A DNA stretch of 64,000 bases from an uncultured Carboxylicivirga sp. Its GTDB lineage: Bacteria; Bacteroidota; Bacteroidia; Bacteroidales; Marinilabiliaceae. Each line of letters begins with the position of its first letter. Positions within the stretch are counted from its first letter, which is position 1. Of the stretch, positions 1 through 64,000 are shown piece by piece. The stretch covers positions 434,001-498,000 of the forward strand of contig CANNEA010000004.1 of NCBI GenBank assembly GCA_947503525.1. The letters are read 5' to 3'. Under the pieces are notes generated by a model that saw only the letters and a list, made by a program, of their open reading frames with translations, made no database searches and was not told the origin of the DNA. The position numbers were made by a program, and so were the translations under genes.

Positions 1-264
1 CGTCAATGCTTTCAATTCAGGAATCAGACTTTTTTTTATGTGCATCTCATGCCCATAGGCCAAACCATCAGCACTGACTGAACAATAGGCAACAGTTGTC
101 ATTGCAACACCACCTTTAGCCATATCACTATGATGTTTAACTAAGGCTTCAGTCACCCTCCCATCCTGCGACATGCCTTCAAAACATCCAGCTTTAATTA
201 TCCTATTTTTTAAAATAAGATGGCCGAGTTTTGCCTTTGACAGAGCCTTTTGTGATGGATTCAT
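1..264 (-). CDS. NADH:flavin oxidoreductase / old yellow enzyme family, N-terminal fragment
   Basis: Cut by the left edge: 88 codons are readable, from the ATG at 264-262 running off the window at position 1. The segment NRIIKAGCFEGMSQDGRVTE followed by LVKHHSDMAKGGVAMTTVAY is the start of the FMN-binding TIM barrel of the old yellow enzyme family (NADH:flavin oxidoreductase / 2-enoate reductase type), which reduces activated C=C bonds. The catalytic and substrate-binding residues lie outside the window, so the substrate cannot be called. The gene for a small membrane protein lies 6 bases upstream on the same strand, so the two are probably co-transcribed. The family assignment is fairly secure. 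Confidence 0.8.
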   Translation of the reverse strand, partial: MNPSQKALSKAKLGHLILKNRIIKAGCFEGMSQDGRVTEALVKHHSDMAKGGVAMTTVAYCSVSADGLAYGHEMHIKKSLIPELKALT

Positions 265-270
265 TTGATC

Positions 271-705
271 TTATTTTAATGATGAATTTTCTTCTTGCAA
301 TGCAAGTTCACCATATTGTCTTCTTTTTCTTATTCCCCATACAAGCGTAACCGGTATAATAGTTAATGTGGGAAGTGTTGATTCAAAAGGTTTTGCTGTG
401 CCTTTAAGCATGTGGATATTATAGGTTAAAAATAAGGTAATTAGCGATGGAACCGCTGCTGAAAGAACGATTGCCCAAAGCTTAGATTTTATTCGGGTTG
501 CTATATATTCACATAACTTCATAAATGAACCGCCCAAAAAGAAAGTGTAAACAGCCTGTTTACCGGCTGCTACAAAAGCATTATCGGCATGAACTGAGGC
601 ATTGTAATTAATTCGATAAACCACAAGCCCCATAACAAGCGCACCCGCAAGCCCCATCTTAAAATCAATAAATTGACTGAACTTATTCGTTATTCGTTTT
701 ATCAT
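271..705 (-). CDS. small multi-pass membrane protein, unknown function
   Basis: A 144-residue protein not recognised as a named family. Hydrophobic stretches near residues 17-31, 49-62, 75-95 and 110-125 suggest four membrane segments, with a basic N-terminus (KRITNK) and a short charged tail. It starts at an ATG and ends 6 bases before the old-yellow-enzyme gene, so it is probably the first gene of a two-gene operon. This could make it a membrane partner of the reductase, but nothing in the sequence proves that. The coding call rests on length, a hydrophobicity pattern typical of real membrane proteins, and tight spacing. Confidence 0.65.
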   Translation of the reverse strand: MIKRITNKFSQFIDFKMGLAGALVMGLVVYRINYNASVHADNAFVAAGKQAVYTFFLGGSFMKLCEYIATRIKSKLWAIVLSAAVPSLITLFLTYNIHMLKGTAKPFESTLPTLTIIPVTLVWGIRKRRQYGELALQEENSSLK

Positions 706-877
706 AATGGAACAAATCTCAAAAAATATAAAACCACTTGTCTACTTAGATTGCTTAAAGCAATGAAGATACACATTATTAATATATCCTTTTGTAACCC
801 TTATTGGTTATTGAACGACGAAGTTTTAAGTCGTAAATTGACAAAAATTAATTAAAGCCATTTTAATTTGGTCAGGT

Positions 878-1858
878 ATGAAAAAAACACTTCTGATTCT
901 TTTTATTATTACATCTTTTAATACAAAAGCTCAGCGCGTTAGCCCATTTCAGTCAGGATCATACTATCCTTCCATCTTAAGTTTAAGAGATTATGCGGCA
1001 CCTCCTCCCGGGCTTATTTTTGCCGATTACAACCTTTGGTTTAATTCCGGAAGTATATACGATAAGGACGGAAATAAAGTTGAACTTGGTAATTCATTTG
1101 AAAACTCTCCATTGGATGAAATTTCTGTTGATCCGAATATTTCAAGTTACACCAATATGTTTTTGATCTATTATGTTTCAAGGTTTAAAATATTTGGCGC
1201 AAGATATATGGCTTCGGTAAGTCCAATGTACCTTTCTATGAAATACGATGTAAAAGTAGAATACAATGGAAATACACAAACAGAATCCAATAAAATTTCC
1301 GGCTTAGGTGATTTGGCACTAATGCCTGTTGGCTTAAGTTGGGCCAGTCAAAAAATGGATTATAGTTTTTTATATACAATGTATATTCCAACCGGCAGAT
1401 ATACCACTGGTGCTGATGATAATTTGGGAACAGGCTATTGGACGCATCAACTGCAAACTCCAGTTTATTTTTATGCCATGCAACAAGCTACGGCCTTAGC
1501 AGTAATACCAACGATAGAGTTTAGTGGCCAAATAAAGGATGCGGATGTTAACCCTGGTAATCGCTTCTCTCTGGAGTATGGAATAAGTCAATATTTATCT
1601 GATCAACTGGAAGTGGAATTAATGAATGGACATAATTGGCAGATAACGGATGATAAAGGTTCGGATGAATGCTGGGCCAATAATTATGATAGCAAGAATA
1701 CATTTAGCACAGGAATAAATTATTGGATAATTGATAAACTTCAACTTCGAGGAAAGTTCCTTCAGGACTACGGTGTAAAACAAAGGTTTAAAAACCAAAT
1801 TTGGCATTTTAGCCTGTTATATGTTCCTGGTCTATTATCAGAAAAAGAGAAAAACTAA
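878..1858 (+). CDS. MetA/SphA-like outer-membrane protein (phenol-degradation MetA family)
   Basis: 326 residues with a cleavable signal peptide (cleavage near TKAQR, residue 19) and alternating aromatic/polar strands typical of a beta-barrel. The segment around residues 165-270 (YIPTGRYTTGADDNLGTGYW, then barrel strands ending NGHNWQITDD) matches the MetA-pathway-of-phenol-degradation/SphA-like family. These are outer-membrane proteins thought to pass hydrophobic or aromatic compounds, though many members are uncharacterised. The gene stands alone, with a 122-base gap before the M48 protease gene. The substrate is unknown. The nearby old yellow enzyme is compatible with metabolism of hydrophobic compounds but that link is inference. 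Confidence 0.7.
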   Translation: MKKTLLILFIITSFNTKAQRVSPFQSGSYYPSILSLRDYAAPPPGLIFADYNLWFNSGSIYDKDGNKVELGNSFENSPLDEISVDPNISSYTNMFLIYYVSRFKIFGARYMASVSPMYLSMKYDVKVEYNGNTQTESNKISGLGDLALMPVGLSWASQKMDYSFLYTMYIPTGRYTTGADDNLGTGYWTHQLQTPVYFYAMQQATALAVIPTIEFSGQIKDADVNPGNRFSLEYGISQYLSDQLEVELMNGHNWQITDDKGSDECWANNYDSKNTFSTGINYWIIDKLQLRGKFLQDYGVKQRFKNQIWHFSLLYVPGLLSEKEKN

Positions 1859-1980
1859 AATAAAACTCGTGATATAAACCAATACTTATTACAGCTGTAT
1901 TGGTAGCAACACCTTATTAAATGACACATCAAATACAGTCTCCTAATTTATAAACACACATATATAATACTAAAATAACT

Positions 1981-3426
1981 ATGAAAACAATAATGATAAA
2001 TAAAAAATGGATTGGCCTAATTTTCTTCTTACTTCTATTAGGCTCCAATCACTCGGTAGGACAAAGCATTGAATTAGACAAAAAGCTTGGAGCCGAAAAT
2101 GCAGAAATGGTTAAGATATTTTTTGGTCTATATCAGGATGAAGAAATGACTAATTACGTGAAAGAAATTGGGGAACGTCTTGTCGCAAAATTGGATAAGA
2201 ATCCCTTTGAATTTCAATTTCACATTGCGGATGATCCTCTGCCAAACGCCTTTGCCTTACCCGGTGGCTACATTTATGTGACGCGTGGCATTTTATCTCT
2301 TGCAAAAACCGAAGATGAATTGGCCTGCGTAATGGCTCACGAAATAATACATGTCACAGAGCGTCATTCGATAAAACAAATGCGAAGCAGTATAATACCA
2401 AGTTTGCTTGAAGTACCAGGGGCGATTGTAGGAACTGTAGTTAGTGATGATTTAGGTTCGCTTATCAATTCTCCAATTAATACCACCAGCAGTTTGTTTT
2501 TATCCTCATATAGCCGTAAACATGAAACCGAATCGGATACCAAGGGTATTGAGCTAGCCAGTAAAGCAGGATATGATCCTACTGCCATGGGTGATATTCT
2601 TGCGAGACTTTCAGATGCTGTTGAAGTTTTAACCAATGAAAAAGAGAAAAAAAGCTACTTTGATGATCATCCATATACTCCAAACCGAGTAAAGAAAATA
2701 AATAAGGTATCAACTGGTTTAGCCTGGGATGAAAGCCCTAAACTCTCAGATTCCTTTCCAATGCCCTTTGATGGGATGATTTTTGGTGCTAACCCCAAAA
2801 AAGGGATCTTTAAAGGTCAAACTTTTCTCCATCCTGATCTTGGCTTCACCATTACATTTCCTGACGGATGGCATACATCAAATCAGCCAACTTCGGTTAA
2901 TGCCATTCATGAAGATCGACGGGCTGGAATGTTTCTTGGATTGGAAGCCCCAGGCAAGGCTCCAGAGGAATATGCCAAAGCATTTGAGAATGAAATTAGA
3001 AAACAGCATAAAGCTAGTCCTTATCGCTCTGAATCAAGAGTTGTGAATAGTCACGAAGGCTATATCGTTTCGATGGAAGATAATACAGGAAACGAAACCA
3101 TGTATATTCATATTTTATGGGTTAAGGTTGATGGACTCATTTTTAAGTTAATTGGTTTTGCTCCAAGAACTCTTGAATCTGAATTAAAAGAATCCGCATT
3201 AAGTTTGCGCACGCTTACATCCAGCGAAAGAAAGAACGTTGAAATGCGAACAATGAAAATTGTAAGAGCTAAAGAAAATGAAACCGTAAAAGAACTGATC
3301 GCACGAAGCAATAATGTATTAAAAATTGATGTAGTTAATGTAATTAATGATTTAGAGAAAGATGCCAAACTAAAAGAAAATGAAGCAATCAAAATTGCAG
3401 TCAATGAATTATATTCAAACAATTAA
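1981..3426 (+). CDS. M48 family zinc metalloprotease with C-terminal accessory domain
   Basis: 481 residues. A signal peptide or N-terminal anchor covers residues 10-28. The peptidase core carries HEIIH (His120 and His124 zinc ligands, Glu121 catalytic) and, about 60 residues later, the RKHETESD stretch (179-186), where the M48 third zinc ligand lies. It belongs to the BepA/YcaL-like periplasmic group, which degrades or chaperones outer-membrane proteins. Beyond residue 265 is an extra region: a beta-rich segment starting HPDLGFTITFPDGWH, then residues 405-475 that resemble a divergent LysM-like fold (IVRAKENETVKELIARSNNV). BepA instead ends in TPR repeats, so this protein probably acts in the periplasm on a different partner. 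The AI-2E-family permease gene follows 40 bases later. Confidence 0.88.
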   Translation: MKTIMINKKWIGLIFFLLLLGSNHSVGQSIELDKKLGAENAEMVKIFFGLYQDEEMTNYVKEIGERLVAKLDKNPFEFQFHIADDPLPNAFALPGGYIYVTRGILSLAKTEDELACVMAHEIIHVTERHSIKQMRSSIIPSLLEVPGAIVGTVVSDDLGSLINSPINTTSSLFLSSYSRKHETESDTKGIELASKAGYDPTAMGDILARLSDAVEVLTNEKEKKSYFDDHPYTPNRVKKINKVSTGLAWDESPKLSDSFPMPFDGMIFGANPKKGIFKGQTFLHPDLGFTITFPDGWHTSNQPTSVNAIHEDRRAGMFLGLEAPGKAPEEYAKAFENEIRKQHKASPYRSESRVVNSHEGYIVSMEDNTGNETMYIHILWVKVDGLIFKLIGFAPRTLESELKESALSLRTLTSSERKNVEMRTMKIVRAKENETVKELIARSNNVLKIDVVNVINDLEKDAKLKENEAIKIAVNELYSNN

Positions 3427-3466
3427 TTAAATTTAAGTCAATTTTAATTTCAAAGTATACTTTTTC

Positions 3467-4543
3467 ATGAACCAGGACTCTTTAATCCCTAAAGCCACAG
3501 CGTCTTCAATTTTTCATGCTTTAGGTATTTGCGCACTAATTATTGCAGGGCTTATGTTTCTGGAAGGTATACTTAAACCTATTATAATTGCTTTTTTTGC
3601 AACATTTATTTTATCCCAAATCAAGCTTTTAATTCAGAAGATTAAAATTAGAGGAAAGCAAATTCCTTCCGGATTAAGCAGCATATTAGCCTTATTACTT
3701 ATAAGTGCATTAATTGTGGCCATTTCTGAAATTCTTATGGTGAACATTGAAGGTATAACAAAACAATTACCTGGTGACATAGATAATTTGCGTGCCAAAA
3801 TATCAAATTCCAATGCCGTTTTATTGGATGCAAAATATTCAAGGCATATTCAGGACTGGGTCTTTGGTCTTAATTATACGGAAATAATAAGGTCATTATT
3901 AAGTTCTTTCTCAAATGTAATTGCAACTTCTGCAATTGTAGTTGTTTATGTCATCTTCTTCCTATTGGAGGGGTCAAGACATAAGCTTAAAATTGAGAAA
4001 CTATTTCCAGGCAAAGGAAAAAAATACAATCGATTTCAAGCCAACATAAGCAGTATTGCTAATTCTATTCGCTCTTACATCTGGTCAAAAACACTAATTA
4101 GTTTATTTACCGGAGGTATAAGTTTTGTCATTCTATTAATTATGAATGTTGATTACGCCTTTTTATGGTCGTTTTTAATATTTGTCTTTAACTTCATACC
4201 ATATATCGGTCCATTAATTTCATCCTTGCTTCCTGCTATTTTTGCCATGTTAACTAAGGCCGATGTCATGCAACTCCTATATGTATTTGCAGCTATGGAA
4301 GGGGTGCAAATAGTTTTGGGCAATTTCATAGAACCTAAAATAATGGGCAAAGGATCCAACATGGGACCTGTTGCTGTTATTGTTGCTTTAGCGTTTTGGG
4401 GAATGGTTTGGGATATTACCGGAATGCTCTTAGCGGTGCCAATAACCTCTTTGATTGTAATAATAGCCAGTCAATATTCGTCAACTCGTTTTATTGCTGT
4501 TTTATTATCAGAAAAAGGAGATATTGAAGAGTTTAAGGATTAA
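3467..4543 (+). CDS. AI-2E/PerM family permease
   Basis: 358 residues. Paired hydrophobic segments lie at residues 14-45, 63-85 and 145-170, and a dense cluster at 205-345 includes the conserved region FNFIPYIGPLISSLLPAIFA, a hallmark of the AI-2E transporter (UPF0118/PerM) superfamily. Members are inner-membrane transporters; only some export the quorum signal AI-2, while others are sodium/proton antiporters or unassigned. This copy has the usual family length. It follows the M48 protease by 40 bases and precedes a small membrane protein gene by 38 bases, so the three may form one transcription unit. The substrate is not predictable from sequence. Confidence 0.88.
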   Translation: MNQDSLIPKATASSIFHALGICALIIAGLMFLEGILKPIIIAFFATFILSQIKLLIQKIKIRGKQIPSGLSSILALLLISALIVAISEILMVNIEGITKQLPGDIDNLRAKISNSNAVLLDAKYSRHIQDWVFGLNYTEIIRSLLSSFSNVIATSAIVVVYVIFFLLEGSRHKLKIEKLFPGKGKKYNRFQANISSIANSIRSYIWSKTLISLFTGGISFVILLIMNVDYAFLWSFLIFVFNFIPYIGPLISSLLPAIFAMLTKADVMQLLYVFAAMEGVQIVLGNFIEPKIMGKGSNMGPVAVIVALAFWGMVWDITGMLLAVPITSLIVIIASQYSSTRFIAVLLSEKGDIEEFKD

Positions 4544-4581
4544 CTTGTAGAGGTATTTATATAAAACCAAACTGTATTTTA

Positions 4582-5097
4582 ATGATTAAAAAATCGGTGC
4601 TAATTAGCGAAGCGAAAGAAGTATTCTCCATTTCGCTTTTCTTTTTTATTTGTTTCTCACTTTTTGTAATACTAAAAAAACTATTTCTCGCAGAATATCA
4701 GATAGAATATTATGGATTCTTAACCGCTGCTTTTGGAGGATTAGTGTTGGGTAAAGTGGTACTTATTTTCGACAAGCTAAAATTAACTAAGCAATTAGAC
4801 CATTTGGCCTGCATCTACAGGGTGTTTTTCCGCAGTTTTATTTACTTATTCGGATATATATCTTTCACGTTTTTGGAACATGCTGTTTTGGGATTATTCC
4901 ACTCTCAAAGAATATGGATATCCTGTGTGCACAATGCAGAAAATCTCACTTCCATTCAAGGTCTGATCAGTTTGGCTCTTCTATTTATAACCTTTCTTAT
5001 TTTTAACTTTTTTTGGGTGATAAGATCTTATTTGGGTCCCAAAACCTTAACGGCCTTATTCTTTAAGAAAGGGTTCATTAATAATAACAAAATGTAG
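4582..5097 (+). CDS. four-pass membrane protein, unknown function
   Basis: 171 residues, no family recognised. Hydrophobic segments at about 16-34, 42-62, 83-105 and 126-148 suggest four membrane passes, with a lysine-rich, asparagine-rich tail. The gene sits 38 bases after the AI-2E-family permease on the same strand, so co-transcription is likely and it may be an accessory membrane protein. It converges with the beta-barrel gene on the other strand, leaving a gap of only 32 bases. No catalytic motif is visible. Confidence 0.6.
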   Translation: MIKKSVLISEAKEVFSISLFFFICFSLFVILKKLFLAEYQIEYYGFLTAAFGGLVLGKVVLIFDKLKLTKQLDHLACIYRVFFRSFIYLFGYISFTFLEHAVLGLFHSQRIWISCVHNAENLTSIQGLISLALLFITFLIFNFFWVIRSYLGPKTLTALFFKKGFINNNKM

Positions 5098-5129
5098 TTC
5101 ATCCCCTATTATAGCTTAGTGAAAACAAA

Positions 5130-5999
5130 TTAAAAGGAATAATGGGCGAAGAACACTATTCCAGAAAGGTGGTAAGCAATATCTCCATCAAATCCTAAAC
5201 CTAAGCCAGCATCTTTATCTCTTGCTTTTACATCAATATTAAAGCTATTATAGCCAAGTCCAAGTCCAAAATTATTTAAGATATAATACTCAAGCAAAAG
5301 ATTAATATCAATCATATTGCCCTTGTATGAATCAAGTTCGAGGTAAAAGAAATTCATATCATTTTTCAGCATCCATTTTTTGGTTAGATACACACTACTC
5401 CCAACACCAATAACCGGTAATGGAGCAACCAGATCTGCCAATTGCTTTTCGTCAAACTCAATTACCCTTCTTTCCACTTTTAGATCCATTGGCATAATAT
5501 ATAAGCCTCCAGCCAAATATAAATCTAAACGTTCATCATGAATTAAACTATATCGATAGGAGAGTTTACTCACGTTTAAGGCAAACCGTGTACTTAAACT
5601 TGAACCTGCCGGATAATAATTATCTCCAATTTCTAAATCATTTTCCAAGATTTTAGTTGCAGTACGAGTTAACTGAAAAACTGACAGATGCAGTGCATGT
5701 CTGTTTGTTTGAGAAAACCGATAATTAAAAGTGAACATTCCGGTTATAGAAGTAGTATTCAAACCCAAAGCATCCTCCACGTCAACATCAACCCCAATAC
5801 CTGAACCTGATCTATTTAATCGTAAGCTACTGCTAGTATTTGCTAAATAACCGCCAAGTTCGAACCTAAACTTTTGCCATGACTGCTTGACTATACTATC
5901 GTTTGTATTTTGTGCAATTAAATTACTCGGAAAGGTTCCGCAACTTAATAATACAAAAAGTACAATTATTGAAAAATAACTATTTTTTATCTTATTCAT
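5130..5999 (-). CDS. outer-membrane beta-barrel protein, unknown function
   Basis: 289 residues with a lipoprotein-like N-terminus (hydrophobic core then LLSCGTF, Cys20). The rest is alternating hydrophobic/polar strands rich in Tyr, Gly and Asn, ending in a terminal aromatic (FFAHYSF), the usual Bam recognition signature. No named family was recognised; the overall look is of an OmpW/OprF-sized barrel of 8-10 strands. A lipobox followed directly by a barrel is odd, so the Cys may instead lie inside a normal signal peptide with cleavage near LIAQN (residue 30). A TAnnTTTG-type promoter lies about 50 bases upstream of the start. Confidence 0.6.
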   Translation of the reverse strand: MNKIKNSYFSIIVLFVLLSCGTFPSNLIAQNTNDSIVKQSWQKFRFELGGYLANTSSSLRLNRSGSGIGVDVDVEDALGLNTTSITGMFTFNYRFSQTNRHALHLSVFQLTRTATKILENDLEIGDNYYPAGSSLSTRFALNVSKLSYRYSLIHDERLDLYLAGGLYIMPMDLKVERRVIEFDEKQLADLVAPLPVIGVGSSVYLTKKWMLKNDMNFFYLELDSYKGNMIDINLLLEYYILNNFGLGLGYNSFNIDVKARDKDAGLGLGFDGDIAYHLSGIVFFAHYSF

Positions 6000-6047
6000 T
6001 TTCTGGATCAGGCTATGTATGAACTATAAGATTTAAATGGATAATTT

Positions 6048-6055
6048 CAAACCTA
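6048..6055 (-). promoter_or_regulatory. Bacteroidota -7 promoter element
   Basis: On the minus strand this reads TAGGTTTG, a match to the Bacteroidota consensus TAnnTTTG. It lies about 50 bases upstream of the start of the 5130-5999 barrel gene. No good TTTG -33 box is visible at the right spacing, so this is a moderate call. Confidence 0.4.
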
Positions 6056-6098
6056 TCAAAGCCATTTAAATCATGTTCAATTTACGAAATAATTACGA

Positions 6099-7232
6099 CT
6101 ACCTCATCCAGGCATGGCCTGCAACAATATAAAAACCAAAATCATCATTGCTCCAGGCGAAATCCATACCCATTCTTAAGCCAAGTAATCGCGCCAGTTG
6201 ATACCTAAAGCCTGTCCCAACATTTCTAACTGATTTTCCCTTTGAAAATAATTCAATATTTTCATACGCATTGGCCATTCCGGTAAATGCTTTTAAGTAC
6301 CAACGTTTATACACATTAGCGGTAAATTCGGCCTCAAACAACTGAACATGATTATTCTGATATTTCATCAGGGGTACCCCGCGCATATCTGCAAATGGTT
6401 TTGCCCAAAAAGGAGTATCTCCAAAGGCGTGACGAGAATCATATCTTATACCCAGATTAAGCACCTTTGACATTGGCATAAATCCAATAAAACCAGCCTC
6501 TAAACGACCATACAATGCTTCTCCTCCTAACCATGTATCACTGTAGGTAGTATTGAGATACGCAAACATTCCCTTAGTTGGAGTAAACACATTATTTCTA
6601 ATATCATAATCAAGTAATAAACTTAATTCACTTAAATTATTGTCAACATGTATACCATTGAATCCGGGAATATCAATGGGTAAGTCAAAAACATTATCTG
6701 TATTGACATAGATGTATTTACCGCCAATAAAAAAATCTGACGAAGCAATCCTGAATTTCAGCTGTTGCAGTAGAAACCACGAATCCATGTTCATCTTGAT
6801 TCCATCATCTAATATCAAACCAGGCCCATAATATTTTATATTAACATCCACTTTAAAAAGTGCACCTAAATATCTGATGTTATCATCTTTCCAAAAACCG
6901 GCATGAAAACCACCTAAGCCCCATGTTCCATTATCCGTACCTCCTCCAAAAAGTCCTGACACACTAGGCGGTCCTTCGCTTTCCATATATGAAGAATGAA
7001 AAAACATAATGGCAGCCGCAGCTCCAAAACCAAGTGCAGGCTCTGTAATAACCATTGGAACGGGTAAAAAACCCTTTTTTTGAAGTAACCAATTACTAAT
7101 ATCTATGGCATTATCAGTACTATCTCGGAACACACTCATTTTTGACTGCGAGAAAGTCAATAATGTAGAAAACAAAAAAGATAGAAGAATTAAAAACACC
7201 CGTGAGGTGAAGAGTTTTATATTGTTACTCAT
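6099..7232 (-). CDS. Omp85/BamA-type surface-antigen barrel protein without POTRA domains
   Basis: 377 residues from the ATG at 7232; the reading frame can be extended four codons to a TTG, but the ATG gives a normal signal peptide (MSNNIKLFTSRVFLILLSF). The mature part opens with FLPVPMVITEPALGFGAAAA, the start typical of stand-alone surface-antigen (D15/Omp85 C-terminal) barrels, and continues with long amphipathic strands to a C-terminal FYIVAGHAW region. At this length there is room for the 16-strand barrel but no POTRA repeats. Such short Omp85-like proteins occur widely in Bacteroidota and are mostly uncharacterised; they may export or anchor a partner. The barrel gene downstream on the same strand begins 99 bases away. 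Confidence 0.7.
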   Translation of the reverse strand: MSNNIKLFTSRVFLILLSFLFSTLLTFSQSKMSVFRDSTDNAIDISNWLLQKKGFLPVPMVITEPALGFGAAAAIMFFHSSYMESEGPPSVSGLFGGGTDNGTWGLGGFHAGFWKDDNIRYLGALFKVDVNIKYYGPGLILDDGIKMNMDSWFLLQQLKFRIASSDFFIGGKYIYVNTDNVFDLPIDIPGFNGIHVDNNLSELSLLLDYDIRNNVFTPTKGMFAYLNTTYSDTWLGGEALYGRLEAGFIGFMPMSKVLNLGIRYDSRHAFGDTPFWAKPFADMRGVPLMKYQNNHVQLFEAEFTANVYKRWYLKAFTGMANAYENIELFSKGKSVRNVGTGFRYQLARLLGLRMGMDFAWSNDDFGFYIVAGHAWMR

Positions 7233-7650
7233 ATATTCATTCAAATTACTTAATAAAGCTAAAAAGCTTCTTCGATTCCAAAATACACACCGCTATTACC
7301 ATCTTGTCCTATTCCCAAGTCAACACGTAAGTTAACACGATGTTCTCTATTAAACAAAAATCGTATTGGTGTCGCCCTAATTATGAGCATCAAACATCAC
7401 GATAAATGTTAAATGGCCCAAATGATGAACAACATCCATTGCTGAACTTCACATTGACAAGTACAAGTTAATACTCTTTTTCCATTAATATGAAGAACTT
7501 AATCGCAAAAAAACACTTATAACTACTAGGTGTAATAGATTGCTTATGTGATGCACCAAAACTAACTTGGCATCTTAAAATCCGAATTCAAAATACTCTA
7601 CCACTTCCAGAAACACACCCTTAGGATACTACACAACTACATTTGAGCGC
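7233..7650. other. intergenic stretch, nothing recognisable
   Basis: About 420 bases between the Omp85-like gene and the glycine-zipper gene. No open frame with protein-like composition, RNA gene or repeat was recognised on either strand. It probably holds the promoter of the Omp85-like gene, but no clean TAnnTTTG element was found. Confidence 0.5.
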
Positions 7651-7689
7651 AAAAAAAAGAGACTCCCAAATTATATTGAAAGTCTCTTT
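7651..7689 (-). terminator. intrinsic terminator of the glycine-zipper gene
   Basis: On the minus strand AAAGAGACT pairs with AGTCTCTTT (9 bp, 16-base loop) and runs into eight T residues. It lies 18 bases past the stop codon of the 7707-8228 gene. Confidence 0.75.
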
Positions 7690-7706
7690 AGTATTCTTAT
7701 TCGATA

Positions 7707-8228
7707 CTACTTCACCGTATATCCTTTACCTTCCATACATGCAGAAAACGCCTTCTTAAAATCAACCAGCATCTTTTGGTTAGCCGCCGCTGCTTCTTTA
7801 TTATTATGTTGTTGTTCCATTTCATCACCAACAACTTTCGCCCTTCTACCTCTCAATCCTCCGGCTGTAGCTCCAATTGCAGCTCCTTTTCCGGCATCGC
7901 CGGCAATTGCTCCAATAGCAGCACCGGCAGCCGCGCCTCTTGCTGCGCCTCTAACAGCTGTTCCGTCAGCTGATCTGTCAACTTTTTCAGCCTCTACCGT
8001 TGCAGGTTTAATTGGATTATAACCTGTTTGTTCAACAGCCCAATTGTAGCATGCCAGTTCATCAGCTTCTTGTTGCTTTTTATCCTGATCTTTGGATGGA
8101 AATACATACAATTCCAAACTCTTTGCAATAGCTGGATTAGCCTCTGCAGGTGCCGTTTCCTGACTTTGAGCTGTAAACATCAAATTTGCAGCAACAAATA
8201 CAAGTCCAGATAATATTACTTTTTTCAT
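7707..8228 (-). CDS. secreted glycine-zipper protein
   Basis: 173 residues from the ATG at 8228. An upstream TTG or ATG would add about nine charged residues before the signal peptide MKKVILSGLVFVAANLMF, so the internal start is preferred. After signal cleavage near TAQSQ, a polar region leads into a glycine-zipper block (AARGAAAGAAIGAIAGDAGK, then AAIGATAGGLRGRR). Such GxxxG repeats form packed membrane-inserting helices in outer-membrane-associated proteins (Gly-zipper/YMGG-like family). The C-terminal part holds a charged helix and a conserved-looking FSACMEGKGY ending; two cysteines, in ELACYNW and SACMEG, could form a disulfide. Likely periplasmic or outer-membrane-associated. No partner is evident and the gene is monocistronic. 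Confidence 0.75.
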   Translation of the reverse strand: MKKVILSGLVFVAANLMFTAQSQETAPAEANPAIAKSLELYVFPSKDQDKKQQEADELACYNWAVEQTGYNPIKPATVEAEKVDRSADGTAVRGAARGAAAGAAIGAIAGDAGKGAAIGATAGGLRGRRAKVVGDEMEQQHNNKEAAAANQKMLVDFKKAFSACMEGKGYTVK

Positions 8229-8267
8229 ATGATTATATTTTCTTTCAATTGCCATATGGAACTCGCC

Positions 8268-8285
8268 TCCCGATAGCTATCGGGA
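8268..8285. repeat. 18-bp perfect palindrome TCCCGATAGCTATCGGGA
   Basis: Seen directly: an uninterrupted, perfectly self-complementary 18-mer in the 5' region of the glycine-zipper gene, 40 bases upstream of its start. Only one copy was noticed in this window. It could be an operator for a symmetric dimer, or one member of a genome-wide palindromic repeat family. It is not followed by a T-run, so a terminator is unlikely. Confidence 0.75.
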
Positions 8286-8341
8286 TTAGTCATCCTCGTG
8301 TATGAGAAGTAATCTCACATGGCTCGTTTCATATTATTATT

Positions 8342-8833
8342 TTAATAAGTGTCTTCTAACTGCTGCAAAGCATCTAAGACATTGTAAAACGTTACACTCC
8401 TTAATATTTTACCATCTTCCAATAAATAGTTGGTATTAGCCCATATTGTTATCGGGCCTTGACCATTTCGATAAGTAATCTCTAACTCCGCCCAATTAGC
8501 AACCCAGTTACCTTTAGATAAACCAGAAGTAAATGTTATTGGAGCAATTCTGGAAGTATTATACTTTAACTTCGAATACAAATGGGTCATATTACTTTCG
8601 AAAGCCAGAAGTGCAACCTCCTTATTTATCGAATCAGAATGAGAAGGCCCATACCCCATATAGTTATCGTCCAATAAGCTTGCCATAGTTGCAATATCAT
8701 TATTTTCTACTGATTTAATGTATTTCTCAACAACGGCGACATTCTTTTTCCCAATTTCCACAGAGCTATTGTCAACATTACAGGATATTGCCAATAGCAT
8801 TAAAACACTTAAACTAAAGCCGATAATTTTCAT
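8342..8833 (-). CDS. lipoprotein with NTF2/SnoaL-like domain
   Basis: 163 residues. A short signal peptide ends in a lipobox (LAISC, Cys18), predicting a lipid-anchored envelope protein. The remainder has the length and pattern of an NTF2-like (SnoaL/DUF4440-type) cone: a helix VVEKYIKSVENNDIATMASL, then a loop with DDNYMGYGPSH and strands such as GNWVANWAELEITY. These folds bind small hydrophobic ligands or act as small enzymes; no catalytic residues can be assigned here. The gene is single, with three copies of a 12-base tandem repeat lying just upstream of its start. Confidence 0.7.
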   Translation of the reverse strand: MKIIGFSLSVLMLLAISCNVDNSSVEIGKKNVAVVEKYIKSVENNDIATMASLLDDNYMGYGPSHSDSINKEVALLAFESNMTHLYSKLKYNTSRIAPITFTSGLSKGNWVANWAELEITYRNGQGPITIWANTNYLLEDGKILRSVTFYNVLDALQQLEDTY

Positions 8834-8861
8834 TTTAATGCTTTTAGGTTATACATTATAT

Positions 8862-8897
8862 AATGTTTTTGATAATGTTTTTGATAATGTTTTTGTT
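8862..8897. repeat. tandem repeat, three copies of AATGTTTTTGAT
   Basis: Two perfect 12-base units (8862-8873, 8874-8885) and a third with its last positions changed (8886-8897). It lies 29-64 bases upstream of the start codon of the minus-strand lipoprotein gene at 8342-8833, where a promoter would be expected. Copy-number change here could alter expression. Confidence 0.85.
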
Positions 8898-9040
8898 CTG
8901 CTCTTCTAATAATAAAACTAAATCAGCAAGCTACAATTTGCAATAAACCATTCAGCCTAAAAGCATGCTATTAACTCACATCCAACAGCTAGCCAATTAT
9001 AATCCTTTAAATAGGACCTATACCAAATTTATCTAAAACT

Positions 9041-9817
9041 TTAGTCTTTAGCTTCAACCGGCAGCAAAAAATCCTTACTTGTTAAATTATTTCGACTTAA
9101 AATCTCTGTGACATGCATTTCTGTTGTTTTTTTATTTTCGTAATCCTCATTTATAATATGCATGGCTTGTATCTTATTCTCAGTCTCATTAACACTCTGA
9201 TAGTTGTCTAATTTTACCAAACGTGTGTTTTTACCTCCTGCATTAAACACTTTTATCTGAATGATTTTAAATGAACTTTTCTCAATCCACAATTGCCCTC
9301 TTGATTCAGCCTTTGCAGTTTCAGATGTAACCTTAATCAGGTAGCAGGTTCGATTATTAATTACCTCCTCCTTAAGAAGGGCATAGTTTAAGCTCTCAGA
9401 ATCCTCGGAATTAAAATTGGACATGCTAAATTCAGATCCAATCATTTTCATATTTGCCGAGGACGCCTTCATTTTGCGTGTCTTACCATTCGAGGGCGTA
9501 TATACTTCAATAATTCCTTTATCCTCATCAGAACCGGTAATGACAACCGTAGTACCTTTAGCTCGTTCTGGTTTCATCCAGCTAACTTTTGTCTTATCGA
9601 TGTCATCAATTTTAGCCATTAAAACACGAATGGTCTTCTCCTTCACCCTACCTTTCTTATCTGTTGTGGTGATATCCATTCCCATTTCGAAATTTTTACT
9701 CAGAACCTGATCTTTAGCCTTTTCAAAAATTTCTTGAGCACTTTTTTGTCCATGAACAAATTCACTAGTCAGAAATTGGAATAGGATGAAAGCGCAAATT
9801 ATCTTTATATAGTACAT
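9041..9817 (-). CDS. LolA-like outer-membrane lipoprotein-sorting protein (MMPL partner)
   Basis: 258 residues with a signal peptide (cleavage near FVHGQ, residue 23). The body shows the half-barrel pattern of the LolA/LolB superfamily, COG2834 type: a strand with FEMGMDITTTDKKGRVKEKT, the loop SWMKPERAKGTTVVI, YTPSNGKTRKMKAS, then RGQLWIEKSSFKIIQIKVF. In many bacteria such proteins are encoded next to RND/MMPL exporters and are thought to accept a lipid or lipoprotein from the exporter and carry it across the periplasm. Here the gene starts 4 bases after the MMPL gene, so translation is coupled. It is the last gene of a three-gene leftward operon. The cargo is unknown. Confidence 0.85.
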   Translation of the reverse strand: MYYIKIICAFILFQFLTSEFVHGQKSAQEIFEKAKDQVLSKNFEMGMDITTTDKKGRVKEKTIRVLMAKIDDIDKTKVSWMKPERAKGTTVVITGSDEDKGIIEVYTPSNGKTRKMKASSANMKMIGSEFSMSNFNSEDSESLNYALLKEEVINNRTCYLIKVTSETAKAESRGQLWIEKSSFKIIQIKVFNAGGKNTRLVKLDNYQSVNETENKIQAMHIINEDYENKKTTEMHVTEILSRNNLTSKDFLLPVEAKD

Positions 9818-9821
9818 ATTT

Positions 9822-12071
9822 TTACTTTTTATTTAAAAACTTAGGCTTAACCAATAATACAATTGAAGGAACAAGCATTAACGCACTTACTAAACAAGTA
9901 CTAATAGAAACTACTACCAAGGCTCCAAAAAATCGCAATGGCGCAAAATTTGATAGGGTCAGTGCAAGGAAACCAATAACAACAGACAATGCGTTAAAAA
10001 TAATTCCACGCCCTGTGGTTGATAATGTTTTCTCTACAGCTGCTTTATGTCCATCTCCTTTGGCCAATTCCTTTTTAAAACGCCAGATAAAATGTATGGT
10101 GTAATCAATACCAACACCAATCATAATTGATGATAATAATGCCGTTGCAATATCAAGAGCTATTCCAAGAAAACCCATTAATCCAAATAAAACCAAAATA
10201 GCAAGTGCCAGCGGAACGGCAGAAATCACACCAGCCTTTAACGATCTGAATATCAAACTTAATAATACAAATACGACAATAATCGCAAATATTAATGACT
10301 TAATTTGCCCACTAATAACCATATCTGCTAACTGCATGGATGTAAGTGCAGGTCCTGCAACAAATTGTACATCTTCATCATTTGAGGTTAAAGTTTGCAG
10401 TTTCTTAAGTACGCGTTTTACTTCCCTGTTACTTGCATCTTTTAAACTGACTATTATTCGAGAACTTTCATAATTATAATCGATAAATTGATAGATGGCC
10501 TCATCGTTACCTGACATAGAAAAAACTTCAATCAACTGATAAGCTTCATCTGCTGATGAAGGCAACTGCCCATACTCGGGTTCTTCCTGATTATAAAACC
10601 CTTTACTCAACTCCTTAAACAATGCAACTGGCGAACTTACTGTTCCAACTGTAGGATCATTTAATATCTCTTGCTCATAGGCCTCCATTCGCTTTAATAA
10701 TTCTGGAGAAAGCACATCACCTTCAAAAAACACAGATAGAAATTGTGTGCCACCGTATTTTTCATTGATCAATTTTATGGAGCGGCTCACCTCTGATTTT
10801 CCTAAAAAATAACTTTCAACATTAGTATCAACACGCAAAAACACTAAACCAACCAATCCGAATAAACTAATAATTATTGCTATAAGCAGTACTCTTTTGG
10901 GATAAGTAATTACAGTTTTACTGAACCTCTTCAGAATTTGATCAGGTGAGATAATAATTGATTTTTTAGAATGTGTCTGAATGACCTTTGGTTTGAAATA
11001 GGATAATAATGCCGGTAGAAACAGTATACTCAAAACAAGCGCGAATGCAATACCAATAGCAGCCAAGACGCCTAATTGGGCAGCAGGAATCATTGTGTGA
11101 GTTAACAATCCTAATATGCCGCCAATTGTGGTTAAACCTGTTATGATAATCGGACGCTTTAGATCTTCATATATTTTACGGCATATATCTGCCATACTAT
11201 AAGACATTTCCAAATTGGCCAATTCCTGATAATGCGCTATCATGTGAATGCCGTAATCATTGGCAATAGCTATTAGCATAATTGGCAACAGAATGGTTAT
11301 AAGTGACATTTTCCATCCTAACAGTGCCATAACACCAAAGGATAAAATCATACTTATCATGACAATGATAAATGGAAAAAACACACCCTTCCATTCTTTA
11401 AATGACGCAAATAGCATTAATACCATTAATACCAAGGCCATCGGTAATAAATAGATCAGATCCTTATTTATATTCCCCGAAATGGAATAACGGACAAAGG
11501 GCATTCCGCCAATCAAAACCTCTTCATCGCCTTTATGTTGGGCAATGATTTCTTTAATACTTTCAATTAAAAGTTTATCAGAGTACTTTGGTTCTTTCAT
11601 CAACATTATGGCAACTATTGAATAGTCATCCACAAAAAAACGTGAAGCCATTTTATTGTCAGCTATTTTTGATTTCAAAAGCTGATACTCTGCTTGATTA
11701 GACGGAATGGATTCAAGCAAGGGCTCCATAACCATTAATCCATCCTCTGTAAATATATCCTGTACATCAAATGGTGAAAGACAACTTTGCAATCCTTCCA
11801 ACTCTACTAATTCTTCTGTTATTAGTTTAACGCGATTAAGGGTTTTAAAATTGACAACATCCTCCGTTTGTAATAGCACCATAATCATTTCATTCCCACC
11901 GAATATACTATCCAATTCTTTGAGGTACTTTTTATTTTCAATATGATCAGGTATGTATTTATCCAAGTCAGGATTCACCTCAATTCGAGGCAATAAACTC
12001 AGTGCACCTATGGTCAAACCAATGGTAATCAAAATAATGATGAGTCGATATTTAAGTATCCAGTGTTTCAA
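9822..12071 (-). CDS. RND superfamily exporter, MMPL family
   Basis: 749 residues with the RND/MMPL layout: membrane segment 1 at residues 8-26, a periplasmic domain to about 195, membrane helices 2-6 (about 200-350), a linker and helix 7 near 390, a second periplasmic domain to about 580, and helices 8-12 (about 590-740). The proton-relay signatures appear in both halves as IANDYGIHM and GVGIDYTIHF. MMPL proteins export lipids and other hydrophobic molecules (mycobacterial lipids, hopanoids). The start appears to be TTG at 12071, since the next Met is past residue 60 and would delete helix 1; it overlaps the upstream stop as TTGA, implying translational coupling. Its partner LolA-like gene follows after 4 bases. 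Confidence 0.9.
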   Translation of the reverse strand: MKHWILKYRLIIILITIGLTIGALSLLPRIEVNPDLDKYIPDHIENKKYLKELDSIFGGNEMIMVLLQTEDVVNFKTLNRVKLITEELVELEGLQSCLSPFDVQDIFTEDGLMVMEPLLESIPSNQAEYQLLKSKIADNKMASRFFVDDYSIVAIMLMKEPKYSDKLLIESIKEIIAQHKGDEEVLIGGMPFVRYSISGNINKDLIYLLPMALVLMVLMLFASFKEWKGVFFPFIIVMISMILSFGVMALLGWKMSLITILLPIMLIAIANDYGIHMIAHYQELANLEMSYSMADICRKIYEDLKRPIIITGLTTIGGILGLLTHTMIPAAQLGVLAAIGIAFALVLSILFLPALLSYFKPKVIQTHSKKSIIISPDQILKRFSKTVITYPKRVLLIAIIISLFGLVGLVFLRVDTNVESYFLGKSEVSRSIKLINEKYGGTQFLSVFFEGDVLSPELLKRMEAYEQEILNDPTVGTVSSPVALFKELSKGFYNQEEPEYGQLPSSADEAYQLIEVFSMSGNDEAIYQFIDYNYESSRIIVSLKDASNREVKRVLKKLQTLTSNDEDVQFVAGPALTSMQLADMVISGQIKSLIFAIIVVFVLLSLIFRSLKAGVISAVPLALAILVLFGLMGFLGIALDIATALLSSIMIGVGIDYTIHFIWRFKKELAKGDGHKAAVEKTLSTTGRGIIFNALSVVIGFLALTLSNFAPLRFFGALVVVSISTCLVSALMLVPSIVLLVKPKFLNKK

Positions 12072-12967
12072 TTGCTTTGATTCTTCGGATTAAACAAATT
12101 AAGTTTGTATGGAAAAAGCCCGGGCACCTTATTGGCATAGTTTTCATAACCTTCTCTTCGACTTAAATGTCTTTTTTTCATCATTGGAATACTAATAAAA
12201 CTAAAAAGCAGAACCATTAAAATAAAACCAAAGGATGAAAACAAAATATGTTCGGTCATTCCTGAAGCGGGAATAAATAAAAACAGGCCTAACCAGAATA
12301 AGATCTCACCGAAGTAGTTAGGATGCCGCACAATTCCCCATAAGCCTGTGTTGAGATACTGGCCTTTTTTTGCTTTCTTCTTAAATCGGATCAGTTGTTC
12401 ATCAGAAATCCATTCAATCAACACAGCTAAGATCGTTACTAGCACAGCAAGCACTTCTGGGAAATGCAAAGGTTCCGAACTTGGTATCAGAAAGAATAAA
12501 GGAATACATCCCATAAATACCAGAATGGTTGGGAACATGTGTATTCCCAGAAAGCTGACTAACCAATAGAATGCACCAGTATCCTTAGATAATTTGCTAT
12601 ATCTCCAATCCTGATGCTTAAAACCTGCCCATCCTCTTGCCCAATTTGCTGTTAAACGCATTGACCAAGAGAGGATAAGAAAGGCTAAAACAAGCTGTCT
12701 GGCCAGATTACCTTCAGGGTTTACAATTATTAAATAGGTAACTATAAGAAACGGAATTACGCTCCAATATGGATCATATACGCTTGAATTTTTTGTGATA
12801 TAACTAAACGCAAAAACATATATAGTTGCCACTACGTCCACGAATAAAACCATGAACATCTCATTATCAAAATCCAATAAGAAGGAGCTTGCAATAGCTA
12901 TAGCTACAGAAACTAAATAAATTAAACCAATTTGGATTAAAGCTAATGTTTTATTTGACTTATCCAT
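12068..12967 (-). CDS. DUF1295 / steroid 5-alpha-reductase-like membrane protein
   Basis: 299 residues from the ATG at 12967; a TTG six codons upstream is less likely. About seven hydrophobic segments span residues 10-275. The C-terminal signature GLWGIVRHPNYFGEILFWLG followed by RREGYENYANKVPGLFP is the NADPH-binding region shared by DUF1295 proteins, steroid 5-alpha reductases, ergosterol C14/C24 reductases and isoprenylcysteine methyltransferases. An internal YDPYWSVIP and SWSMRLTANWARG are typical of DUF1295. The reaction may be reduction of a C=C bond in a lipid, but family members are diverse. First gene of the operon with MMPL and LolA-like genes, which points to a lipid substrate. Divergent from the sulfotransferase gene, with about 256 bases between the starts. 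Confidence 0.82.
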   Translation of the reverse strand: MDKSNKTLALIQIGLIYLVSVAIAIASSFLLDFDNEMFMVLFVDVVATIYVFAFSYITKNSSVYDPYWSVIPFLIVTYLIIVNPEGNLARQLVLAFLILSWSMRLTANWARGWAGFKHQDWRYSKLSKDTGAFYWLVSFLGIHMFPTILVFMGCIPLFFLIPSSEPLHFPEVLAVLVTILAVLIEWISDEQLIRFKKKAKKGQYLNTGLWGIVRHPNYFGEILFWLGLFLFIPASGMTEHILFSSFGFILMVLLFSFISIPMMKKRHLSRREGYENYANKVPGLFPYKLNLFNPKNQSN

Positions 12968-13223
12968 TTTAATTTTTGGGGTCAATAGTCTATCTTTAAA
13001 TTGTGTCTATTACAAATATAGTTAATACTATAACATTATCTTGTTTGAATATGTTAGATATCAGCACGATTAATATTATTGAAAGAATTCCTTCATATAG
13101 CATTAAGATTATCGTTTAAAATCTTATTTGCCAACTTAATAGAGGATTGACTATTCGAATTAAAGATAAAGAATGATTGAATTTGTTACTGATAATCATT
13201 CCATAAAATACAATTGATAAAAA

Positions 13224-14345
13224 ATGAAAGACTTTAAAATACCACCTATATCAACACTTGCCGGATCAACTTTGGGTAATTACTTTAAAATTATTAGGAA
13301 GCAACATATCGCACCTAAATTCTATTTAAAGATAGTGCTTACAACACTTATAATTCTTATAGCCACTCCTTTTCATTGGTGGGAGAAGTTAATTTTCAAT
13401 CGAAAGGTCTCGAAATTATCATTAAAAAAACAACCTCTGTTTATTCTAGGTCACTGGAGGAGTGGAACCACATTATTACATAATGTATTATGTAAGGACC
13501 CTAATGCCAGCTATATGACAACCTACCACTCATTATTTCCAAATAATATGTCAAGTAAGTGGCTATTTAAAACTTTTATGAGGATCAACATGCCTGATAA
13601 AAGACCTTCTGATAATGTTCAACTAAACATTAATTTTCCCCAGGAAGATGAGTTTGCCTTAAGTAATTGCCAGGCCAATGCCTATTATAATTTCTTCTAT
13701 TTTCCGAAGGAGTATAAAACTTTCTATAACAGAGCAATCCGTCATGAAGGCTTAAGTGAAACAGAAAAAAACATCTGGTTCTCATCCTATGATCAACTGA
13801 TTAAAAAAGCTTTGTTAAACATTAAAGGAGATAGAGTCATTATTAAAAATCCGGTTAATACAGCGCGTATAAATCAGCTCATTAAGTTATATCCTAATGC
13901 TAAATTCCTATACATCTATCGCAATCCAATTACCGTTTTTAATTCAACCCAAAAATTCTTTCATAAGCTGTTTCCAACACTATGGCTTCACGAAGTTGAC
14001 AAATCCTTTATTGATCGTTTAATATTTGATGTATACAAAATGCTAATGGACGGGTATGAAGAGCAAAAATCAATGATTCCGAAAGAAAATCTTATGGAAT
14101 TAAGATTTGAAGATTTTGAGCAAAATCCGGTAATTGAAATGGAGAAAATATATGAACAACTATTAAACGAAAGCTTTAACGAGGTTAAACCGTATTTTAC
14201 TGAGTACTTTGACTCACTTAAAGGTTACAAAAAGAACAAATACGAAGTTGAAAAATCATTAATAGATACGATTTATAAACATTGGGGTTCGTACATGAAA
14301 AAATATAATTACGATATTCCCGTTGATATAAATATACGCGAATAA
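13224..14345 (+). CDS. sulfotransferase (PAPS-dependent, Sulfotransfer_3-like)
   Basis: 373 residues. The 5'-phosphosulfate loop is GHWRSGTTLL (residues 76-85) and the 3'-phosphate-binding segment is FLYIYRNPITVFNST (228-242, Arg233 and Ser241 as the expected PAPS ligands). A hydrophobic stretch at 36-50 may be a membrane anchor, so the enzyme may act at the inner membrane. Family knowledge: such enzymes move sulfate from PAPS to hydroxyl or amine groups of sterols, lipids, sugars or protein tyrosine; the acceptor cannot be read from motifs. A START-domain gene follows 36 bases later and the divergent operon encodes a lipid exporter, so a lipid or steroid-like acceptor is the best inference. 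Confidence 0.85.
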   Translation: MKDFKIPPISTLAGSTLGNYFKIIRKQHIAPKFYLKIVLTTLIILIATPFHWWEKLIFNRKVSKLSLKKQPLFILGHWRSGTTLLHNVLCKDPNASYMTTYHSLFPNNMSSKWLFKTFMRINMPDKRPSDNVQLNINFPQEDEFALSNCQANAYYNFFYFPKEYKTFYNRAIRHEGLSETEKNIWFSSYDQLIKKALLNIKGDRVIIKNPVNTARINQLIKLYPNAKFLYIYRNPITVFNSTQKFFHKLFPTLWLHEVDKSFIDRLIFDVYKMLMDGYEEQKSMIPKENLMELRFEDFEQNPVIEMEKIYEQLLNESFNEVKPYFTEYFDSLKGYKKNKYEVEKSLIDTIYKHWGSYMKKYNYDIPVDINIRE

Positions 14346-14381
14346 TACGGTAGATAATCAGTAAACGTTAGATCTACAATA

Positions 14382-14987
14382 ATGAATAAACTGATATATA
14401 TAGGCACATTATTACTCGCTTTCCAGGCTATTTCAGATTGGAAAATAAGAAAAGAACATTCTGGCATTACAATTTCTACGCGCAAAATTGGCACATCTGA
14501 TTTTCAAGAATTTAAAGGAATAACAGTTATCGAAGACAGTGAGCTAACTGAAGTTTTAAGTGTTGTATTGGATGTTGACAACTATAAACATCTTTTTCCT
14601 GATTGTATAGAAGCCCATATTATAAAAGAGGACGGTGCATACTATGACATTCATTATTTTGCCGTCAAAGCACCGTGGCCGGTTCAGGATAGAGATGCCG
14701 TTTATGAACAAAAAACAACATTCTCATCTAACAATGACACTGCAGTAGTAAAGCTTTTGCCTGTACCGGACGAATACCCTATACAAGATGATAGATACCG
14801 AATGCGAGAAGGTACAGGATTTTGGAAATTATACAGGAATGCCAAAAACAATTCGGTTACTGTTATTTATCAATTTCATGGAGCGCCCGGAGGTAATATA
14901 CCAGCCTGGTTAGCAAATCAATCGGTGACTGCTCATCCGTTCAAAACATTAAATAACTTAAGAGAGATTATAGACAATCAAAAATAG
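14382..14987 (+). CDS. START-domain lipid-binding protein
   Basis: 201 residues with a short hydrophobic leader (residues 1-18). The segment VLDVDNYKHLFPDCIEAHII and then VKAPWPVQDRDAVYEQ are characteristic of bacterial START domains, as is the late segment GAPGGNIPAWLANQSV before the C-terminal helix. START domains enclose a single lipid or sterol in a helix-grip fold. With a signal sequence this one would act in the periplasm or envelope. It is 36 bases downstream of the sulfotransferase gene and so probably in the same operon; the pairing suggests a shuttle or sensor for the same hydrophobic substrate. Assignment to the fold is strong, the ligand is unknown. Confidence 0.88.
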   Translation: MNKLIYIGTLLLAFQAISDWKIRKEHSGITISTRKIGTSDFQEFKGITVIEDSELTEVLSVVLDVDNYKHLFPDCIEAHIIKEDGAYYDIHYFAVKAPWPVQDRDAVYEQKTTFSSNNDTAVVKLLPVPDEYPIQDDRYRMREGTGFWKLYRNAKNNSVTVIYQFHGAPGGNIPAWLANQSVTAHPFKTLNNLREIIDNQK

Positions 14988-15051
14988 TTAAATGTGTAAT
15001 AAAATGTTATTTTTATAAATCAGTATATTAATCATTCTAAAAACTACCATT

Positions 15052-15654
15052 ATGAAAACTACAAGTTTTAAACTAATTGCTTTTCTTTTAATTGTCGCAA
15101 TTTTCGCAGGAGGCTGTGGAGATGATGATGATCCCCAAGATATTCCTTCTGTTTTTATAGGAGACTATGTAATTACAAAAGCCAAAACAACTGAAGCCAT
15201 TACTTTAACCACTAATGAGATTGGGGAAATACCAATACCTGCAGAAACGGATATCACCGAAATGATACATGCCGCTCTACTTAGTCAGGTTACTTGTACT
15301 CCTGAAAAGACTTTTATTGAATTAAGGGCTGATAATTCGATGTACTTTAGTTGTGATGGTGCTGATGCTCTAAACGCCGGTACCTGGGAAGAAGTTAGTG
15401 CTACAGAATTAAAGTTAAATATGAATAGTACAGCATTACCAACTTCACCTTCAGGCGCAACTTTAACTATTTCGAATATTGTGATGGCTGGTAATATTAT
15501 GTCGGGAACGACTAGTGTTCTGTTACCAAAGGACATGCTACAAGGTATTTTAACTGCCATGACAGCTCAGGCTCCGGGTGGACCATATACCTTGGTTGAT
15601 GCAACTCCAGCCGCCCTTCCTGTTGCTTTTGAAATTCAAATTACAAAACAATAA
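15052..15654 (+). CDS. lipoprotein with lipocalin-like pattern
   Basis: 200 residues. The signal peptide ends in a lipobox (IFAGGC, Cys22) followed by GDDDDP, an acidic linker usual in Bacteroidota lipoproteins that stay in the envelope. The mature part begins FIGDYVITKAKTTEAITL and continues with short strands (NSMYFSC, NAGTWEEVSATELKLNM, MSGTTSVLLP), resembling the small lipocalin-like lipoproteins of this phylum. Such folds bind hydrophobic ligands. It is 64 bases after the START gene on the same strand and followed by a strong terminator, so it likely closes the sulfotransferase operon. The family call is tentative. Confidence 0.7.
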   Translation: MKTTSFKLIAFLLIVAIFAGGCGDDDDPQDIPSVFIGDYVITKAKTTEAITLTTNEIGEIPIPAETDITEMIHAALLSQVTCTPEKTFIELRADNSMYFSCDGADALNAGTWEEVSATELKLNMNSTALPTSPSGATLTISNIVMAGNIMSGTTSVLLPKDMLQGILTAMTAQAPGGPYTLVDATPAALPVAFEIQITKQ

Positions 15655-15676
15655 GAATACATATAACACATTTGTT

Positions 15677-15711
15677 AAAACCACTATTACAAAATAATAG
15701 TGGTTTTTTTT
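15677..15711 (+). terminator. intrinsic terminator of the sulfotransferase operon
   Basis: A perfect 13-bp stem (15677-15689 with 15695-15707), 5-base loop, then a T-run. It lies 23 bases past the stop of the 15052-15654 gene. The arms begin with four A residues, so it could also work for the converging TonB receptor gene. Confidence 0.9.
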
Positions 15712-15865
15712 AGCCTTAAGTTTATCGATTCTGATCGAAGTAACCACCTTTGTATTATACAGACCATTATTAGATCTAGAGATTAAAATCTGTACCCCGA
15801 ATCTATTGCTCTCTTTCCAAATCAAAAGAAATCTCCTTTATAGTACGCTGGCATTTTTCATGGTA

Positions 15866-18697
15866 TTATTTTCGCTTTCGCTCGATATAACCCAAGATAT
15901 CATCATACTGAAGACTAATATAATATAAGCCTCCGATTTGAGCACTTCCGAAACTGGTTGTATAGTAATTATTAAAAATATTGGAACCTCCCAGTTTAAC
16001 CACTGTTTTTATTTTTCGTATTTTATAAGCTACATGTGCATCCAAAGTACTGAATGCAGGTATTTCAGCCGCACCAAATGCCGCTTCCCACAAAAAGTTA
16101 TTTTGCCAATGAAAGTTAACGTTAAACCCAAGATTTGGTAATATGGCATGATGACCTAAGGATACATTAGCCCTGTAATCAGGTGTATTAAACCGAGCTT
16201 CCACACCAGGTGAATTTATTTCATCAACCAATTTGTTATAGGCAATATTACTTCTTAATAAAATCCCCCTTGGTAAACGATAATCCAAGCCTAACGCCCA
16301 TCCCAGGGAAGAAACATCCTGATCTGAGGTGAAATAGGTTTGGTAATATAAATCCTGAGCCGTTCCTGCATCTTCGGCTAACTGTGCCAATAACTGAACG
16401 GCCTCAAAATCTTTGTAATGATTATAAAATGCATAAGCATCAACAAATAGTCTCTTACCCAAGAACAAACCTTTATAGCCAATCTCAGTAGAGGCTACTT
16501 TTTCCGGTTTTAATTCTGGCAAATCCATTGGTCCATTTTCTGTGACAGGTTTATCCGTCACCGGATTTCGACCAGATAATGGATAAAGCGGAAGAGTATA
16601 AAAATTGTACTTTTCTTTAACCTGAGGCATCCCTCCGATGGTTCTGAAAACCCCTGCGTTTATATCCACCCATTGATTTGAAATCGAAGGAAAGCGATAG
16701 GCCGTTTGAAACGTTCCACGTATACTATGCTCCTTATTTTCATCAAGAAAATAAATCAATGAGAAACGCGGTGTGTATTGGGCTTTAAAGTATTGATTCT
16801 TATCATAACGAAATGCTCCGGTTATTCGAAGGCGATCCTGAACGAAGTTTTTATTGATTTGAACGAATGAACCAAATTGGTTGATTTTTATTGGGTTTCC
16901 GGGTTCATCAATAAAAATTGTACCATTACTATCAACAGAATAAAAACGGTTTGAAATACCAATTTGCATTTCCATAAAATGTATAAGATGGGTAAAGTTA
17001 TACATCCCTTCAACTTGAAACATTTTACTCTGATCAAATACCATTGCTCCACCATCTCTCAATGAGGTTGATGAAATTCCATCTAACATTTGATTAAATT
17101 CCGGGCTCCCTCCAACTGGAATTGCAGGTTTTGAATTATCAAAAACACGGCCGGTTACCGGATCTCTATTGTTTGATACCAGGCGTGCAAATTGATGTGC
17201 TTTATCCATATCATCATCAACCAGGGCAGTTTGCGTATAAGCCGATAGGTAATCCGCAAACCAATCCTCAGAACCTTTCCATTCTTCGTTCATTAATAAT
17301 CCGGCACCACCAATATCATAAGAGTTACCTGAATCTTCCGCTACTCCCCAAGCCCTAACAAAAAAGTTAGGATCATTAATTTCCAGCTTACCTGATAAAA
17401 TACTAAAATCACGTGCTGCAAAACGATTTTGTGCAGTATAAACACTTGAACCCATTGCGTAATTTCCCTGAGCAATTAATTCCATTCTATCTGTAAGAAA
17501 ATAGTTGATTGATCCTCCCAAGCGCATATTTTGCGTTTTATTATCGGCCAAATCACGCTCTATCCATCCTGTTCGGGTAACCAACTGATCAGGAAAATAT
17601 TTAATAGCCTGATTATATAAGTCATCATATTCCGGAGTTCCCGGAAGAATTCCTTGAGATTCAGCAATTCCATCAATTACCTGCGGACCAACATCCTGTA
17701 AATTGACAGAAACCAATGATTCATCTCCATATGTATTTACCCCATCGTATCCCGGGTTACTTTGTCTGTTTAATGATGGATTATTTAAATCGGTTCTATC
17801 TCTAAGATCTGATGCTTGCCAATCTGTTGCTTCCAAATATCCACCTGTTATTTTAAAGGCTAAGCGATTATTAAATGCTTTGGCATACCTGAAATTCACA
17901 TCGTACATAGGTGTTGGGCTATCCAAAGAACTGGAATTCACATTCATCATTCCCGTTTGCACCGACAAAGTCAACCCTTGATATTTATATGGATCTTTAC
18001 TATTCATTAATAAGGTTCCATTCATCCCGCCCGGTCCATATAAGGCAGATGATGCACCAACTACCATTTCTAAACTCTCAATATCTATTTGCGATACACC
18101 AAAAATATTACCCGCAGCAAAACTAAGGCCCGGTGCAAGATTTTCCACACCATCAATAATTTGATTCATGCGGTAATTGGTATAATCATTAAAGCCACGG
18201 GTATTAGGTAACTGAAACGTTAAACCATGAACATTCATATCCACCCCTTTTAGCTGATACAAACCATCATAGAAATTGGCAGATGAAACCAGGTTAATAT
18301 CTCTTAAATTCATCTTTTCAATACTTACAGGAGCTCGTAATATACTTTCCTCTACCCTACTGGCAGACACCACAATTTCCTGACCAAGTAACATCTGTTC
18401 CTTTAATTCAATAGTAATAAACTCTGATGTGTTTTTTACTTCAATTTCCTGAGGCTCATACCCCACAAATGAAACCGTTAAAAACAAAGGTGGCGTTGAT
18501 CTGGTTTTCAGTTCAAATGTTCCATCATAACCGGTTATTGTACCGTATACCTTATTTTTAGCAATGATATGCACCCCTACAAGAGACTCTCCTGTACGAC
18601 TATCTTTAACCAATCCTTTAATTAGTACATCTTGCGCAAAAGAATGAAAGGATGACGATAAAATCAATATGAGAAATAGAATTCTAATTGTTTTCAT
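15866..18697 (-). CDS. TonB-dependent outer-membrane receptor with carboxypeptidase-like domain
   Basis: 943 residues. Signal peptide to about residue 21 (FHSFAQ), then a carboxypeptidase-D-regulatory-like domain (VLIKGLVKDSRTGESLVGVH, about 23-105), a plug domain with VVSASRVEES near 110 and SLEMVVGASSALYGPGGMNG near 210-230, then a 22-strand barrel to the C-terminus. It imports a large or scarce nutrient with energy from TonB. There is no SusD partner next to it, so a SusCD glycan system is unlikely. It lies between the START/sulfotransferase operon and the SDR/reductase pair, so it may take up, or sense, the same hydrophobic compound; that is inference. Long loops rich in Asp, Asn and Gly are typical of the family. 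Confidence 0.93.
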   Translation of the reverse strand: MKTIRILFLILILSSSFHSFAQDVLIKGLVKDSRTGESLVGVHIIAKNKVYGTITGYDGTFELKTRSTPPLFLTVSFVGYEPQEIEVKNTSEFITIELKEQMLLGQEIVVSASRVEESILRAPVSIEKMNLRDINLVSSANFYDGLYQLKGVDMNVHGLTFQLPNTRGFNDYTNYRMNQIIDGVENLAPGLSFAAGNIFGVSQIDIESLEMVVGASSALYGPGGMNGTLLMNSKDPYKYQGLTLSVQTGMMNVNSSSLDSPTPMYDVNFRYAKAFNNRLAFKITGGYLEATDWQASDLRDRTDLNNPSLNRQSNPGYDGVNTYGDESLVSVNLQDVGPQVIDGIAESQGILPGTPEYDDLYNQAIKYFPDQLVTRTGWIERDLADNKTQNMRLGGSINYFLTDRMELIAQGNYAMGSSVYTAQNRFAARDFSILSGKLEINDPNFFVRAWGVAEDSGNSYDIGGAGLLMNEEWKGSEDWFADYLSAYTQTALVDDDMDKAHQFARLVSNNRDPVTGRVFDNSKPAIPVGGSPEFNQMLDGISSTSLRDGGAMVFDQSKMFQVEGMYNFTHLIHFMEMQIGISNRFYSVDSNGTIFIDEPGNPIKINQFGSFVQINKNFVQDRLRITGAFRYDKNQYFKAQYTPRFSLIYFLDENKEHSIRGTFQTAYRFPSISNQWVDINAGVFRTIGGMPQVKEKYNFYTLPLYPLSGRNPVTDKPVTENGPMDLPELKPEKVASTEIGYKGLFLGKRLFVDAYAFYNHYKDFEAVQLLAQLAEDAGTAQDLYYQTYFTSDQDVSSLGWALGLDYRLPRGILLRSNIAYNKLVDEINSPGVEARFNTPDYRANVSLGHHAILPNLGFNVNFHWQNNFLWEAAFGAAEIPAFSTLDAHVAYKIRKIKTVVKLGGSNIFNNYYTTSFGSAQIGGLYYISLQYDDILGYIERKRK

Positions 18698-19043
18698 AGT
18701 GTTTAGGTAGATTGTAATGACATAGAGTTTTAAACTCGAACAACTAAATTCAAGCCTTTTTTACTTGCGTTTGATTATTCATTTAGCTTTGCACTGGTAT
18801 CATTAATTCGATATGAATCAATGTTTATCATATACTAATTTGAAAGTAGTGTTTTTTTTTCAATTCTCTATTCGATACAATGACTTTTCATATTACACTT
18901 TGTAGGTATTATCTTCAATTTTCTATTAATCGTAAAATAAATTCATCTGCAAACTGATTAATTCGTATCGGTGAAGAGCAGTTGATAGTTTGTGAATTAC
19001 TGAAAAAGCTTAGCTTTATAATTTAAACCTATAGTCTTTGTTA
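18698..19043. other. divergent intergenic region
   Basis: 346 bases between the starts of the TonB receptor gene and the SDR gene, which point away from each other. It must hold both promoters. It is very A+T-rich with several T-runs, but no convincing TAnnTTTG element, repeat or RNA structure was seen. Confidence 0.5.
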
Positions 19044-20024
19044 ATGAATATAGCCATCACGGGTGCTACCGGACATATAGGCAACTGTTTAGTTAAAACC
19101 TTACTCAAACAGGGTCATAACATCAATGTATTGGTACGCAAACCTGATCCCATATTAGATGAACTTGCTGTTAATTATATATATGGTGATATTTTAAAAC
19201 CAGAGACCTTAGTTGCCTTATGTTACAATTCAGACCTTGTATTTCATCTGGCTGCTCATATATCCATCGATAATAAACTTGCGGACCAGATTTATAAAAC
19301 CAATGTAATCGGCACGAAAAACCTACTGGATGCCAGCCTGAAAGCAAAAGTTAAAAAATTCATCCATTTTAGCAGTATTAGTGCTTTTGAAGCGCGTCCG
19401 GTTGATCAAATCTTAGATGAAGAAAGGCCATTAGTTGAGGTAAACTATGATCTATATGGGCACTCCAAAGCTGAAAGTGAAAAACGAGTATTGGAAGCTG
19501 TTAGCAAAGGCTTAGATGCTGTCATACTTAGTCCAACGGGTGTATTCGGCCCCAACGATTACAAAAGTTCATATTTGGGTCAGGCTATAATGCAAATGTA
19601 TTTGAATAGCTACCCATTGCTTGTCTCGGGAGGCTTTAACTGGGTTGATGTAAGAGATGTTGTATTGGGTGCGATAAATGCCATAAAAAAGGGAAGAAAA
19701 GGACATAAATACATCTTATCCGGTCGATACTTATCATTAAAAGAAGCATCTCAAATATTAGGTGCAGTTACTAAACGAAAAACACCTTCTTGGATTGTTC
19801 CAATTTCATTGGTAAAGCTCTTTTGTCCATTGATTGAATTCTATGCTAAAATAACCGGGACAAGGCCGCTGTTTACGAGACAGTCTTTAAATATATTGAG
19901 TCAAAGCGCAAGAACGATATCGACAGATAAAGCGCAAAATGAGCTTGGATTTAAGGTCAGACCTTTTGAAGATTCGTTAAGAGATACCATTGATTGGTAT
20001 AAAACAAATAACAAGCTAAAATAA
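19044..20024 (+). CDS. NAD(P)-dependent epimerase / 3-beta-hydroxysteroid dehydrogenase-like extended SDR
   Basis: 326 residues from the ATG at 19044; a TTG two codons earlier is possible. The Rossmann motif GATGHIG (Gly7, Gly10, Gly13) and the catalytic YGHSK (Tyr138, Lys142) with FSSISAF (Ser110-112) define an extended short-chain dehydrogenase. The mid-section (LSPTGVFGPNDYKSSYLGQA and NWVDVRDVVLGAI) resembles the 3-beta-HSD/dihydroflavonol-reductase branch, which acts on sterols, terpenoids and polyketide-like alcohols, more than nucleotide-sugar epimerases. The reductase-like gene starts 11 bases after it, so the two are almost certainly co-translated and act in sequence. The real substrate is not known. 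Confidence 0.85.
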   Translation: MNIAITGATGHIGNCLVKTLLKQGHNINVLVRKPDPILDELAVNYIYGDILKPETLVALCYNSDLVFHLAAHISIDNKLADQIYKTNVIGTKNLLDASLKAKVKKFIHFSSISAFEARPVDQILDEERPLVEVNYDLYGHSKAESEKRVLEAVSKGLDAVILSPTGVFGPNDYKSSYLGQAIMQMYLNSYPLLVSGGFNWVDVRDVVLGAINAIKKGRKGHKYILSGRYLSLKEASQILGAVTKRKTPSWIVPISLVKLFCPLIEFYAKITGTRPLFTRQSLNILSQSARTISTDKAQNELGFKVRPFEDSLRDTIDWYKTNNKLK

Positions 20025-20034
20025 CACTATAACT

Positions 20035-20784
20035 ATGATAGCTTTTAATCAACTTTGCTGGATATGGATTGCAATAGCACTAGTTCTTTTTCCAGTACTG
20101 CTCAGAGTTTCTCAGCCTTATGGAAAGCACACCAAAAAAACATGGGGGCCATTAATTAACAATAATCTTGGATGGTTCATAATGGAATTACCTGCTTTAA
20201 TCGTTTTCTTGTACTTTTTGTTCTCTAATCCTGAACTTGAGAACAAAGTGATATATATAGCAGGCAGTTTGTGGGCATTGCATTATGTAAACAGAGCAAT
20301 TATTTTTCCTTTAAGAATAAGAACTAAAGGAAAAAAAATACCTATTGTAATTGTTGTATTTGCTATTTTATTCAACACGGTAAACGGATTTTTAAATGGA
20401 TATGGTTTAGCCCACTTTAGTACCAATATTGAATTGAACAATGTCACTTCACTTAGATTCATTCTTGGATCGTGCATCTTCATTATTGGCTTTATAATAA
20501 ACCAATATCACGATCATTTATTAATAAAACTAAGACGTATTGGCAGTGGTTACAAAATCCCATATGGCGGTTTATTCCGCTTTGTATCCTGCCCCAATTT
20601 TCTTGGTGAAATTATATCCTGGTTGGGTTTTTTAATCGTTGCGTTCAACCTTCCGGCTCTTTCCTTCTTAGTCTGGACCATGGTCAACCTTATTCCACGT
20701 GCACTTGACCATCATAGTTGGTATAATAAAGAATTCAGGGACTATCCCAAAGAACGCAAAGCCATTTTCCCTTATCTATTATAA
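20035..20784 (+). CDS. 3-oxo-5-alpha-steroid 4-dehydrogenase-like membrane reductase
   Basis: 249 residues with about six membrane segments. The C-terminal region IPYGGLFRFVSCPNFLGEII, then WLGFLIVAFNLPALSFLVWT and WYNKEFRDYPKERKAIFPYL, follows the steroid 5-alpha-reductase C-terminal pattern (the G-x-[FW] ... PN-[YF]-[FL]-GE core and the terminal P-x-x-R-x-x-[IL]-x-P-[FY]). The length of about 250 residues equals that of eukaryotic SRD5A enzymes. Such proteins reduce a C=C bond conjugated to a ketone, using NADPH. It is paired with the 3-beta-HSD-like gene 11 bases upstream: oxidation of a 3-hydroxyl by one enzyme and reduction of the enone by the other is a plausible two-step sequence. A hairpin follows the stop. 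Confidence 0.85.
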   Translation: MIAFNQLCWIWIAIALVLFPVLLRVSQPYGKHTKKTWGPLINNNLGWFIMELPALIVFLYFLFSNPELENKVIYIAGSLWALHYVNRAIIFPLRIRTKGKKIPIVIVVFAILFNTVNGFLNGYGLAHFSTNIELNNVTSLRFILGSCIFIIGFIINQYHDHLLIKLRRIGSGYKIPYGGLFRFVSCPNFLGEIISWLGFLIVAFNLPALSFLVWTMVNLIPRALDHHSWYNKEFRDYPKERKAIFPYLL

Positions 20785-20809
20785 TGGATATGCGAACAAG
20801 TGGATAAAA

Positions 20810-20847
20810 ATAAAGCCGGCCTGCATTTCTGCATCAATCGGCTTTAT
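20810..20847 (+). terminator. hairpin downstream of the SDR/reductase pair
   Basis: ATAAAGCCG pairs perfectly with CGGCTTTAT across a 20-base loop, 25 bases after the stop codon. No T-run follows, so termination may be weak or factor-dependent. Confidence 0.5.
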
Positions 20848-20915
20848 CAACCTAACCCATGTATTTTAATTAATCTGCTCTAAGTTATCTTACCTAATAG
20901 TAATATGCTTATTGC

Positions 20916-21278
20916 CTATTGTAATTCAAATGCTTTTAAATCCTGGTATTCACTAAAACTTTTTTGCCTTTCCACCAAAGTTTTCCAATCTGACGGATAG
21001 TCAATTTTGTATATAAGAGATGAGTTCCCGGCAGTTACAACTAAGCCAGTTCGCACTATGCCCCAGTTCCTACTTATTTCGATGCGCTATTTAGCTGTTA
21101 AACAGAAACTCTTTTGTCCTCTTAGTTCCCTGAATAGCAATCGATCGGTGGTCAAAACCAAAATTCCACCTATCGTTTTATTTTCATATTTAAGATGAGC
21201 TGGCCCTTGAATAATCAGTACTTCACCAGTATCTAAATCGAGATTCAAATTTCTTAACTGGCTTTCCTCGAAATACAA
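20916..21278 (-). pseudogene. GRAM/PH-like domain gene interrupted by an in-frame TAG
   Basis: Reading the minus strand from about 21278, the frame encodes DTGEVLIIQGPAHLKYENKT then GGILVLTTDRLLFRE, meets TAG at 21089-21087, and then continues in the same frame for 56 more codons (RIEISRNWGIVRTGLVVTAG, later YPSDWKTLVERQ) to a TAG at 20918-20916. The order of short strands, the xLTTDRLLFRE segment and the terminal W-x-x-L-V helix fit a GRAM/PH-type lipid-binding domain. There is also no ATG at the expected beginning, only TTG. About 120 codons in all. Either a recent pseudogene, a stop that is read through, or a sequencing error. No frameshift is needed. Confidence 0.65.
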
Positions 21279-21419
21279 TATTAATTTATAGACATTAATG
21301 TGAAAATCTGAAACACAGAATTAACCAAGCATTGCACATATAAGAAATGATACACTCTTTTTAAACTTTCCTGCCAATACACATGTACTAGAAAACCTAT
21401 TTTGTATAGCTGACAACCT

Positions 21420-21851
21420 TTAAAAAACCCATCTAATGTTTAATCCAAAATTATCAAAACCCATGCTTGTATTATCAATAATTTCGAGATAAGGTCGCCA
21501 ATCGGCTCCAATAGCTAGTGGAACTCCATTAAAACGGTATTCCAATCCCAGTTCGCCCATTGCACCTAATTTAAAGTCATTCCCAATTAACATATATGGT
21601 CCAACTCCGGCATACCATTTAAAGGCCTCATCGCCTAACGGGCGATACATAAAATCCCATAATGCATCTATTCCTAGACCATCACCGAATGACACATCGG
21701 CATGCACCCTTGTAAATTCACCTAGACTAAATACAGCATCAATTGCAACATTACCGCCGGTAACATCTCCAAAACGAATACCTACTTCCTGAGCATTACA
21801 ATACGAAGTCATAGCAATAAGTAGGCCGGTGAAAATTAGAATCTTTCTCAT
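21420..21851 (-). CDS. small outer-membrane beta-barrel protein
   Basis: 143 residues with a signal peptide (cleavage near CNAQE, residue 21). The mature 120 residues form alternating strands: VGIRFGDVTGGNVAIDAVFS, FTRVHADVSFGDGLGIDALW, FKWYAGVGPYMLIG, then LGAMGELGLEYRF, ending in LNIRWVF with a terminal Phe. This is the pattern of an 8-strand OmpA/OmpX-sized barrel. No named family was recognised beyond the general outer-membrane-protein class. The gene is single; the broken GRAM-like gene follows downstream on the same strand about 140 bases away. Function unknown. Confidence 0.7.
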   Translation of the reverse strand: MRKILIFTGLLIAMTSYCNAQEVGIRFGDVTGGNVAIDAVFSLGEFTRVHADVSFGDGLGIDALWDFMYRPLGDEAFKWYAGVGPYMLIGNDFKLGAMGELGLEYRFNGVPLAIGADWRPYLEIIDNTSMGFDNFGLNIRWVF

Positions 21852-22081
21852 AGTTCAACAAAGTTTTATTTAAGATTAAATTTAAAAGAAATACCTGAAA
21901 ATTGCAACACGAAATCTTTTGGAAGAATTTGCATTTATGTTACCCAAGAATAAAAATTAATATAAATCGAAAGAAATAGGAGAACATCGAATTAAAAGTT
22001 TAGAATTTCCTAAAGTAATATTGTATAACAAAGTTAGTTTAGGAAAATTTTTATAGTTTAGTAGATCTTAATATCAAAATT

Positions 22082-22354
22082 ATGAATAAACAAGAATTAG
22101 TATCCGCTATTGCGGAAAACGCTGGAATAACAAAAGTAGATGCTGAAAAAGCGGTTAATGCCTTTGTAAAAACAACAAAAGAAGCACTTTCTAAAAAAGA
22201 AAGCATCCAACTCATCGGTTTTGGTACATTTTCGGTATCGGAGCGATCAGCCAGAACTGGTAGAAATCCACAAACAGGTAAGGAAATACAAATAGCAGCT
22301 AAGAATGTTGCTAAATTTAAGCCTGGTAAAGCTTTAGATGAAAGTATTAATTAA
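22082..22354 (+). CDS. HU family DNA-binding protein
   Basis: 90 residues, the normal length for HU. It begins MNKQELVSAIAENAGITKVD and carries the family signature GFGTFSVSERSARTGRNPQT (about residues 46-65), which forms the beta arm that inserts into the DNA minor groove, followed by KEIQIAAKNVAKFKPGK. HU dimers bend and compact DNA in the nucleoid. Stand-alone gene, with an AT-rich upstream region of about 230 bases and a strong terminator just after it. This is the canonical HU form, without the C-terminal extensions of some Bacteroidota HU-like proteins. Confidence 0.97.
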   Translation: MNKQELVSAIAENAGITKVDAEKAVNAFVKTTKEALSKKESIQLIGFGTFSVSERSARTGRNPQTGKEIQIAAKNVAKFKPGKALDESIN

Positions 22355-22372
22355 TAATTCTTTTAAAGAATT

Positions 22373-22409
22373 AAAAGAGAGCTTACCTATGCAGGTAAGC
22401 TCTCTTTTT
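22373..22409 (+). terminator. intrinsic terminator of the HU gene
   Basis: A 16-bp stem (22373-22388 with 22393-22408) with a 4-base loop, whose 3' arm ends in a T-run. It lies 19 bases after the HU stop codon. Confidence 0.93.
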
Positions 22410-22709
22410 CATTATAGCAAAAAAGCCAAATTGCTTAACCTTAACCTATACATAGCAATTGCCCTTTAAGTCATTAGAATTATATGTTTCCCTGGGATTT
22501 TCGCAGCCGTGAGATCTATTCTCAGATAAAATCCTTTGTCGCTTCCACTGGTTTTTCCCCTAATGTAGGTGCATTTCAATATCTCAGACTAATTAAATAT
22601 CACATTATTAACTGAAGAGCCTCCTAGATTCAGACCAAACCTTATTTAGGTACTAAAAAACTGTCTATAAAATTATTTACTGAGAAAAGACAATTAAATA
22701 CTATTAAAT

Positions 22710-22745
22710 AAAAAGCTCATAAATCTTACGATTTATGAGCTTTTT
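22710..22745 (-). terminator. intrinsic terminator of the tRNA operon
   Basis: A perfect 16-bp stem (22710-22725 with 22730-22745), 4-base loop. On the minus strand the stem ends in TTTTT and is followed by ATTT. It lies just past the 3' end of the last tRNA-Pro. Confidence 0.93.
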
Positions 22746-22748
22746 CTG

Positions 22749-22823
22749 TCGGGGTACCAGGATTCGAACCTGGGACCCCCTGGTCCCAAACCAGGTGCGC
22801 TAACCGGGCTGCGCTACACCCCG
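22749..22823 (-). tRNA. tRNA-Pro (anticodon TGG), copy 2
   Basis: 75 bases folding into a full cloverleaf. Acceptor stem CGGGGTG pairs with TACCCCG (one G-T pair at the base), discriminator A. The anticodon loop is TTTGGGA with anticodon TGG. The T-arm is CCAGG-TTCGAAT-CCTGG. CCA is not encoded. Identical across its whole length to the tRNA-Pro at 22891-22965. Confidence 0.97.
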
Positions 22824-22890
22824 AACAATTATAAATCTAAATTCATTTTCAAACAAAAAGAGCTAAGTTAAACAAAGCTCTTCTTGATAG

Positions 22891-22965
22891 TCGGGGTACC
22901 AGGATTCGAACCTGGGACCCCCTGGTCCCAAACCAGGTGCGCTAACCGGGCTGCGCTACACCCCG
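22891..22965 (-). tRNA. tRNA-Pro (anticodon TGG), copy 1
   Basis: Same 75-base sequence and fold as the neighbouring tRNA-Pro, 67 bases away. The spacer between them contains no gene. Same strand as the tRNA-Ser, so all three are likely cut from one precursor. CCA is not encoded. Confidence 0.97.
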
Positions 22966-22988
22966 AATAATGAATTTCAGATTTAATG

Positions 22989-23077
22989 CGGAGGGAGGGG
23001 GATTCGAACCCCCGGTACAGTTTAACCCGTACGCCAGTTTAGCAAACTGGTGGTTTCAGCCACTCACCCATCTCTCC
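22989..23077 (-). tRNA. tRNA-Ser (anticodon GCT)
   Basis: 89 bases with the long variable arm of a class II tRNA (GTACGGGTTAAACTGTAC). The anticodon loop is TTTGCTAAA, anticodon GCT, reading AGC/AGT. The T-arm is GGGGG-TTCGAAT-CCCCC and the discriminator is G, the expected serine identity base. The acceptor stem GGAGAGA/TCCCTCC has one A-C mismatch at pair 5:68. First gene of the tRNA cluster. Confidence 0.95.
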
Positions 23078-23255
23078 TTTTTACACTCTTACCGTTCAAG
23101 AGTAACAACTGCATCAATCTCCTCTATCGTACTACCCCGTTGCAATTGCGTGTGCAAAAGTAATAAATAGAATCAGAACTCCAAAAACTTTTTTGAATAT
23201 TTCTTCACCTTTTTATTGCACTTTAATCTAGGCTTTGTTTAACTAATTATAAGTC

Positions 23256-23284
23256 AAAAAAAAAGCTCCACAATTGGAGCTTTT
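23256..23284 (-). terminator. intrinsic terminator of the floA operon
   Basis: AAAAGCTCCA pairs with TGGAGCTTTT (10 bp, 4-base loop). On the minus strand it runs into nine T residues, seven bases past the floA stop codon. Confidence 0.92.
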
Positions 23285-23290
23285 AAATTA

Positions 23291-24277
23291 TTAACTATCT
23301 TTTTTAGGAGGTTTAGTTCCTGGCTTAGAAATCGAGTCGCGCATTGCGGTATCGGCTTCAATATTCTTATACTTTAGATAATCCATAACACCTAAATTAC
23401 CTGAACGAAATGCTTCTGCTAATGCCTTTGGCACTTCAGCCTCTGCTTCAATTACCTTAGCTTTTGCTTCCTGGGCTTTAGCTTTCATCTCCTGCTCTAA
23501 GGCTACGGCCATAGCTCTACGCTCTTCAGCTTTTGCCTGTGCAATATTCTTATCAGCATCGGCCTGATCAATTTGAAGACCAGCACCAATATTCTTACCT
23601 ATATCAATATCTGCAATATCAATAGATAATATTTCAAATGCAGTACCCGCATCCAATCCTTTTTCCAGAACTACCTTTGATATAGAATCAGGATTCTCTA
23701 ATACAGCCTTATGCGAAATAGATGAACCAATCGAAGAAACAATACCTTCACCTACTCTTGCCAATACAGTCTCTTCTCCGGCACCTCCAACTAACTGCTT
23801 GATACTTGCACGAACTGTAACACGAGCTTTGGCAATTAACTGAATACCATCCTTAGCAACCGCCGCCACAGGAGGTGTGTCAATAACTTTTGGGTTTACC
23901 GACATTTGAACTGCTTCAAACACATCACGTCCTGCTAAATCGATAGCCGTTGCCATTTGAAAGTTAAGATCGATATTGGCCTTAGCAGCTGATACAAGTG
24001 CATGAACCACTCCTTCAATATGACCACCTGCCAAATAATGCGCTTCCAGCTCATCACGCTTAATTTCAGCCAGACCAGCTTTTGTAGCTTCAATCAATGC
24101 TCTGACAATAACTCCAGGTGGCACCTTACGAATACGCATTAAAACCAACTGAAGTAAAGAAATACGAACCCCTGAAACTAAGGCAGAAAACCAAAGTAAA
24201 ATTGGCACATAATATAAAAATAGAAAAACAACAACTACTATTGCTGCTATCAAAAATATGGGGGCTAAACCTTCCAT
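23291..24277 (-). CDS. floA: flotillin-like protein FloA
   Basis: 328 residues, the usual length of the FloA/YqfA (UPF0365) family. An N-terminal hydrophobic hairpin (residues 5-50) is followed by the SPFH-like domain ([19 protein letters not shown], then [20 protein letters not shown]) and an Ala/Glu-rich coiled-coil (about 235-300, with [20 protein letters not shown]). FloA builds membrane microdomains that order lipids and membrane proteins. It follows the NfeD-like gene by 5 bases, the standard pairing for flotillins. Part of a leftward operon that begins with clpS, or earlier, and ends at a strong terminator. Confidence 0.96.
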
Positions 24278-24282
24278 AGAGT

Positions 24283-24750
24283 TTAATTTTTAGGTTTTAC
24301 AATAATGTATGTTTGATATACTTTTTGAACAATAATTTCAGAATTCTCATCAATAAAATGACCCGGACAACGACCTTCGATAATCTTGTCGTTCACCATT
24401 ACTTTACCAACAGGATTAAGACGTGTTACGGTATGTCCTTCATCACCTTCATGTACAGAAGTCTCTTCAACAGTTTTAACCTGACCATCAACACTCGTCT
24501 TAAGCATTAGACGATTCCAGGTCTTGGATCTAAATGACATTGTTATCATTATTATTCCAACTAACAATGTACTTATTAAAGCAATATTACCATACATACT
24601 GCCATATCCGGCATATGTCAGATAAACGCCTCCTGCCGTAAAAACCAGTCCGCCTATTCCAGCGATGGTTATACCAGGAAAAACAAAGAATTCAAGAACA
24701 AATAAGAACAGACCTAATAAAATAATAAGAACAATAACGAGTATAGACAT
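24283..24750 (-). CDS. NfeD-like membrane protein
   Basis: 155 residues, the short form of the NfeD family (no serine-protease part). Three or four membrane segments lie in residues 3-75, followed by a soluble OB-fold at about 85-155 ([40 protein letters not shown]). NfeD proteins associate with flotillins and help organise membrane domains. The gene lies 5 bases upstream of floA and 6 bases downstream of clpS, so all three are probably one transcript. Confidence 0.92.
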
Positions 24751-24756
24751 AATATC

Positions 24757-25032
24757 TTAATCAATTGTAACCAATAGTTTCTTTTTATGCATGGTCTCCT
24801 GAATTGGCAATAAATCTTCAACCATTCCAGTTTTTACGTGACATGAACCTTTATAGTGCGTAATTAACGCACATTGCTCCGCCTGAATGGCATCGTGCTC
24901 ACATACCTCACATAATACATCAATCACATAATCAAAGGTATTCTCGTTATCATTATGCAATACGAGAATGCGTTTTTCATCTCCATCATCTTCCCTATTG
25001 GGTTCTTCGCTTCTTTTACTGAATGAAACCAT
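24757..25032 (-). CDS. clpS: ATP-dependent Clp protease adaptor ClpS
   Basis: 91 residues. The core LVLHNDNENTFDYVIDVLCE, then CEHDAIQAEQCALITHYKGS, is diagnostic for ClpS, including the DN(D/E)xxTFDYV segment that binds N-degrons and the conserved H-x-x-G-x-C/x-V stretch. ClpS hands N-end-rule substrates to ClpA/ClpC with ClpP; the protease subunits are not in this window. The gene sits 6 bases ahead of the nfeD-like gene and about 50 bases after the TPR/PD40 gene on the same strand. Confidence 0.95.
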   Translation of the reverse strand: MVSFSKRSEEPNREDDGDEKRILVLHNDNENTFDYVIDVLCEVCEHDAIQAEQCALITHYKGSCHVKTGMVEDLLPIQETMHKKKLLVTID

Positions 25033-25082
25033 AGTATAATGTTTCCTTAAATTAAATAGTTTTTTTCGGGAAAAACTAATTC

Positions 25083-27539
25083 CTACTTTTTTAATTCGTT
25101 AGTTAAATTAATTTGTTTACCCTCTTTAAACACTACTATAAAGGCTCCGGAAAAACCTGCTCCACGTATCTTAGCAAGATCTTTAGTTGCTGCGGCATAA
25201 GTTGAATAGCTCCCTGAAAAATATTTCACCAGGTCTTTACCCGGGATATTAGCTGATGTAGTTGCTGGTATTTTACTCAAAGCGTCGGGATTAGGTGTAT
25301 TTCGAAATACACCAATCTGAATTCTAAATTCATGCTCAGGCAAACTCTTCTCCACAACCTTTGCTGTAAGCACATCATTATTTTGTAATTCCTGATATGT
25401 TTTTTGACTTTTCCCTTTAACCACGCCAACTTCTGGTTCTTTAGCGGAGCTCTCAGAAACAGAAGAATCTAAATAAACAAACAATGCCCCTTCTTGCTCC
25501 TGAACACCTGAACGTTTCAAAGCTCCAGCCTTTTCATATTTTGCAGCATCATATCCCAGCAAAGGATTCATTAATTCATTAGCTTGTCTGAAATACGTAT
25601 TTGCAGCAGATTGAGGTTCTTCAATAAATGTAAAATCAACAGTGGGTTTCGCAGCCACTAATTCATTTATTTTTTTACGATACAATTCATACTTCTTATC
25701 TAAAGAACTATGATATACTTTAAGCGCTGTATGCTTTAACTCCTTAGACTTTATCATAAGGTCATCCACTACGGACTCTTGCTCCTCTATTGAATCGCGA
25801 CGTTTAAATGGAGAAGAAACAATAGGCACAACCTGAGCAGGTTGACTTGAAGCCGATTCTAACAACTTGGAAGATTCTAAATTAAGAATATGTCCCCATA
25901 TATATAGCGAATCCGCCTTTTTCAGTTGTTCAACATCTTCAGCATTAAATAGCTTCGAATACATTTCTTCAAGCTCACTTAACTGATGTTCAAATTCTTC
26001 ATCGGTATAAAAAGTATATTCTGATGGAATCAACAAGTCCTCAAGCTCCGCCTCCTTATCTTTTTTAATCTTAACCTGACTTGGAGCAATATACCTTCCT
26101 TGTCGTATCAGTTCCTTAATTCGCGTTATTTCGGTATACCTTGCATTATTAAGGCTTTGCTCAACTTTACCATCCAATCCATATACTTGTTTTTCAAGGG
26201 ATAGTATATCATTAACAAGCATCGCTCTTTCTGTATCCGAACTGGTTCTTGCATATCTATCTCTTTGACCACGCATTAATAAAGATAAGCTATCCTTTTG
26301 CAATAATAATTTCTGCCCTTCTTGAAAGTATCTTTTAGCTTCATCACTATTAAAATGTGACAACTCGTTATAAACTATGGTATCTGCAACCATAAACCGA
26401 AAAGAATCCTTCTTTTTAACGGCTTTAGAACGCCCTCCGTTTGTTCCGAAAGACTTATCGCCATCGGCTAATTCTGACAAGGATAAAGAAGCCACATCTT
26501 TAACCTCATTCATATCTGTTACCAGACTTTTAACCACAGAATCATCCCATTTTATTTGATAAACCATTATTAAACTATCCGAAGTCTCGCGATTAGATGC
26601 AAACCAGCCTTTAGAATTAAACTCATCAGTTACAAAGAAAAAATCATCCTTAGGGGAATTAAACGGAATACCAAGATTAACAGGTGAATTAAATGACTTT
26701 GATTCTGAATCAAACGTACTTTTATAAATATCGTATCCTCCTAATCCACCTTCTCGGTTAGATGAAAAGAACAAGGTTTTTCCATCAATCATTAAATAAG
26801 GATACATTTCGTCAGCCTCTGAATTAAGTGCATCCAAGGCCGTACTTTCTCCCCATCCATCCAGTAGTTTTTCCATTTTATAAAGGTCGCGCTGACCATT
26901 ATTTTCATCAACCAAGGTAAAATACACTTCATCACCTCGCTCAGTCAAATACAATATTCCATTGGGATCTACACCTGCCTCAAAAAAATCACTGTTGGTC
27001 ATTATCTTTCCAGCATCATCTACAGGATTATAATAATTTAGCAAGTCCGCTTTAATGAGAGTATCTCGCTTATTGACTTCTAAACTGTAAACTTTAGATG
27101 ATAAACCTTTCCCAACTTCACATTGAGTCCTATACATCTCTGCTTTATCATTTCTAATATCAGATGCCGATGCATATTTTAAGAAACGATCATATTGCTT
27201 AATAGCTTCATCAAATTCGTAATTAAGTTGATAAGCGCGTCCCAGATAATAATAAGCATCTCTACTTACTCCTTTTAAGGCTGCATACTTTAATCGTTTT
27301 ACGGCCTGCCCTATATCCTGATTATTCTGTAATAAACAAATCCCATAATAATAATTGTATTTAGGCTCCCGATCATACTTTATCAATAAATATTCGTAAG
27401 CTTCCTGAGCCTGCTTATAATCCTTATTCTTAAACACCTCCAACGCTTGTTTTGAAGTATAAGTATTTTGTGCCTGTAAACTAACAGACAACACCATTAA
27501 CATCAAAAACAAGGCTAAACTTTTAATAAACATTCGCAT
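25083..27539 (-). CDS. TPR and PD40-propeller envelope protein with C-terminal SPOR-like domain
   Basis: About 818 residues from the ATG at 27539; a longer frame begins with a TTG but would put acidic residues ahead of the signal peptide MRMFIKSLALFLMLMVLS. Order of parts: signal peptide (1-24), TPR repeats (about 25-130, AYEYLLIKYDREPKYNYYYG), a WD40-like PD40 propeller (about 175-330, SEADEMYPYLMIDGKTLFFS), a long charged helical middle, then a C-terminal domain of about 80 residues (EFRIQIGVFRNTPNPDALSK to FIVVFKEGK) that resembles a SPOR peptidoglycan-binding fold. TPR-PD40 proteins in this phylum usually end in OmpA, as in PorE of the type IX secretion system; a SPOR-type end suggests binding to septal peptidoglycan instead. 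Periplasmic or lipid-free outer-envelope location inferred. Confidence 0.75.
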   Translation of the reverse strand: MRMFIKSLALFLMLMVLSVSLQAQNTYTSKQALEVFKNKDYKQAQEAYEYLLIKYDREPKYNYYYGICLLQNNQDIGQAVKRLKYAALKGVSRDAYYYLGRAYQLNYEFDEAIKQYDRFLKYASASDIRNDKAEMYRTQCEVGKGLSSKVYSLEVNKRDTLIKADLLNYYNPVDDAGKIMTNSDFFEAGVDPNGILYLTERGDEVYFTLVDENNGQRDLYKMEKLLDGWGESTALDALNSEADEMYPYLMIDGKTLFFSSNREGGLGGYDIYKSTFDSESKSFNSPVNLGIPFNSPKDDFFFVTDEFNSKGWFASNRETSDSLIMVYQIKWDDSVVKSLVTDMNEVKDVASLSLSELADGDKSFGTNGGRSKAVKKKDSFRFMVADTIVYNELSHFNSDEAKRYFQEGQKLLLQKDSLSLLMRGQRDRYARTSSDTERAMLVNDILSLEKQVYGLDGKVEQSLNNARYTEITRIKELIRQGRYIAPSQVKIKKDKEAELEDLLIPSEYTFYTDEEFEHQLSELEEMYSKLFNAEDVEQLKKADSLYIWGHILNLESSKLLESASSQPAQVVPIVSSPFKRRDSIEEQESVVDDLMIKSKELKHTALKVYHSSLDKKYELYRKKINELVAAKPTVDFTFIEEPQSAANTYFRQANELMNPLLGYDAAKYEKAGALKRSGVQEQEGALFVYLDSSVSESSAKEPEVGVVKGKSQKTYQELQNNDVLTAKVVEKSLPEHEFRIQIGVFRNTPNPDALSKIPATTSANIPGKDLVKYFSGSYSTYAAATKDLAKIRGAGFSGAFIVVFKEGKQINLTNELKK

Positions 27540-27831
27540 CAAATCTTTTCTATTTTCTAGTATTGGCAGCTCCAAAATTAATCAAACCATATGATAATGC
27601 ACCCTGCATTAATAGATATTCTGAAATCAATGCATTAAGATATAATAATCTCATTAAGACTGATGTACTTAAAGCATTTTTATAGACAAAAAAGTAAAAT
27701 TTTAATTTCAATTGAATCAAAACATTACACTATTTACTTTACTTTTAAATAAAAACCCAACTATACTCAACTCTTCCTTTTCGTGTTAATAACTTTTGAA
27801 CCATGCTACTATATAATCGTTGTTAATTAAA

Positions 27832-27839
27832 TATATTTG
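27832..27839 (+). promoter_or_regulatory. Bacteroidota -7 promoter element for the bcp gene
   Basis: TATATTTG, a perfect TAnnTTTG, 22 bases before the ATG of the peroxiredoxin gene. This predicts a short leader of about 15 bases. The -33 region is weak. It lies within a 322-base gap (27540-27861) that holds nothing else recognisable. Confidence 0.6.
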
Positions 27840-27861
27840 TATCAACTTAATCAACATCACA

Positions 27862-28326
27862 ATGTCAGTATTAAAAGAAGGCGACAAGGCACCCATTTTC
27901 AAAGGCCCTAATCAAGATGAGAAAAACATTAGCCTTGATGATTTCAAAGGCAAAAAAGTAATTTTATACTTCTATCCCAAAGACAACACTCCTGGTTGTA
28001 CAGCAGAATCGTGCAATCTTAATGAGAATTACGATATACTCAGGGAGAAAGGACTTGAGGTAATTGGAGTAAGCCCTGACAGCATTGCTTCTCATCAAAA
28101 ATTTATTGCAAAATACAGCTTGGGTTTCAACCTCATTGCTGATACCGAAAAAGAAATACTTGAGCAATACAATGCATGGGGCGAAAAGAAAATGTATGGC
28201 AAAACATACATGGGTGTTTTGCGAAAGACTTTTATCATTGACGAAAACGGCGTTATCCTTAAGATATTTGAGAAGGTAAAAACCAAAGACCATACCAATC
28301 AAATCCTTAATGAACTTGGTATTTAA
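27862..28326 (+). CDS. bcp: thioredoxin-dependent peroxiredoxin, Bcp/PrxQ type
   Basis: 154 residues from the ATG at 27862; an upstream TTG extension was rejected because it runs through the promoter element. The active site is YPKDNTPGCTAESC, with peroxidatic Cys46 and the resolving Cys51 five residues later, as in alpha-type PrxQ/Bcp enzymes. It reduces H2O2 and organic hydroperoxides using thioredoxin. Later landmarks are GVSPDS and GKTYMGVLRKTFIID. recA follows 46 bases downstream on the same strand, so the two may be transcribed together. Confidence 0.96.
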   Translation: MSVLKEGDKAPIFKGPNQDEKNISLDDFKGKKVILYFYPKDNTPGCTAESCNLNENYDILREKGLEVIGVSPDSIASHQKFIAKYSLGFNLIADTEKEILEQYNAWGEKKMYGKTYMGVLRKTFIIDENGVILKIFEKVKTKDHTNQILNELGI

Positions 28327-28372
28327 TACCTGGCCTTGACAATCTGAAGAAACAGCATAAAACAAATATAAA

Positions 28373-29392
28373 ATGGCAGAAAAGAAAGAAAAAGAAAATA
28401 AGGTGAATCAGGAAAAGCTGAAAGCCCTTCAGCTTACAATGGAGAAAATTGACAAGACCTATGGTAAAGGCACCATCATGAAAATGGATGATGCAAAAGT
28501 AGACAACATCCCTGTCATTCCTTCCGGTTCAATTGCACTTAATCTTGCGCTTGGTGTAGGTGGATTGCCACGAGGAAGAGTAATTGAGATTTACGGTCCT
28601 GAATCTTCTGGTAAAACAACCTTAGCAATCCATGCCATTGCTGAGGCACAAAAACAAGGAGGTATAGCTGCATTTATTGATGCGGAGCATGCTTTCGATC
28701 GCTTTTATGCCGAAAAACTTGGAGTTGACCTTGAAAGCCTTTTGATTTCTCAACCGGACAATGGTGAGCAAGCCCTTGAAATTGCGGATCAATTAATTCG
28801 CTCTTCTGCCATCGATATTATTGTAATTGACTCAGTTGCTGCTCTTACTCCAAAAGCAGAGATTGAAGGTGACATGGGAGATTCCAGAATGGGACTACAA
28901 GCCAGATTAATGTCGCAAGCCTTACGAAAACTGACATCTACCATAAATAAAACAAATACAACATGTATTTTTATTAACCAGCTACGCGAAAAAATTGGCG
29001 TAATGTTTGGTAACCCTGAAACAACCACTGGTGGTAATGCCTTAAAATTCTACGCATCTGTTCGTTTAGATATTCGTCGCGTATCTCAGATTAAAGATGG
29101 AGAAAATGTGGTTGGCAGCTTGACCAGAGTAAAGGTTGTAAAGAATAAGGTGGCCCCTCCATTCAAAAAGGCTGAATTTGAGATTAGATACGGAGAAGGC
29201 ATCTCAAGAATAGGAGAAATACTTGACTTAGGTGTAGATTTAAACATCGTTAAAAAAAGCGGTTCATGGTTTAGCTATGGAGAAACCAAACTTGGCCAAG
29301 GCCGGGAAGCAGTTAAGGAAGTAATTAAGGATAATCCTGAATTAGCTGAAGAATTGGAAATTAAAATCATGGACGCCATCCAGGCTAAATAA
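28373..29392 (+). CDS. recA: recombinase RecA
   Basis: 339 residues. Walker A is GPESSGKT (75-82), Walker B lies in [20 protein letters not shown], and the segments [16 protein letters not shown] and [20 protein letters not shown] are RecA signatures for DNA-binding loops L1 and L2. It forms filaments on single-stranded DNA, catalyses strand exchange and triggers the SOS response. Complete, normal length, no intein. No LexA box was recognised upstream. Followed 20 bases later by a strong terminator. Confidence 0.99.
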
Positions 29393-29412
29393 ACTTTTAA
29401 TTAAAATAACTT

Positions 29413-29447
29413 AATCCCTGTTGAATATTCAACAGGGATTTTTTTTA
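29413..29447 (+). terminator. intrinsic terminator of recA
   Basis: A 28-base perfect inverted repeat (29413-29440) followed by a T-run. It lies 20 bases after the recA stop codon. Confidence 0.95.
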
Positions 29448-29768
29448 TTCCTTACACGTGATTCTTTCCTTTTATGGCAGTTAACCAATAATTATCCTTG
29501 CGCTTAGCTATGGATTTATATAATTTTCTATTGTAATTATTTAAATCAACGGAATGCAGTACTTCCAACATATCGTCCCTGATAATATCGATAGTCATTT
29601 CACATGTGCAACTATCGATCCCATTGTCAAAAAGACCATTAATCTATCAAGGGATAAATTAGCTGCATCGAATAAAACATCAGACAATACCTTTTTATAC
29701 ATACATTACAATACTCTAAAGTCATTAATAACTCCAACGCACGCAAGTACTAAATACAAATTACAAGT
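29448..29768. other. intergenic region with a 9-bp inverted repeat
   Basis: 321 bases between the recA terminator and the GH92 gene. A 72-codon open frame here has no protein-like pattern and overlaps the GH92 start, so it was not called. ATCGATAGT (29587-29595) and ACTATCGAT (29611-29619) form an inverted repeat around a central CACATGTG palindrome. This could be a regulator-binding site or a weak hairpin. No TAnnTTTG promoter was identified. Confidence 0.45.
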
Positions 29769-32141
29769 ATGAAATTCATTACATTATCACTCATAGTTAT
29801 TTTAACCATTGGCTGTCAGGTCAAGTCAAAGGAACAATTAAATCTGACACAATATGTCGATCCGCAAATCGGCTCTGTACATGGTCGCTGGTTCTTTTAC
29901 ACTCCAGCGGCTCTGCCTTTTGGAATGGCAAAACTAGCCCCTCACACAAATGCATATGGAAGTCCAGGCAGCTGGGGTCCATGCGGATATGATGATCGAC
30001 ATTCGTCCATTGAAGGATTTGGACATTTTCATGAATTTCAAATAGGAGGTTTGGTATTTATGCCTACCACCGGCGTTATCAAAACGACACCAGGAACATT
30101 AGACAATCCGGACGATGGCTATCGCTCAAGGTTTGATAAAACAAATGAAGTGTCAGCTCCAGGATACTACAGCGTTGAATTGGAAGACTACAATATAAAA
30201 GCAGAATTAACAGCAACTCATCGGGTTGGCTACCATCGTTACACATACCCAAAAGGTAAGCAGGCTAATCTGATAATTGATATTGGACATAAGCAAGGCG
30301 AAAGCAGTGATGTAACTGAGGCCTACGCCAAACTAGTCAATAAGAATGAAGTTGAAGGCTACATCGAAACATATCCGGAATATGTCAAGTTTTGCGACCC
30401 TAACAAAAGAGTAAAAATGTACTTTGTTGCAAAACTAAGCCAGACGCCAACCAACACTGGATCTTTTGTAGGCAATGAGCAAACAGCCAATACTTCGGAG
30501 ACAAAAGGCATTAACAACGGCCTTTACCTTTCATTCAAAATGGAAAATACTAATATCCTGGAAATTCAAACCGGTTTAAGTTACACTTCAATAAAGAATG
30601 CCAGATTAAACCTAAAAACCGAGAGTGAAAGGATGGACTTTGAAAAAGTCAAAGTGGCAGCCAACGAAGCTTGGAATGACAAACTTAATCAGATTGTAGT
30701 TGAAGGTGGTAAATATAAAGACAGGGTAAAGTTTTATACGGGATTATATCATGCCCTTCTGGGACGCGGAACCGCAAGTGATGTCAATGGGCAATATCCT
30801 CTTGTTGATGGAGGCATCGGACAAAAACCTTTAGACGAAAACGGTAAACCTAAATATTTGCATATTAATACAGATGGAATGTGGGGCGGATTTATGAACC
30901 TTAGTCAATTATGGTCTTTTGCTTATCCTGAATATTTCAGAGATTATGTGCAATCCAACCTTGATTTCTCCAAAGATCGTGGATGGTTGCATGATGGAGC
31001 AGCGGCAGGTACATATACCAATGGCGTTCAAACCAATTTCCAGGGTTTGTTAATCGCTTCAGCTTATAATGTTAACATACGCGATTTTGAAGTTGAATAC
31101 GGATACGAAATGGCTCTTAAGAATGAAATCGATTACAAAGGCAGAAATTTGGGCAATGGAAAATACGACCTGGGTGATTTCATGAGTTATGGCTACGTAC
31201 CATACAAAGATACAGTACTATCGAATGGATGGATATTCAATTTTGGCGCATCCCACACATTAGAATACAGCTTTAGTTCATATGCCGTTGCACAATTGGC
31301 ACTTCAGTTTGGCGATAAAAAAAATTACAACAAACTGACAAAACAAGCCAATTATTATAAAAACCTATACGATAGTGAAACACATTACATTCGCCCTAAA
31401 TTACCAAATGGCCAATTCATTAAAGACTTTGACCCTATGAAAGGGTGGGATGGTTTTCAGGAAGGTAATGCAGCTCAATTCACCTGGTATGCTCCACATG
31501 ACATTAAAGGCTTAATCAGCTTAATGGGAAATGAGCGTTTTAACACGCGACTCAGCGATATGTTTGATGATGCTCAAAGAAGTATGTTTGGCGGTGGCTC
31601 AGAAGAGATACACAGTTTTTCAGGAGTAGAAAAACTATACAATCATGGCAACCAACCATGCCTGCACAATCCATGGCTCTTTAACTATAGTGGCAAACCT
31701 TGGTTATCTCAAAAATGGACAAGAACCATTTGCAACGAGTTTTATGGCAACAGCGCTTTACATGGCTATGGCATTGGTCAGGACGAAGATCAGGGACAAT
31801 TAGGAGCCTGGTATACATTGGCCGCAATGGGTCTTTTTGATGTCCAAGGTTTAACAGCTAAGCAACCAACGGTTCAATTCGGAAGCCCAATATTCGACAA
31901 AGTGACCATTAAGCTGAATCCTAAATACCATAGCGGCAAAGAACTAGTGATTAAAACCAACAACAACAGCGAGGAAAATTACTATGTTCAGAGTGTTTCT
32001 TTAAACAGTAAAGAATTGGACAAACTATGGCTGTACCATAAGGAACTAACTGATGGAGGCGTACTAGAATTTAACATGGGACCTGAACCGAATAAAGATT
32101 GGAAGAATGCGGAAGCTCCTCCTTCAATGAGCACAAAATAA
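29769..32141 (+). CDS. GH92 family glycosidase (alpha-mannosidase family), lipoprotein
   Basis: 790 residues. The signal peptide ends in TIGC (lipobox Cys16), so the enzyme is lipid-anchored in the envelope. The opening YVDPQIGSVHGRWFFYTPAA, then the mid-region GFGHFHEFQIGG, NTDGMWGGFMNLSQLWSFAY and EGNAAQFTWYAPHD, define GH92, calcium-dependent exo-alpha-mannosidases. Two late motifs differ from what I recall as the family norm: YNHGNQP (Gln629) where HGNEP is usual, and QDEDQGQLGAWY (671-682) in place of the GNDDxGQ type. So the linkage or leaving group may not be the common alpha-1,2 type. There is no SusCD pair or other glycosidase nearby, so it is an orphan. Confidence 0.9.
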   Translation: MKFITLSLIVILTIGCQVKSKEQLNLTQYVDPQIGSVHGRWFFYTPAALPFGMAKLAPHTNAYGSPGSWGPCGYDDRHSSIEGFGHFHEFQIGGLVFMPTTGVIKTTPGTLDNPDDGYRSRFDKTNEVSAPGYYSVELEDYNIKAELTATHRVGYHRYTYPKGKQANLIIDIGHKQGESSDVTEAYAKLVNKNEVEGYIETYPEYVKFCDPNKRVKMYFVAKLSQTPTNTGSFVGNEQTANTSETKGINNGLYLSFKMENTNILEIQTGLSYTSIKNARLNLKTESERMDFEKVKVAANEAWNDKLNQIVVEGGKYKDRVKFYTGLYHALLGRGTASDVNGQYPLVDGGIGQKPLDENGKPKYLHINTDGMWGGFMNLSQLWSFAYPEYFRDYVQSNLDFSKDRGWLHDGAAAGTYTNGVQTNFQGLLIASAYNVNIRDFEVEYGYEMALKNEIDYKGRNLGNGKYDLGDFMSYGYVPYKDTVLSNGWIFNFGASHTLEYSFSSYAVAQLALQFGDKKNYNKLTKQANYYKNLYDSETHYIRPKLPNGQFIKDFDPMKGWDGFQEGNAAQFTWYAPHDIKGLISLMGNERFNTRLSDMFDDAQRSMFGGGSEEIHSFSGVEKLYNHGNQPCLHNPWLFNYSGKPWLSQKWTRTICNEFYGNSALHGYGIGQDEDQGQLGAWYTLAAMGLFDVQGLTAKQPTVQFGSPIFDKVTIKLNPKYHSGKELVIKTNNNSEENYYVQSVSLNSKELDKLWLYHKELTDGGVLEFNMGPEPNKDWKNAEAPPSMSTK

Positions 32142-32169
32142 GTACAACACTATTAAATAAAGACAAAAT

Positions 32170-32202
32170 AAAAGCCCTGACCATTACGGTGCAGGGCTTT
32201 TG
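32170..32202 (+). terminator. terminator of the GH92 gene
   Basis: AAAAGCCCTG pairs with CAGGGCTTTT across a 12-base loop, 28 bases after the stop. It sits between converging genes and may serve both strands. Confidence 0.8.
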
Positions 32203-32219
32203 CTTACAGACAATAAGCT

Positions 32220-32723
32220 TTATTTTTGTAAGTAAGCCGATAGCTTACCTTCTTCAATTACCTGTTTGAGTCCTTTTAATTCCTTTGTTAATTTAATTTT
32301 GTTAATCGGGTTATCACAGAATTCTATTAAACCTGCAAAGGCCGCTTCTCTTAATTCATCAGAACTCACCTGACCTTCATTCTCAATATAATTAAGCGCG
32401 TAATAAATCAGGTATAGATTATTAAGTTCTTCCCTTCCTTCTGTAATCACACTTATTTTTTCATTGAGCACTTTCTCTTCGTCAAATGAAGCGCTTAACC
32501 AGCGAGAAACGAAATTAGTGGCATATATTCTCTGAGTATCTTTCTTATCATATCTGGCAGCTACCAAATAATAGCAGCATTCTAACACATCTTCTTCAGC
32601 ATCTTTTATCTGATCCGTATTATTAAGTTCAACTTCCTTCACGTAAGAAAAATCCTGTGCATACATCAGCGTCGCTACCAATAAGGCAATTACAGTTGTT
32701 ACTAGATGTTTCATCATTTTCAT
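32220..32723 (-). CDS. secreted helical protein, unknown function
   Basis: 167 residues. A signal peptide is clear (MKMMKHLVTTVIALLVATLM, cleavage near MYAQD). The mature 145 residues are mostly amphipathic helix, with a paired cysteine (VLECCYYLVAARY) and an acidic N-terminal part (NNTDQIKDAEEDV). No family was recognised. The all-helical pattern resembles small periplasmic proteins of unknown role. Single gene, converging with GH92 across a shared terminator; no functional link can be claimed. Confidence 0.6.
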   Translation of the reverse strand: MKMMKHLVTTVIALLVATLMYAQDFSYVKEVELNNTDQIKDAEEDVLECCYYLVAARYDKKDTQRIYATNFVSRWLSASFDEEKVLNEKISVITEGREELNNLYLIYYALNYIENEGQVSSDELREAAFAGLIEFCDNPINKIKLTKELKGLKQVIEEGKLSAYLQK

Positions 32724-32918
32724 TTTTAATTATTACTTTATGAAAGTGATAGTAATTACGGTTAAATGGCTGAACGACTGAATTATTTTGACAAACACGA
32801 CCTTAACTTACACTAAATTGGCAAAGAAACAGATTAGACAACTTCACAAATTCGCTAACCAACAGACAATCAGAGCCTAATTTTGATGCCAAAAATTACA
32901 GCTAGTACACTTGAAAAT

Positions 32919-33362
32919 TCAAATTCTGTTTATCCTGGATACGATAAGTAAAGAATATATATAACAGCCGATACAAAAATTAAGAAAACACTCAATTCCG
33001 GCAAAAAGAATAAGAACGAATGAAAAGAAAAAAGCGACCGTTTGTAAACCTACTATAGATAAAATAAATATGACAATACTAAATACCATACCCAATCTGG
33101 CTGCAAATATTTTGGGAGCTTTATCTATAAGTGTCGAATTATTAAAATAGCGCAGCGTAATTATATTGGACAATCGCCCAACAATACTATATCGACCTTT
33201 CGTATATCCCCTTATATAAAAATCAAAAGCCAAAAATAAAGGCACGATCCATAATTGAGTAAACAAAAATAAACCCAACAAAGCAATGACTAATAATGCT
33301 GACACTCGAGGTTGCGCTTCTAAAACGCGATCTGATGATACCGGACAAATAATATTTTGCAT
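32919..33362 (-). CDS. DUF4395 membrane protein
   Basis: 147 residues. It opens with NIICPVSSDRVLEAQPRVSA, carries an internal FDFYIRGYTKGRYSIVGRLS and APKIFAARLG, and ends with IECFLNFCIGCYIY. These landmarks, with Cys in the N-terminal CP motif and the C-terminal CxGC, match the DUF4395 family. Four membrane segments at about 22-42, 88-108 and 110-140 can be seen. Members are often encoded near thioredoxin or rhodanese-like proteins, and the conserved cysteines suggest a thiol or sulfur role, but no function is established. Here the gene stands alone. Confidence 0.75.
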   Translation of the reverse strand: MQNIICPVSSDRVLEAQPRVSALLVIALLGLFLFTQLWIVPLFLAFDFYIRGYTKGRYSIVGRLSNIITLRYFNNSTLIDKAPKIFAARLGMVFSIVIFILSIVGLQTVAFFFSFVLILFAGIECFLNFCIGCYIYSLLIVSRINRI

Positions 33363-33540
33363 AATCTATAGTTTTAATAGGAGTATTGTATCTTTTATTC
33401 GTCAAATATAGTTTAAAAATATTTATTTCCTACTATTTAATCAGTTTTAATTACTAATCACTATCCTTATACCTCCATAACCTTTATTTTACGGGGCTTT
33501 GTTTTTCCTTTCTTTTTAGTATGCTTTTAATTTTAATCAC

Positions 33541-33566
33541 AAAAAAAATCGACTTTAAGTCGATTT
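33541..33566 (-). terminator. intrinsic terminator of the 33592-33936 gene
   Basis: AAATCGACT pairs with AGTCGATTT (9 bp, 3-base loop), leading on the minus strand into eight T residues. It lies 26 bases after the stop codon. Confidence 0.88.
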
Positions 33567-33591
33567 ATACATAACTCAATAAAAACTTAAA

Positions 33592-33936
33592 TTAATCGAC
33601 ATGCTTCTTTTGCCTTCTAAAAAACAAGAATAAAAAAGAAGACTTCATTAAAACACCGGATGCAATCAACCATCCATATAAATGCACCAAACCTGGACTA
33701 TTTTTCATAAATACACCAAGCAAAACCAGAGCTACTCCAATCGGCAGCAAAACTATTTCCCGACCAAGAACAAATTTCCCGGAGCGAACACCTAAGGTCA
33801 AATAAACCGTTTTCAACAAACCACCTAAAGAGAAAAACAATATTGGCCAAAATCCTTCAAGTCCAATTATTCTAAAAATGATAGCTATAAGAATCAAAAC
33901 CCCACCAACAATCAATAATACCTTAGATTTATCCAT
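33592..33936 (-). CDS. small four-pass membrane protein, unknown function
   Basis: 114 residues from the ATG at 33936. The frame extends five codons to a TTG, but GAGGA, a rare purine-rich site for this organism, lies 8 bases before the ATG and decides the start. Four hydrophobic segments cover nearly the whole length (about 5-22, 28-44, 60-78, 84-104), ending in a basic tail (FRRQKKHVD). It faintly resembles the paired-helix N-terminal part of GldL-like proteins but lacks their soluble domain. No family assigned. Confidence 0.55.
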   Translation of the reverse strand: MDKSKVLLIVGGVLILIAIIFRIIGLEGFWPILFFSLGGLLKTVYLTLGVRSGKFVLGREIVLLPIGVALVLLGVFMKNSPGLVHLYGWLIASGVLMKSSFLFLFFRRQKKHVD

Positions 33937-34050
33937 ATCAGATTTCCTCAATTTAAAATATCGAATTCCACATCCTACCTATATAAATACAATAACAAAG
34001 TTCTTTCAAAGAGCTTTCCTATATTTACATCACAAATAAACACATTTCCA

Positions 34051-35220
34051 ATGAAGGCAGCGAACATTATTATTTTTATAAGCATTATACTCTCCATTCA
34101 CTTTTTAGTTAATTTCTACATATACAATAGGGGCTTGCAATGGTTGGAAAGCATACCATCATTAAAAGGTGCTTTCAAAATAACAATGCTCATTCTAGTC
34201 CTATCCTATCCTATTGGACGATTCCTTGAAAAAATATGGTACGGTCCACCTGCCACCACATTGCATTGGATTGGTGCATTCTGGTTTGCCGGAATGCTTT
34301 ATTTCACGTTAACTATAGTTACCATTGATTTGGTCCGACTTCTTAATTTATTATTTCATTTTCTCCCCGAAAAAGGCACAGAGAGTTACCTGAAGCTAAA
34401 ATTTATTAGTGGCTCTGTAATCAGCGTTGGTGTTTTATCCGTCATCCTTATTGGTTTTTTAAATGCCTGGCATCCGAAAATTAATAAATTCAACATTTCT
34501 ATTAACAAGCCAGTATATGGAAGAAAAACACTTAAAATAGTTGCGGCTTCCGACATACATTTAGGAACTATCATAGGTCCTCGAAAAACGCGTAAACTTG
34601 TAGAAACAATTAATGAACTTAAGCCGGATATTATTTTATTTGCCGGCGACGTTGTTGATGAAGATGTACAACCCGTAATAAAACAGAACCTTGGTGAAAA
34701 CCTTAAACAATTGACTGCTCCACTGGGAGTATATGCATCAACTGGCAATCATGAGTACATTGGTGGAGTTGAACGATCGGTAAAATATTTGGAAGAGCAT
34801 GGCGTTTCTGTCATTCGCGATTCATGTTTTCTGATTGAAAATTCCTTTTATCTGGCAGCCAGAGAAGATAGGGATAAAAACAGAACAGGCCATGAACGTT
34901 TGAGTATTGAACAGCTCATCAAACAATGCGATCACAACAAACCCATCATCCTTTTAGACCATCAACCCTACAATCTTGATGTTGTTCAGATTGCAGGAAT
35001 CGACCTTCAGTTATCCGGACATACTCACCACGGACAACTTTGGCCTTTTGGATATATCACAAAGAAGATATTTGAAGTAAGTAAAGGATATAAACAAAAA
35101 GGCAATTCACACTTTATAGTAAGTACAGGATTTGGCACATGGGGCCCACCAATCAGGACTGGCAACAGGCCAGAAATACTTGAAATAACTTTAAATTTTA
35201 CCGATAAAAAGGAACAATAA
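34051..35220 (+). CDS. membrane-anchored metallophosphoesterase (YkuE-like)
   Basis: 389 residues. The N-terminal 140 residues hold four membrane helices; the soluble domain carries the full calcineurin-like metal set: SDIH (Asp168, His170), AGD (Asp200), GNHE (232-235), DHQP and SGHTHHGQ. Similar proteins (YkuE, Mpe-type) are dinuclear-metal phosphoesterases whose substrates include lipid head groups and nucleotides; the true substrate is not readable here. The active site would face the side to which helix 4 delivers it. A TATATTTAC sequence near 34018 resembles a -7 box. The TonB receptor gene follows 71 bases after the stop but has its own promoter element. Confidence 0.88.
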   Translation: MKAANIIIFISIILSIHFLVNFYIYNRGLQWLESIPSLKGAFKITMLILVLSYPIGRFLEKIWYGPPATTLHWIGAFWFAGMLYFTLTIVTIDLVRLLNLLFHFLPEKGTESYLKLKFISGSVISVGVLSVILIGFLNAWHPKINKFNISINKPVYGRKTLKIVAASDIHLGTIIGPRKTRKLVETINELKPDIILFAGDVVDEDVQPVIKQNLGENLKQLTAPLGVYASTGNHEYIGGVERSVKYLEEHGVSVIRDSCFLIENSFYLAAREDRDKNRTGHERLSIEQLIKQCDHNKPIILLDHQPYNLDVVQIAGIDLQLSGHTHHGQLWPFGYITKKIFEVSKGYKQKGNSHFIVSTGFGTWGPPIRTGNRPEILEITLNFTDKKEQ

Positions 35221-35224
35221 AAGC

Positions 35225-35232
35225 TATATTTG
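35225..35232 (+). promoter_or_regulatory. Bacteroidota -7 promoter element for the TonB receptor gene
   Basis: TATATTTG, a perfect TAnnTTTG, 59 bases before the ATG at 35292 and just past the metallophosphoesterase stop codon. It suggests the receptor is transcribed separately with a leader of about 50 bases. Confidence 0.55.
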
Positions 35233-35291
35233 CATTGACCCAAATTCTTATTAACTTTTATAAAGAGTAATTCAGCCGACGAATTAATACA

Positions 35292-37703
35292 ATGACCCGT
35301 TTTTTACTATTCATCACTTTTATATTATTCTCTTTTGGAAGTATTGCTCAAACCATACAGGTTAGGGACAGACACAGTATGCAACCATTAGAACTTGTCA
35401 CAATCTTTACTTTGAATCCATCAAAAAGCACAGTAACTGACATGAATGGTAAAAGTTCAATGAAGGATTTTATTGGCAGCGATAGCATTTACTTCAGGCT
35501 GATTGGATACGAAACACTTCTGCTTAACTTTAATGAACTTGCTAATAAAAATTATGAAGTTTTGATGGAGCAAAGCGAATTATCGCTGGATGAAGTTGTG
35601 GTTTCAGCCAACAAATGGAAACAAGGACGCAGACAAACTCCTTCTAAGATTGCTGTACTCAAACCAAAAGACATTACCTTTTTAAACCCACAGACAGCTG
35701 CTGATCTTATTGAAAAAACCGGCGATGTATTTATCCAAAAAAGCCAGATGGGCGGTGGGAGTCCAATGATCAGAGGCTTTGCTACAAATAGAGTATTGAT
35801 CGCAGTGGATGGAGTTAGAATGAATAACGCCATATTCAGAAGTGGTAACATTCAAAACATAATCTCATTAGATGCCTTTGCCACCAATCGTGCTGAAGTT
35901 ATTTTCGGACCTGGTTCCATTATTTATGGTAGTGATGCCATTGGTGGTGTAATGGGCTTTTACACTTTTGAACCAATCCTATCTCATAATACAAACGACC
36001 TCTTTAAAGCCAGAGCTAATACGAGATATTCAAGTGCCAATAATGAATTAACGGGTCATGTCGATTTAAATTTTGGATTCGAAAAATGGGCGTCATTTAC
36101 AAGCATTACCTACTCCAAATTTGGGGATATGACTATGGGTTCTCATGGACCAGATAGTTACCTGAGACATGAGTTTGTTGAGCGCCTCAATGGCAATGAC
36201 TACATTGCCCCCAACACCGATCCCGAAAAGCAAGTGCCCAGCGGATATAATCAAATTAACCTGACTCAAAAATTCAAGTTTTCACCAAACAAAAGCTGGC
36301 AATTCAATTACGGCTTGCACTACTCTGAATCTTCTGACGTTGACCGCTACGACCGCTTAATAATGTACGATGATGACAATCAGTTAAAATACGGAGAATG
36401 GTATTATGGCCCACAGGTATGGGTAATGAATAATTTAAACATAGAACATTCAAGTAATTCAGAAATGTTCAATCACATGAAGATTATTGCAGCTCACCAA
36501 TACTTTAAAGAAAGTCGCCATAGTCGAAAATTGCATGATGTAGATAAGAAACATCGAACAGAGCAAATCAATGCCTATTCTATCAATATCGATTTTGAAA
36601 AGGACTGGAAAAATGGTAATCGTATTTTTTATGGTTTTGAAACCATAGCTAACACTGTAGGATCTGAAGGACTAAATGAAAATTTAGAACAAAACAGCTG
36701 GAGCCCCGCAACATCACGCTATCCCGATGGCTCTAAGTGGTTATCTATGGGAGCTTACGGTAATTTCTTGCACAAAATCACTCGCAAAACAAACATCCAG
36801 GCTGGATTACGATATAATTATATTCACCTTAATGCTGATTTCAATAATGATTTTTACGACTTTCAATTTGAAGATGTAAGAATCAATACCGGCGCACTTA
36901 CAGGAAGCATTGGCATTATCCACACCCCTGACGACCAATGGCAATTTAATGGAACTGTTGCTACAGGATTTAGGGCGCCAAATATTGATGATATTGGAAA
37001 AGTATTTGATTCTGAACCGGGATCTGTTGTTGTTCCTAATCCGGACCTAAAACCTGAATATGCCATAAATGCAGAACTTGGTGCTGCGGTAGTAGTGGTA
37101 AAGCAATTGAAAATAGATTTTGCAGCGTATTACACCATCTTAACCGATGCCATGGTTCGACGTGATTATACCTTAAATGGTCAGGATAGTGTTTTATATG
37201 ATGGAGAGATGAGTAAAGTACAAGCCATACAAAATGCTGCCCATGCATTTGTTTATGGGGTACAATGTGGAATGGAGTTTAAATGGAAATCAGGTATAAG
37301 TGCTTCTACTCGATTCAATTATCAAAAAGGAAAAGAGGAATTGGATGATGGAAGTTATTCGCCTCTCAGACATGCTCCTCCTTGGTTTGGAACAACAAAC
37401 ATTAGCTACGAAAAAAATAAAATGAAGCTTGAATTCAATGCTCAATATAACGGAGAAGTCAGCTTCTCTAACATGCCTGCAAGCGAAATAAGCAAACCTC
37501 ATTTATATGCCAAAGACATTAATGGCAATCCGTATTCTCCATCGTGGACTATTATCAACCTTAAAACCCAATATCAAATAAATCAGAATTTGATAGCAAC
37601 CGCCAGTATCGATAACATTATCGACAAAAGGTACAAAAGCTATTCTTCGGGAATCGCTGCACCGGGAAGAAATTTCATATTGTCATTAATGCTTTCATTA
37701 TAG
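35292..37703 (+). CDS. TonB-dependent receptor, haem/haemoglobin-type branch
   Basis: 803 residues. Signal peptide to about residue 20 (FGSIAQ), a short carboxypeptidase-like region (to about 95), then a plug with LDEVVVSANKWKQGRRQTPS, GGGSPMIRGFATNRVLIAVD and GPGSIIYGSDAIGG. The VRMNNAIFRSGN segment and plug order resemble the haemoglobin/transferrin receptor branch of the family, so iron or haem uptake is the first guess, but relatives take other cargo. The barrel ends IAAPGRNFILSLMLSL. There are no neighbouring haem-utilisation genes and no SusD. Confidence 0.88.
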   Translation: MTRFLLFITFILFSFGSIAQTIQVRDRHSMQPLELVTIFTLNPSKSTVTDMNGKSSMKDFIGSDSIYFRLIGYETLLLNFNELANKNYEVLMEQSELSLDEVVVSANKWKQGRRQTPSKIAVLKPKDITFLNPQTAADLIEKTGDVFIQKSQMGGGSPMIRGFATNRVLIAVDGVRMNNAIFRSGNIQNIISLDAFATNRAEVIFGPGSIIYGSDAIGGVMGFYTFEPILSHNTNDLFKARANTRYSSANNELTGHVDLNFGFEKWASFTSITYSKFGDMTMGSHGPDSYLRHEFVERLNGNDYIAPNTDPEKQVPSGYNQINLTQKFKFSPNKSWQFNYGLHYSESSDVDRYDRLIMYDDDNQLKYGEWYYGPQVWVMNNLNIEHSSNSEMFNHMKIIAAHQYFKESRHSRKLHDVDKKHRTEQINAYSINIDFEKDWKNGNRIFYGFETIANTVGSEGLNENLEQNSWSPATSRYPDGSKWLSMGAYGNFLHKITRKTNIQAGLRYNYIHLNADFNNDFYDFQFEDVRINTGALTGSIGIIHTPDDQWQFNGTVATGFRAPNIDDIGKVFDSEPGSVVVPNPDLKPEYAINAELGAAVVVVKQLKIDFAAYYTILTDAMVRRDYTLNGQDSVLYDGEMSKVQAIQNAAHAFVYGVQCGMEFKWKSGISASTRFNYQKGKEELDDGSYSPLRHAPPWFGTTNISYEKNKMKLEFNAQYNGEVSFSNMPASEISKPHLYAKDINGNPYSPSWTIINLKTQYQINQNLIATASIDNIIDKRYKSYSSGIAAPGRNFILSLMLSL

Positions 37704-37775
37704 CGTCAAACGTTAATTAAAGCCAAAAAATCAATTACTTTCAGAAAGCTTTAGCTGTTTATCCAAAAATCGCTC

Positions 37776-37783
37776 TATCTTTG
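37776..37783 (+). promoter_or_regulatory. Bacteroidota -7 promoter element for the DEAD-box helicase gene
   Basis: TATCTTTG, a perfect TAnnTTTG, placing the start of the transcript near 37790 and giving a leader of about 105 bases. The -33 region has only a partial TTTG-like match (around 37755-37760). Confidence 0.6.
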
Positions 37784-37789
37784 CGCTCG

Positions 37790-37894
37790 ATTTTAACGAG
37801 GACCACTCTGGTCACTTTCAGTAGCACTTTCGTAGCATGGCTAAATTCTGGGTACCGCTGCATGAACGTGGAGTGAGTGGATAAAGAATTTAAT
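37790..37894 (+). other. structured 5' leader of the DEAD-box helicase mRNA
   Basis: About 105 non-coding bases between the promoter and the ATG. Visible pairings: GACCA/TGGTC (37801-37805 with 37809-37813), and, as an exclusive alternative, CCACTC (37803-37808) with GAGTGG (37875-37880) right before the coding start. Two competing folds of this sort are typical of leaders that control translation. It may respond to cold or to helicase level, but no known riboswitch was recognised. Confidence 0.4.
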
Positions 37895-39556
37895 ATGCAA
37901 ACATTTAAAGAAACAGGTCTTCCTGAGGAGATCCTGAAAGCTATTGGTGAGCTAGGTTACGAAACACCAACCCCTATTCAAGGCAAAACTATTCCTGAAA
38001 TCTTAAATCATGGAAACGACATTATTGCCTTGGCCCAAACGGGAACGGGAAAAACAGGAGCCTTTGGCTTACCGGTTATTCCACAAGTTGTTACTGCTGA
38101 AAAACGAGTACAAGCCTTAATCTTATGTCCTACACGTGAGTTGTGTTTACAAATCACTAAGGATTTACAAGGCTACGCAAAGTATTACAAGGACTTATAT
38201 ATTACCCCTGTTTACGGTGGAACTGAAATCCGCACACAGATTCGTGCCTTAAAAAAAGGATCTCACATTGTTGTGGGTACTCCTGGCCGAATGAATGACC
38301 TTATCAACCGCAAAGCAATTGAGCTTGGTGATGTACGTTGGTTAATTTTGGATGAAGCTGATGAAATGCTTAACATGGGCTTTAAGGATGACTTAGAGAG
38401 CATAATGGCACAGACTCCTGAATGGAGACAAACCTTATTGTTCTCAGCCACCATGCCACCTGACATTGCCAGAATGTCGAAGAAATACATGTCGGATGTG
38501 GTTGAAATAAGCGTGGGAACCAAAAATTCCGGTGCCTCAAATGTTGAACACCAATATTACATGGTTCAGGCGCATGATCGCTATAGAGCTCTGAAACGAA
38601 TTGTTGATGTAACACCAAACGTATACGGCATTGTATTTTGTCGTACGCGTCAGGAAACTAAAGACATTGCCGATAAGTTAATGGCTGATGGCTATAATGC
38701 AGATGCTATCCATGGCGATTTATCGCAAGCACAGCGCGACATGGTAATGCAGCGCTTTAGAACAAAACACCTACAGGTTTTAGTTGCAACTGATGTAGCA
38801 GCCAGAGGTATTGATGTAAATGACTTGACGCATGTTATTAATTATAACCTTCCAGACGATATAGAGGTTTATATTCACCGAAGTGGACGTACCGGACGTG
38901 CTGGGAAAAGCGGAGTTTCAGTTTCTATAATTCACTCACGTGAATCACACCGTATTAAGGCAATTGAAAAAATTGCTAAAAAAACGTTTGAACGAAAAAT
39001 GGTACCTAAGGGTGATGAAATATGTGAAAAACAGTTATTCCACTTCCTTGACCGTGTTGGAGTAACTGAGTTAGATGAAGCATCTCCGGTAAATTCTTTA
39101 CTACCTGCTGTGTATGAGAAGTTGGCAGCCATGGACAAAGAGCAATTAATAAAGCAGTTTGTTGCTGCCGAATTCAATCGCTTTATGGAATATTATAAGG
39201 ATGCTCCAGATCTTAACATCTACAAGGATGATAAAGGCGGCAGAAGAGGTGAAAGAAACCGTAGAGGTGATGTTCCTTTCAGCCGATTATTCATTAACCT
39301 TGGAAAAACAGATCAACTAACTTCTGGCGACATCATTGGCCTTATTAATAGTAAGATGAAGGGTGTTACCGTTAAGATTGGTAAAATTGACTTACTTCGT
39401 AACTTCTCATTTGTTGAGGTAGATAAAGAATACGAACAGGAAGTTATCACTAAATTAGGTACGGCTAAACTAAAAGGCAAAAAGGTTAGCCTTGAGGTAG
39501 CTTCTCCTAAACCTGCAAATCGCAACAAAGGTAACTACCGAAAAAAGAGATATTAA
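37895..39556 (+). CDS. DEAD-box RNA helicase with DbpA-type C-terminal domain
   Basis: 553 residues from the ATG at 37895; a GTG six codons earlier is possible but unneeded. Motifs in order: PTPIQGKTIPE (Q), AQTGTGKT (I), PTRELCLQ (Ia), GTPGRMND (Ib), DEADEM (II), FSATMP (III), FCRTRQET (IV), ATDVAARGIDV (V) and HRSGRTGRAG (VI). Residues about 475-535 (SRLFINLGKTDQLTSGDIIG) form a DbpA RNA-binding-like domain, which directs such helicases to structured RNA such as 23S rRNA; a basic tail follows (RNKGNYRKKRY). Likely a ribosome-assembly or cold-shock helicase (CsdA/DbpA-like). Confidence 0.95.
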   Translation: MQTFKETGLPEEILKAIGELGYETPTPIQGKTIPEILNHGNDIIALAQTGTGKTGAFGLPVIPQVVTAEKRVQALILCPTRELCLQITKDLQGYAKYYKDLYITPVYGGTEIRTQIRALKKGSHIVVGTPGRMNDLINRKAIELGDVRWLILDEADEMLNMGFKDDLESIMAQTPEWRQTLLFSATMPPDIARMSKKYMSDVVEISVGTKNSGASNVEHQYYMVQAHDRYRALKRIVDVTPNVYGIVFCRTRQETKDIADKLMADGYNADAIHGDLSQAQRDMVMQRFRTKHLQVLVATDVAARGIDVNDLTHVINYNLPDDIEVYIHRSGRTGRAGKSGVSVSIIHSRESHRIKAIEKIAKKTFERKMVPKGDEICEKQLFHFLDRVGVTELDEASPVNSLLPAVYEKLAAMDKEQLIKQFVAAEFNRFMEYYKDAPDLNIYKDDKGGRRGERNRRGDVPFSRLFINLGKTDQLTSGDIIGLINSKMKGVTVKIGKIDLLRNFSFVEVDKEYEQEVITKLGTAKLKGKKVSLEVASPKPANRNKGNYRKKRY

Positions 39557-39573
39557 AAAAACTCTATAGAAGA

Positions 39574-39609
39574 ACAAAGGGCAATCAAATGATTGCCCTT
39601 TGTTTTTTT
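39574..39609 (+). terminator. intrinsic terminator of the helicase gene
   Basis: A perfect 13-bp stem (39574-39586 with 39591-39603), 4-base loop, and a seven-T run. It lies 17 bases past the helicase stop codon, before the converging DUF6599 gene. Confidence 0.94.
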
Positions 39610-39613
39610 ATAA

Positions 39614-40459
39614 TTATTGCATCTCGGCAATCAACTTTATTAATAAGCCTTCATAATTCACAGGATCCTTGGCATCAAGAATGCCACATATTCCACCTTC
39701 GGAATAATGAATAATCAACTTTCCAAGATACGGATCATCAAAAGCATATTTCTTCGCCTTGAGCTTTTTCTTATATTTCATTCTTTTAAAATAACGCTCC
39801 ATTATTTGACGGCATTTCTCATCATTACCTTTATAGGCAAATAACCTCACTTTTTCATCCTGAACTTTATAAACCACCGTTCCTACACCATTAAACCCCG
39901 TAACACCCATGAAATTTTCTGCCATATAGCGCTCGCTTGATGCCACTTTTCCTTCCTCAGGAAACCACGAAAACTGTTCTGGCAAATCACATTCAGTACA
40001 AATTTCATGAGCTACCTTCTTTGCAAACTTAAGCAATTCATCTTCACTCAACGCCGGAGAACCATTATACACTTTTACGTAATAATCATCAGCTAAGAAA
40101 AACACAGCTCCACTTTCCACAAAACCTTCAGCTCCGATCTTTTTACCATCTACCCCTTGCGGTCTCTCCTCGGTATAAATACCATAAGCAAACATATCAT
40201 TGCCATGACGGTATAATTCCAATGTTGCGGATTGCTCTTCTGAATTGACATAATCAACTACCCACAAATCCTTAAAATCATATCCTAAATAAAAGTCGGA
40301 AGCTCCATTAATATAATCATAGAGGTTTTCTTTATTAAAAAATTGCTTCTCGCCCTTGATCTCATAGCCTTCAATGGATTTAAATTGAGCAGGGTAATCT
40401 TGTGCGTAGATTGGAAATACCATTAGCATAAAACCCACACACATTATCATATTCTTCAT
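39614..40459 (-). CDS. secreted DUF6599-like protein
   Basis: 281 residues with a signal peptide (cleavage near YAQD, residue 20). The pattern FFNKENLYDYINGASDFYLG, then ATLELYRHGNDMFAYGIYTE and GAVFFLADDYYVKVY, matches proteins annotated DUF6599 in Bacteroidota, whose role is unknown. Two cysteines (EICTECDLP) may form a disulfide. The gene begins 27 bases after the Tat/Fe-S aldo-keto reductase gene on the same strand, so they are likely co-transcribed and may act in one envelope pathway. Confidence 0.7.
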   Translation of the reverse strand: MKNMIMCVGFMLMVFPIYAQDYPAQFKSIEGYEIKGEKQFFNKENLYDYINGASDFYLGYDFKDLWVVDYVNSEEQSATLELYRHGNDMFAYGIYTEERPQGVDGKKIGAEGFVESGAVFFLADDYYVKVYNGSPALSEDELLKFAKKVAHEICTECDLPEQFSWFPEEGKVASSERYMAENFMGVTGFNGVGTVVYKVQDEKVRLFAYKGNDEKCRQIMERYFKRMKYKKKLKAKKYAFDDPYLGKLIIHYSEGGICGILDAKDPVNYEGLLIKLIAEMQ

Positions 40460-40486
40460 GTAAACTATTTCAAATAAATAATTGAT

Positions 40487-41686
40487 TTAACTAATAAACT
40501 CATCCGGCACATCCACCAAACGACTCACTTTTTTAATTTTATCGGCTACAGCAAAATTCTTAACACATGACACTGTGCAAGAATCACAAGTAGAACAAGG
40601 ATCATTAACAACTCCCATATCCGCCAATAAGTTTTTCCCTTTATCCATATCGCGATATCCGTAGGTATACATGTATGATCGCATTATTTCAGGTATAGGA
40701 AGATTCTTCTTGCATTGCCCTGCACATACATCGCATTGATTACAATACAAACCGGCATAATCTCTCGCAAATTCCAAGTCGCGCTCTTCTTGCTTAGTCA
40801 GCTTAAGTTTTTCCATTACAGAATAACTCTCATCTAAATGTTCAAAAGCCGTAAAACCAGGAATAGCTGTACAGATATTCTCATTTTGCAAAGCCCACTT
40901 TAATGCTGCTTTGGTATTAACTGCTTTGGTTTGCTCTTCATCTAAGAAACCACCAGCCATTGTTTTCATGGCTACAAATCCAATTCCACTTGCAGCTCCT
41001 TCAGCAATGGCAGCATTTAATTCTTCCCTATGATCTTGCTTAAAATTGTATGCCGTTAATACAACATCGTACACACCCGATTCAATAGCAGCACGTATTA
41101 CTTCAGGTTCATTTTTATGCGTTGACAAACCAACAAATCGCGTTTTACCTTGTTCCTTTGCGGTTTTAATGGCTTTAATCATCTCAGGATGCAATACTGT
41201 TTCCTTAGCTGAAACGGCATGAACATACAATAAATCAACCTGTTTCATCTGCAGGCGTTCAAGACTAACTTCAAATTTCTCCAAGAACTTTTCTGCCGTT
41301 GCTTCTTCCCCTAACAAACCGGTTTTACGATCCATGTCATCAGGTACCACTTTTGTCGCGATAAAGAATTTACTGCGATCATGGTTTTTAAATATCTCAC
41401 CCAGCATTTCTTCATTCTTACCTTTTTGATACACATAGGCTGTATCAAAATGTACAATTCCTTTTTTAATTCCAGCCTCTACCAAGGCTTTAGTGTCTCC
41501 GCGCATAGCTCCCATACTAACAATAGGTAACTTCACTCCGGTTCTCCCTAAAGTACGATAAATAACTTCTTCTTTTTTACTCTTTTTAGCTTCTACATCA
41601 GTTGGTTTTAGAAGTGATGCACCAGCAATACCTGTAGCAGCGACCTTTAAAAAGTGACGTCTACTGTTTTTTCCTGATTGATCCAT
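40487..41686 (-). CDS. Tat-exported aldo/keto reductase with 4Fe-4S ferredoxin-like tail
   Basis: 399 residues from the ATG at 41686; the longer frame has 18 odd residues before the Tat motif. Start region NSRRHFLKVAATGIAGASLL is a twin-arginine signal, so the folded protein is exported. The aldo/keto reductase barrel follows (YRTLGRTGVKLPIVSMG, HFDTAYVYQKGKNEEMLG with catalytic Asp/Tyr, KVDLLYVH-type segment). The tail holds two cysteine clusters, CNQCDVCAGQC and CSTCDSCTVSC, fit for 4Fe-4S clusters. Such fusions are common in Bacteroidota; substrate and electron partner are not known. Followed by the DUF6599 gene. Confidence 0.9.
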   Translation of the reverse strand: MDQSGKNSRRHFLKVAATGIAGASLLKPTDVEAKKSKKEEVIYRTLGRTGVKLPIVSMGAMRGDTKALVEAGIKKGIVHFDTAYVYQKGKNEEMLGEIFKNHDRSKFFIATKVVPDDMDRKTGLLGEEATAEKFLEKFEVSLERLQMKQVDLLYVHAVSAKETVLHPEMIKAIKTAKEQGKTRFVGLSTHKNEPEVIRAAIESGVYDVVLTAYNFKQDHREELNAAIAEGAASGIGFVAMKTMAGGFLDEEQTKAVNTKAALKWALQNENICTAIPGFTAFEHLDESYSVMEKLKLTKQEERDLEFARDYAGLYCNQCDVCAGQCKKNLPIPEIMRSYMYTYGYRDMDKGKNLLADMGVVNDPCSTCDSCTVSCVKNFAVADKIKKVSRLVDVPDEFIS

Positions 41687-42019
41687 ATGCTCCGGGTTTT
41701 GTACAAAAGCAAGATAATAATTTAAACAGATGATTCCCAAGCGTTAGAATAGTTTGAAACTAATATAGTATGATTCAAAATAAGGAAATTGTTTCCATTC
41801 AGAATTAGAATGAGCCAATTTAAGTATTGTATCCAACTATTCATTTATACTAACTCTAGCGTATTAAATCAGTAAATCCAGTTTCATTTTGGCTCATAAT
41901 GACATATCTCACTCACATAATCACATAAAGATATTACCTTTAAGGTTTATATTATGAATACTAATCGAAAAGATAAAAGCCTGTTTACCAAATAGGTTTA
42001 ATCTTAAAATTTCAAAATA
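41687..42019. other. divergent intergenic region
   Basis: 333 bases between the starts of the aldo/keto reductase and the S9 peptidase genes. AT-rich. A TACCTTTA at about 41935-41942 resembles the -7 element with its last base changed, and could serve the S9 gene. Nothing else was recognised. Confidence 0.4.
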
Positions 42020-44104
42020 ATGAAACAACTTGTGCTTTTGTTCGCCTTTGTACTGATGCTGGTATCATGCTCAGCTCCCAAGGCTCCAGAAAAACCAACT
42101 TTCACCAATAAAGACATTAAGGTGAAAAGCCCAATTATGACACCGGAAGTTCTATGGTCTTTTGGTAGAGTTGGTAATGTATCCGTTTCTCCTGATGGAA
42201 AAACAGTTGTATTCACTGTTTCCTATACTAAAATTGAGGAAAATAAAACCTATACCGACATTTACACAATGCCTGCTGAAGGTGGTGACTATACTCAAAT
42301 CACGAGTACAGCCGGTAACGAATTTGAAGTTAACTGGCGCCCTGACGGTCAGAAGATAACTTATCTTTCTGCACAATCAGGAGAGGTTCAATTATGGGAA
42401 ATGAATCCTGATGGCAGCAACCCTAAACAGGTTACAGCAATCAAAGGAGGAATTGAAGGCTATAAGTATGCGCCTACAATGGACCGTTTAATCTTTACTC
42501 AAAGTGTTAAACTGGACAAAACCGTTAATGACATTTACCCTGATTTACCTTTAGCCAATGCTCGAATTGAAGATGACTTAATGTATCGCCATTGGGATCA
42601 TTGGCATAATCATACATATAGCCATGTATTTTTTATTGGATATGCTAATGGTTCAACTTTAGGTATTGCTACCGATATAATGAAAGGTGAACGCTTCGAC
42701 TCTCCGCTTAAACCATTTGGTGGTATGGAGCAAATTAACTTTACTCCTGATGGTAAAAACATTGCCTACACCTGTAAAAAGCTTTCAGGCATAGATGCCG
42801 CCTTTACAACAAATAGTGATATTTACTTATACTCAATCAACACAAAGAGTACTAAGAACCTTACTGAAGGAATGATGGGTTATGATATGTCACCGGTCTT
42901 CTCACCTGACGGTAATTTGATGGCATGGGAAAGCATGAAGCGTGATGGATACGAAGCTGATCAGATACGTTTATTCATTTTAGATATGAATACCGGCAAA
43001 AAAACGGATTACAATCCTGGTTTTGACTACAATGTTCATGGCTTAACATGGAGTAAAGATGCTCAACACATCTGGTTTACAACAGAGGATAAAGGATCGA
43101 AAGAAATTTATCGTTTCGATTTGGCCGATGCATCCTATTCTAAAATCACAGAAGGTATTCACAACTATAATTCAGTTGCAATTGCCGGTGACAAGTTAAT
43201 TGCTACTCGTACTTCAATGAAATATCCAACTGAGATTATTTCTGTTGATCCTACAAGTGGTGAAGGCATAAATATTTCGAAAGTAAATGATGCCTTACTT
43301 GGTCAATTAAAGATGGGTGATGTTGAAAAACGTTGGATTAAAACCACCGACAATAAAGACATGTTGGTTTGGGTGATTTATCCTCCAAACTTTGATAAAA
43401 CTAAAAAATATCCGACTCTATTATATTGCGGTGGAGGTCCTCAGAGTATGGTTAGCCAGTTCTGGAGCCTTCGATGGAATTTCCAAATGATGGCAGCTAA
43501 CGATTACATTATTGTTGCGCCTAATCGAAGAGGATTACCGGGATTTGGACAAGAATGGAATGAACAAATTAGCGGTGACTACGGCGGTCAAAACATGAAG
43601 GATTATTTATCAGCAATTGATGCTGTTGCTAAAGAGCCTTTTGTTGATAACGACAATCTTGGTGCGACAGGTGCCAGTTACGGTGGTTACTCTGTTTATT
43701 GGTTAGCCGGTAATCATGATAAACGTTTTAGTGCATTTATTTCACACTGCGGAATTTTCAACTTTGAGCAAATGTACAGCACTACAGAGGAAATGTTCTT
43801 TGTTGACTGGGATTACAAAGGCAACTACTGGGACAAAGACAATAAAACAGCCATGCGTAGTTATGCTAACTCTCCTCATAATTTCGTTAAAAACTGGGAT
43901 ACTCCTATGTTGGTAATTCATGGGGCAAAAGATTTCCGTATTCCATTTACACAAGGTATGGGAGCCTACAATACTGCTAAAATGCGTAACGTACCAGCTC
44001 GCTTCCTTTATTTTCCTACAGAAAATCATTGGGTATTATCATGTCAGAATGGAATACTTTGGCAACGCGAATATTTCCGCTTTTTAGATGAGAATTTAAA
44101 ATAG
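42020..44104 (+). CDS. S9 family prolyl oligopeptidase-like serine peptidase, lipoprotein
   Basis: 694 residues. A lipobox (MLVSC, Cys17) gives a lipid-anchored envelope enzyme. Residues about 45-390 form a beta-propeller of PD40-like repeats (SVSPDGKTVVFTVSY, WRPDGQKITYLSAQ, FTPDGKNIAYTCKK, FSPDGNLMAWESMK). The alpha/beta hydrolase domain holds GASYGG (Ser553), AKDFR (Asp638) and ENHW (His670) as the triad. Such enzymes cleave di- or oligopeptides, often after proline or alanine (DPP IV/ACER type). Single gene with a terminator behind it. Confidence 0.94.
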   Translation: MKQLVLLFAFVLMLVSCSAPKAPEKPTFTNKDIKVKSPIMTPEVLWSFGRVGNVSVSPDGKTVVFTVSYTKIEENKTYTDIYTMPAEGGDYTQITSTAGNEFEVNWRPDGQKITYLSAQSGEVQLWEMNPDGSNPKQVTAIKGGIEGYKYAPTMDRLIFTQSVKLDKTVNDIYPDLPLANARIEDDLMYRHWDHWHNHTYSHVFFIGYANGSTLGIATDIMKGERFDSPLKPFGGMEQINFTPDGKNIAYTCKKLSGIDAAFTTNSDIYLYSINTKSTKNLTEGMMGYDMSPVFSPDGNLMAWESMKRDGYEADQIRLFILDMNTGKKTDYNPGFDYNVHGLTWSKDAQHIWFTTEDKGSKEIYRFDLADASYSKITEGIHNYNSVAIAGDKLIATRTSMKYPTEIISVDPTSGEGINISKVNDALLGQLKMGDVEKRWIKTTDNKDMLVWVIYPPNFDKTKKYPTLLYCGGGPQSMVSQFWSLRWNFQMMAANDYIIVAPNRRGLPGFGQEWNEQISGDYGGQNMKDYLSAIDAVAKEPFVDNDNLGATGASYGGYSVYWLAGNHDKRFSAFISHCGIFNFEQMYSTTEEMFFVDWDYKGNYWDKDNKTAMRSYANSPHNFVKNWDTPMLVIHGAKDFRIPFTQGMGAYNTAKMRNVPARFLYFPTENHWVLSCQNGILWQREYFRFLDENLK

Positions 44105-44127
44105 AGATAGTCTTTAATAAATACCTC

Positions 44128-44160
44128 AGCCCTGTTTGTGAACTACAAACAGGGCTTTGT
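44128..44160 (+). terminator. terminator of the S9 peptidase gene
   Basis: AGCCCTGTTTGT pairs with ACAAACAGGGCT (12 bp, 5-base loop), followed by TTGTTT. It lies between two converging genes. Confidence 0.85.
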
Positions 44161-44165
44161 TTAGT

Positions 44166-46553
44166 TTAAAACTCGATTAGAATACCAATGGTTGGCAAGA
44201 CTGTGCCAGATGCAGCATTTAATTCTTTTAATTCATAGCGCTCATTCCCTTGTCCATCAACATACTTTATCGGCGATCCATCGTCATCAAGAACTTGCAC
44301 CAATTCAGGTGGCTGCTGGGCTTTTTGATTGTAGACATTTTGAATATCAACATAAAATCCCAAAGTCATTTTTTTGAAATTATAGGTTTTGTCTACTCTT
44401 AAATCCAGTTGATGAAAATTAGTAAGGCGTTGCGTATTGAATTCTGCATAATTCAAGTACTGCCTGTTTTGAGCGTCCCAAGCGGGCACTAAAGATGACT
44501 TATCTTCATCGTATGGTGTATAAGGCAATCCTCCAACATATCGCCACTTAGCCCCAATGCTCCAGTTTCGTTTTAAGGTTTGGTTCACTGTTATGGTCAA
44601 TAAGTGTCGACTATCCCATGACGATGGCACATAGCTGGATTTATAATCCGTAAACTCACTGCGCACAAATGTGTACGACATAAGCAAATTCAAACCTTTA
44701 TGAGTACGTGTTCTAAGCATGGCTTCTAATCCATAGGCACGCCCTTGGGATGTCGAAGTTACTTCTTCATCTCCAAACACACCAAAATCTCCTCCTTTAC
44801 TTGCCAGCGAAACTGAATCTTTCACAGAGAATGGATATTTGTCGTAGAGCTTATAAAATCCTTCCAATGTTATACGACTATGATTATTCGGCCGATATTC
44901 TAAACCTGCTACAAAATGATCGGAATGAATATAGCTTAAACCATTTTGCTTGTTTACTAGGTCTCCTTCTGTATTTCGGTAACCCATGGTTGTGTATGCA
45001 GGGTTCTGATAATACCTTCCGACATTGGCATTAAAAAAGAAATCAGGCAACACCATCCACGACAAAGCTAATCGAGGACTAAATTGCTCCAATAAATTAT
45101 TCATTTCACTTGAATAATTGTTGGCATCCATTCTCACTCCGGCTGATAAGGTTAATCGGTTATCAAAAAATGGATGAGCCACTGAGCCAAAAGCAAACCA
45201 CTTAACAACACCCAATTTAGATGAATAATTGATTTCGCTAGGCTGACCATTAGTAAAAATACGATTAAAAGTCTGATTGCTATAATCAGCATATTCAGTT
45301 CCTGCGCCTACATTAAGCGTCCAATCATTGGGGCGTGCGGTATATTCAATTCTGAATTTATTTTCAACTTCATCAGAATTATAATCCAAATTTAGATTTT
45401 CAGGTATCTCTATATTATCCTGATATTTATACGATTCATTATTTAAATGATTTCGACTTAGAAACATGGATAAATAACTATTTTCAAAATAGTGCTTGTA
45501 AGATGTTCCAATGGTATAGCTCCATTGATTATTAACCGGAAGGTAGCCTAAAACATACTCATTTTCTTCTGTAGGTTCAGCATCTGTATTTAATTTAAAA
45601 CGGTCGATAGCTCCAACTCCAATAAATGAAATTTCATTTTTATCGTCTATACGTGTTTCTGTCTTAAACTGAAAATCGGTAAAAGTGGGCAAAAAAGGTA
45701 ATTCCAAGGCGGAGAATAAAAACTGTAAATATGAACGTCGAACAGATGCAATCAAACCGGTTTTCTCGCTTATTGGAGCCATTGCAGTCAGCGAAACCTC
45801 CGACGCACCAAGCGTTCCTTTAAATGTTGGATTGTCCACATCCACATCAATTTGCTTAAAATCAAAAACTGAACTCAAGGCATTACCTTTTGCAGCCGGA
45901 AAGGCACTCGAATAGAAATCAACTTCACGAATAAAATCAACATTTAAAATTCCAACAGGTCCACCTGACGCACCTTGCGTGGCAAAGTGATTAATATTAG
46001 GTATTTCAATCCCATCTATAAAAAACCTATTTTCGGATGGACCACCACCTCTAACAAATAAATCATTTCGAAATGTACTGGCACTACCCACACCCGGAAA
46101 GGATTGCAAAACCCTTGAAATATCTCTATTTGCACCAGCACTCTTTTCGATCTGATCGATGCCAATTCGTCGCAACGATACCGGAGCCTCGGGACGAACG
46201 GCAAATAATGAAGCCCTTATTTGAATCTCGTCAATAGCCTCTGAGCTGCTTTCCATTTTAATATCCACAAAATTGGCTCGAATTTGCGAAACATTGTACT
46301 CTTCAGTTATTTTTGGACTATATCCTAAAGATGATAGTTGTAAGCGTATAAATCCGGTTTCTAAATTTGAAAACTCAAAACGTCCAAGTGTATCAGTCAT
46401 GGTGCCGTTGCTTGAATCGAATATAACCACACTAACAAATGGTAAAGGTTGATTGGTAAATGCATCCCTAACAACACCTTTCAATATTCCATTTTGAGCA
46501 AAAACGGTTAAGTTAAAACACAATGATATTATTATAATGTATAATTTCTTCAT
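44166..46553 (-). CDS. TonB-dependent receptor with carboxypeptidase-like domain
   Basis: 795 residues from the ATG at 46553, which gives the signal peptide MKKLYIIIISLCFNLTVFAQ; seven more codons upstream are possible but unlikely. A carboxypeptidase-regulatory-like domain (GILKGVVRDAFTNQPLPFVS, to about 110) precedes a plug (SLRRIGIDQIEKSAGANRDI, SRVLQSFPGVGSASTFRNDL, VRGGGPSENRFFIDGIEIP) and a barrel ending VLPTIGILIEF. This branch, with ANRDISRVLQSFPGV, is common in Bacteroidota without a SusD partner and has no settled cargo. Confidence 0.92.
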   Translation of the reverse strand: MKKLYIIIISLCFNLTVFAQNGILKGVVRDAFTNQPLPFVSVVIFDSSNGTMTDTLGRFEFSNLETGFIRLQLSSLGYSPKITEEYNVSQIRANFVDIKMESSSEAIDEIQIRASLFAVRPEAPVSLRRIGIDQIEKSAGANRDISRVLQSFPGVGSASTFRNDLFVRGGGPSENRFFIDGIEIPNINHFATQGASGGPVGILNVDFIREVDFYSSAFPAAKGNALSSVFDFKQIDVDVDNPTFKGTLGASEVSLTAMAPISEKTGLIASVRRSYLQFLFSALELPFLPTFTDFQFKTETRIDDKNEISFIGVGAIDRFKLNTDAEPTEENEYVLGYLPVNNQWSYTIGTSYKHYFENSYLSMFLSRNHLNNESYKYQDNIEIPENLNLDYNSDEVENKFRIEYTARPNDWTLNVGAGTEYADYSNQTFNRIFTNGQPSEINYSSKLGVVKWFAFGSVAHPFFDNRLTLSAGVRMDANNYSSEMNNLLEQFSPRLALSWMVLPDFFFNANVGRYYQNPAYTTMGYRNTEGDLVNKQNGLSYIHSDHFVAGLEYRPNNHSRITLEGFYKLYDKYPFSVKDSVSLASKGGDFGVFGDEEVTSTSQGRAYGLEAMLRTRTHKGLNLLMSYTFVRSEFTDYKSSYVPSSWDSRHLLTITVNQTLKRNWSIGAKWRYVGGLPYTPYDEDKSSLVPAWDAQNRQYLNYAEFNTQRLTNFHQLDLRVDKTYNFKKMTLGFYVDIQNVYNQKAQQPPELVQVLDDDGSPIKYVDGQGNERYELKELNAASGTVLPTIGILIEF

Positions 46554-46767
46554 ATTCGTCTTATAAGGAGACACTATCTTTAAACATTTATGTAATTTAA
46601 GACATTTACCAAGATAGCACTCATTGTTTATGATATAATATTAAGTTAATAAACCAATTATTTTTGTTCATCATTAAATACTTATCATTAAACACATTTT
46701 GCTTAAAAAAGTTTTCACTACGTAAAAAATTTAAAATTCCTTAACTTAACACTCCAATCTTAGTAGA

Positions 46768-48543
46768 ATGAATCGAAAGTCTCTTTTTAAACAGTTTTTA
46801 ATATGGCGCTTAAGATACGTAAGCAATCGTCAATTCATGATGATTTTAAGTGTCTTAGTAGGTATAGCAGCAGGCCTAGCTGCTGTCGTCATCAAAAAAT
46901 CTGTACATTTTATAAGTGACTTCGTTCGTGATTATATTGAAAGAGACCAGGATTACATTTATTTAATTGCGCCAACCATTGGTATATTTCTTGCCATCTT
47001 ATTTGTTAGGTTCATCATAAAACGTCCGGTGAGACATGGAATTCCCAATGTATTATATTCCATCTCAAAGAATCAAGGCCAGATGAATAGGCACAATATG
47101 TTTTCGTCAATTGTAACCAGTGCTTTAACAGTTGGTTTTGGAGGTAGTGTTGGATTAGAAGGCCCTACCGTATCTACCGGAGCAGCTCTTGGAAGTAATA
47201 TTGGTCAGCTCTTTCGTTTGAATTACAGGCAAGTCAAATTACTATTAGGCTGTGCATGTGCCGGAGCCATGGCGGCTATTTTTAAAGCTCCAATTGCAGC
47301 CATTGTATTTGCATTGGAGGTAATTATGCTCGACCTCACACTAGCAGCTATCGTTCCAATACTATTGGCTTCTATTTCTGCGGTAGTTGTTTCATATATA
47401 TTCATGGGACAAGAAGTGGTCTATCCCTTTAAAGTAGAATCGACCTACGAATTAATCGACCTAGCCTACTATGTACTTTTGGGTATTCTGGCTGGGTTTG
47501 TTGCGACCTACTTCACTCGCGTATACATCATTCTTGAAAGATGGTTCGAAAAAATGGGACGAATGAGAGTTCGACTTCTGGTCGGTGGTTCATTGCTTGG
47601 CCTATTGTTATTTTTCTTCCCTGCTTTATACGGTGAAGGATACGAAGTTATTAACGGAGCGCTTAAAGGTGACACCTCATACCTTTTTGAACATTCCATA
47701 TTCGCAAGTTGGTCAACAAGTTTTACTGCTACAATAAGTCTCTTATGTGTCATCATATTATTCAAGGTTGTAGCAGCATCATTAACCTTCGGAAGTGGCG
47801 GTGTTGGTGGCATCTTCGCTCCTACACTTTTCATGGGGGCTAACACAGGTTTATTGTTTGCAACTTTAATAAATAAATTAGGTTTTCATCAGTTACACAC
47901 CCAAAACTTTGCCTTGATTGGAATGGCTGGCTTAATTGCCGGAGTGCTGCATGCGCCTTTAACAGGTCTGTTTTTAATCGCGGATCTGTCTGGTGGATAC
48001 GAGATGTTTTTACCATTAATGATTACGGCAACGGTATCTTTTGCCACTGCCAAATCTTTTGAAAAACATTCCGTTTATACGCATCAATTGGCCAAACGAA
48101 AAGAGTTACTTACGCATGATAAGGATCAGGCTGTGTTAACCATGATGGAAGTTAAGAACCTTATTGAGACGGACTTTGCAAAAGTAACTCCTGATGCAAC
48201 CCTGGGTGATTTAGTAGAAGTTGTATCAGAGGCTCATCGAAATCTATTTCCCGTTGTGGATAAGGAAGGTCGTATGCATGGCATGATAAAGATGGATGAT
48301 ATCCGTAAAATCATTTTTAAACCTGAATTATATGATTCGGTTTTAGTTAAAGATTTAATGTATATGCCCGAATACTTTATCAGCCCGGATGATTCTATGG
48401 AAGAGCTTGTTGAAATGTTCCGTAAATCGAGTCGTTTTAATGTAGCAGTAATTGACAAAGGCAAATATTTAGGTTTTATTTCAAGAGCCAATGCATTTAC
48501 AGCCTACAGAAATCAGCTTAAAATGTTTTCTGGCGATCATTAA
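46768..48543 (+). CDS. CLC chloride channel/antiporter with C-terminal CBS pair
   Basis: 591 residues. CLC core to about residue 445: GFGGSVGLEGPTVSTG (gating-type Glu131), AAIFKAPIAAIVFALEV, GSGGVGGIFAPTLFMGA, GVLHAPLTGLFLIADLSGGY. Two CBS domains follow (ETDFAKVTPDATLGDLVEVV, then VKDLMYMPEYFISPDDSMEE), which often bind adenine nucleotides to regulate transport. The Ser of the usual GSGIP motif is replaced (RHGIP). A second gene of almost equal length and the same architecture lies at 50839-52617. Between them sit a Dus gene and a NUMOD4-type gene. Confidence 0.95.
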   Translation: MNRKSLFKQFLIWRLRYVSNRQFMMILSVLVGIAAGLAAVVIKKSVHFISDFVRDYIERDQDYIYLIAPTIGIFLAILFVRFIIKRPVRHGIPNVLYSISKNQGQMNRHNMFSSIVTSALTVGFGGSVGLEGPTVSTGAALGSNIGQLFRLNYRQVKLLLGCACAGAMAAIFKAPIAAIVFALEVIMLDLTLAAIVPILLASISAVVVSYIFMGQEVVYPFKVESTYELIDLAYYVLLGILAGFVATYFTRVYIILERWFEKMGRMRVRLLVGGSLLGLLLFFFPALYGEGYEVINGALKGDTSYLFEHSIFASWSTSFTATISLLCVIILFKVVAASLTFGSGGVGGIFAPTLFMGANTGLLFATLINKLGFHQLHTQNFALIGMAGLIAGVLHAPLTGLFLIADLSGGYEMFLPLMITATVSFATAKSFEKHSVYTHQLAKRKELLTHDKDQAVLTMMEVKNLIETDFAKVTPDATLGDLVEVVSEAHRNLFPVVDKEGRMHGMIKMDDIRKIIFKPELYDSVLVKDLMYMPEYFISPDDSMEELVEMFRKSSRFNVAVIDKGKYLGFISRANAFTAYRNQLKMFSGDH

Positions 48544-48555
48544 ATGAAATCAATC

Positions 48556-49614
48556 TTAATCATTTAATTCTCGATTCTCTTCCCGTCTTTTACTTTCCTC
48601 GAGAAAGGCATTTAAAATCTCCTCAACCTCTTCAAATCCGTTGGTCTCCATTAACTGTGCGCGTAATTGCGCCGCAGCAACAAAGCTGTTTGTGTAAATT
48701 TTGAAGAATCTTTTTAATATGGCCCATGGTTTTTCACCTGTCCATGTTTTGGCATAAAGCGAAGAATGCAAACGCAATGCTTCGATACGTTCTATTAATG
48801 ACGGCTCATGACCCGGATTATATAACCATGGATTATGGAATATTCCACGACCAACCATTACACCATCAACTCCAAACTCATTGACTTTCTGATTGGATTC
48901 TTCAATGGACATTACATCTCCATTTCCAAGCAATTTCATTGAAGGATTAATGGCATTGCGTAATTGCACAGCTTTGGCAATCTCATTCCAATCAGCTTCA
49001 CCTTCCGACATCATTTTTTGAACTCGTCCATGTACAATTAATGCATCCGCTTCAGACTCCAATAAGTTTGATATCCATGATTCCGTTACAACAGTTTTAA
49101 AGCCAATTCTGGTCTTCACGCTTAGTGGCAGATCACTTGCTTCTTTTACTGCTGTAATTATTTCCCTTGCCAGTTCAGGTGTATTAATCAAGGCTGAACA
49201 TGCCCCTTTCTTAATGATATTTTTCATGGGGCATCCCATATTAATATCGATACCATCAAAAGGAGTTTCTTCAGCAATAAACTTAGCGGTTTGATAAAAT
49301 TTTTCAGGATCAGTTCCCCAAATCTGAGCAACCAGCTTAACATTCATCTTTTTGGCCAATTCTAACTCTTTTGTATTAACCTTAAAACGATGAATCACTT
49401 TTTCCTTGCCAATCGGATGACAAAAGCCATCGGTAGACAGAAATTCACTGAATAAGAGGTGCAAATGACCAGGTTTACTTAAACGAAGAACAACCTCTCT
49501 AAAAACAGTATCCGTAACATCTTCCATAGGGGCAAGGGCCCATATCGATTCTTTAAAATCATTCCAATAATTTGATTTTCCTGTTATAATGGTTTTACCT
49601 GCAGTTTCCTTCAT
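48556..49614 (-). CDS. tRNA-dihydrouridine synthase family protein
   Basis: 352 residues. FMN-binding TIM barrel with ALAPMEDVTDTVFREVVL at the start, the catalytic segment DINMGCPMKNIIKKGACSAL (Cys128), PLSVKTRIGF, VHGRVQKMMSEGEADWNEIA and NGDVMS, then VDGVMVGRG. It reduces uridines in tRNA D-loops with NADPH. The SEFLSTDGF segment and GACS/ALI differ slightly from the DusA/B/C norm, so I give no subgroup. A 25-residue N-terminal lead-in is a bit long. Converges on the CLC gene with only 12 bases between. Confidence 0.9.
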   Translation of the reverse strand: MKETAGKTIITGKSNYWNDFKESIWALAPMEDVTDTVFREVVLRLSKPGHLHLLFSEFLSTDGFCHPIGKEKVIHRFKVNTKELELAKKMNVKLVAQIWGTDPEKFYQTAKFIAEETPFDGIDINMGCPMKNIIKKGACSALINTPELAREIITAVKEASDLPLSVKTRIGFKTVVTESWISNLLESEADALIVHGRVQKMMSEGEADWNEIAKAVQLRNAINPSMKLLGNGDVMSIEESNQKVNEFGVDGVMVGRGIFHNPWLYNPGHEPSLIERIEALRLHSSLYAKTWTGEKPWAILKRFFKIYTNSFVAAAQLRAQLMETNGFEEVEEILNAFLEESKRREENRELND

Positions 49615-49960
49615 TCTATTCTCACCTCTAAATAATTCAATCTCTCTTTTCTATAAAATTGAGATCGCAAAATTATAATTATTTTTTCTCATTCCTTAAT
49701 CAATACACTTTCATTCTCATTAAAAGGAATAATCTTGAGGTCATTGCAAACTAGTTTTCTGAAATAAAAACTCCGAAAGATCGCTAGATTATTGACCGCT
49801 GTATTTCATATTAACAATTTAATACTTAAATTACCTAATAGTTCTCAGATGCATAATAAAGAAGCGACAACTTACGTTCTTAATGTAGAAGCAGGATTAG
49901 TTTAAGGCACTGCATGTAAACACTTAACGTTTTTTAACGTAATTAGATTACCGTATGATA

Positions 49961-49991
49961 TTGCATTGCGAATTGCTTTTTTATACTTTTG
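49961..49991 (+). promoter_or_regulatory. promoter of the NUMOD4/HNH-HTH gene
   Basis: TTG (49961-49963) and TACTTTTG (49984-49991), spaced 20 bases: a good match to the Bacteroidota -33/-7 pattern. The predicted transcript begins near 49998, leaving an untranslated leader of about 110 bases. The 494-base gap 49615-50108 contains no gene; its first 340 bases show nothing recognisable. Confidence 0.6.
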
Positions 49992-50108
49992 CTGTTACTT
50001 TAAAGCAGTTAGTTAAAGTCCTTCTTATTCTTGCTGCGAAAACACATCACTTAAATTCTTGACGACTTTAAGCTTTAAACAGAACCTATTACTAACCTAG
50101 GACGGTAT

Positions 50109-50675
50109 ATGAAAATAAAAAATGAAACCCGCAAGCTTCGTAAAATTGAAGACGAACAATGGAAGTTGCTTGACTTCACGGATAAAAAATACGAGATAAG
50201 CAATTACGGAAGAATTAAGAGTTATTGCTATGATCGTGAAAACGGAAGAATTGTAAAGCTTGGGAATATTAAAGGCTTTTATAATGTTAGTTTACGTGTA
50301 CAAGGAAAGAAAAAGTCATACCTGGTGCATAAGTTAACTGCAGAGTATTTCGTAGATAAAACTGCTGATAATCAAGATGTGGTTATACATCTGGACTGGA
50401 ACAAACAAAATAACTATTTCACCAACCTGCAATGGGTAACCAAGGAAGAAAGCTACAAACGCATGCATAAAGTATTGCAGGAAGCACGCAAGAAAGCAGG
50501 AAAAGTAGTAACCAGTTCCAAACTAAGTACCAATGATGTGGCCGTCATTAAGGGCATGTTAGAAAAAGGTGTAAAGCAAAACCTTATAGCCAAACTCTTT
50601 TGTGTTAGTGAAATGCAGGTAAGCCGAATAGCACGCAAAGAAAACTGGCCTGAGATAGAACCGAAAATGGATTAA
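50109..50675 (+). CDS. NUMOD4/HNH-like protein with C-terminal helix-turn-helix
   Basis: 188 residues. Residues 15-62 match the NUMOD4 motif (EQWKLL, YEISNYGRIKS, GFYNVSLRV). Residues 70-112 follow the HNH-nuclease layout (VHKLTAEYFV with His74, HLDWNKQNN with His94 and Asn101/102, NLQWV with Asn106). Residues 140-180 are a helix-turn-helix (KLSTNDVAVIKGMLEKGVKQ, then IAKLFCVSEMQVSRIARKENW). This is the architecture of phage and intron HNH homing endonucleases, but there is no intron, IS or phage here. It may be a working nuclease, or a domesticated DNA-binding regulator. Coding bias looks like its neighbours. Confidence 0.85.
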   Translation: MKIKNETRKLRKIEDEQWKLLDFTDKKYEISNYGRIKSYCYDRENGRIVKLGNIKGFYNVSLRVQGKKKSYLVHKLTAEYFVDKTADNQDVVIHLDWNKQNNYFTNLQWVTKEESYKRMHKVLQEARKKAGKVVTSSKLSTNDVAVIKGMLEKGVKQNLIAKLFCVSEMQVSRIARKENWPEIEPKMD

Positions 50676-50800
50676 TTAAATTCAGCAACAACATTAAACT
50701 GATTACAATTATTAAGCTGACCTTCTTCCCAAATTAGAATTTACTACATTCACCTTAATTATTGTGCTTGTTTATAATCAAACTAAATATATATTGTTGA

Positions 50801-50830
50801 TTTGAATAAGCTCTAATTGTATTACTTTTG
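50801..50830 (+). promoter_or_regulatory. promoter of the second CLC gene, nearly leaderless
   Basis: TTTG (50801-50804) and TACTTTTG (50823-50830) with an 18-base spacer. The ATG lies at 50839, so transcription would begin only a few bases before the start codon and the mRNA would have almost no leader. Confidence 0.6.
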
Positions 50831-50838
50831 CCGCCATT

Positions 50839-52617
50839 ATGAAGAAGGTCAATAAACTTTTAGGACAGTTTTTGGTTTGGAGGGTTAAAAACATCAACCA
50901 AAAGCAGTTCATTCTTATCTTAAGTCTTTTAGTTGGTATATTTAGTGGACTGGCGGCCGTAACCCTAAAAAATACGATTCACTTTACACAAGGTTTATTG
51001 ACCAAAAACTTTGATGTTGATGGCTTAAATTATTTATTCCTTGCCTATCCAATTATTGGAATCCTTATAACCGTCTTGATAATTAAATACTTTATAAAAG
51101 ACAGTTTAGGTCATGGTGTTAGTAAAATATTGTATGCTATCTCAAAAAGAGGTGGACATCTAAAGGCGCACAATAATTATTCATCAATTCTGACAAGTAC
51201 TTTTACCATCGGTTTTGGTGGGTCGGTTGGAGCGGAGGCACCTATTGTGTTGACGGGAGCTTCGATTGGATCAACTCTGGGACGCCTGTTTCACATGAAC
51301 ACTAAAACCATCATCCTGCTTATAGGTTGTGGTTCAGCCGGTGCCATAGCGGGTATTTTTAAGGCTCCAATTGCAGGTTTAGTTTTTACCTTAGAAGTAT
51401 TGATGCTTGATCTAACCATGGCATCAATTGTTCCCTTATTAATATCTGCTGTTTCTGCTGCAACAGTATCCTACTTTTTCCTGGGTAAAGAAGTTGAGTT
51501 TGCTTTTGCTTTAGAGGCGCCCTTCCTTCTTAATAATATTCCATACTATATAGCTTTAGGTATCATTGCCGGTTTAATCTCCTTGTATTTTACGAGAGGA
51601 ATAATGCAGGTTGAGAAAAAACTTGGTAAGATAAAAAATACCTTTACCAAATGGATTGTGGGTGGAGTAACCTTAAGTTTTCTGATATTTCTATTCCCTC
51701 CTCTCTATGGTGAGGGATATCACACAATAACAGCCTTATTAAATAGTGAAACCCAAGAAGTAATGCAAGAGAGTTTCTTCTATATGTTTCACGATAACAC
51801 ATGGGTACTCTTAGGTTTTCTGGCACTTCTTATAATTTTTAAAGTATTGGCTACTGCAGCAACAACTGGTAGCGGAGGAATTGGAGGTATTTTTGCACCA
51901 ACACTTTTTATGGGTGGTGTCACCGGATTCTTCTTTGCTCGTTTTACGAATAGTTTCGGATTTGTAGAATTACCTTCTTCCCATTTTACTTTAGTAGGAA
52001 TGGCGGGTTTAATGGCTGGAGTAATGCATGCACCATTAACTGCTATCTTTTTAATAGCAGAAATCACAAATGGATATGGCTTATTTATTCCCTTGATGAT
52101 CACCTCAACTATAGCCTATTTAACCATTATGTATTTCGAGCCACATTCTTTATATACTAAACGTTTGGCGGCAAAAGGAGAGCTAATCACACACCATAAA
52201 GATAAAGCCGTATTAACCATGATGCGTTTGGATAAGGTTTTGGAAACAGACTTTAAACTGGTACGTCCAGAAATGACATTGGGAGAATTAGTAAAAGTTA
52301 TTTCCAGTTCTAAACGAAATATCTTTCCGGTATGCGACAAGGATGGTGCACTTACAGGAATTCTATTACTTGATGATATCCGGGAAATCATGTTTAATCA
52401 TGATCTTTACCAGGAAACACTTGTTGAAGAATTGATGAATGTTCCGCCAGCCATGATAGAGCGCGAGGAAAATATGGATTGTGTAATGCGTAAGTTTGAA
52501 GAAACAGGCGCCTGGAACTTACCGGTTGTGGAGAAAGGAAAATATCTTGGTTTTGTATCCAAATCAAAAATCTTCTCTGTTTATAGAAGGGTATTAATTC
52601 ACTTCTCTGATGAATAA
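50839..52617 (+). CDS. CLC chloride channel/antiporter with C-terminal CBS pair (paralogue)
   Basis: 592 residues, collinear with the CLC at 46768-48543. Landmarks: GFGGSVGAEAPIVLTG (Glu133), AGIFKAPIAGLVFTLEVLML, GSGGIGGIFAPTLFMGG, GVMHAPLTAIFLIAEITNGY, then CBS domains (LVRPEMTLGELVKVISSSKR, TLVEELMNVPPAMIEREENM). Differences at key sites: GAEAP instead of GLEGP, and LGHGVSK where the first protein has RHGIPN. These suggest that the two have diverged in selectivity or coupling. Its promoter is separate. Confidence 0.95.
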   Translation: MKKVNKLLGQFLVWRVKNINQKQFILILSLLVGIFSGLAAVTLKNTIHFTQGLLTKNFDVDGLNYLFLAYPIIGILITVLIIKYFIKDSLGHGVSKILYAISKRGGHLKAHNNYSSILTSTFTIGFGGSVGAEAPIVLTGASIGSTLGRLFHMNTKTIILLIGCGSAGAIAGIFKAPIAGLVFTLEVLMLDLTMASIVPLLISAVSAATVSYFFLGKEVEFAFALEAPFLLNNIPYYIALGIIAGLISLYFTRGIMQVEKKLGKIKNTFTKWIVGGVTLSFLIFLFPPLYGEGYHTITALLNSETQEVMQESFFYMFHDNTWVLLGFLALLIIFKVLATAATTGSGGIGGIFAPTLFMGGVTGFFFARFTNSFGFVELPSSHFTLVGMAGLMAGVMHAPLTAIFLIAEITNGYGLFIPLMITSTIAYLTIMYFEPHSLYTKRLAAKGELITHHKDKAVLTMMRLDKVLETDFKLVRPEMTLGELVKVISSSKRNIFPVCDKDGALTGILLLDDIREIMFNHDLYQETLVEELMNVPPAMIEREENMDCVMRKFEETGAWNLPVVEKGKYLGFVSKSKIFSVYRRVLIHFSDE

Positions 52618-52620
52618 CCA

Positions 52621-53064
52621 TTAGATACCGACAACTATATTGCGCAACCAAACGATTAAAACCATCAAAATAAAAGGGATAAGTATATAGTTGGGCCATT
52701 TCAATCTTAAAACCTGATACAAGCTATCACTTTTGCTATGAATATCTTTAATTGCCCACATCAATGCCACTATCATAAAGCCATTAAACACTATTCCTAA
52801 TGGATGCCAAAAGAAAGATTCGGCAAATTGTGCTCTAACAAAAAACCAGGTACTTCGTCCCATTCCACATCCCGGACACGGAATAGAAGTTATATTCTTA
52901 AATAAACACATGCTCTGCTCACTACTAGGTGCTCCGGTTGAGAGCAGATAATAATATCCTCCCACAATTGCCAACACGATAAATGAATTAACAATTGCTG
53001 GTTTTAAAATAATCTTAGTAAGACGAGCGCGTAAATTTTTCAAAATTACTTTCCTTAGTCGCAC
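52621..53064 (-). CDS. DUF2752 membrane protein
   Basis: Up to 147 residues. The motif FKNITSIPCPGCGMGRSTWF is diagnostic for DUF2752: Cys-Pro-x-Cys-G-x-x-R/T-S. Three membrane segments are visible near residues 25-45, 88-107 and 124-145. The start is uncertain: GTG at 53064 overlaps the TM2 gene by 50 bases; TTG at 53043 would cut the overlap to 29; no ATG is available. Overlap implies translational coupling with the TM2-domain gene. DUF2752 and TM2 proteins are often neighbours in Bacteroidota; the function is unknown. Confidence 0.82.
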   Translation of the reverse strand: MRLRKVILKNLRARLTKIILKPAIVNSFIVLAIVGGYYYLLSTGAPSSEQSMCLFKNITSIPCPGCGMGRSTWFFVRAQFAESFFWHPLGIVFNGFMIVALMWAIKDIHSKSDSLYQVLRLKWPNYILIPFILMVLIVWLRNIVVGI

Positions 53065-53353
53065 TCATTATTATAAACCAATCCACTATAGTCCAGAAAC
53101 CCAATCCTCCGCATGTTAATAACTTGGCAGCACCCAAACCTGTTTGACCAATCAGGAAGCGATCAATACCTAAATATCCAACTAAAATTGAAACCACTAA
53201 AACAAGTGTTGGGCTTCTGTACTCCTGAGCATTGATCAGAAAGAATTTTTGCTCATCTACTTCTTCCAATTTTTGCTTAATAATCGGTAAAGATTCTGCA
53301 GGAAATTTATCGCTATTCTGAGCTAAAAAGAAAGTCACTGTATTTGCATCCAT
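53015..53353 (-). CDS. TM2-domain membrane protein
   Basis: 112 residues. A polar N-terminal half (MDANTVTFFLAQNSDKFPAE) is followed by a TM2 domain at about 48-95: two membrane helices joined by the turn GYLGIDRFLIGQTGLGAAKL, then GGLGFWTIVDWFIIM. Hallmark residues (G-x-x-G-x-x-R-F-Y/L-x-G, and the D-x-F/W of the second helix) are present. TM2 proteins are small membrane proteins of unclear role. First gene of a two-gene unit, overlapping the DUF2752 gene. Confidence 0.88.
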   Translation of the reverse strand: MDANTVTFFLAQNSDKFPAESLPIIKQKLEEVDEQKFFLINAQEYRSPTLVLVVSILVGYLGIDRFLIGQTGLGAAKLLTCGGLGFWTIVDWFIIMSATKESNFEKFTRSSY

Positions 53354-53478
53354 AAATAATAGGTTTTAAAAGCTTTAAAGCTAATAAAAAAGTGAGTTTT
53401 GTCAATTATGTAGTTTATCATTTTTGAATCTGCATAAAAGTTATAAACTGCATTACTTTTTTATATCAATTAGTTCCG

Positions 53479-53486
53479 TAAATTTG
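53479..53486 (+). promoter_or_regulatory. Bacteroidota -7 promoter element for glyA
   Basis: TAAATTTG, a perfect TAnnTTTG, 116 bases ahead of the glyA ATG. The predicted leader is about 110 bases; no glycine or other riboswitch fold was recognised in it. The -33 region is only T-rich. Confidence 0.5.
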
Positions 53487-53601
53487 TGGACTCTTGAAGA
53501 ATAAGTGCTAAAAAACATAGGCTTGCACTCTGAAATAAGGTTGTTTTGTGCAAACATTAACTATTAAATGGGTTCTGGTTAAAAAATAAATTTTTGAACA
53601 T

Positions 53602-54882
53602 ATGAAAAGAGATACAGTCATCTTTGACCTGATCAACAAAGAGTACGATCGTCAGAAAAACGGCATTGAATTAATTGCTTCCGAAAACTTCGTTAGTGAG
53701 CAAGTAATGGAAGCTCAAGGTTCATGTTTGACCAATAAATATGCCGAAGGTTATCCTGGCAAGCGCTATTACGGTGGATGTCAAGTTGTGGATCAAACCG
53801 AACAACTTGCTATTGACAGAGCTTGTGAGTTATTTGGAGCAGAATACGCCAATGTACAACCTCACTCCGGAGCACAAGCTAATGCGGCTGTGTTTTTTGC
53901 TTGTTTAAAACCAGGTGATACATTTATGGGATTGGATTTGGCTCATGGCGGACACCTTACTCACGGTTCTCCTGTAAACTTTTCAGGCGTAACTTATAAT
54001 GCCATTTCATACCACGTGAAGGAAGAAAGCGGATTGGTTGATTATGATGAAATGGAAACCTTAGCGCGTGAGCAAAAACCTAAAATGATTATTGCCGGTG
54101 CATCTGCTTATTCTCGCGAATGGGATTACGCTCGCATGCGTCGCTTAGCTGACGAGATTGGAGCAATCTTACTTTGTGATATGGCTCACCCGGCCGGATT
54201 AATTGCAAAAGGTAAATTAAACAATCCTGTTGAGCATTGCCATATTGTAACAACTACAACTCACAAAACACTTCGTGGACCACGTGGTGGAATGATTTTA
54301 TTGGGTAAAAACTTCGAAAATCCTTTTGGCTATAAAACTCCTAAGGGCGAAACCAAAATGATGGGTGCAGTGATTGATTTTGCTGTTTTCCCTGGACAGC
54401 AAGGCGGACCGCTAGAGCATGTTATTGCAGCTAAAGCTATTGCCTTCGGCGAAGCATTATCTGATGATTTTGCTGTATATGTAGATCAGGTTCGTTCAAA
54501 CGCTCAGGCCATGGCTGATGAGTTTGTTAAACTAGGCTATAAAATAATCTCTGGTGGAACTGACAATCACCTTATGCTTATTGACCTTAGAACTAAATTC
54601 CCTGACATCTCAGGTAAGAAAGTTGAAAACACTTTGGTAAAAGCCGATATTACCATTAATAAAAACATGGTGCCATTTGATACACGCTCACCATTTTCTA
54701 CATCTGGAATTAGAGTAGGTACTTCAGCCATTACTTCTCGTGGATTAAAAGAAGATGATATGCGTACCATTGTTGGTTTTATCGACGAAGTGATTTCTAA
54801 CATCGATAATGAAGAAGCTATTGCAGGTGTTTGCAAAAAGGTAAATGCCTTAATGGCCGATAAGCCAATGTTTGCCTGGTAG
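53602..54882 (+). CDS. glyA: serine hydroxymethyltransferase
   Basis: 426 residues, the bacterial norm. Landmarks: [36 protein letters not shown], the PLP segment [14 protein letters not shown] with Lys222 as the Schiff-base lysine, and [15 protein letters not shown]. It interconverts serine and glycine and charges tetrahydrofolate with a one-carbon unit, in the cytosol. Complete with no odd features. Single gene followed by a terminator and a heptamer repeat. Confidence 0.99.
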
Positions 54883-54900
54883 TATTTAGCTGTTGGGTTT

Positions 54901-54917
54901 TAGGTATTAGGTGTTAG
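54901..54917. repeat. heptamer repeat, left copy (TAGGTATTAGGTGTTAG)
   Basis: Seventeen bases identical to 55815-55831. It is embedded in a 7-base rhythm with TAGGTnn units from about 54894 to 54920. Located between the glyA stop codon and its terminator. Confidence 0.85.
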
Positions 54918-54960
54918 TACGTAGTACAAGAGCTTAAACATAGAATTAGAATATAATATT

Positions 54961-55008
54961 GAAACGGTTCTTTATTCGCATTTGGTGATAAAGAGCCGTT
55001 TCTTTTTT
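54961..55008 (+). terminator. intrinsic terminator of glyA
   Basis: A 15-bp stem (54961-54975 with 54988-55002, one G-T pair), 12-base loop, then six T residues. It lies ahead of the permease gene and argues against any start for that gene upstream of about 55010. Confidence 0.9.
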
Positions 55009-55047
55009 CAAACTAGGCTTATTAACCAAAATATTTACCTTTACCAT

Positions 55048-55803
55048 ATGGACATCACCTTAATTGACGCAGTATTGCTTATTATAGCCGGACTATTTGC
55101 CGGTTTTATTAATACCCTTGCCGGTAGTGGTTCATTAATCACCTTACCTCTATTGATGTTTCTTGGCTTAACACCACATCAGGCCAATGCTACCAATCGC
55201 ATTGCCATCTTTTTTCAAAATCTTGTGGCAGTCCGTAACTTTCATCAGCAAAAAACACTCGACATAAAAGCCAATGTCTATCTGATACTTCCAGCATTAA
55301 TTGGCTCGGTCATAGGGGCCAGCTTTGCTATAAATATTAATGAACGCTTGTTGAATTATTTTATAGGGGGCTTACTCTTTGTGATGTTTTTTGTGATTCT
55401 TCTAAAACCGAGCCAATGGATTAAGGAACAGGCTGGTCAGGTGGAAGGCAAAGCTACTTTTTGGCAAATGTTGATTTTCTTTTTTATAGGCGTTTACGGA
55501 GGTTTTATACAGGCCGGTGTAGGTTTCTTTTTATTGGCCGGATTGGTATTAGGCGTAGAATATGATTTAATTAAAGCCAATGCGGTAAAAGTTCTAATTG
55601 TTCTGTGCTACACAGGCATTGCCCTGGGCATCTTTATTTGGGCAGGCCAAATTAATTATGTATTTGGCTTTGTTCTGGCAATCGGAAATGCAAGCGGCGC
55701 GTTTATAGCCTCAAAATACGCCAACCAAATCGGCGTTAAACCCATCCGACACATCCTACTAACAGCTGTTATGTTGGCGGCAATTAAGGTTTTGTTCTTT
55801 TAG
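55048..55803 (+). CDS. TauE/SafE family membrane permease
   Basis: 251 residues from the ATG at 55048; the frame reads 22 codons further up, but that part lies in the glyA terminator. Hydrophobic repeats at about 7-28, 38-58, 74-96, 98-117, 132-165, 180-200 and 203-222. The opening AGLFAGFINTLAGSGSLITL, then TPHQANATNRIAIFFQNLVA and GFIQAGVGFFLLAGLVLGVE match TauE/SafE (sulfite/organosulfur exporter) proteins. The substrate is usually sulfite, sulfoacetate or an organosulfonate. Flanked on both sides by identical 17-base repeats. Confidence 0.9.
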   Translation: MDITLIDAVLLIIAGLFAGFINTLAGSGSLITLPLLMFLGLTPHQANATNRIAIFFQNLVAVRNFHQQKTLDIKANVYLILPALIGSVIGASFAININERLLNYFIGGLLFVMFFVILLKPSQWIKEQAGQVEGKATFWQMLIFFFIGVYGGFIQAGVGFFLLAGLVLGVEYDLIKANAVKVLIVLCYTGIALGIFIWAGQINYVFGFVLAIGNASGAFIASKYANQIGVKPIRHILLTAVMLAAIKVLFF

Positions 55804-55835
55804 GTGCTAGGTTGTAGGTATTAGGTGTTAGGACT
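55801..55835. repeat. heptamer repeat, right copy (five TAGGnnn units)
   Basis: Five tandem 7-mers: TAGGTGC, TAGGTTG, TAGGTAT, TAGGTGT, TAGGACT. The first base lies at the end of the permease stop codon region. The 17-base stretch 55815-55831 is identical to 54901-54917. It sits between converging genes. Confidence 0.85.
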
Positions 55836-55840
55836 TGGCG

Positions 55841-56749
55841 TTAATCTAAAACAAAGTGATAAGTAATAGTACCTTTTTGGTAAGCCGCAGATTCCCGATC
55901 AGAATTAAATTTAGCCTTTTTAGCAGCCTCAATTGCTTTGGCCACAAGGTAATTATCTTGAGTGGTTGAACCTTTAAGCTTAAATTCAGCACTTACCACT
56001 TTGCCATTGCGGTCAACAGTTATCTCAACTACAACTATTCCTTCTTTCTGTATATTGTAAGTAGGCTTAGGCAAACCGCCCACCAGGCTTCTTCCTGCTA
56101 AATCAAATCCACTTCCTGAGTTACCTAATCCAGACCCTTCTCCCCTATTTTTTGAATTGGGATCACCAGTTAAGCTGCCCTGATTACCTTCACCACCGGT
56201 ATCTCCTTCCGAAGAACTATCTCCAGTTCCCTTACCAAAAGCGTTTTTGGTTTTATTACTTATATCGGCTGCTTGTTTGTCTTTGCGCTCTTGTTCCTTT
56301 CGGGCCTCTTCCTCAATTCGTTTTCGTTCAGCTTCCTCTTCCTGTTGCTTCTTTATTTCTGCCTGACGGATGCGCTCCGCTTCTTCTCGTTCTATCCGTT
56401 CTTTCTCCAGGCGCTCCTTCTCTTCTTTTTCCTTTTTCTTTTCTGCTTCCGTTTTAACAACAGGAGCCTCATCGTAATCCTGAGTTTTAATTTCTTCTTT
56501 TACAGGATCAGGTTCAACAGGCTCTGGCTTTTTTGCTGGAGGAGGTGGCGTTTTTTCTTCCACTTTCTCAGTTTGTGCTGGTTTAGGTTCAACTTTACCC
56601 TGACCAATAACTGTATCTCCAAGATTTACCAATACCCCTTCCTCACCTTTAGGCATAGACGATAAGCCAAAGAAAATAAGTAATAACAACAATAAGGTAT
56701 GAAATACCGTTGTCCCAATTACACCGTATCGTTTATTTTTTTCATTCAT
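55841..56749 (-). CDS. TonB/TolA-like energy transducer
   Basis: 302 residues. One N-terminal membrane anchor (residues 9-29), then a Pro-rich spacer (EKTPPPPAKKPEPVEPDP), a long Lys/Glu/Arg helix (about 100-165, KERLEKERIEREEAERIRQA) resembling TolA domain II, a Gly/Ser-rich linker (about 170-215), and a C-terminal TonB-like domain (NIQKEGIVVVEITVDRNGKV to YQKGTITYHFVL). It passes proton-motive force from ExbB/ExbD across the periplasm to outer-membrane receptors or to Tol-like partners. Last gene of the ExbB-ExbD-ExbD-TonB operon, 2 bases after the preceding gene. Confidence 0.9.
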   Translation of the reverse strand: MNEKNKRYGVIGTTVFHTLLLLLLIFFGLSSMPKGEEGVLVNLGDTVIGQGKVEPKPAQTEKVEEKTPPPPAKKPEPVEPDPVKEEIKTQDYDEAPVVKTEAEKKKEKEEKERLEKERIEREEAERIRQAEIKKQQEEEAERKRIEEEARKEQERKDKQAADISNKTKNAFGKGTGDSSSEGDTGGEGNQGSLTGDPNSKNRGEGSGLGNSGSGFDLAGRSLVGGLPKPTYNIQKEGIVVVEITVDRNGKVVSAEFKLKGSTTQDNYLVAKAIEAAKKAKFNSDRESAAYQKGTITYHFVLD

Positions 56750-56751
56750 AT

Positions 56752-57147
56752 TTATCTGGCTTGTGTTGCCAATATCAACTTATACTTATTTCTGATTGCT
56801 ATATCCCTGATTTTGCCAACCGTAGAAAAAGGAACCGATTCATCTACGTGTAAAGCAATATACATCTCAGGACTTTCAGCTAAAATCTCTTTCAATCTGG
56901 ATTCAATTTTCCAGAATGATACCTGTTCACCTTCCACAAAATATTTTTGGTCGGCACTTACCGAAATGGTTGTATTGGGTTTTGCCGACACCTGATGATC
57001 ACTCTTTGGCAAATTAAGATTTTTAACTGCCGGAGGCGTAACCAATGTAGATGTTATCATGAAAAAAATGAGCAAAAGAAATACGATGTCCGTCATTGAG
57101 GACATACTAAAACCCGATTCTACTTTACTTCTTCGCTTTAAACTCAT
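56752..57147 (-). CDS. exbD: ExbD/TolR family protein, second copy
   Basis: 131 residues. One membrane segment with the proton-path Asp: SMSSMTDIVFLLLIFFMITS (residues 14-33), then a periplasmic domain ending SVPFSTVGKIRDIAIRNKYK. Its start ATG overlaps the stop of the first exbD by one base (TAATG). Two ExbD-like subunits in one operon are common in Bacteroidota and may form a mixed complex. Confidence 0.95.
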   Translation of the reverse strand: MSLKRRSKVESGFSMSSMTDIVFLLLIFFMITSTLVTPPAVKNLNLPKSDHQVSAKPNTTISVSADQKYFVEGEQVSFWKIESRLKEILAESPEMYIALHVDESVPFSTVGKIRDIAIRNKYKLILATQAR

Positions 57148-57536
57148 TATCTAATATCCAAAATTACTTTAACACCATTGGATTCCGCCACATCCAATAC
57201 CTTTGCAACACTACCCGTAGAGGCATTTTTATCGGTACGTAGTTTAATTATTGTTTTATCATTTTTGGCAAATGCATTAAGCAAGCTATTTTCAAGCTTA
57301 TCAACACCTAACCAACTGCCGCTCACTACATACTTACCCGATGCTGTTACCCGAACATTAAGGAATTTCTCCACAACAACCTTTTTTGTACTCTTCTTAG
57401 GAATCAACAATTTGATGGCATTAGGATGCACCATGGTTGATGTAATCATAAAAAAGATCAGCAACAAAAAAACAATGTCGGTCATTGACGACATGCTAAA
57501 ACTCACGCTTATTTTAGTTCTTCTTTTCAGCGCCAT
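57147..57536 (-). CDS. exbD: ExbD/TolR family protein, first copy
   Basis: 129 residues. N-terminal SFSMSSMTDIVFLLLIFFMI carries the conserved membrane Asp, followed by a periplasmic domain with KFLNVRVTASGKYVVSG and TDKNASTGSVAKVLDVAESN. The N-terminal 35 residues are almost the same as in the second copy, whereas the periplasmic parts differ, as expected after duplication. It begins 3 bases after the exbB-like gene. Confidence 0.95.
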   Translation of the reverse strand: MALKRRTKISVSFSMSSMTDIVFLLLIFFMITSTMVHPNAIKLLIPKKSTKKVVVEKFLNVRVTASGKYVVSGSWLGVDKLENSLLNAFAKNDKTIIKLRTDKNASTGSVAKVLDVAESNGVKVILDIR

Positions 57537-57539
57537 TGA

Positions 57540-58235
57540 CTAGTGAGCAGGTTCATTCAACAAATCCATAAACTCCATGGTACGGGCTTCCATTTTAAAA
57601 ACTACCTTTTCCACTTTTGCCACCAAAATATTATAGGCGAAATAGGCAATAATACCTACAACCAAACCTGTAACTGTTGTTACCATAGCGGTATATATAC
57701 CAGATGAAAGTACACTCACATCGATATTGTTTCCTGCATTGGCCATATCATAAAAAGCCTTGATCATACCAATAACGGTTCCTAAGAAACCAATCATAGG
57801 CGCACCTCCCGCAACAGTGGCCAATGTAGGCAAACTCTTCTCTAAACGACTAATCTCTAAATTACCAACGTTTTCGATGGCGGTATTCACATCATTCAAA
57901 GGTCGACCTATACGCGAAACACCCTTTTCAATCATTCTTGAAATAGGAAAATCGTGAGATTGACACAAGGCAATTGCTGAATCAATTTTACCATCATGAA
58001 TATAATCCTTAATCTTATTCATAAAACCGTCATCTTCCTGAGACGCTTTTTTAATGGCTACAAATCGTTCGAAGAAAATGTATACCGAAACAATAGAAAG
58101 TAATGCCAATGGAATCATAATCCACCCACCTTTCATGGCCATTTCAATATAATTTATGCTTTGCTCCGCACCTTCTTCTAATTCTACATTGCCAACACCT
58201 TGGGCTGTTGCTTGTATAAATAGTAATAATCTCAT
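57540..58235 (-). CDS. exbB: ExbB/TolQ/MotA family proton-channel protein
   Basis: 231 residues. Three membrane segments at about residues 36-56, 130-155 and 175-200, with the family signature LPTLATVAGGAPMIGFLGTV and GIYTAMVTTVTGLVVGIIAY. With ExbD and TonB it forms the inner-membrane motor that energises TonB receptors, three of which are in this window. The first 30 residues are an extra N-terminal piece. The gene lies 81 bases after tamB and starts the compact motor operon. Confidence 0.95.
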   Translation of the reverse strand: MRLLLFIQATAQGVGNVELEEGAEQSINYIEMAMKGGWIMIPLALLSIVSVYIFFERFVAIKKASQEDDGFMNKIKDYIHDGKIDSAIALCQSHDFPISRMIEKGVSRIGRPLNDVNTAIENVGNLEISRLEKSLPTLATVAGGAPMIGFLGTVIGMIKAFYDMANAGNNIDVSVLSSGIYTAMVTTVTGLVVGIIAYFAYNILVAKVEKVVFKMEARTMEFMDLLNEPAH

Positions 58236-58316
58236 TTGTGTATATTGATTTCTTAAGCTGCTAAAATAATAAAAATGATTCGTGTGATTGCATCTAGTTA
58301 TTTTAAACGCATTTTT

Positions 58317-61300
58317 TTAGTCTTTATTCTCTTCTTTATCTTCCTTTTTATTTCCTTTTCCACTAATCTTAAGCCAATAACTGTGCATCAGATCTTTTAG
58401 TGAATCAAACTCCTCCTCAAACGAAATACCTACCCCTTGCCGTGTCGGCGATTCGGTATATATTACATCATTATTGGTATGTGTATAAGCTTTCCCTCGT
58501 AAACTACCGGACTTATTTAACTTCACTTCAACATCAAAATCACCAATTAAATTACTGGTCCGGGTATCATCTTGCCCATAGCCAACATTTCCGTTTATGG
58601 AAACACGATTATTAAACACCTGTGTTGATAATGCAACCTCAACCTCATTACTGGTCACCCCTTCATCTCCAGGCCTATAACTCACACCTATGTCAAAATC
58701 ATTACTTATCTGTGATAACCAGTGACTTAATTGATTAGATAAAACTTCAGTAGTTGTTACCAAGGCCGCGTTATTTCCTGTCGTTCTGTTTCCTGCCCCA
58801 CTATTGGTTAAACTTTCATCGGTATAAAATCGATTAAGTATTAGAAGAGATAAGACTTGCCTGTTTAAGTCTTCCTCAGTATTGATGTAGGCATCAATAA
58901 CATCCTGATTATTATTTTGATCAGAAGGTGTTTCGATATCAAACTTAATTGCAGGTTTCATCAATCTGTCAGTTAACAGCAGATTACAATGTACAGGAAT
59001 TCTCCGGTTATATTCCTGCAATAATTGTTCATCCGTAACATTTGAACGCACCAAATCATACAAAGAAGTCTTCAGTTTATAGGTGGCATTCAAATCAATG
59101 TTAGCATCATATGGATTTCCATCCCATCTGATACTACTACCAGGATTAATTATAAATCGCTTATTAATTACATTTTGAAGCGTAAACATATAATCCCCTT
59201 CATCAAAACTAAAATCGCCAAAGAAATTTATCCCTCCCTCTTTATCCATGCGAATCTGAATGTTTCCATTTCCACTTCCTTTGAGAATATCTCCAATTTT
59301 AGAATCAAATATCACCTGTGTTTTTGCCTCCGGTGTAATATCCAAATCCATTGAGATGGTCATACCGGCTAAATCAGCTAAGAAATCATCCACAACTTCA
59401 GTTTCTTCACCATCGACTTCATCCTGATTGTGAGAAACAAATCGAATAAAGTCCGTTTCTTCCGCACTTCCTTCACTCCGAAGTGGGATGTAAAAATTGG
59501 TATTCTCCTTGGTCTCTGCGGCAATATCAATATATAAATCTTTGGTAGTACCGGTAATCAACATATTGCCATTCGAATGAACTGTTCCGTAATACAAAGG
59601 ATTATCAGAATACTTAGTATCCAAAACCAACATGTTATCCGTAATGAGAATAAGATTATAACTCATACTTCTAAAGCCGGTGTGAGTTATTGTTCCATCA
59701 AATGATCCTTTTTGTCCATAGCGATCATGTAAACTTAATGACATGAAGTCAATACCATTTGGCGTGAATAGAATAGAATCGGAAATTGAGTAGGTTGTTT
59801 TTAATAAACCTACATCGAAAAAGGCCTTATTAATATTTACACCACCGACTAACTCAGGAGCTGTAAGCTGACCTTTGATGGCAAGTTTTCCAGAAGCTGT
59901 TCCGGACAAATTCTGCATTATTTTACTGAGGTAAAGGTTAAGAAATCCGATTTCCAGACTATCTAATTTATAGTTTAAATCAAGCTCAAGAGTTTCCATA
60001 TTTAAAGAACCTCCTCCATTAAGAGGTTCAGAATCACCCTTTTTTACCTTAGAATTTAAAGCTATCAGGTTTTGATCCGGCAGATAATTTGTGGATAAAT
60101 ACAAATCTCCAATTTCATCGTCATTAAATTCAAAACCTTTCACGTCTATATCACTCGATACAATTGGAGTTCGGTAAAGGTCAGCAACATTAAGGGTACC
60201 GTTAAGCAATCCTGATACACTAAGTTCTTTTAGTGAACGATACTCAACAATATCTTGTAATCGAATATTCTGAAAATGAACCATCATACCATCACTGGCT
60301 TGTTTATGGATAAATCCATTTATACCCAACTCTTGATTTTTATGATGAATTCGAAAGTTTTTCATAGAAAAACCCATTGGATGATAGTTTAATGTTGTTG
60401 ATTGAATTTCCCATAAACTATCACGGACCATTATATAGGAAGGATCCAGGTTGATAGAAGCATACAATCCATTTTCATTACTTCTGATGTGAGTTTTGGT
60501 ATGAATGGATCCGCTATTATTGTATTCATTCCAATTGTTCCAATACGCATTAAAAACTATAGTATCCTTATAAAACTGATGATGCAAAGAGAAATTCTGT
60601 AAGGTTGTGAACTCACCCAACTCCATTTCTTTAAACCTGGTGACTAATGTCAGCTTATCATCATCACCCGATGCAATTTGCATCTCCGGATCCAGTGCGC
60701 GAATCCCTTTATAACGCAACTCAGCCAATTCAATATTAAGGTCTGTTGTATTATTCAGGCTATTGTACTTACCAAGGAGAAGACCTTTATCAGACACATA
60801 AACATCAGGTTCAAGCAGTTGAACAAGATCACTAATCTTTTTAAATCTGCATGAGAACGTAAAGTTATTCTCATATTGATCAATATCCTTCTGTGGCAAC
60901 ACCAATTCCAAGGCAGGCAAATATTGTTGGACTTTTTTAGTTAGCACCTGACGGAGGTGAGTAAAATTATAGGTACCTATTAAATCCCCCTCTAAGACAT
61001 CAGATTGTAAAACCAAATGTTTTTGATCTCCATCCCTAACTGAAACCAATAACAATGAATCCATAATCACATCATTGTCTGGCGAATAGAATGTGGCATC
61101 CTTAATTTTTACATAACCGATTATGTCATTTAAATCTTTGCCGGTAAAATCGGTCTCAAGACTCAAAGACAGGTTATTATCCGGAATTTGTGGCATTAAA
61201 TTTAGCTTATCAAGCTTGACATCACGTAGGGTGGCATTAAAATTAAAATTTGGTAGTTCAGTTGATAAATCAATCTTTCCTTTAAATGCCATCTTTCCAT

Positions 61301-62735
61301 TGGGATCATTTAAGGCAAACCAACCATCAAATTTATTATTACTAAATAAACCATTTAAATTAATATTGGTATAATCATATTCATTAAAGGATAAGGTATC
61401 TATCACTCCATCCAGATAGGCATAAAATGAGTCACTTGATTTACGATTACCTCTAATGGTCACAGACATGCTTAAATTATCCAGTCTGTTTTCAGCCCCT
61501 ACAAGCTCACCAATGTCAAAGCCTGCAGTATTAAGATTACCGGCAAAAACAAGTCCTTCCTTTTCATTATACTTGAGACCAATATCTGTTTTAATCGAAC
61601 CCATCGATGTATTGAATTGTCCAAATGCTACTATATCAGTTAAGAAACCCGTAAAATTACCTTTATAGGTAATTTTGTCCAGATGTTCTAAGGCTTTAGG
61701 CAGCTTTAAGGCATTTCCTTTTCCGTAAGAAAGAATATTCTGCAAATCCGCAGGAGATGTAATGAGTTGTTTAACATTTAAATATAGAAATGTTTGATCT
61801 ACATCAGGTAAACCATTAAGGTCAAAGCTGGTTGAAATACTGGATTCCGATCCAAAATCAAACCTTACATTTCTCCCTTTAATATTATCTATACTGCCAT
61901 ATAATGAACCGGACAGGTTAAAAGGAACATTACTAAAGTTTTTAAGATCGACAAAACGCCTTAGGTCTTGGTGAGAAATATAAGATGGATTTAAGCCTAA
62001 ATAAAAATGCTTTATCTTTTGTAATCCTGTTTCACCCGCATTTAAATCCAAATTTAAACTATCTAAACTTAACCTAGAGAAATAGGTATTTAATTTTAAC
62101 TCCCTAAGACTAATCTCACTTTGTCCAATATTAGCCTTACATGATGCTCCTTCGATTTCAAAACCAGACGCTTCAGATAAACTAAGTGTATTCAGGTTGA
62201 AAGAGACCGTACTATCCACCTTAATATCGTTAAGGGAGAACTCTACTTTCTTAGCACTGAATTCATCATGGATAGTTGAACTAGTATTTTTAAAACGTAA
62301 ATCTCCGTTCTGAAAGTGAATGGCTCTGACACTCATTAGCCATTTTTCTTTAATTACGCTATCTCCATGAGTAAATGCATTGAGTAAAAAAGAATAATTA
62401 TAGACTGAATCCCCTTTGTTAATGTTGACAATTGGCTTTTGAACAAGTAAATTGTTGAGATAAAGTCGTTTCTCATTTATAAAAATAGAATCTAAGCGGG
62501 CGCTTAATCTTTGAACAAAAACAAGAGTGTCCTTTTCTTCGTCCTTAACAAGTACATCATTAAGTACGATATTTTTGAATGGCTTAAAATAAACCCGACC
62601 TACGGAAATTTCGGTGTCAAATTCTTCCGAAAGTTGATTGGCAAAATATGCCACAACTTTGGTTTGAACAACCGGGATCAAAACTAAGGTGTACAATATC
62701 ACTAGCAGTGCAAAAAATGCCGCTAGAGCGTACAA
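58317..62735 (-). CDS. tamB: translocation and assembly module protein TamB
   Basis: 1472 residues. One N-terminal membrane anchor (residues 2-22), then a very long run of beta-strand repeats (AsmA/DUF748-like, e.g. VVAYFANQLSEEFDTEISVG and GRVYFKPFKNIVLNDVLV) typical of bridge proteins that carry phospholipid between membranes. The C-terminal 400 residues are the TamB domain (DUF490): DFLADLAGMTISMDLDITPE, FGDFSFDEGDYMFTLQNVIN and NPYDANIDLNATYKLKTSLY. Only a TTG at 62735 is available as start in frame, since a stop lies close upstream. The motor operon follows 81 bases later, and tsaD diverges upstream. Confidence 0.92.
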   Translation of the reverse strand: MYALAAFFALLVILYTLVLIPVVQTKVVAYFANQLSEEFDTEISVGRVYFKPFKNIVLNDVLVKDEEKDTLVFVQRLSARLDSIFINEKRLYLNNLLVQKPIVNINKGDSVYNYSFLLNAFTHGDSVIKEKWLMSVRAIHFQNGDLRFKNTSSTIHDEFSAKKVEFSLNDIKVDSTVSFNLNTLSLSEASGFEIEGASCKANIGQSEISLRELKLNTYFSRLSLDSLNLDLNAGETGLQKIKHFYLGLNPSYISHQDLRRFVDLKNFSNVPFNLSGSLYGSIDNIKGRNVRFDFGSESSISTSFDLNGLPDVDQTFLYLNVKQLITSPADLQNILSYGKGNALKLPKALEHLDKITYKGNFTGFLTDIVAFGQFNTSMGSIKTDIGLKYNEKEGLVFAGNLNTAGFDIGELVGAENRLDNLSMSVTIRGNRKSSDSFYAYLDGVIDTLSFNEYDYTNINLNGLFSNNKFDGWFALNDPNGKMAFKGKIDLSTELPNFNFNATLRDVKLDKLNLMPQIPDNNLSLSLETDFTGKDLNDIIGYVKIKDATFYSPDNDVIMDSLLLVSVRDGDQKHLVLQSDVLEGDLIGTYNFTHLRQVLTKKVQQYLPALELVLPQKDIDQYENNFTFSCRFKKISDLVQLLEPDVYVSDKGLLLGKYNSLNNTTDLNIELAELRYKGIRALDPEMQIASGDDDKLTLVTRFKEMELGEFTTLQNFSLHHQFYKDTIVFNAYWNNWNEYNNSGSIHTKTHIRSNENGLYASINLDPSYIMVRDSLWEIQSTTLNYHPMGFSMKNFRIHHKNQELGINGFIHKQASDGMMVHFQNIRLQDIVEYRSLKELSVSGLLNGTLNVADLYRTPIVSSDIDVKGFEFNDDEIGDLYLSTNYLPDQNLIALNSKVKKGDSEPLNGGGSLNMETLELDLNYKLDSLEIGFLNLYLSKIMQNLSGTASGKLAIKGQLTAPELVGGVNINKAFFDVGLLKTTYSISDSILFTPNGIDFMSLSLHDRYGQKGSFDGTITHTGFRSMSYNLILITDNMLVLDTKYSDNPLYYGTVHSNGNMLITGTTKDLYIDIAAETKENTNFYIPLRSEGSAEETDFIRFVSHNQDEVDGEETEVVDDFLADLAGMTISMDLDITPEAKTQVIFDSKIGDILKGSGNGNIQIRMDKEGGINFFGDFSFDEGDYMFTLQNVINKRFIINPGSSIRWDGNPYDANIDLNATYKLKTSLYDLVRSNVTDEQLLQEYNRRIPVHCNLLLTDRLMKPAIKFDIETPSDQNNNQDVIDAYINTEEDLNRQVLSLLILNRFYTDESLTNSGAGNRTTGNNAALVTTTEVLSNQLSHWLSQISNDFDIGVSYRPGDEGVTSNEVEVALSTQVFNNRVSINGNVGYGQDDTRTSNLIGDFDVEVKLNKSGSLRGKAYTHTNNDVIYTESPTRQGVGISFEEEFDSLKDLMHSYWLKISGKGNKKEDKEENKD

Positions 62736-62780
62736 TACTATTTTGATATTTTTTTTTATATTTTTGACCCGTTTTTATAA

Positions 62781-62806
62781 CCCACCAAAATTAACAAAAA
62801 GGTGGG
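62781..62806 (-). promoter_or_regulatory. tamB promoter inside an inverted repeat
   Basis: The minus strand has TAATTTTG (62793-62786), a perfect TAnnTTTG. It is bracketed by CCCACC (62781-62786) and GGTGGG (62801-62806), a 6-bp inverted repeat. The predicted tamB leader is about 45 bases long. The repeat could be an operator that blocks the promoter, or chance. Confidence 0.5.
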
Positions 62807-62846
62807 AATATTAAGAGCTTGAAGGCTAATTCTATTGATAGAGATT

Positions 62847-63866
62847 ATGGGTACGATTATTTTAGGAATAGAATCATCATGTGATGATACCTCCGCTGCA
62901 GTTTTTAATGATGAAGTTATACTATCTAATTGCGTTGCAAATCAACATGTTCATGAGGCATATGGAGGCGTAGTACCTGAACTTGCTTCGCGTGCTCATC
63001 AACAAAATATTATTCCGGTAGTTGAAAAGGCAATTAATGATGCAGGCATAGACAAATCTGAAATAAATGCTGTGGCATTTACCAGAGGCCCTGGATTAAT
63101 GGGTTCATTATTGGTTGGTACATCTTTTGCAAAAGGTTTTGCTTTGGCTAATGAATTACCCTTAATTGAAGTTAACCATTTGCATGCACATGTTTTAGCT
63201 CACTTTATCAAAGAAGATGTGGACGATCAGGATCAACCTGAATTTCCTTTCCTATGTCTACTTGTCTCAGGTGGAAACAGCCAAATTATTAAAGTTAAAA
63301 GTCATCTTGAAATGGAGATAATTGGGCAAACCATTGATGATGCTGCCGGCGAAGCCTTTGATAAATGCGCTAAGGTTATGGGCTTACCATATCCCGGAGG
63401 ACCTCTAATTGATAAACTTGCTACTGAAGGTAACGAAGATGCCTTTACATTTAGTAAACCTCGGATTGCTGAATACAACTATAGTTTCAGTGGACTCAAA
63501 ACCTCGTTTTTATATTTTCTTCGTGATCAATTAAAGATAAACCCAAATTTCATAGAAGAAAATAAAGTAGACATATGTGCATCTCTGCAGAAGACAATTA
63601 TTGACATTTTAATGGACAAATTAGTAACGGCTGCTAAAGATACTGGCATTAAGCAAATTGCTCTTGCGGGAGGCGTTTCAGCTAATTCGGGTTTAAGACA
63701 GCGACTCAATGATTTAGGAAAATTAAATAATTGGGTAACTTATATACCAAAGTTCTCGTACACAACCGACAATGCGGCAATGATAGCTATCAACGGATAC
63801 TATAAATTTCTAAAAAACGAGTTTGTGGGTCAGGAAACTACACCATTTGCTCGATTAGAATTTTAA
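62847..63866 (+). CDS. tsaD: tRNA threonylcarbamoyladenosine transferase TsaD
   Basis: 339 residues from the ATG at 62847; a TTG four codons up is the alternative. Begins TIILGIESSCDDTSAAVF, with the iron/zinc ligands in NHLHAHVLAH (His111, His115), GGVVPELASRAH, SGGNSQIIKV, then LALAGGVSANSGLRQRL-type closing segment. With TsaB and TsaE it places the t6A37 modification on ANN-decoding tRNAs. Normal length, complete. Diverges from tamB. Confidence 0.98.
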   Translation: MGTIILGIESSCDDTSAAVFNDEVILSNCVANQHVHEAYGGVVPELASRAHQQNIIPVVEKAINDAGIDKSEINAVAFTRGPGLMGSLLVGTSFAKGFALANELPLIEVNHLHAHVLAHFIKEDVDDQDQPEFPFLCLLVSGGNSQIIKVKSHLEMEIIGQTIDDAAGEAFDKCAKVMGLPYPGGPLIDKLATEGNEDAFTFSKPRIAEYNYSFSGLKTSFLYFLRDQLKINPNFIEENKVDICASLQKTIIDILMDKLVTAAKDTGIKQIALAGGVSANSGLRQRLNDLGKLNNWVTYIPKFSYTTDNAAMIAINGYYKFLKNEFVGQETTPFARLEF

Positions 63867-63967
63867 TAATTGAACAAAAATGAAGGTTGTTTAAATGCTA
63901 AATTCGAATATTTATCAAATTAAACCTAAGTTTTAGCCTTATGTCAAGGCATATATTCGTTTTTTTA

Positions 63968-63975
63968 TATTTTTG
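63968..63975 (+). promoter_or_regulatory. Bacteroidota -7 promoter element at the right edge
   Basis: TATTTTTG followed by CAGCAG fits TAnnTTTG and suggests a rightward gene just past position 64000. The last 130 bases of the window hold no coding sequence. Confidence 0.45.
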
Positions 63976-64000
63976 CAGCAGAATTATTTAATTAGTGGGG

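Follow-up and report, generated by a model that had tools for sequence, protein, structure and literature searches.

That bacteria reduce steroids and sulfate cholesterol is already known from gut Bacteroidota. The enzymes 5AR, 5BR and 3-beta-HSDH carry out bile-acid conversion in gut Bacteroidetes, as described in the accessible part of the source (PMC9645264), and the cholesterol-sulfate cluster BT_0411-BT_0416 of Bacteroides thetaiotaomicron comprises PAPS genes and a sulfotransferase only, going by the portion of that paper available to us (PMC9417993). For Methylococcus, BstA, BstB and BstC are described as a sterol transport system (PMC10942540, available part).

The locus studied here resembles each of these. 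Like the gut system, as far as the available part of PMC9645264 presents it, it has an SRD5A-family reductase and an SDR; like the BT_0411-BT_0416 cluster (PMC9417993, available part) it has a Bacteroidota sulfotransferase, although the nearby PAPS genes of that cluster are matched in a related locus (L098) and not in ours. Like Bst sterol transport (PMC10942540, available part) and HpnN hopanoid transport, it sets an MMPL-family pump beside an SdmB-like SDR and lipid carriers. We found no description of this gene set among the open-access literature matches listed, judged from titles and the starts of abstracts. We give slightly better than even chances to the reading that the island is one functional unit which remodels and moves a polycyclic lipid, probably a steroid or sterol, that the cell does not make itself.

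Results

Composition and recurrence of the island

The first-pass annotation had named nine adjacent genes at 9041-20784 of the window, by which we mean the whole 64-kb stretch of DNA analysed. All nine adjoining ORFs were confirmed at their coordinates and, the lipoprotein aside, in their families by Pfam; the lipocalin-like label of the lipoprotein is plausible and not firm (Table 1). The DUF1295 and MMPL ORFs overlap by 4 bp. The island has a GC content of 35.0% compared to 36.2% for the window, which leaves a foreign base composition unsupported. DUF1295 and SRD5A are absent from the congeners, and the island is therefore accessory; a homologue of the sulfotransferase (SULT) occurs in 6 of 13 congeners. 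That the island is missing from them suggests either gain or multiple loss.

Table 1. Genes of the island, with positions in the window.
Feature	Position	Strand	Evidence
LolA_like secreted carrier, MMPL partner	9041..9817	-	PF17131, 75 bits
MMPL/HAE3-type RND inner-membrane transporter	9822..12071	-	Pfam MMPL, 151 bits
DUF1295 membrane reductase-like protein	12068..12985	-	Pfam DUF1295, 151 bits
Sulfotransfer_3 sulfotransferase (SULT)	13224..14345	+	Pfam, 111 bits; PAPS dependence presumed
START-domain lipid carrier	14382..14987	+	Pfam Polyketide_cyc and fold; presumed periplasmic
Lipocalin-like lipoprotein (LIPO)	15052..15654	+	Lipobox; fold match weak
TonB-dependent receptor	15866..18697	-	Pfam CarboxypepD_reg and Plug; not SusC-type by score
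Extended SDR, HpnA/SdmB/3-beta-HSD-like	19038..20024	+	Pfam Epimerase 106, 3Beta_HSD 98
SRD5A-type 3-oxo-steroid 4-dehydrogenase homologue	20035..20784	+	Steroid_dh PF02544, 152 bits

The full set of nine families is found again in L098, from a Prolixibacteraceae MAG, where it is accompanied by an APS kinase, a flavoenzyme, CysQ and a second SDR. Six of the genes (sulfotransferase, START, LolA, MMPL, SRD5A and SDR) form a six-gene core shared by five more loci (L133, L138, L140, L157 and L166), which belong to Bizionia arctica, to Xanthomarina spongicola and to three MAGs, with different gene order in the six other core genomes. The association was measured over the best 80 loci of sulfotransferase relatives, using bit-score thresholds chosen for this analysis. 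MMPL was present in 11 of the 21 START-bearing loci and in 0 of the 59 without START, with the same counts for LolA (Fisher 3e-8); the corresponding counts were 7/21, one of them a 29-residue remnant, and 0/59 for SRD5A (4e-5), 6/21 and 0/59 for the SDR (2e-4), and 5/21 and 4/59 for DUF1295 (0.048), p values that overstate independence because the loci are related to each other.

Scattering of the orthologues, which the first-pass annotation took as the mark of an accidental island, was seen in part. Of 395 genomes sampled from the phylum, just 8 matched the SRD5A profile, the window's own genome counted, and five of the eight SRD5A genes have no other island gene in the 19.5 kb around them save weak TonB-receptor matches in three. 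Two loci (L123 and L130) carry SULT-START-LolA-MMPL without SRD5A or SDR in the 10 kb downstream. G023, from the same family as the window, has a SULT-START-LIPO triad, SRD5A in two copies and a DUF1295 of weak similarity, distributed over separate contigs. Since most carriers are MAGs, such absences count weakly. If the neighbourhood had arisen by chance, it would consist of three unrelated operons (DUF1295-MMPL-LolA, SULT-START-LIPO and SDR-SRD5A) and a TonB receptor. The spacing, which implies four transcription units, fits this, as do the separated modules of G023 and the adjacency of START and SULT in just 4 of the 15 order-sample genomes matching both. However, the same modules stand together in six other genomes, in different gene order and with two SULT clades, and we regard chance as very improbable. 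The nine-gene set is not accidental: its core is kept in distant relatives, with parts exchanged for distant equivalents.

The reductases and their relation to gut clusters

The window SRD5A far exceeds the PF02544 cut-off of 22.6. Searched as a profile against the PDB, it matched PbSRD5A (7c83, 9e-73) and human SRD5A2 (7bw1, 1e-52) ahead of an enoyl-CoA reductase (8e-22). The residues equivalent to human E57 and Y91 and to eight NADPH-binding residues, mapped onto human numbering by eye, are invariant in 7/7 core SRD5As, and the window protein has Met50-Glu51 and Tyr84. By sequence the island enzymes thus fall in the same family as the two structurally known enzymes and share their catalytic Glu and Tyr and NADPH residues (PMC7815742, available part). 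They differ in the Q-E-Y motif, where all seven have Met in place of human Gln56; according to the same partial source (PMC7815742), Q56A/L abolishes the activity of human SRD5A2. Met also occupies this position in the SRD5As of the gut-type clusters of genomes G127 and G278. The assignment to the steroid-reductase type is supported, and 5-alpha-reduction of a 3-oxo-delta4 steroid is predicted from it. In the SDR, Ser112, Tyr140 and Lys144 are invariant across the seven core loci; its top-scoring model is HpnA, yet below that model's cut-off, and Pfam puts Epimerase above 3Beta_HSD.

By their gene content, G127 and G278 appear to carry the published gut 5AR/5BR/3-beta-HSDH cluster. The flavoenzymes of their SRD5A-flavoenzyme-SDR clusters are 64-65% identical to that of L098. 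Unlike the island, these clusters have no sulfotransferase, START, MMPL, LolA or DUF1295 match in the 19.5 kb around them, and in neither genome does the reductase cluster share a contig with the sulfotransferase. The G127 and window SRD5As share 32% identity, and the gut-type SDR (by Pfam on that of G127) is of the classical type whereas that of the island is extended. The window has its SRD5A-SDR pair without a flavoenzyme inside the island, and a 40% flavoenzyme homologue straddles the left end of the window; in L098 all three genes are present, yet non-contiguous. The steroid link proposed at first pass gains from the SRD5A family and from this tie to gut-type clusters, while the substrate itself is something we infer.

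Sulfotransferase and PAPS supply

The stretch GHWRSGTT, which we take to be the phosphosulfate loop, is invariant in five aligned sulfotransferase sequences. The window enzyme is 61% identical to that of L098, and a PDB search with it returned weak matches and nothing stronger. The SULT tree has two separated clades with the same kinds of partner genes, and the character 'has MMPL' needs at least three changes on the starred branches. In L133, L138, L140, L157 and L166 the six-gene core surrounds a SULT of another clade than the window's. No APS kinase or CysN match was found within the 64-kb window. The window's genome (G000) has an APS kinase on another contig, the L098 island includes its own with CysQ, and in L109, of the window's SULT clade, one adjoins the SULT; genomes G318, G319 and G320 gave no match to the APS kinase family PF01583. 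Of the loci with the BT_0416-type layout of PAPS genes, 22/23 fall in a SULT clade of their own, with 35-40% identity to the window and with BT_0416 itself outside the tree. On this separation, together with the missing PAPS genes in the window, we reject membership of the BT_0416-type clade.

Transport proteins and the carriers

Relationships of MMPL, LolA and SRD5A were judged by pairwise identity. The window MMPL scores 278 bits against TIGR00921, under the cut-off of 352, and unlike the Bst and HpnN systems it reaches just 58 bits against BstA (cut-off 1400) and 137 bits against HpnN (cut-off 752); the island's carriers are START and LolA-like proteins and G000 has no cyclase match. Compared to the six other core loci, identity is 27-30% for the MMPL and 19-21% for the LolA, whereas the MMPL of L098 shares 53-57% identity with the Flavobacteriales type. 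The identities of the two proteins co-vary (rho 0.89). Since the window pair is distant from all others, the comparison points to repeated assembly of the island or in-place replacement of its MMPL/LolA pair. The set is thus kept in distant genomes despite differing SULT and MMPL/LolA versions, which speaks for the coherent pathway for one lipid-like compound that the first-pass annotation had proposed. DUF1295 lies upstream of SULT on the opposite strand also in L098, L106, L107, L110, L112, L113 and L116. Among the six other core loci, the window type of DUF1295 is found only in L098, and L133 and L166 carry a 29-31% relative; a PDB search with it gave 0 matches.

Both the LolA-like and the START protein begin with a hydrophobic N-terminal stretch. 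The START match to Polyketide_cyc (26.3 bits) is barely above the cut-off of 23.4, and a scan of the genome contigs with the single sequence found no relatives. Structure prediction bore out the START identity given at first pass, with a pLDDT of 92.8 and a TMq of 0.83 and TMt of 0.92 to PDB 3qsz. For the lipoprotein, Pfam gave no family at E 1e-3, and the structure predicted for it (pLDDT 82) bears a weak resemblance to lipocalin-like proteins of Bacteroides (best E 2e-4, TMq 0.38). The lipobox of the protein is followed by Cys-Gly-Asp4. A consensus signal for surface export of lipoproteins has been described (PMC5080379, available part), and the protein is likely surface-exposed, as judged from this motif. 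The family also occurs in L108 and L111, both without START.

Against the SusC/RagA model, whose cut-off is 368, the receptor reaches 90 bits, and neither flanking ORF has a Pfam match to SusD, so the earlier description of a TonB receptor without SusD stands and classical SusCD uptake is ruled out. Related receptors occur in L098 (68% identity) and in L106, L108 and L111 (46-47%), where they adjoin the lipoprotein family. Near the six other core loci, a window-like receptor and the lipoprotein are both found in L098 alone; the receptor of L157 differs (24% identity).

Around L133, L166, L138 and L140 no receptor was found, although the left flanks of L138 and L140 are just 1.3 kb and 0.5 kb. 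This would suit an endogenous envelope lipid (carotenoid, polyprenoid, quinone-derived or acyl) that is reduced, sulfated and placed in the outer membrane by MMPL and LolA, with the TonB receptor unrelated. MMPL and LolA-like proteins typically export a cell's own lipids. By sequence the START protein matches phosphatidylcholine and ceramide carriers better than StAR, an insect carotenoid-binding protein stands further down its fold matches, and 6/9 genomes tested, G000 among them, have a gene for squalene/phytoene synthase. However, SQS_PSY was not found in G319, in G023 or in the genome of L098, the locus with all nine families, though these MAGs may be incomplete. The SRD5A is also much nearer to steroid reductases than to enoyl-CoA reductase, a comparison that covers these two groups, its PDB matches including no polyprenol reductase. 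The flavoenzyme link of L098 to gut-type clusters favours steroids. We consider an endogenous lipid possible, if rather unlikely. As to a hopanoid or sterol of the cell's own making, the squalene/sterol cyclase PF13243 was not found in 7/7 core genomes (G000 and those of L098, L133, L138, L140, L157 and L166). It gave no match in 10/13 genomes tested, the matches being in G322 and G321 and, weakly, in G296, which rules out such a lipid as the general substrate.

Discussion

Returning to the reading of a polycyclic lipid acquired from outside, the most likely course is that an external steroid or sterol is imported, 5-alpha-reduced, sulfonated and exported, where we infer the substrate, the product and the direction of transport. 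The TonB receptor and the surface lipoprotein would catch the lipid at the outer membrane and a periplasmic START protein would carry it onward. In or at the inner membrane, the SDR may oxidise or reduce the 3-hydroxy/3-keto group, as its family suggests, and SRD5A, alongside a further membrane reductase, DUF1295, may reduce the conjugated double bond, a family-level role for which the catalytic residues of SRD5A were checked. A cytosolic sulfotransferase would then add a PAPS-derived sulfate, again judging by family and by the PAPS genes within the L098 island, and the product, now sulfated and amphipathic, could be delivered by the MMPL pump and LolA-like carrier to the outer membrane or released from the cell.

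The same chemistry could serve detoxification, in which toxic steroids or bile-salt-like or terpenoid amphiphiles are reduced, sulfated and effluxed with no role for import. Steroid sulfation in animals is often detoxifying, and the DUF1295-SULT pair adjoins OEP-MFP-AcrB pump genes in L106, L110 and L113 (Pfam was run on the L106 proteins). We think this quite unlikely, since the TonB receptor, surface-type lipoprotein and secreted carrier of the nine-gene form suggest uptake, and there is no regulator gene among the nine.

What is new compared to the gut steroid-modifying clusters is the built-in transport genes. One conserved unit, also present in two named Flavobacteriaceae strains, combines reduction and sulfonation with a candidate route of transport, and bacterial sterol movement and sulfation can thus be tested directly. 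Additionally, the island points to candidate substrates of DUF1295 and of START proteins in the periplasm. A broader proposal, which we put forward tentatively and hold to be doubtful, is that environmental Bacteroidota that make no sterols have repeatedly built a line for uptake, 5-alpha-reduction, sulfonation and export from interchangeable modules, converting the eukaryotic sterols or steroids around them into sulfated 5-alpha products. In a marine diatom, cell death is under the control of sterol sulfates, according to the accessible part of PMC5670183. If the proposal is true, these bacteria could be a source of sterol sulfates related to that bioactive class.

Layout of the island

All nine ORFs that the first-pass annotation had called in the island were found at their positions, and judged by spacing they form four transcription units (see table). 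The window lies in contig C4, and the genome as a whole measures 6.56 Mb. The proposed families agree with Pfam and NCBIfam, with refinements for two of them. The short-chain dehydrogenase (SDR), called 3-beta-HSD-like, scores slightly higher against Epimerase (106) than 3Beta_HSD (98) in Pfam, and its top NCBIfam models, HpnA (223 bits, cut-off 368) and SdmB (183 bits, cut-off 600), both stay under their cut-offs. The lipoprotein, called lipocalin-like, matched no family in a Pfam search. The lipoprotein-like ORF just outside the island belongs to no neighbour cluster common to at least three loci.

Coordinates and arrangement of the features discussed
Feature	Location	Strand	Spacing or setting
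Nine-gene island	window 9041-20784		
DUF1295-MMPL-LolA unit		minus	4-bp overlap, then 4-base gap
SULT-START-lipoprotein unit		plus	gaps of 36 and 64 bases
TonB receptor unit		minus	alone
SDR-SRD5A unit		plus	10-base gap
Lipoprotein-like ORF, sub-threshold SnoaL-like (NTF2-like) match	window 8342-8833	minus	207 bases downstream of LolA gene
Old-Yellow-Enzyme-type flavoprotein	window 1-264, rest outside; L204:9081-10265	minus	across window left end, ~9 kb from island
29-residue match to SRD5A end	L128:6961-7047		beside MMPL

Conservation of the gene set

In a sample of 295 genomes of the order, START matches (E <= 1e-3) occur in 57 and sulfotransferase (SULT) matches (1e-20) in 55. Both occur in 15, adjacent and on the same strand in four (the window's own genome G000, G074, G193 and G296), many contigs being short. 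G193 holds within 10 kb a TonB receptor unlike the window's together with SULT, START, LolA, MMPL, SRD5A and SDR. In a wider scan, an alignment of five START-linked sulfotransferases was searched against contigs of 84,980 species and the best 80 loci were taken, more being present. All nine families lie inside 15 kb in a Prolixibacteraceae MAG (L098), and SULT-START faces LolA-MMPL-SRD5A-SDR in Bizionia arctica (L133), Xanthomarina spongicola (L166), L138, L140 and L157 (= G193); with the window, these make seven loci with the six-gene core. The shorter set SULT-START-LolA-MMPL is found at L123, L125, L127 and L130. At L125 and L127 the contig ends soon after it, and at L123 and L130 no SRD5A or SDR was found, though the sequence reaches 10 kb past SULT. 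L128 has the same set and only the end of an SRD5A, apparently the remnant of a decayed copy of the core.

Among the best 80 loci listed, START is present at 21, MMPL and LolA at 11 each, DUF1295 at nine, the TonB receptor at eight, SRD5A at seven (the L128 remnant counted), SDR at six and the lipoprotein at five. MMPL, LolA, SRD5A and SDR occur solely at the 21 loci with START; the remaining 59 have none of them. The lipoprotein divides five to zero, with ORF clustering adding L108 and L111, both without START, and DUF1295 five to four. For the proposed grouping of sulfotransferase, START, MMPL and SRD5A-like genes the result is mixed: among these loci MMPL and SRD5A lie only at those with START, but most SRD5As in the phylum sample have no such setting. 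Only 8 of the 395 genomes in that sample, G000 included, carry a match to the SRD5A profile; five of the eight (L190, L193-L196) stand apart, with no other island gene found in 19.5 kb save weak TonB-receptor matches in three, two lie in gut-type SRD5A-flavoenzyme-SDR clusters (G127 and G278), and the window's alone has an island setting. Sulfotransferase relatives also occur in MAGs labelled Lokiarchaeota and Woesearchaeota (L149, L153, L160, L162), which we put down to transfer or binning error.

When the seven core loci are compared two by two (21 non-independent pairs), protein identities rise and fall closely together for SULT-START (rho 0.86), MMPL-LolA (0.89) and SRD5A-SDR (0.94), and less so between these gene pairs (0.30-0.82). 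The window MMPL shares no more than 27-30% identity with those of the other core loci, and its LolA 19-21%, while the L098 MMPL has 53-57% identity to the Flavobacteriales type. On these identities, the window's MMPL/LolA pair appears to be a substitute derived from a different lineage. An IQ-TREE tree of 81 sulfotransferases puts the window and L098 together in a supported clade, apart from the clade of the L133/L157 group; many sulfotransferases without the partners surround both, and the label "has MMPL" requires at least three changes on the starred branches. Independent gains, many losses, or in-place replacement of the sulfotransferase or the pump are all possible origins of this pattern. 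Since each of them keeps the same functions together, this is the best argument for one pathway, and we regard it as highly probable that the nine-gene set is one functional unit. At L106, L110 and L113, the neighbours of DUF1295-SULT encode an outer-membrane efflux protein, a membrane-fusion protein and an AcrB-type pump (Pfam was run on the L106 proteins only), so that a tripartite pump seems to take the place of MMPL-LolA; at L110 the AcrB-type gene is on the opposite side of SULT.

The island is accessory, as comparison with 39 relatives, 13 of them congeners, indicates. DUF1295 and SRD5A had no match in any congener; a sulfotransferase homologue is present in six, at only 36-40% identity, and no further island gene was found near the four fetched with a wide neighbourhood (G001, G002, G008, G012). 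G023, of the same family, keeps SULT-START-lipoprotein (57, 42 and 30% identity), with DUF1295 (28%) and two SRD5A copies on other contigs; by tblastn, these copies (C74, L032; C66, L033) share 53-56% identity with the SRD5A of the window, and they have no other island genes nearby. G023 (= L101) and G089 (= L136) are MAGs titled Chlorobiota, yet placed in the window's own order, and these labels look wrong.

Predicted chemistry and transport

Among solved structures, PbSRD5A (7c83), which reduces progesterone (PMC7815742), matches the core SRD5As at 9e-73, and human SRD5A2 (7bw1) does so at 1e-52. Mapped by eye, the positions of E57 and Y91 of the human enzyme, and those of eight residues that bind NADPH, are invariant in all seven. 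The position of human Q56 is Met in all seven, a departure, since Q56A/L abolishes the human activity (PMC7815742). Met is also found there in the gut-type clusters of G127, whose genus label is that of Parabacteroides chinchillae, and G278. We infer that these clusters are 5AR/5BR/3-beta-HSDH genes, as their content matches activities described for Bacteroidetes in PMC9645264.

Between lipoprotein and receptor, L098 carries a flavoenzyme 64-65% identical to those of the gut-type clusters, a classical SDR distant from theirs (25%), APS kinase (253 bits) and CysQ (271 bits), the last two each above its own cut-off. Such genes for making PAPS and disposing of PAP inside an island argue that its sulfotransferase really sulfonates. 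L109, in the window's sulfotransferase clade, has APS kinase beside SULT; that of G000 is on contig C5, and none was found in G318, G319 or G320. The flavoprotein at the window's left end is 40% identical to the L098 flavoenzyme, and similar ones lie in the Xanthomarina (45%) and L130 (41%) genomes on contigs other than the island's.

A crude test found a hydrophobic N-terminal stretch in every START (16/16), LolA (12/12) and lipoprotein (8/8) row. After its lipobox the window lipoprotein reads Cys-Gly-Asp-Asp-Asp-Asp, similar to SDDDD, an export signal proposed for B. fragilis (PMC5080379). Its family adjoins the receptor family in L106, L108, L111 and the window, suggesting a pair; four genes separate them in L098. 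The START protein has a true START fold, its nearest structural match being a START protein of Xanthomonas. Its sequence is closer to phosphatidylcholine and ceramide carriers than to StAR, so the protein is no argument for a sterol by itself.

Squalene/oxidosqualene cyclase (PF13243) was sought in 13 genomes, the locus-linked ones having no completeness given. It was not found in ten (G000, G193, G023, G074 and those of L098, L133, L166, L138, L140 and L130); hits came from the genomes of L110 and L106, with a weak one in G296. The known route to hopanoids and sterols is therefore probably closed to the core carriers, and this speaks for a polycyclic substrate from outside. Six of nine genomes, G000 among them, have squalene/phytoene synthase, which was not found in that of L098, so a carotenoid is possible for the window and unlikely as the common substrate. 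We lean slightly towards a steroid or sterol.

The island enzymes are all of known families, and their chemistry has gut precedents in 5-alpha-reduction and in cholesterol sulfate formation by BT_0416, which lies beside putative PAPS genes (PMC9417993). Among the best 80 loci listed, 23 have APS kinase without START, 22 of them in a sulfotransferase clade other than the window's. No paper describing this gene set was found among the open-access papers listed. What would be new relative to known bacterial steroid modification is that sulfonation, reduction and candidate transport are joined in one conserved unit.
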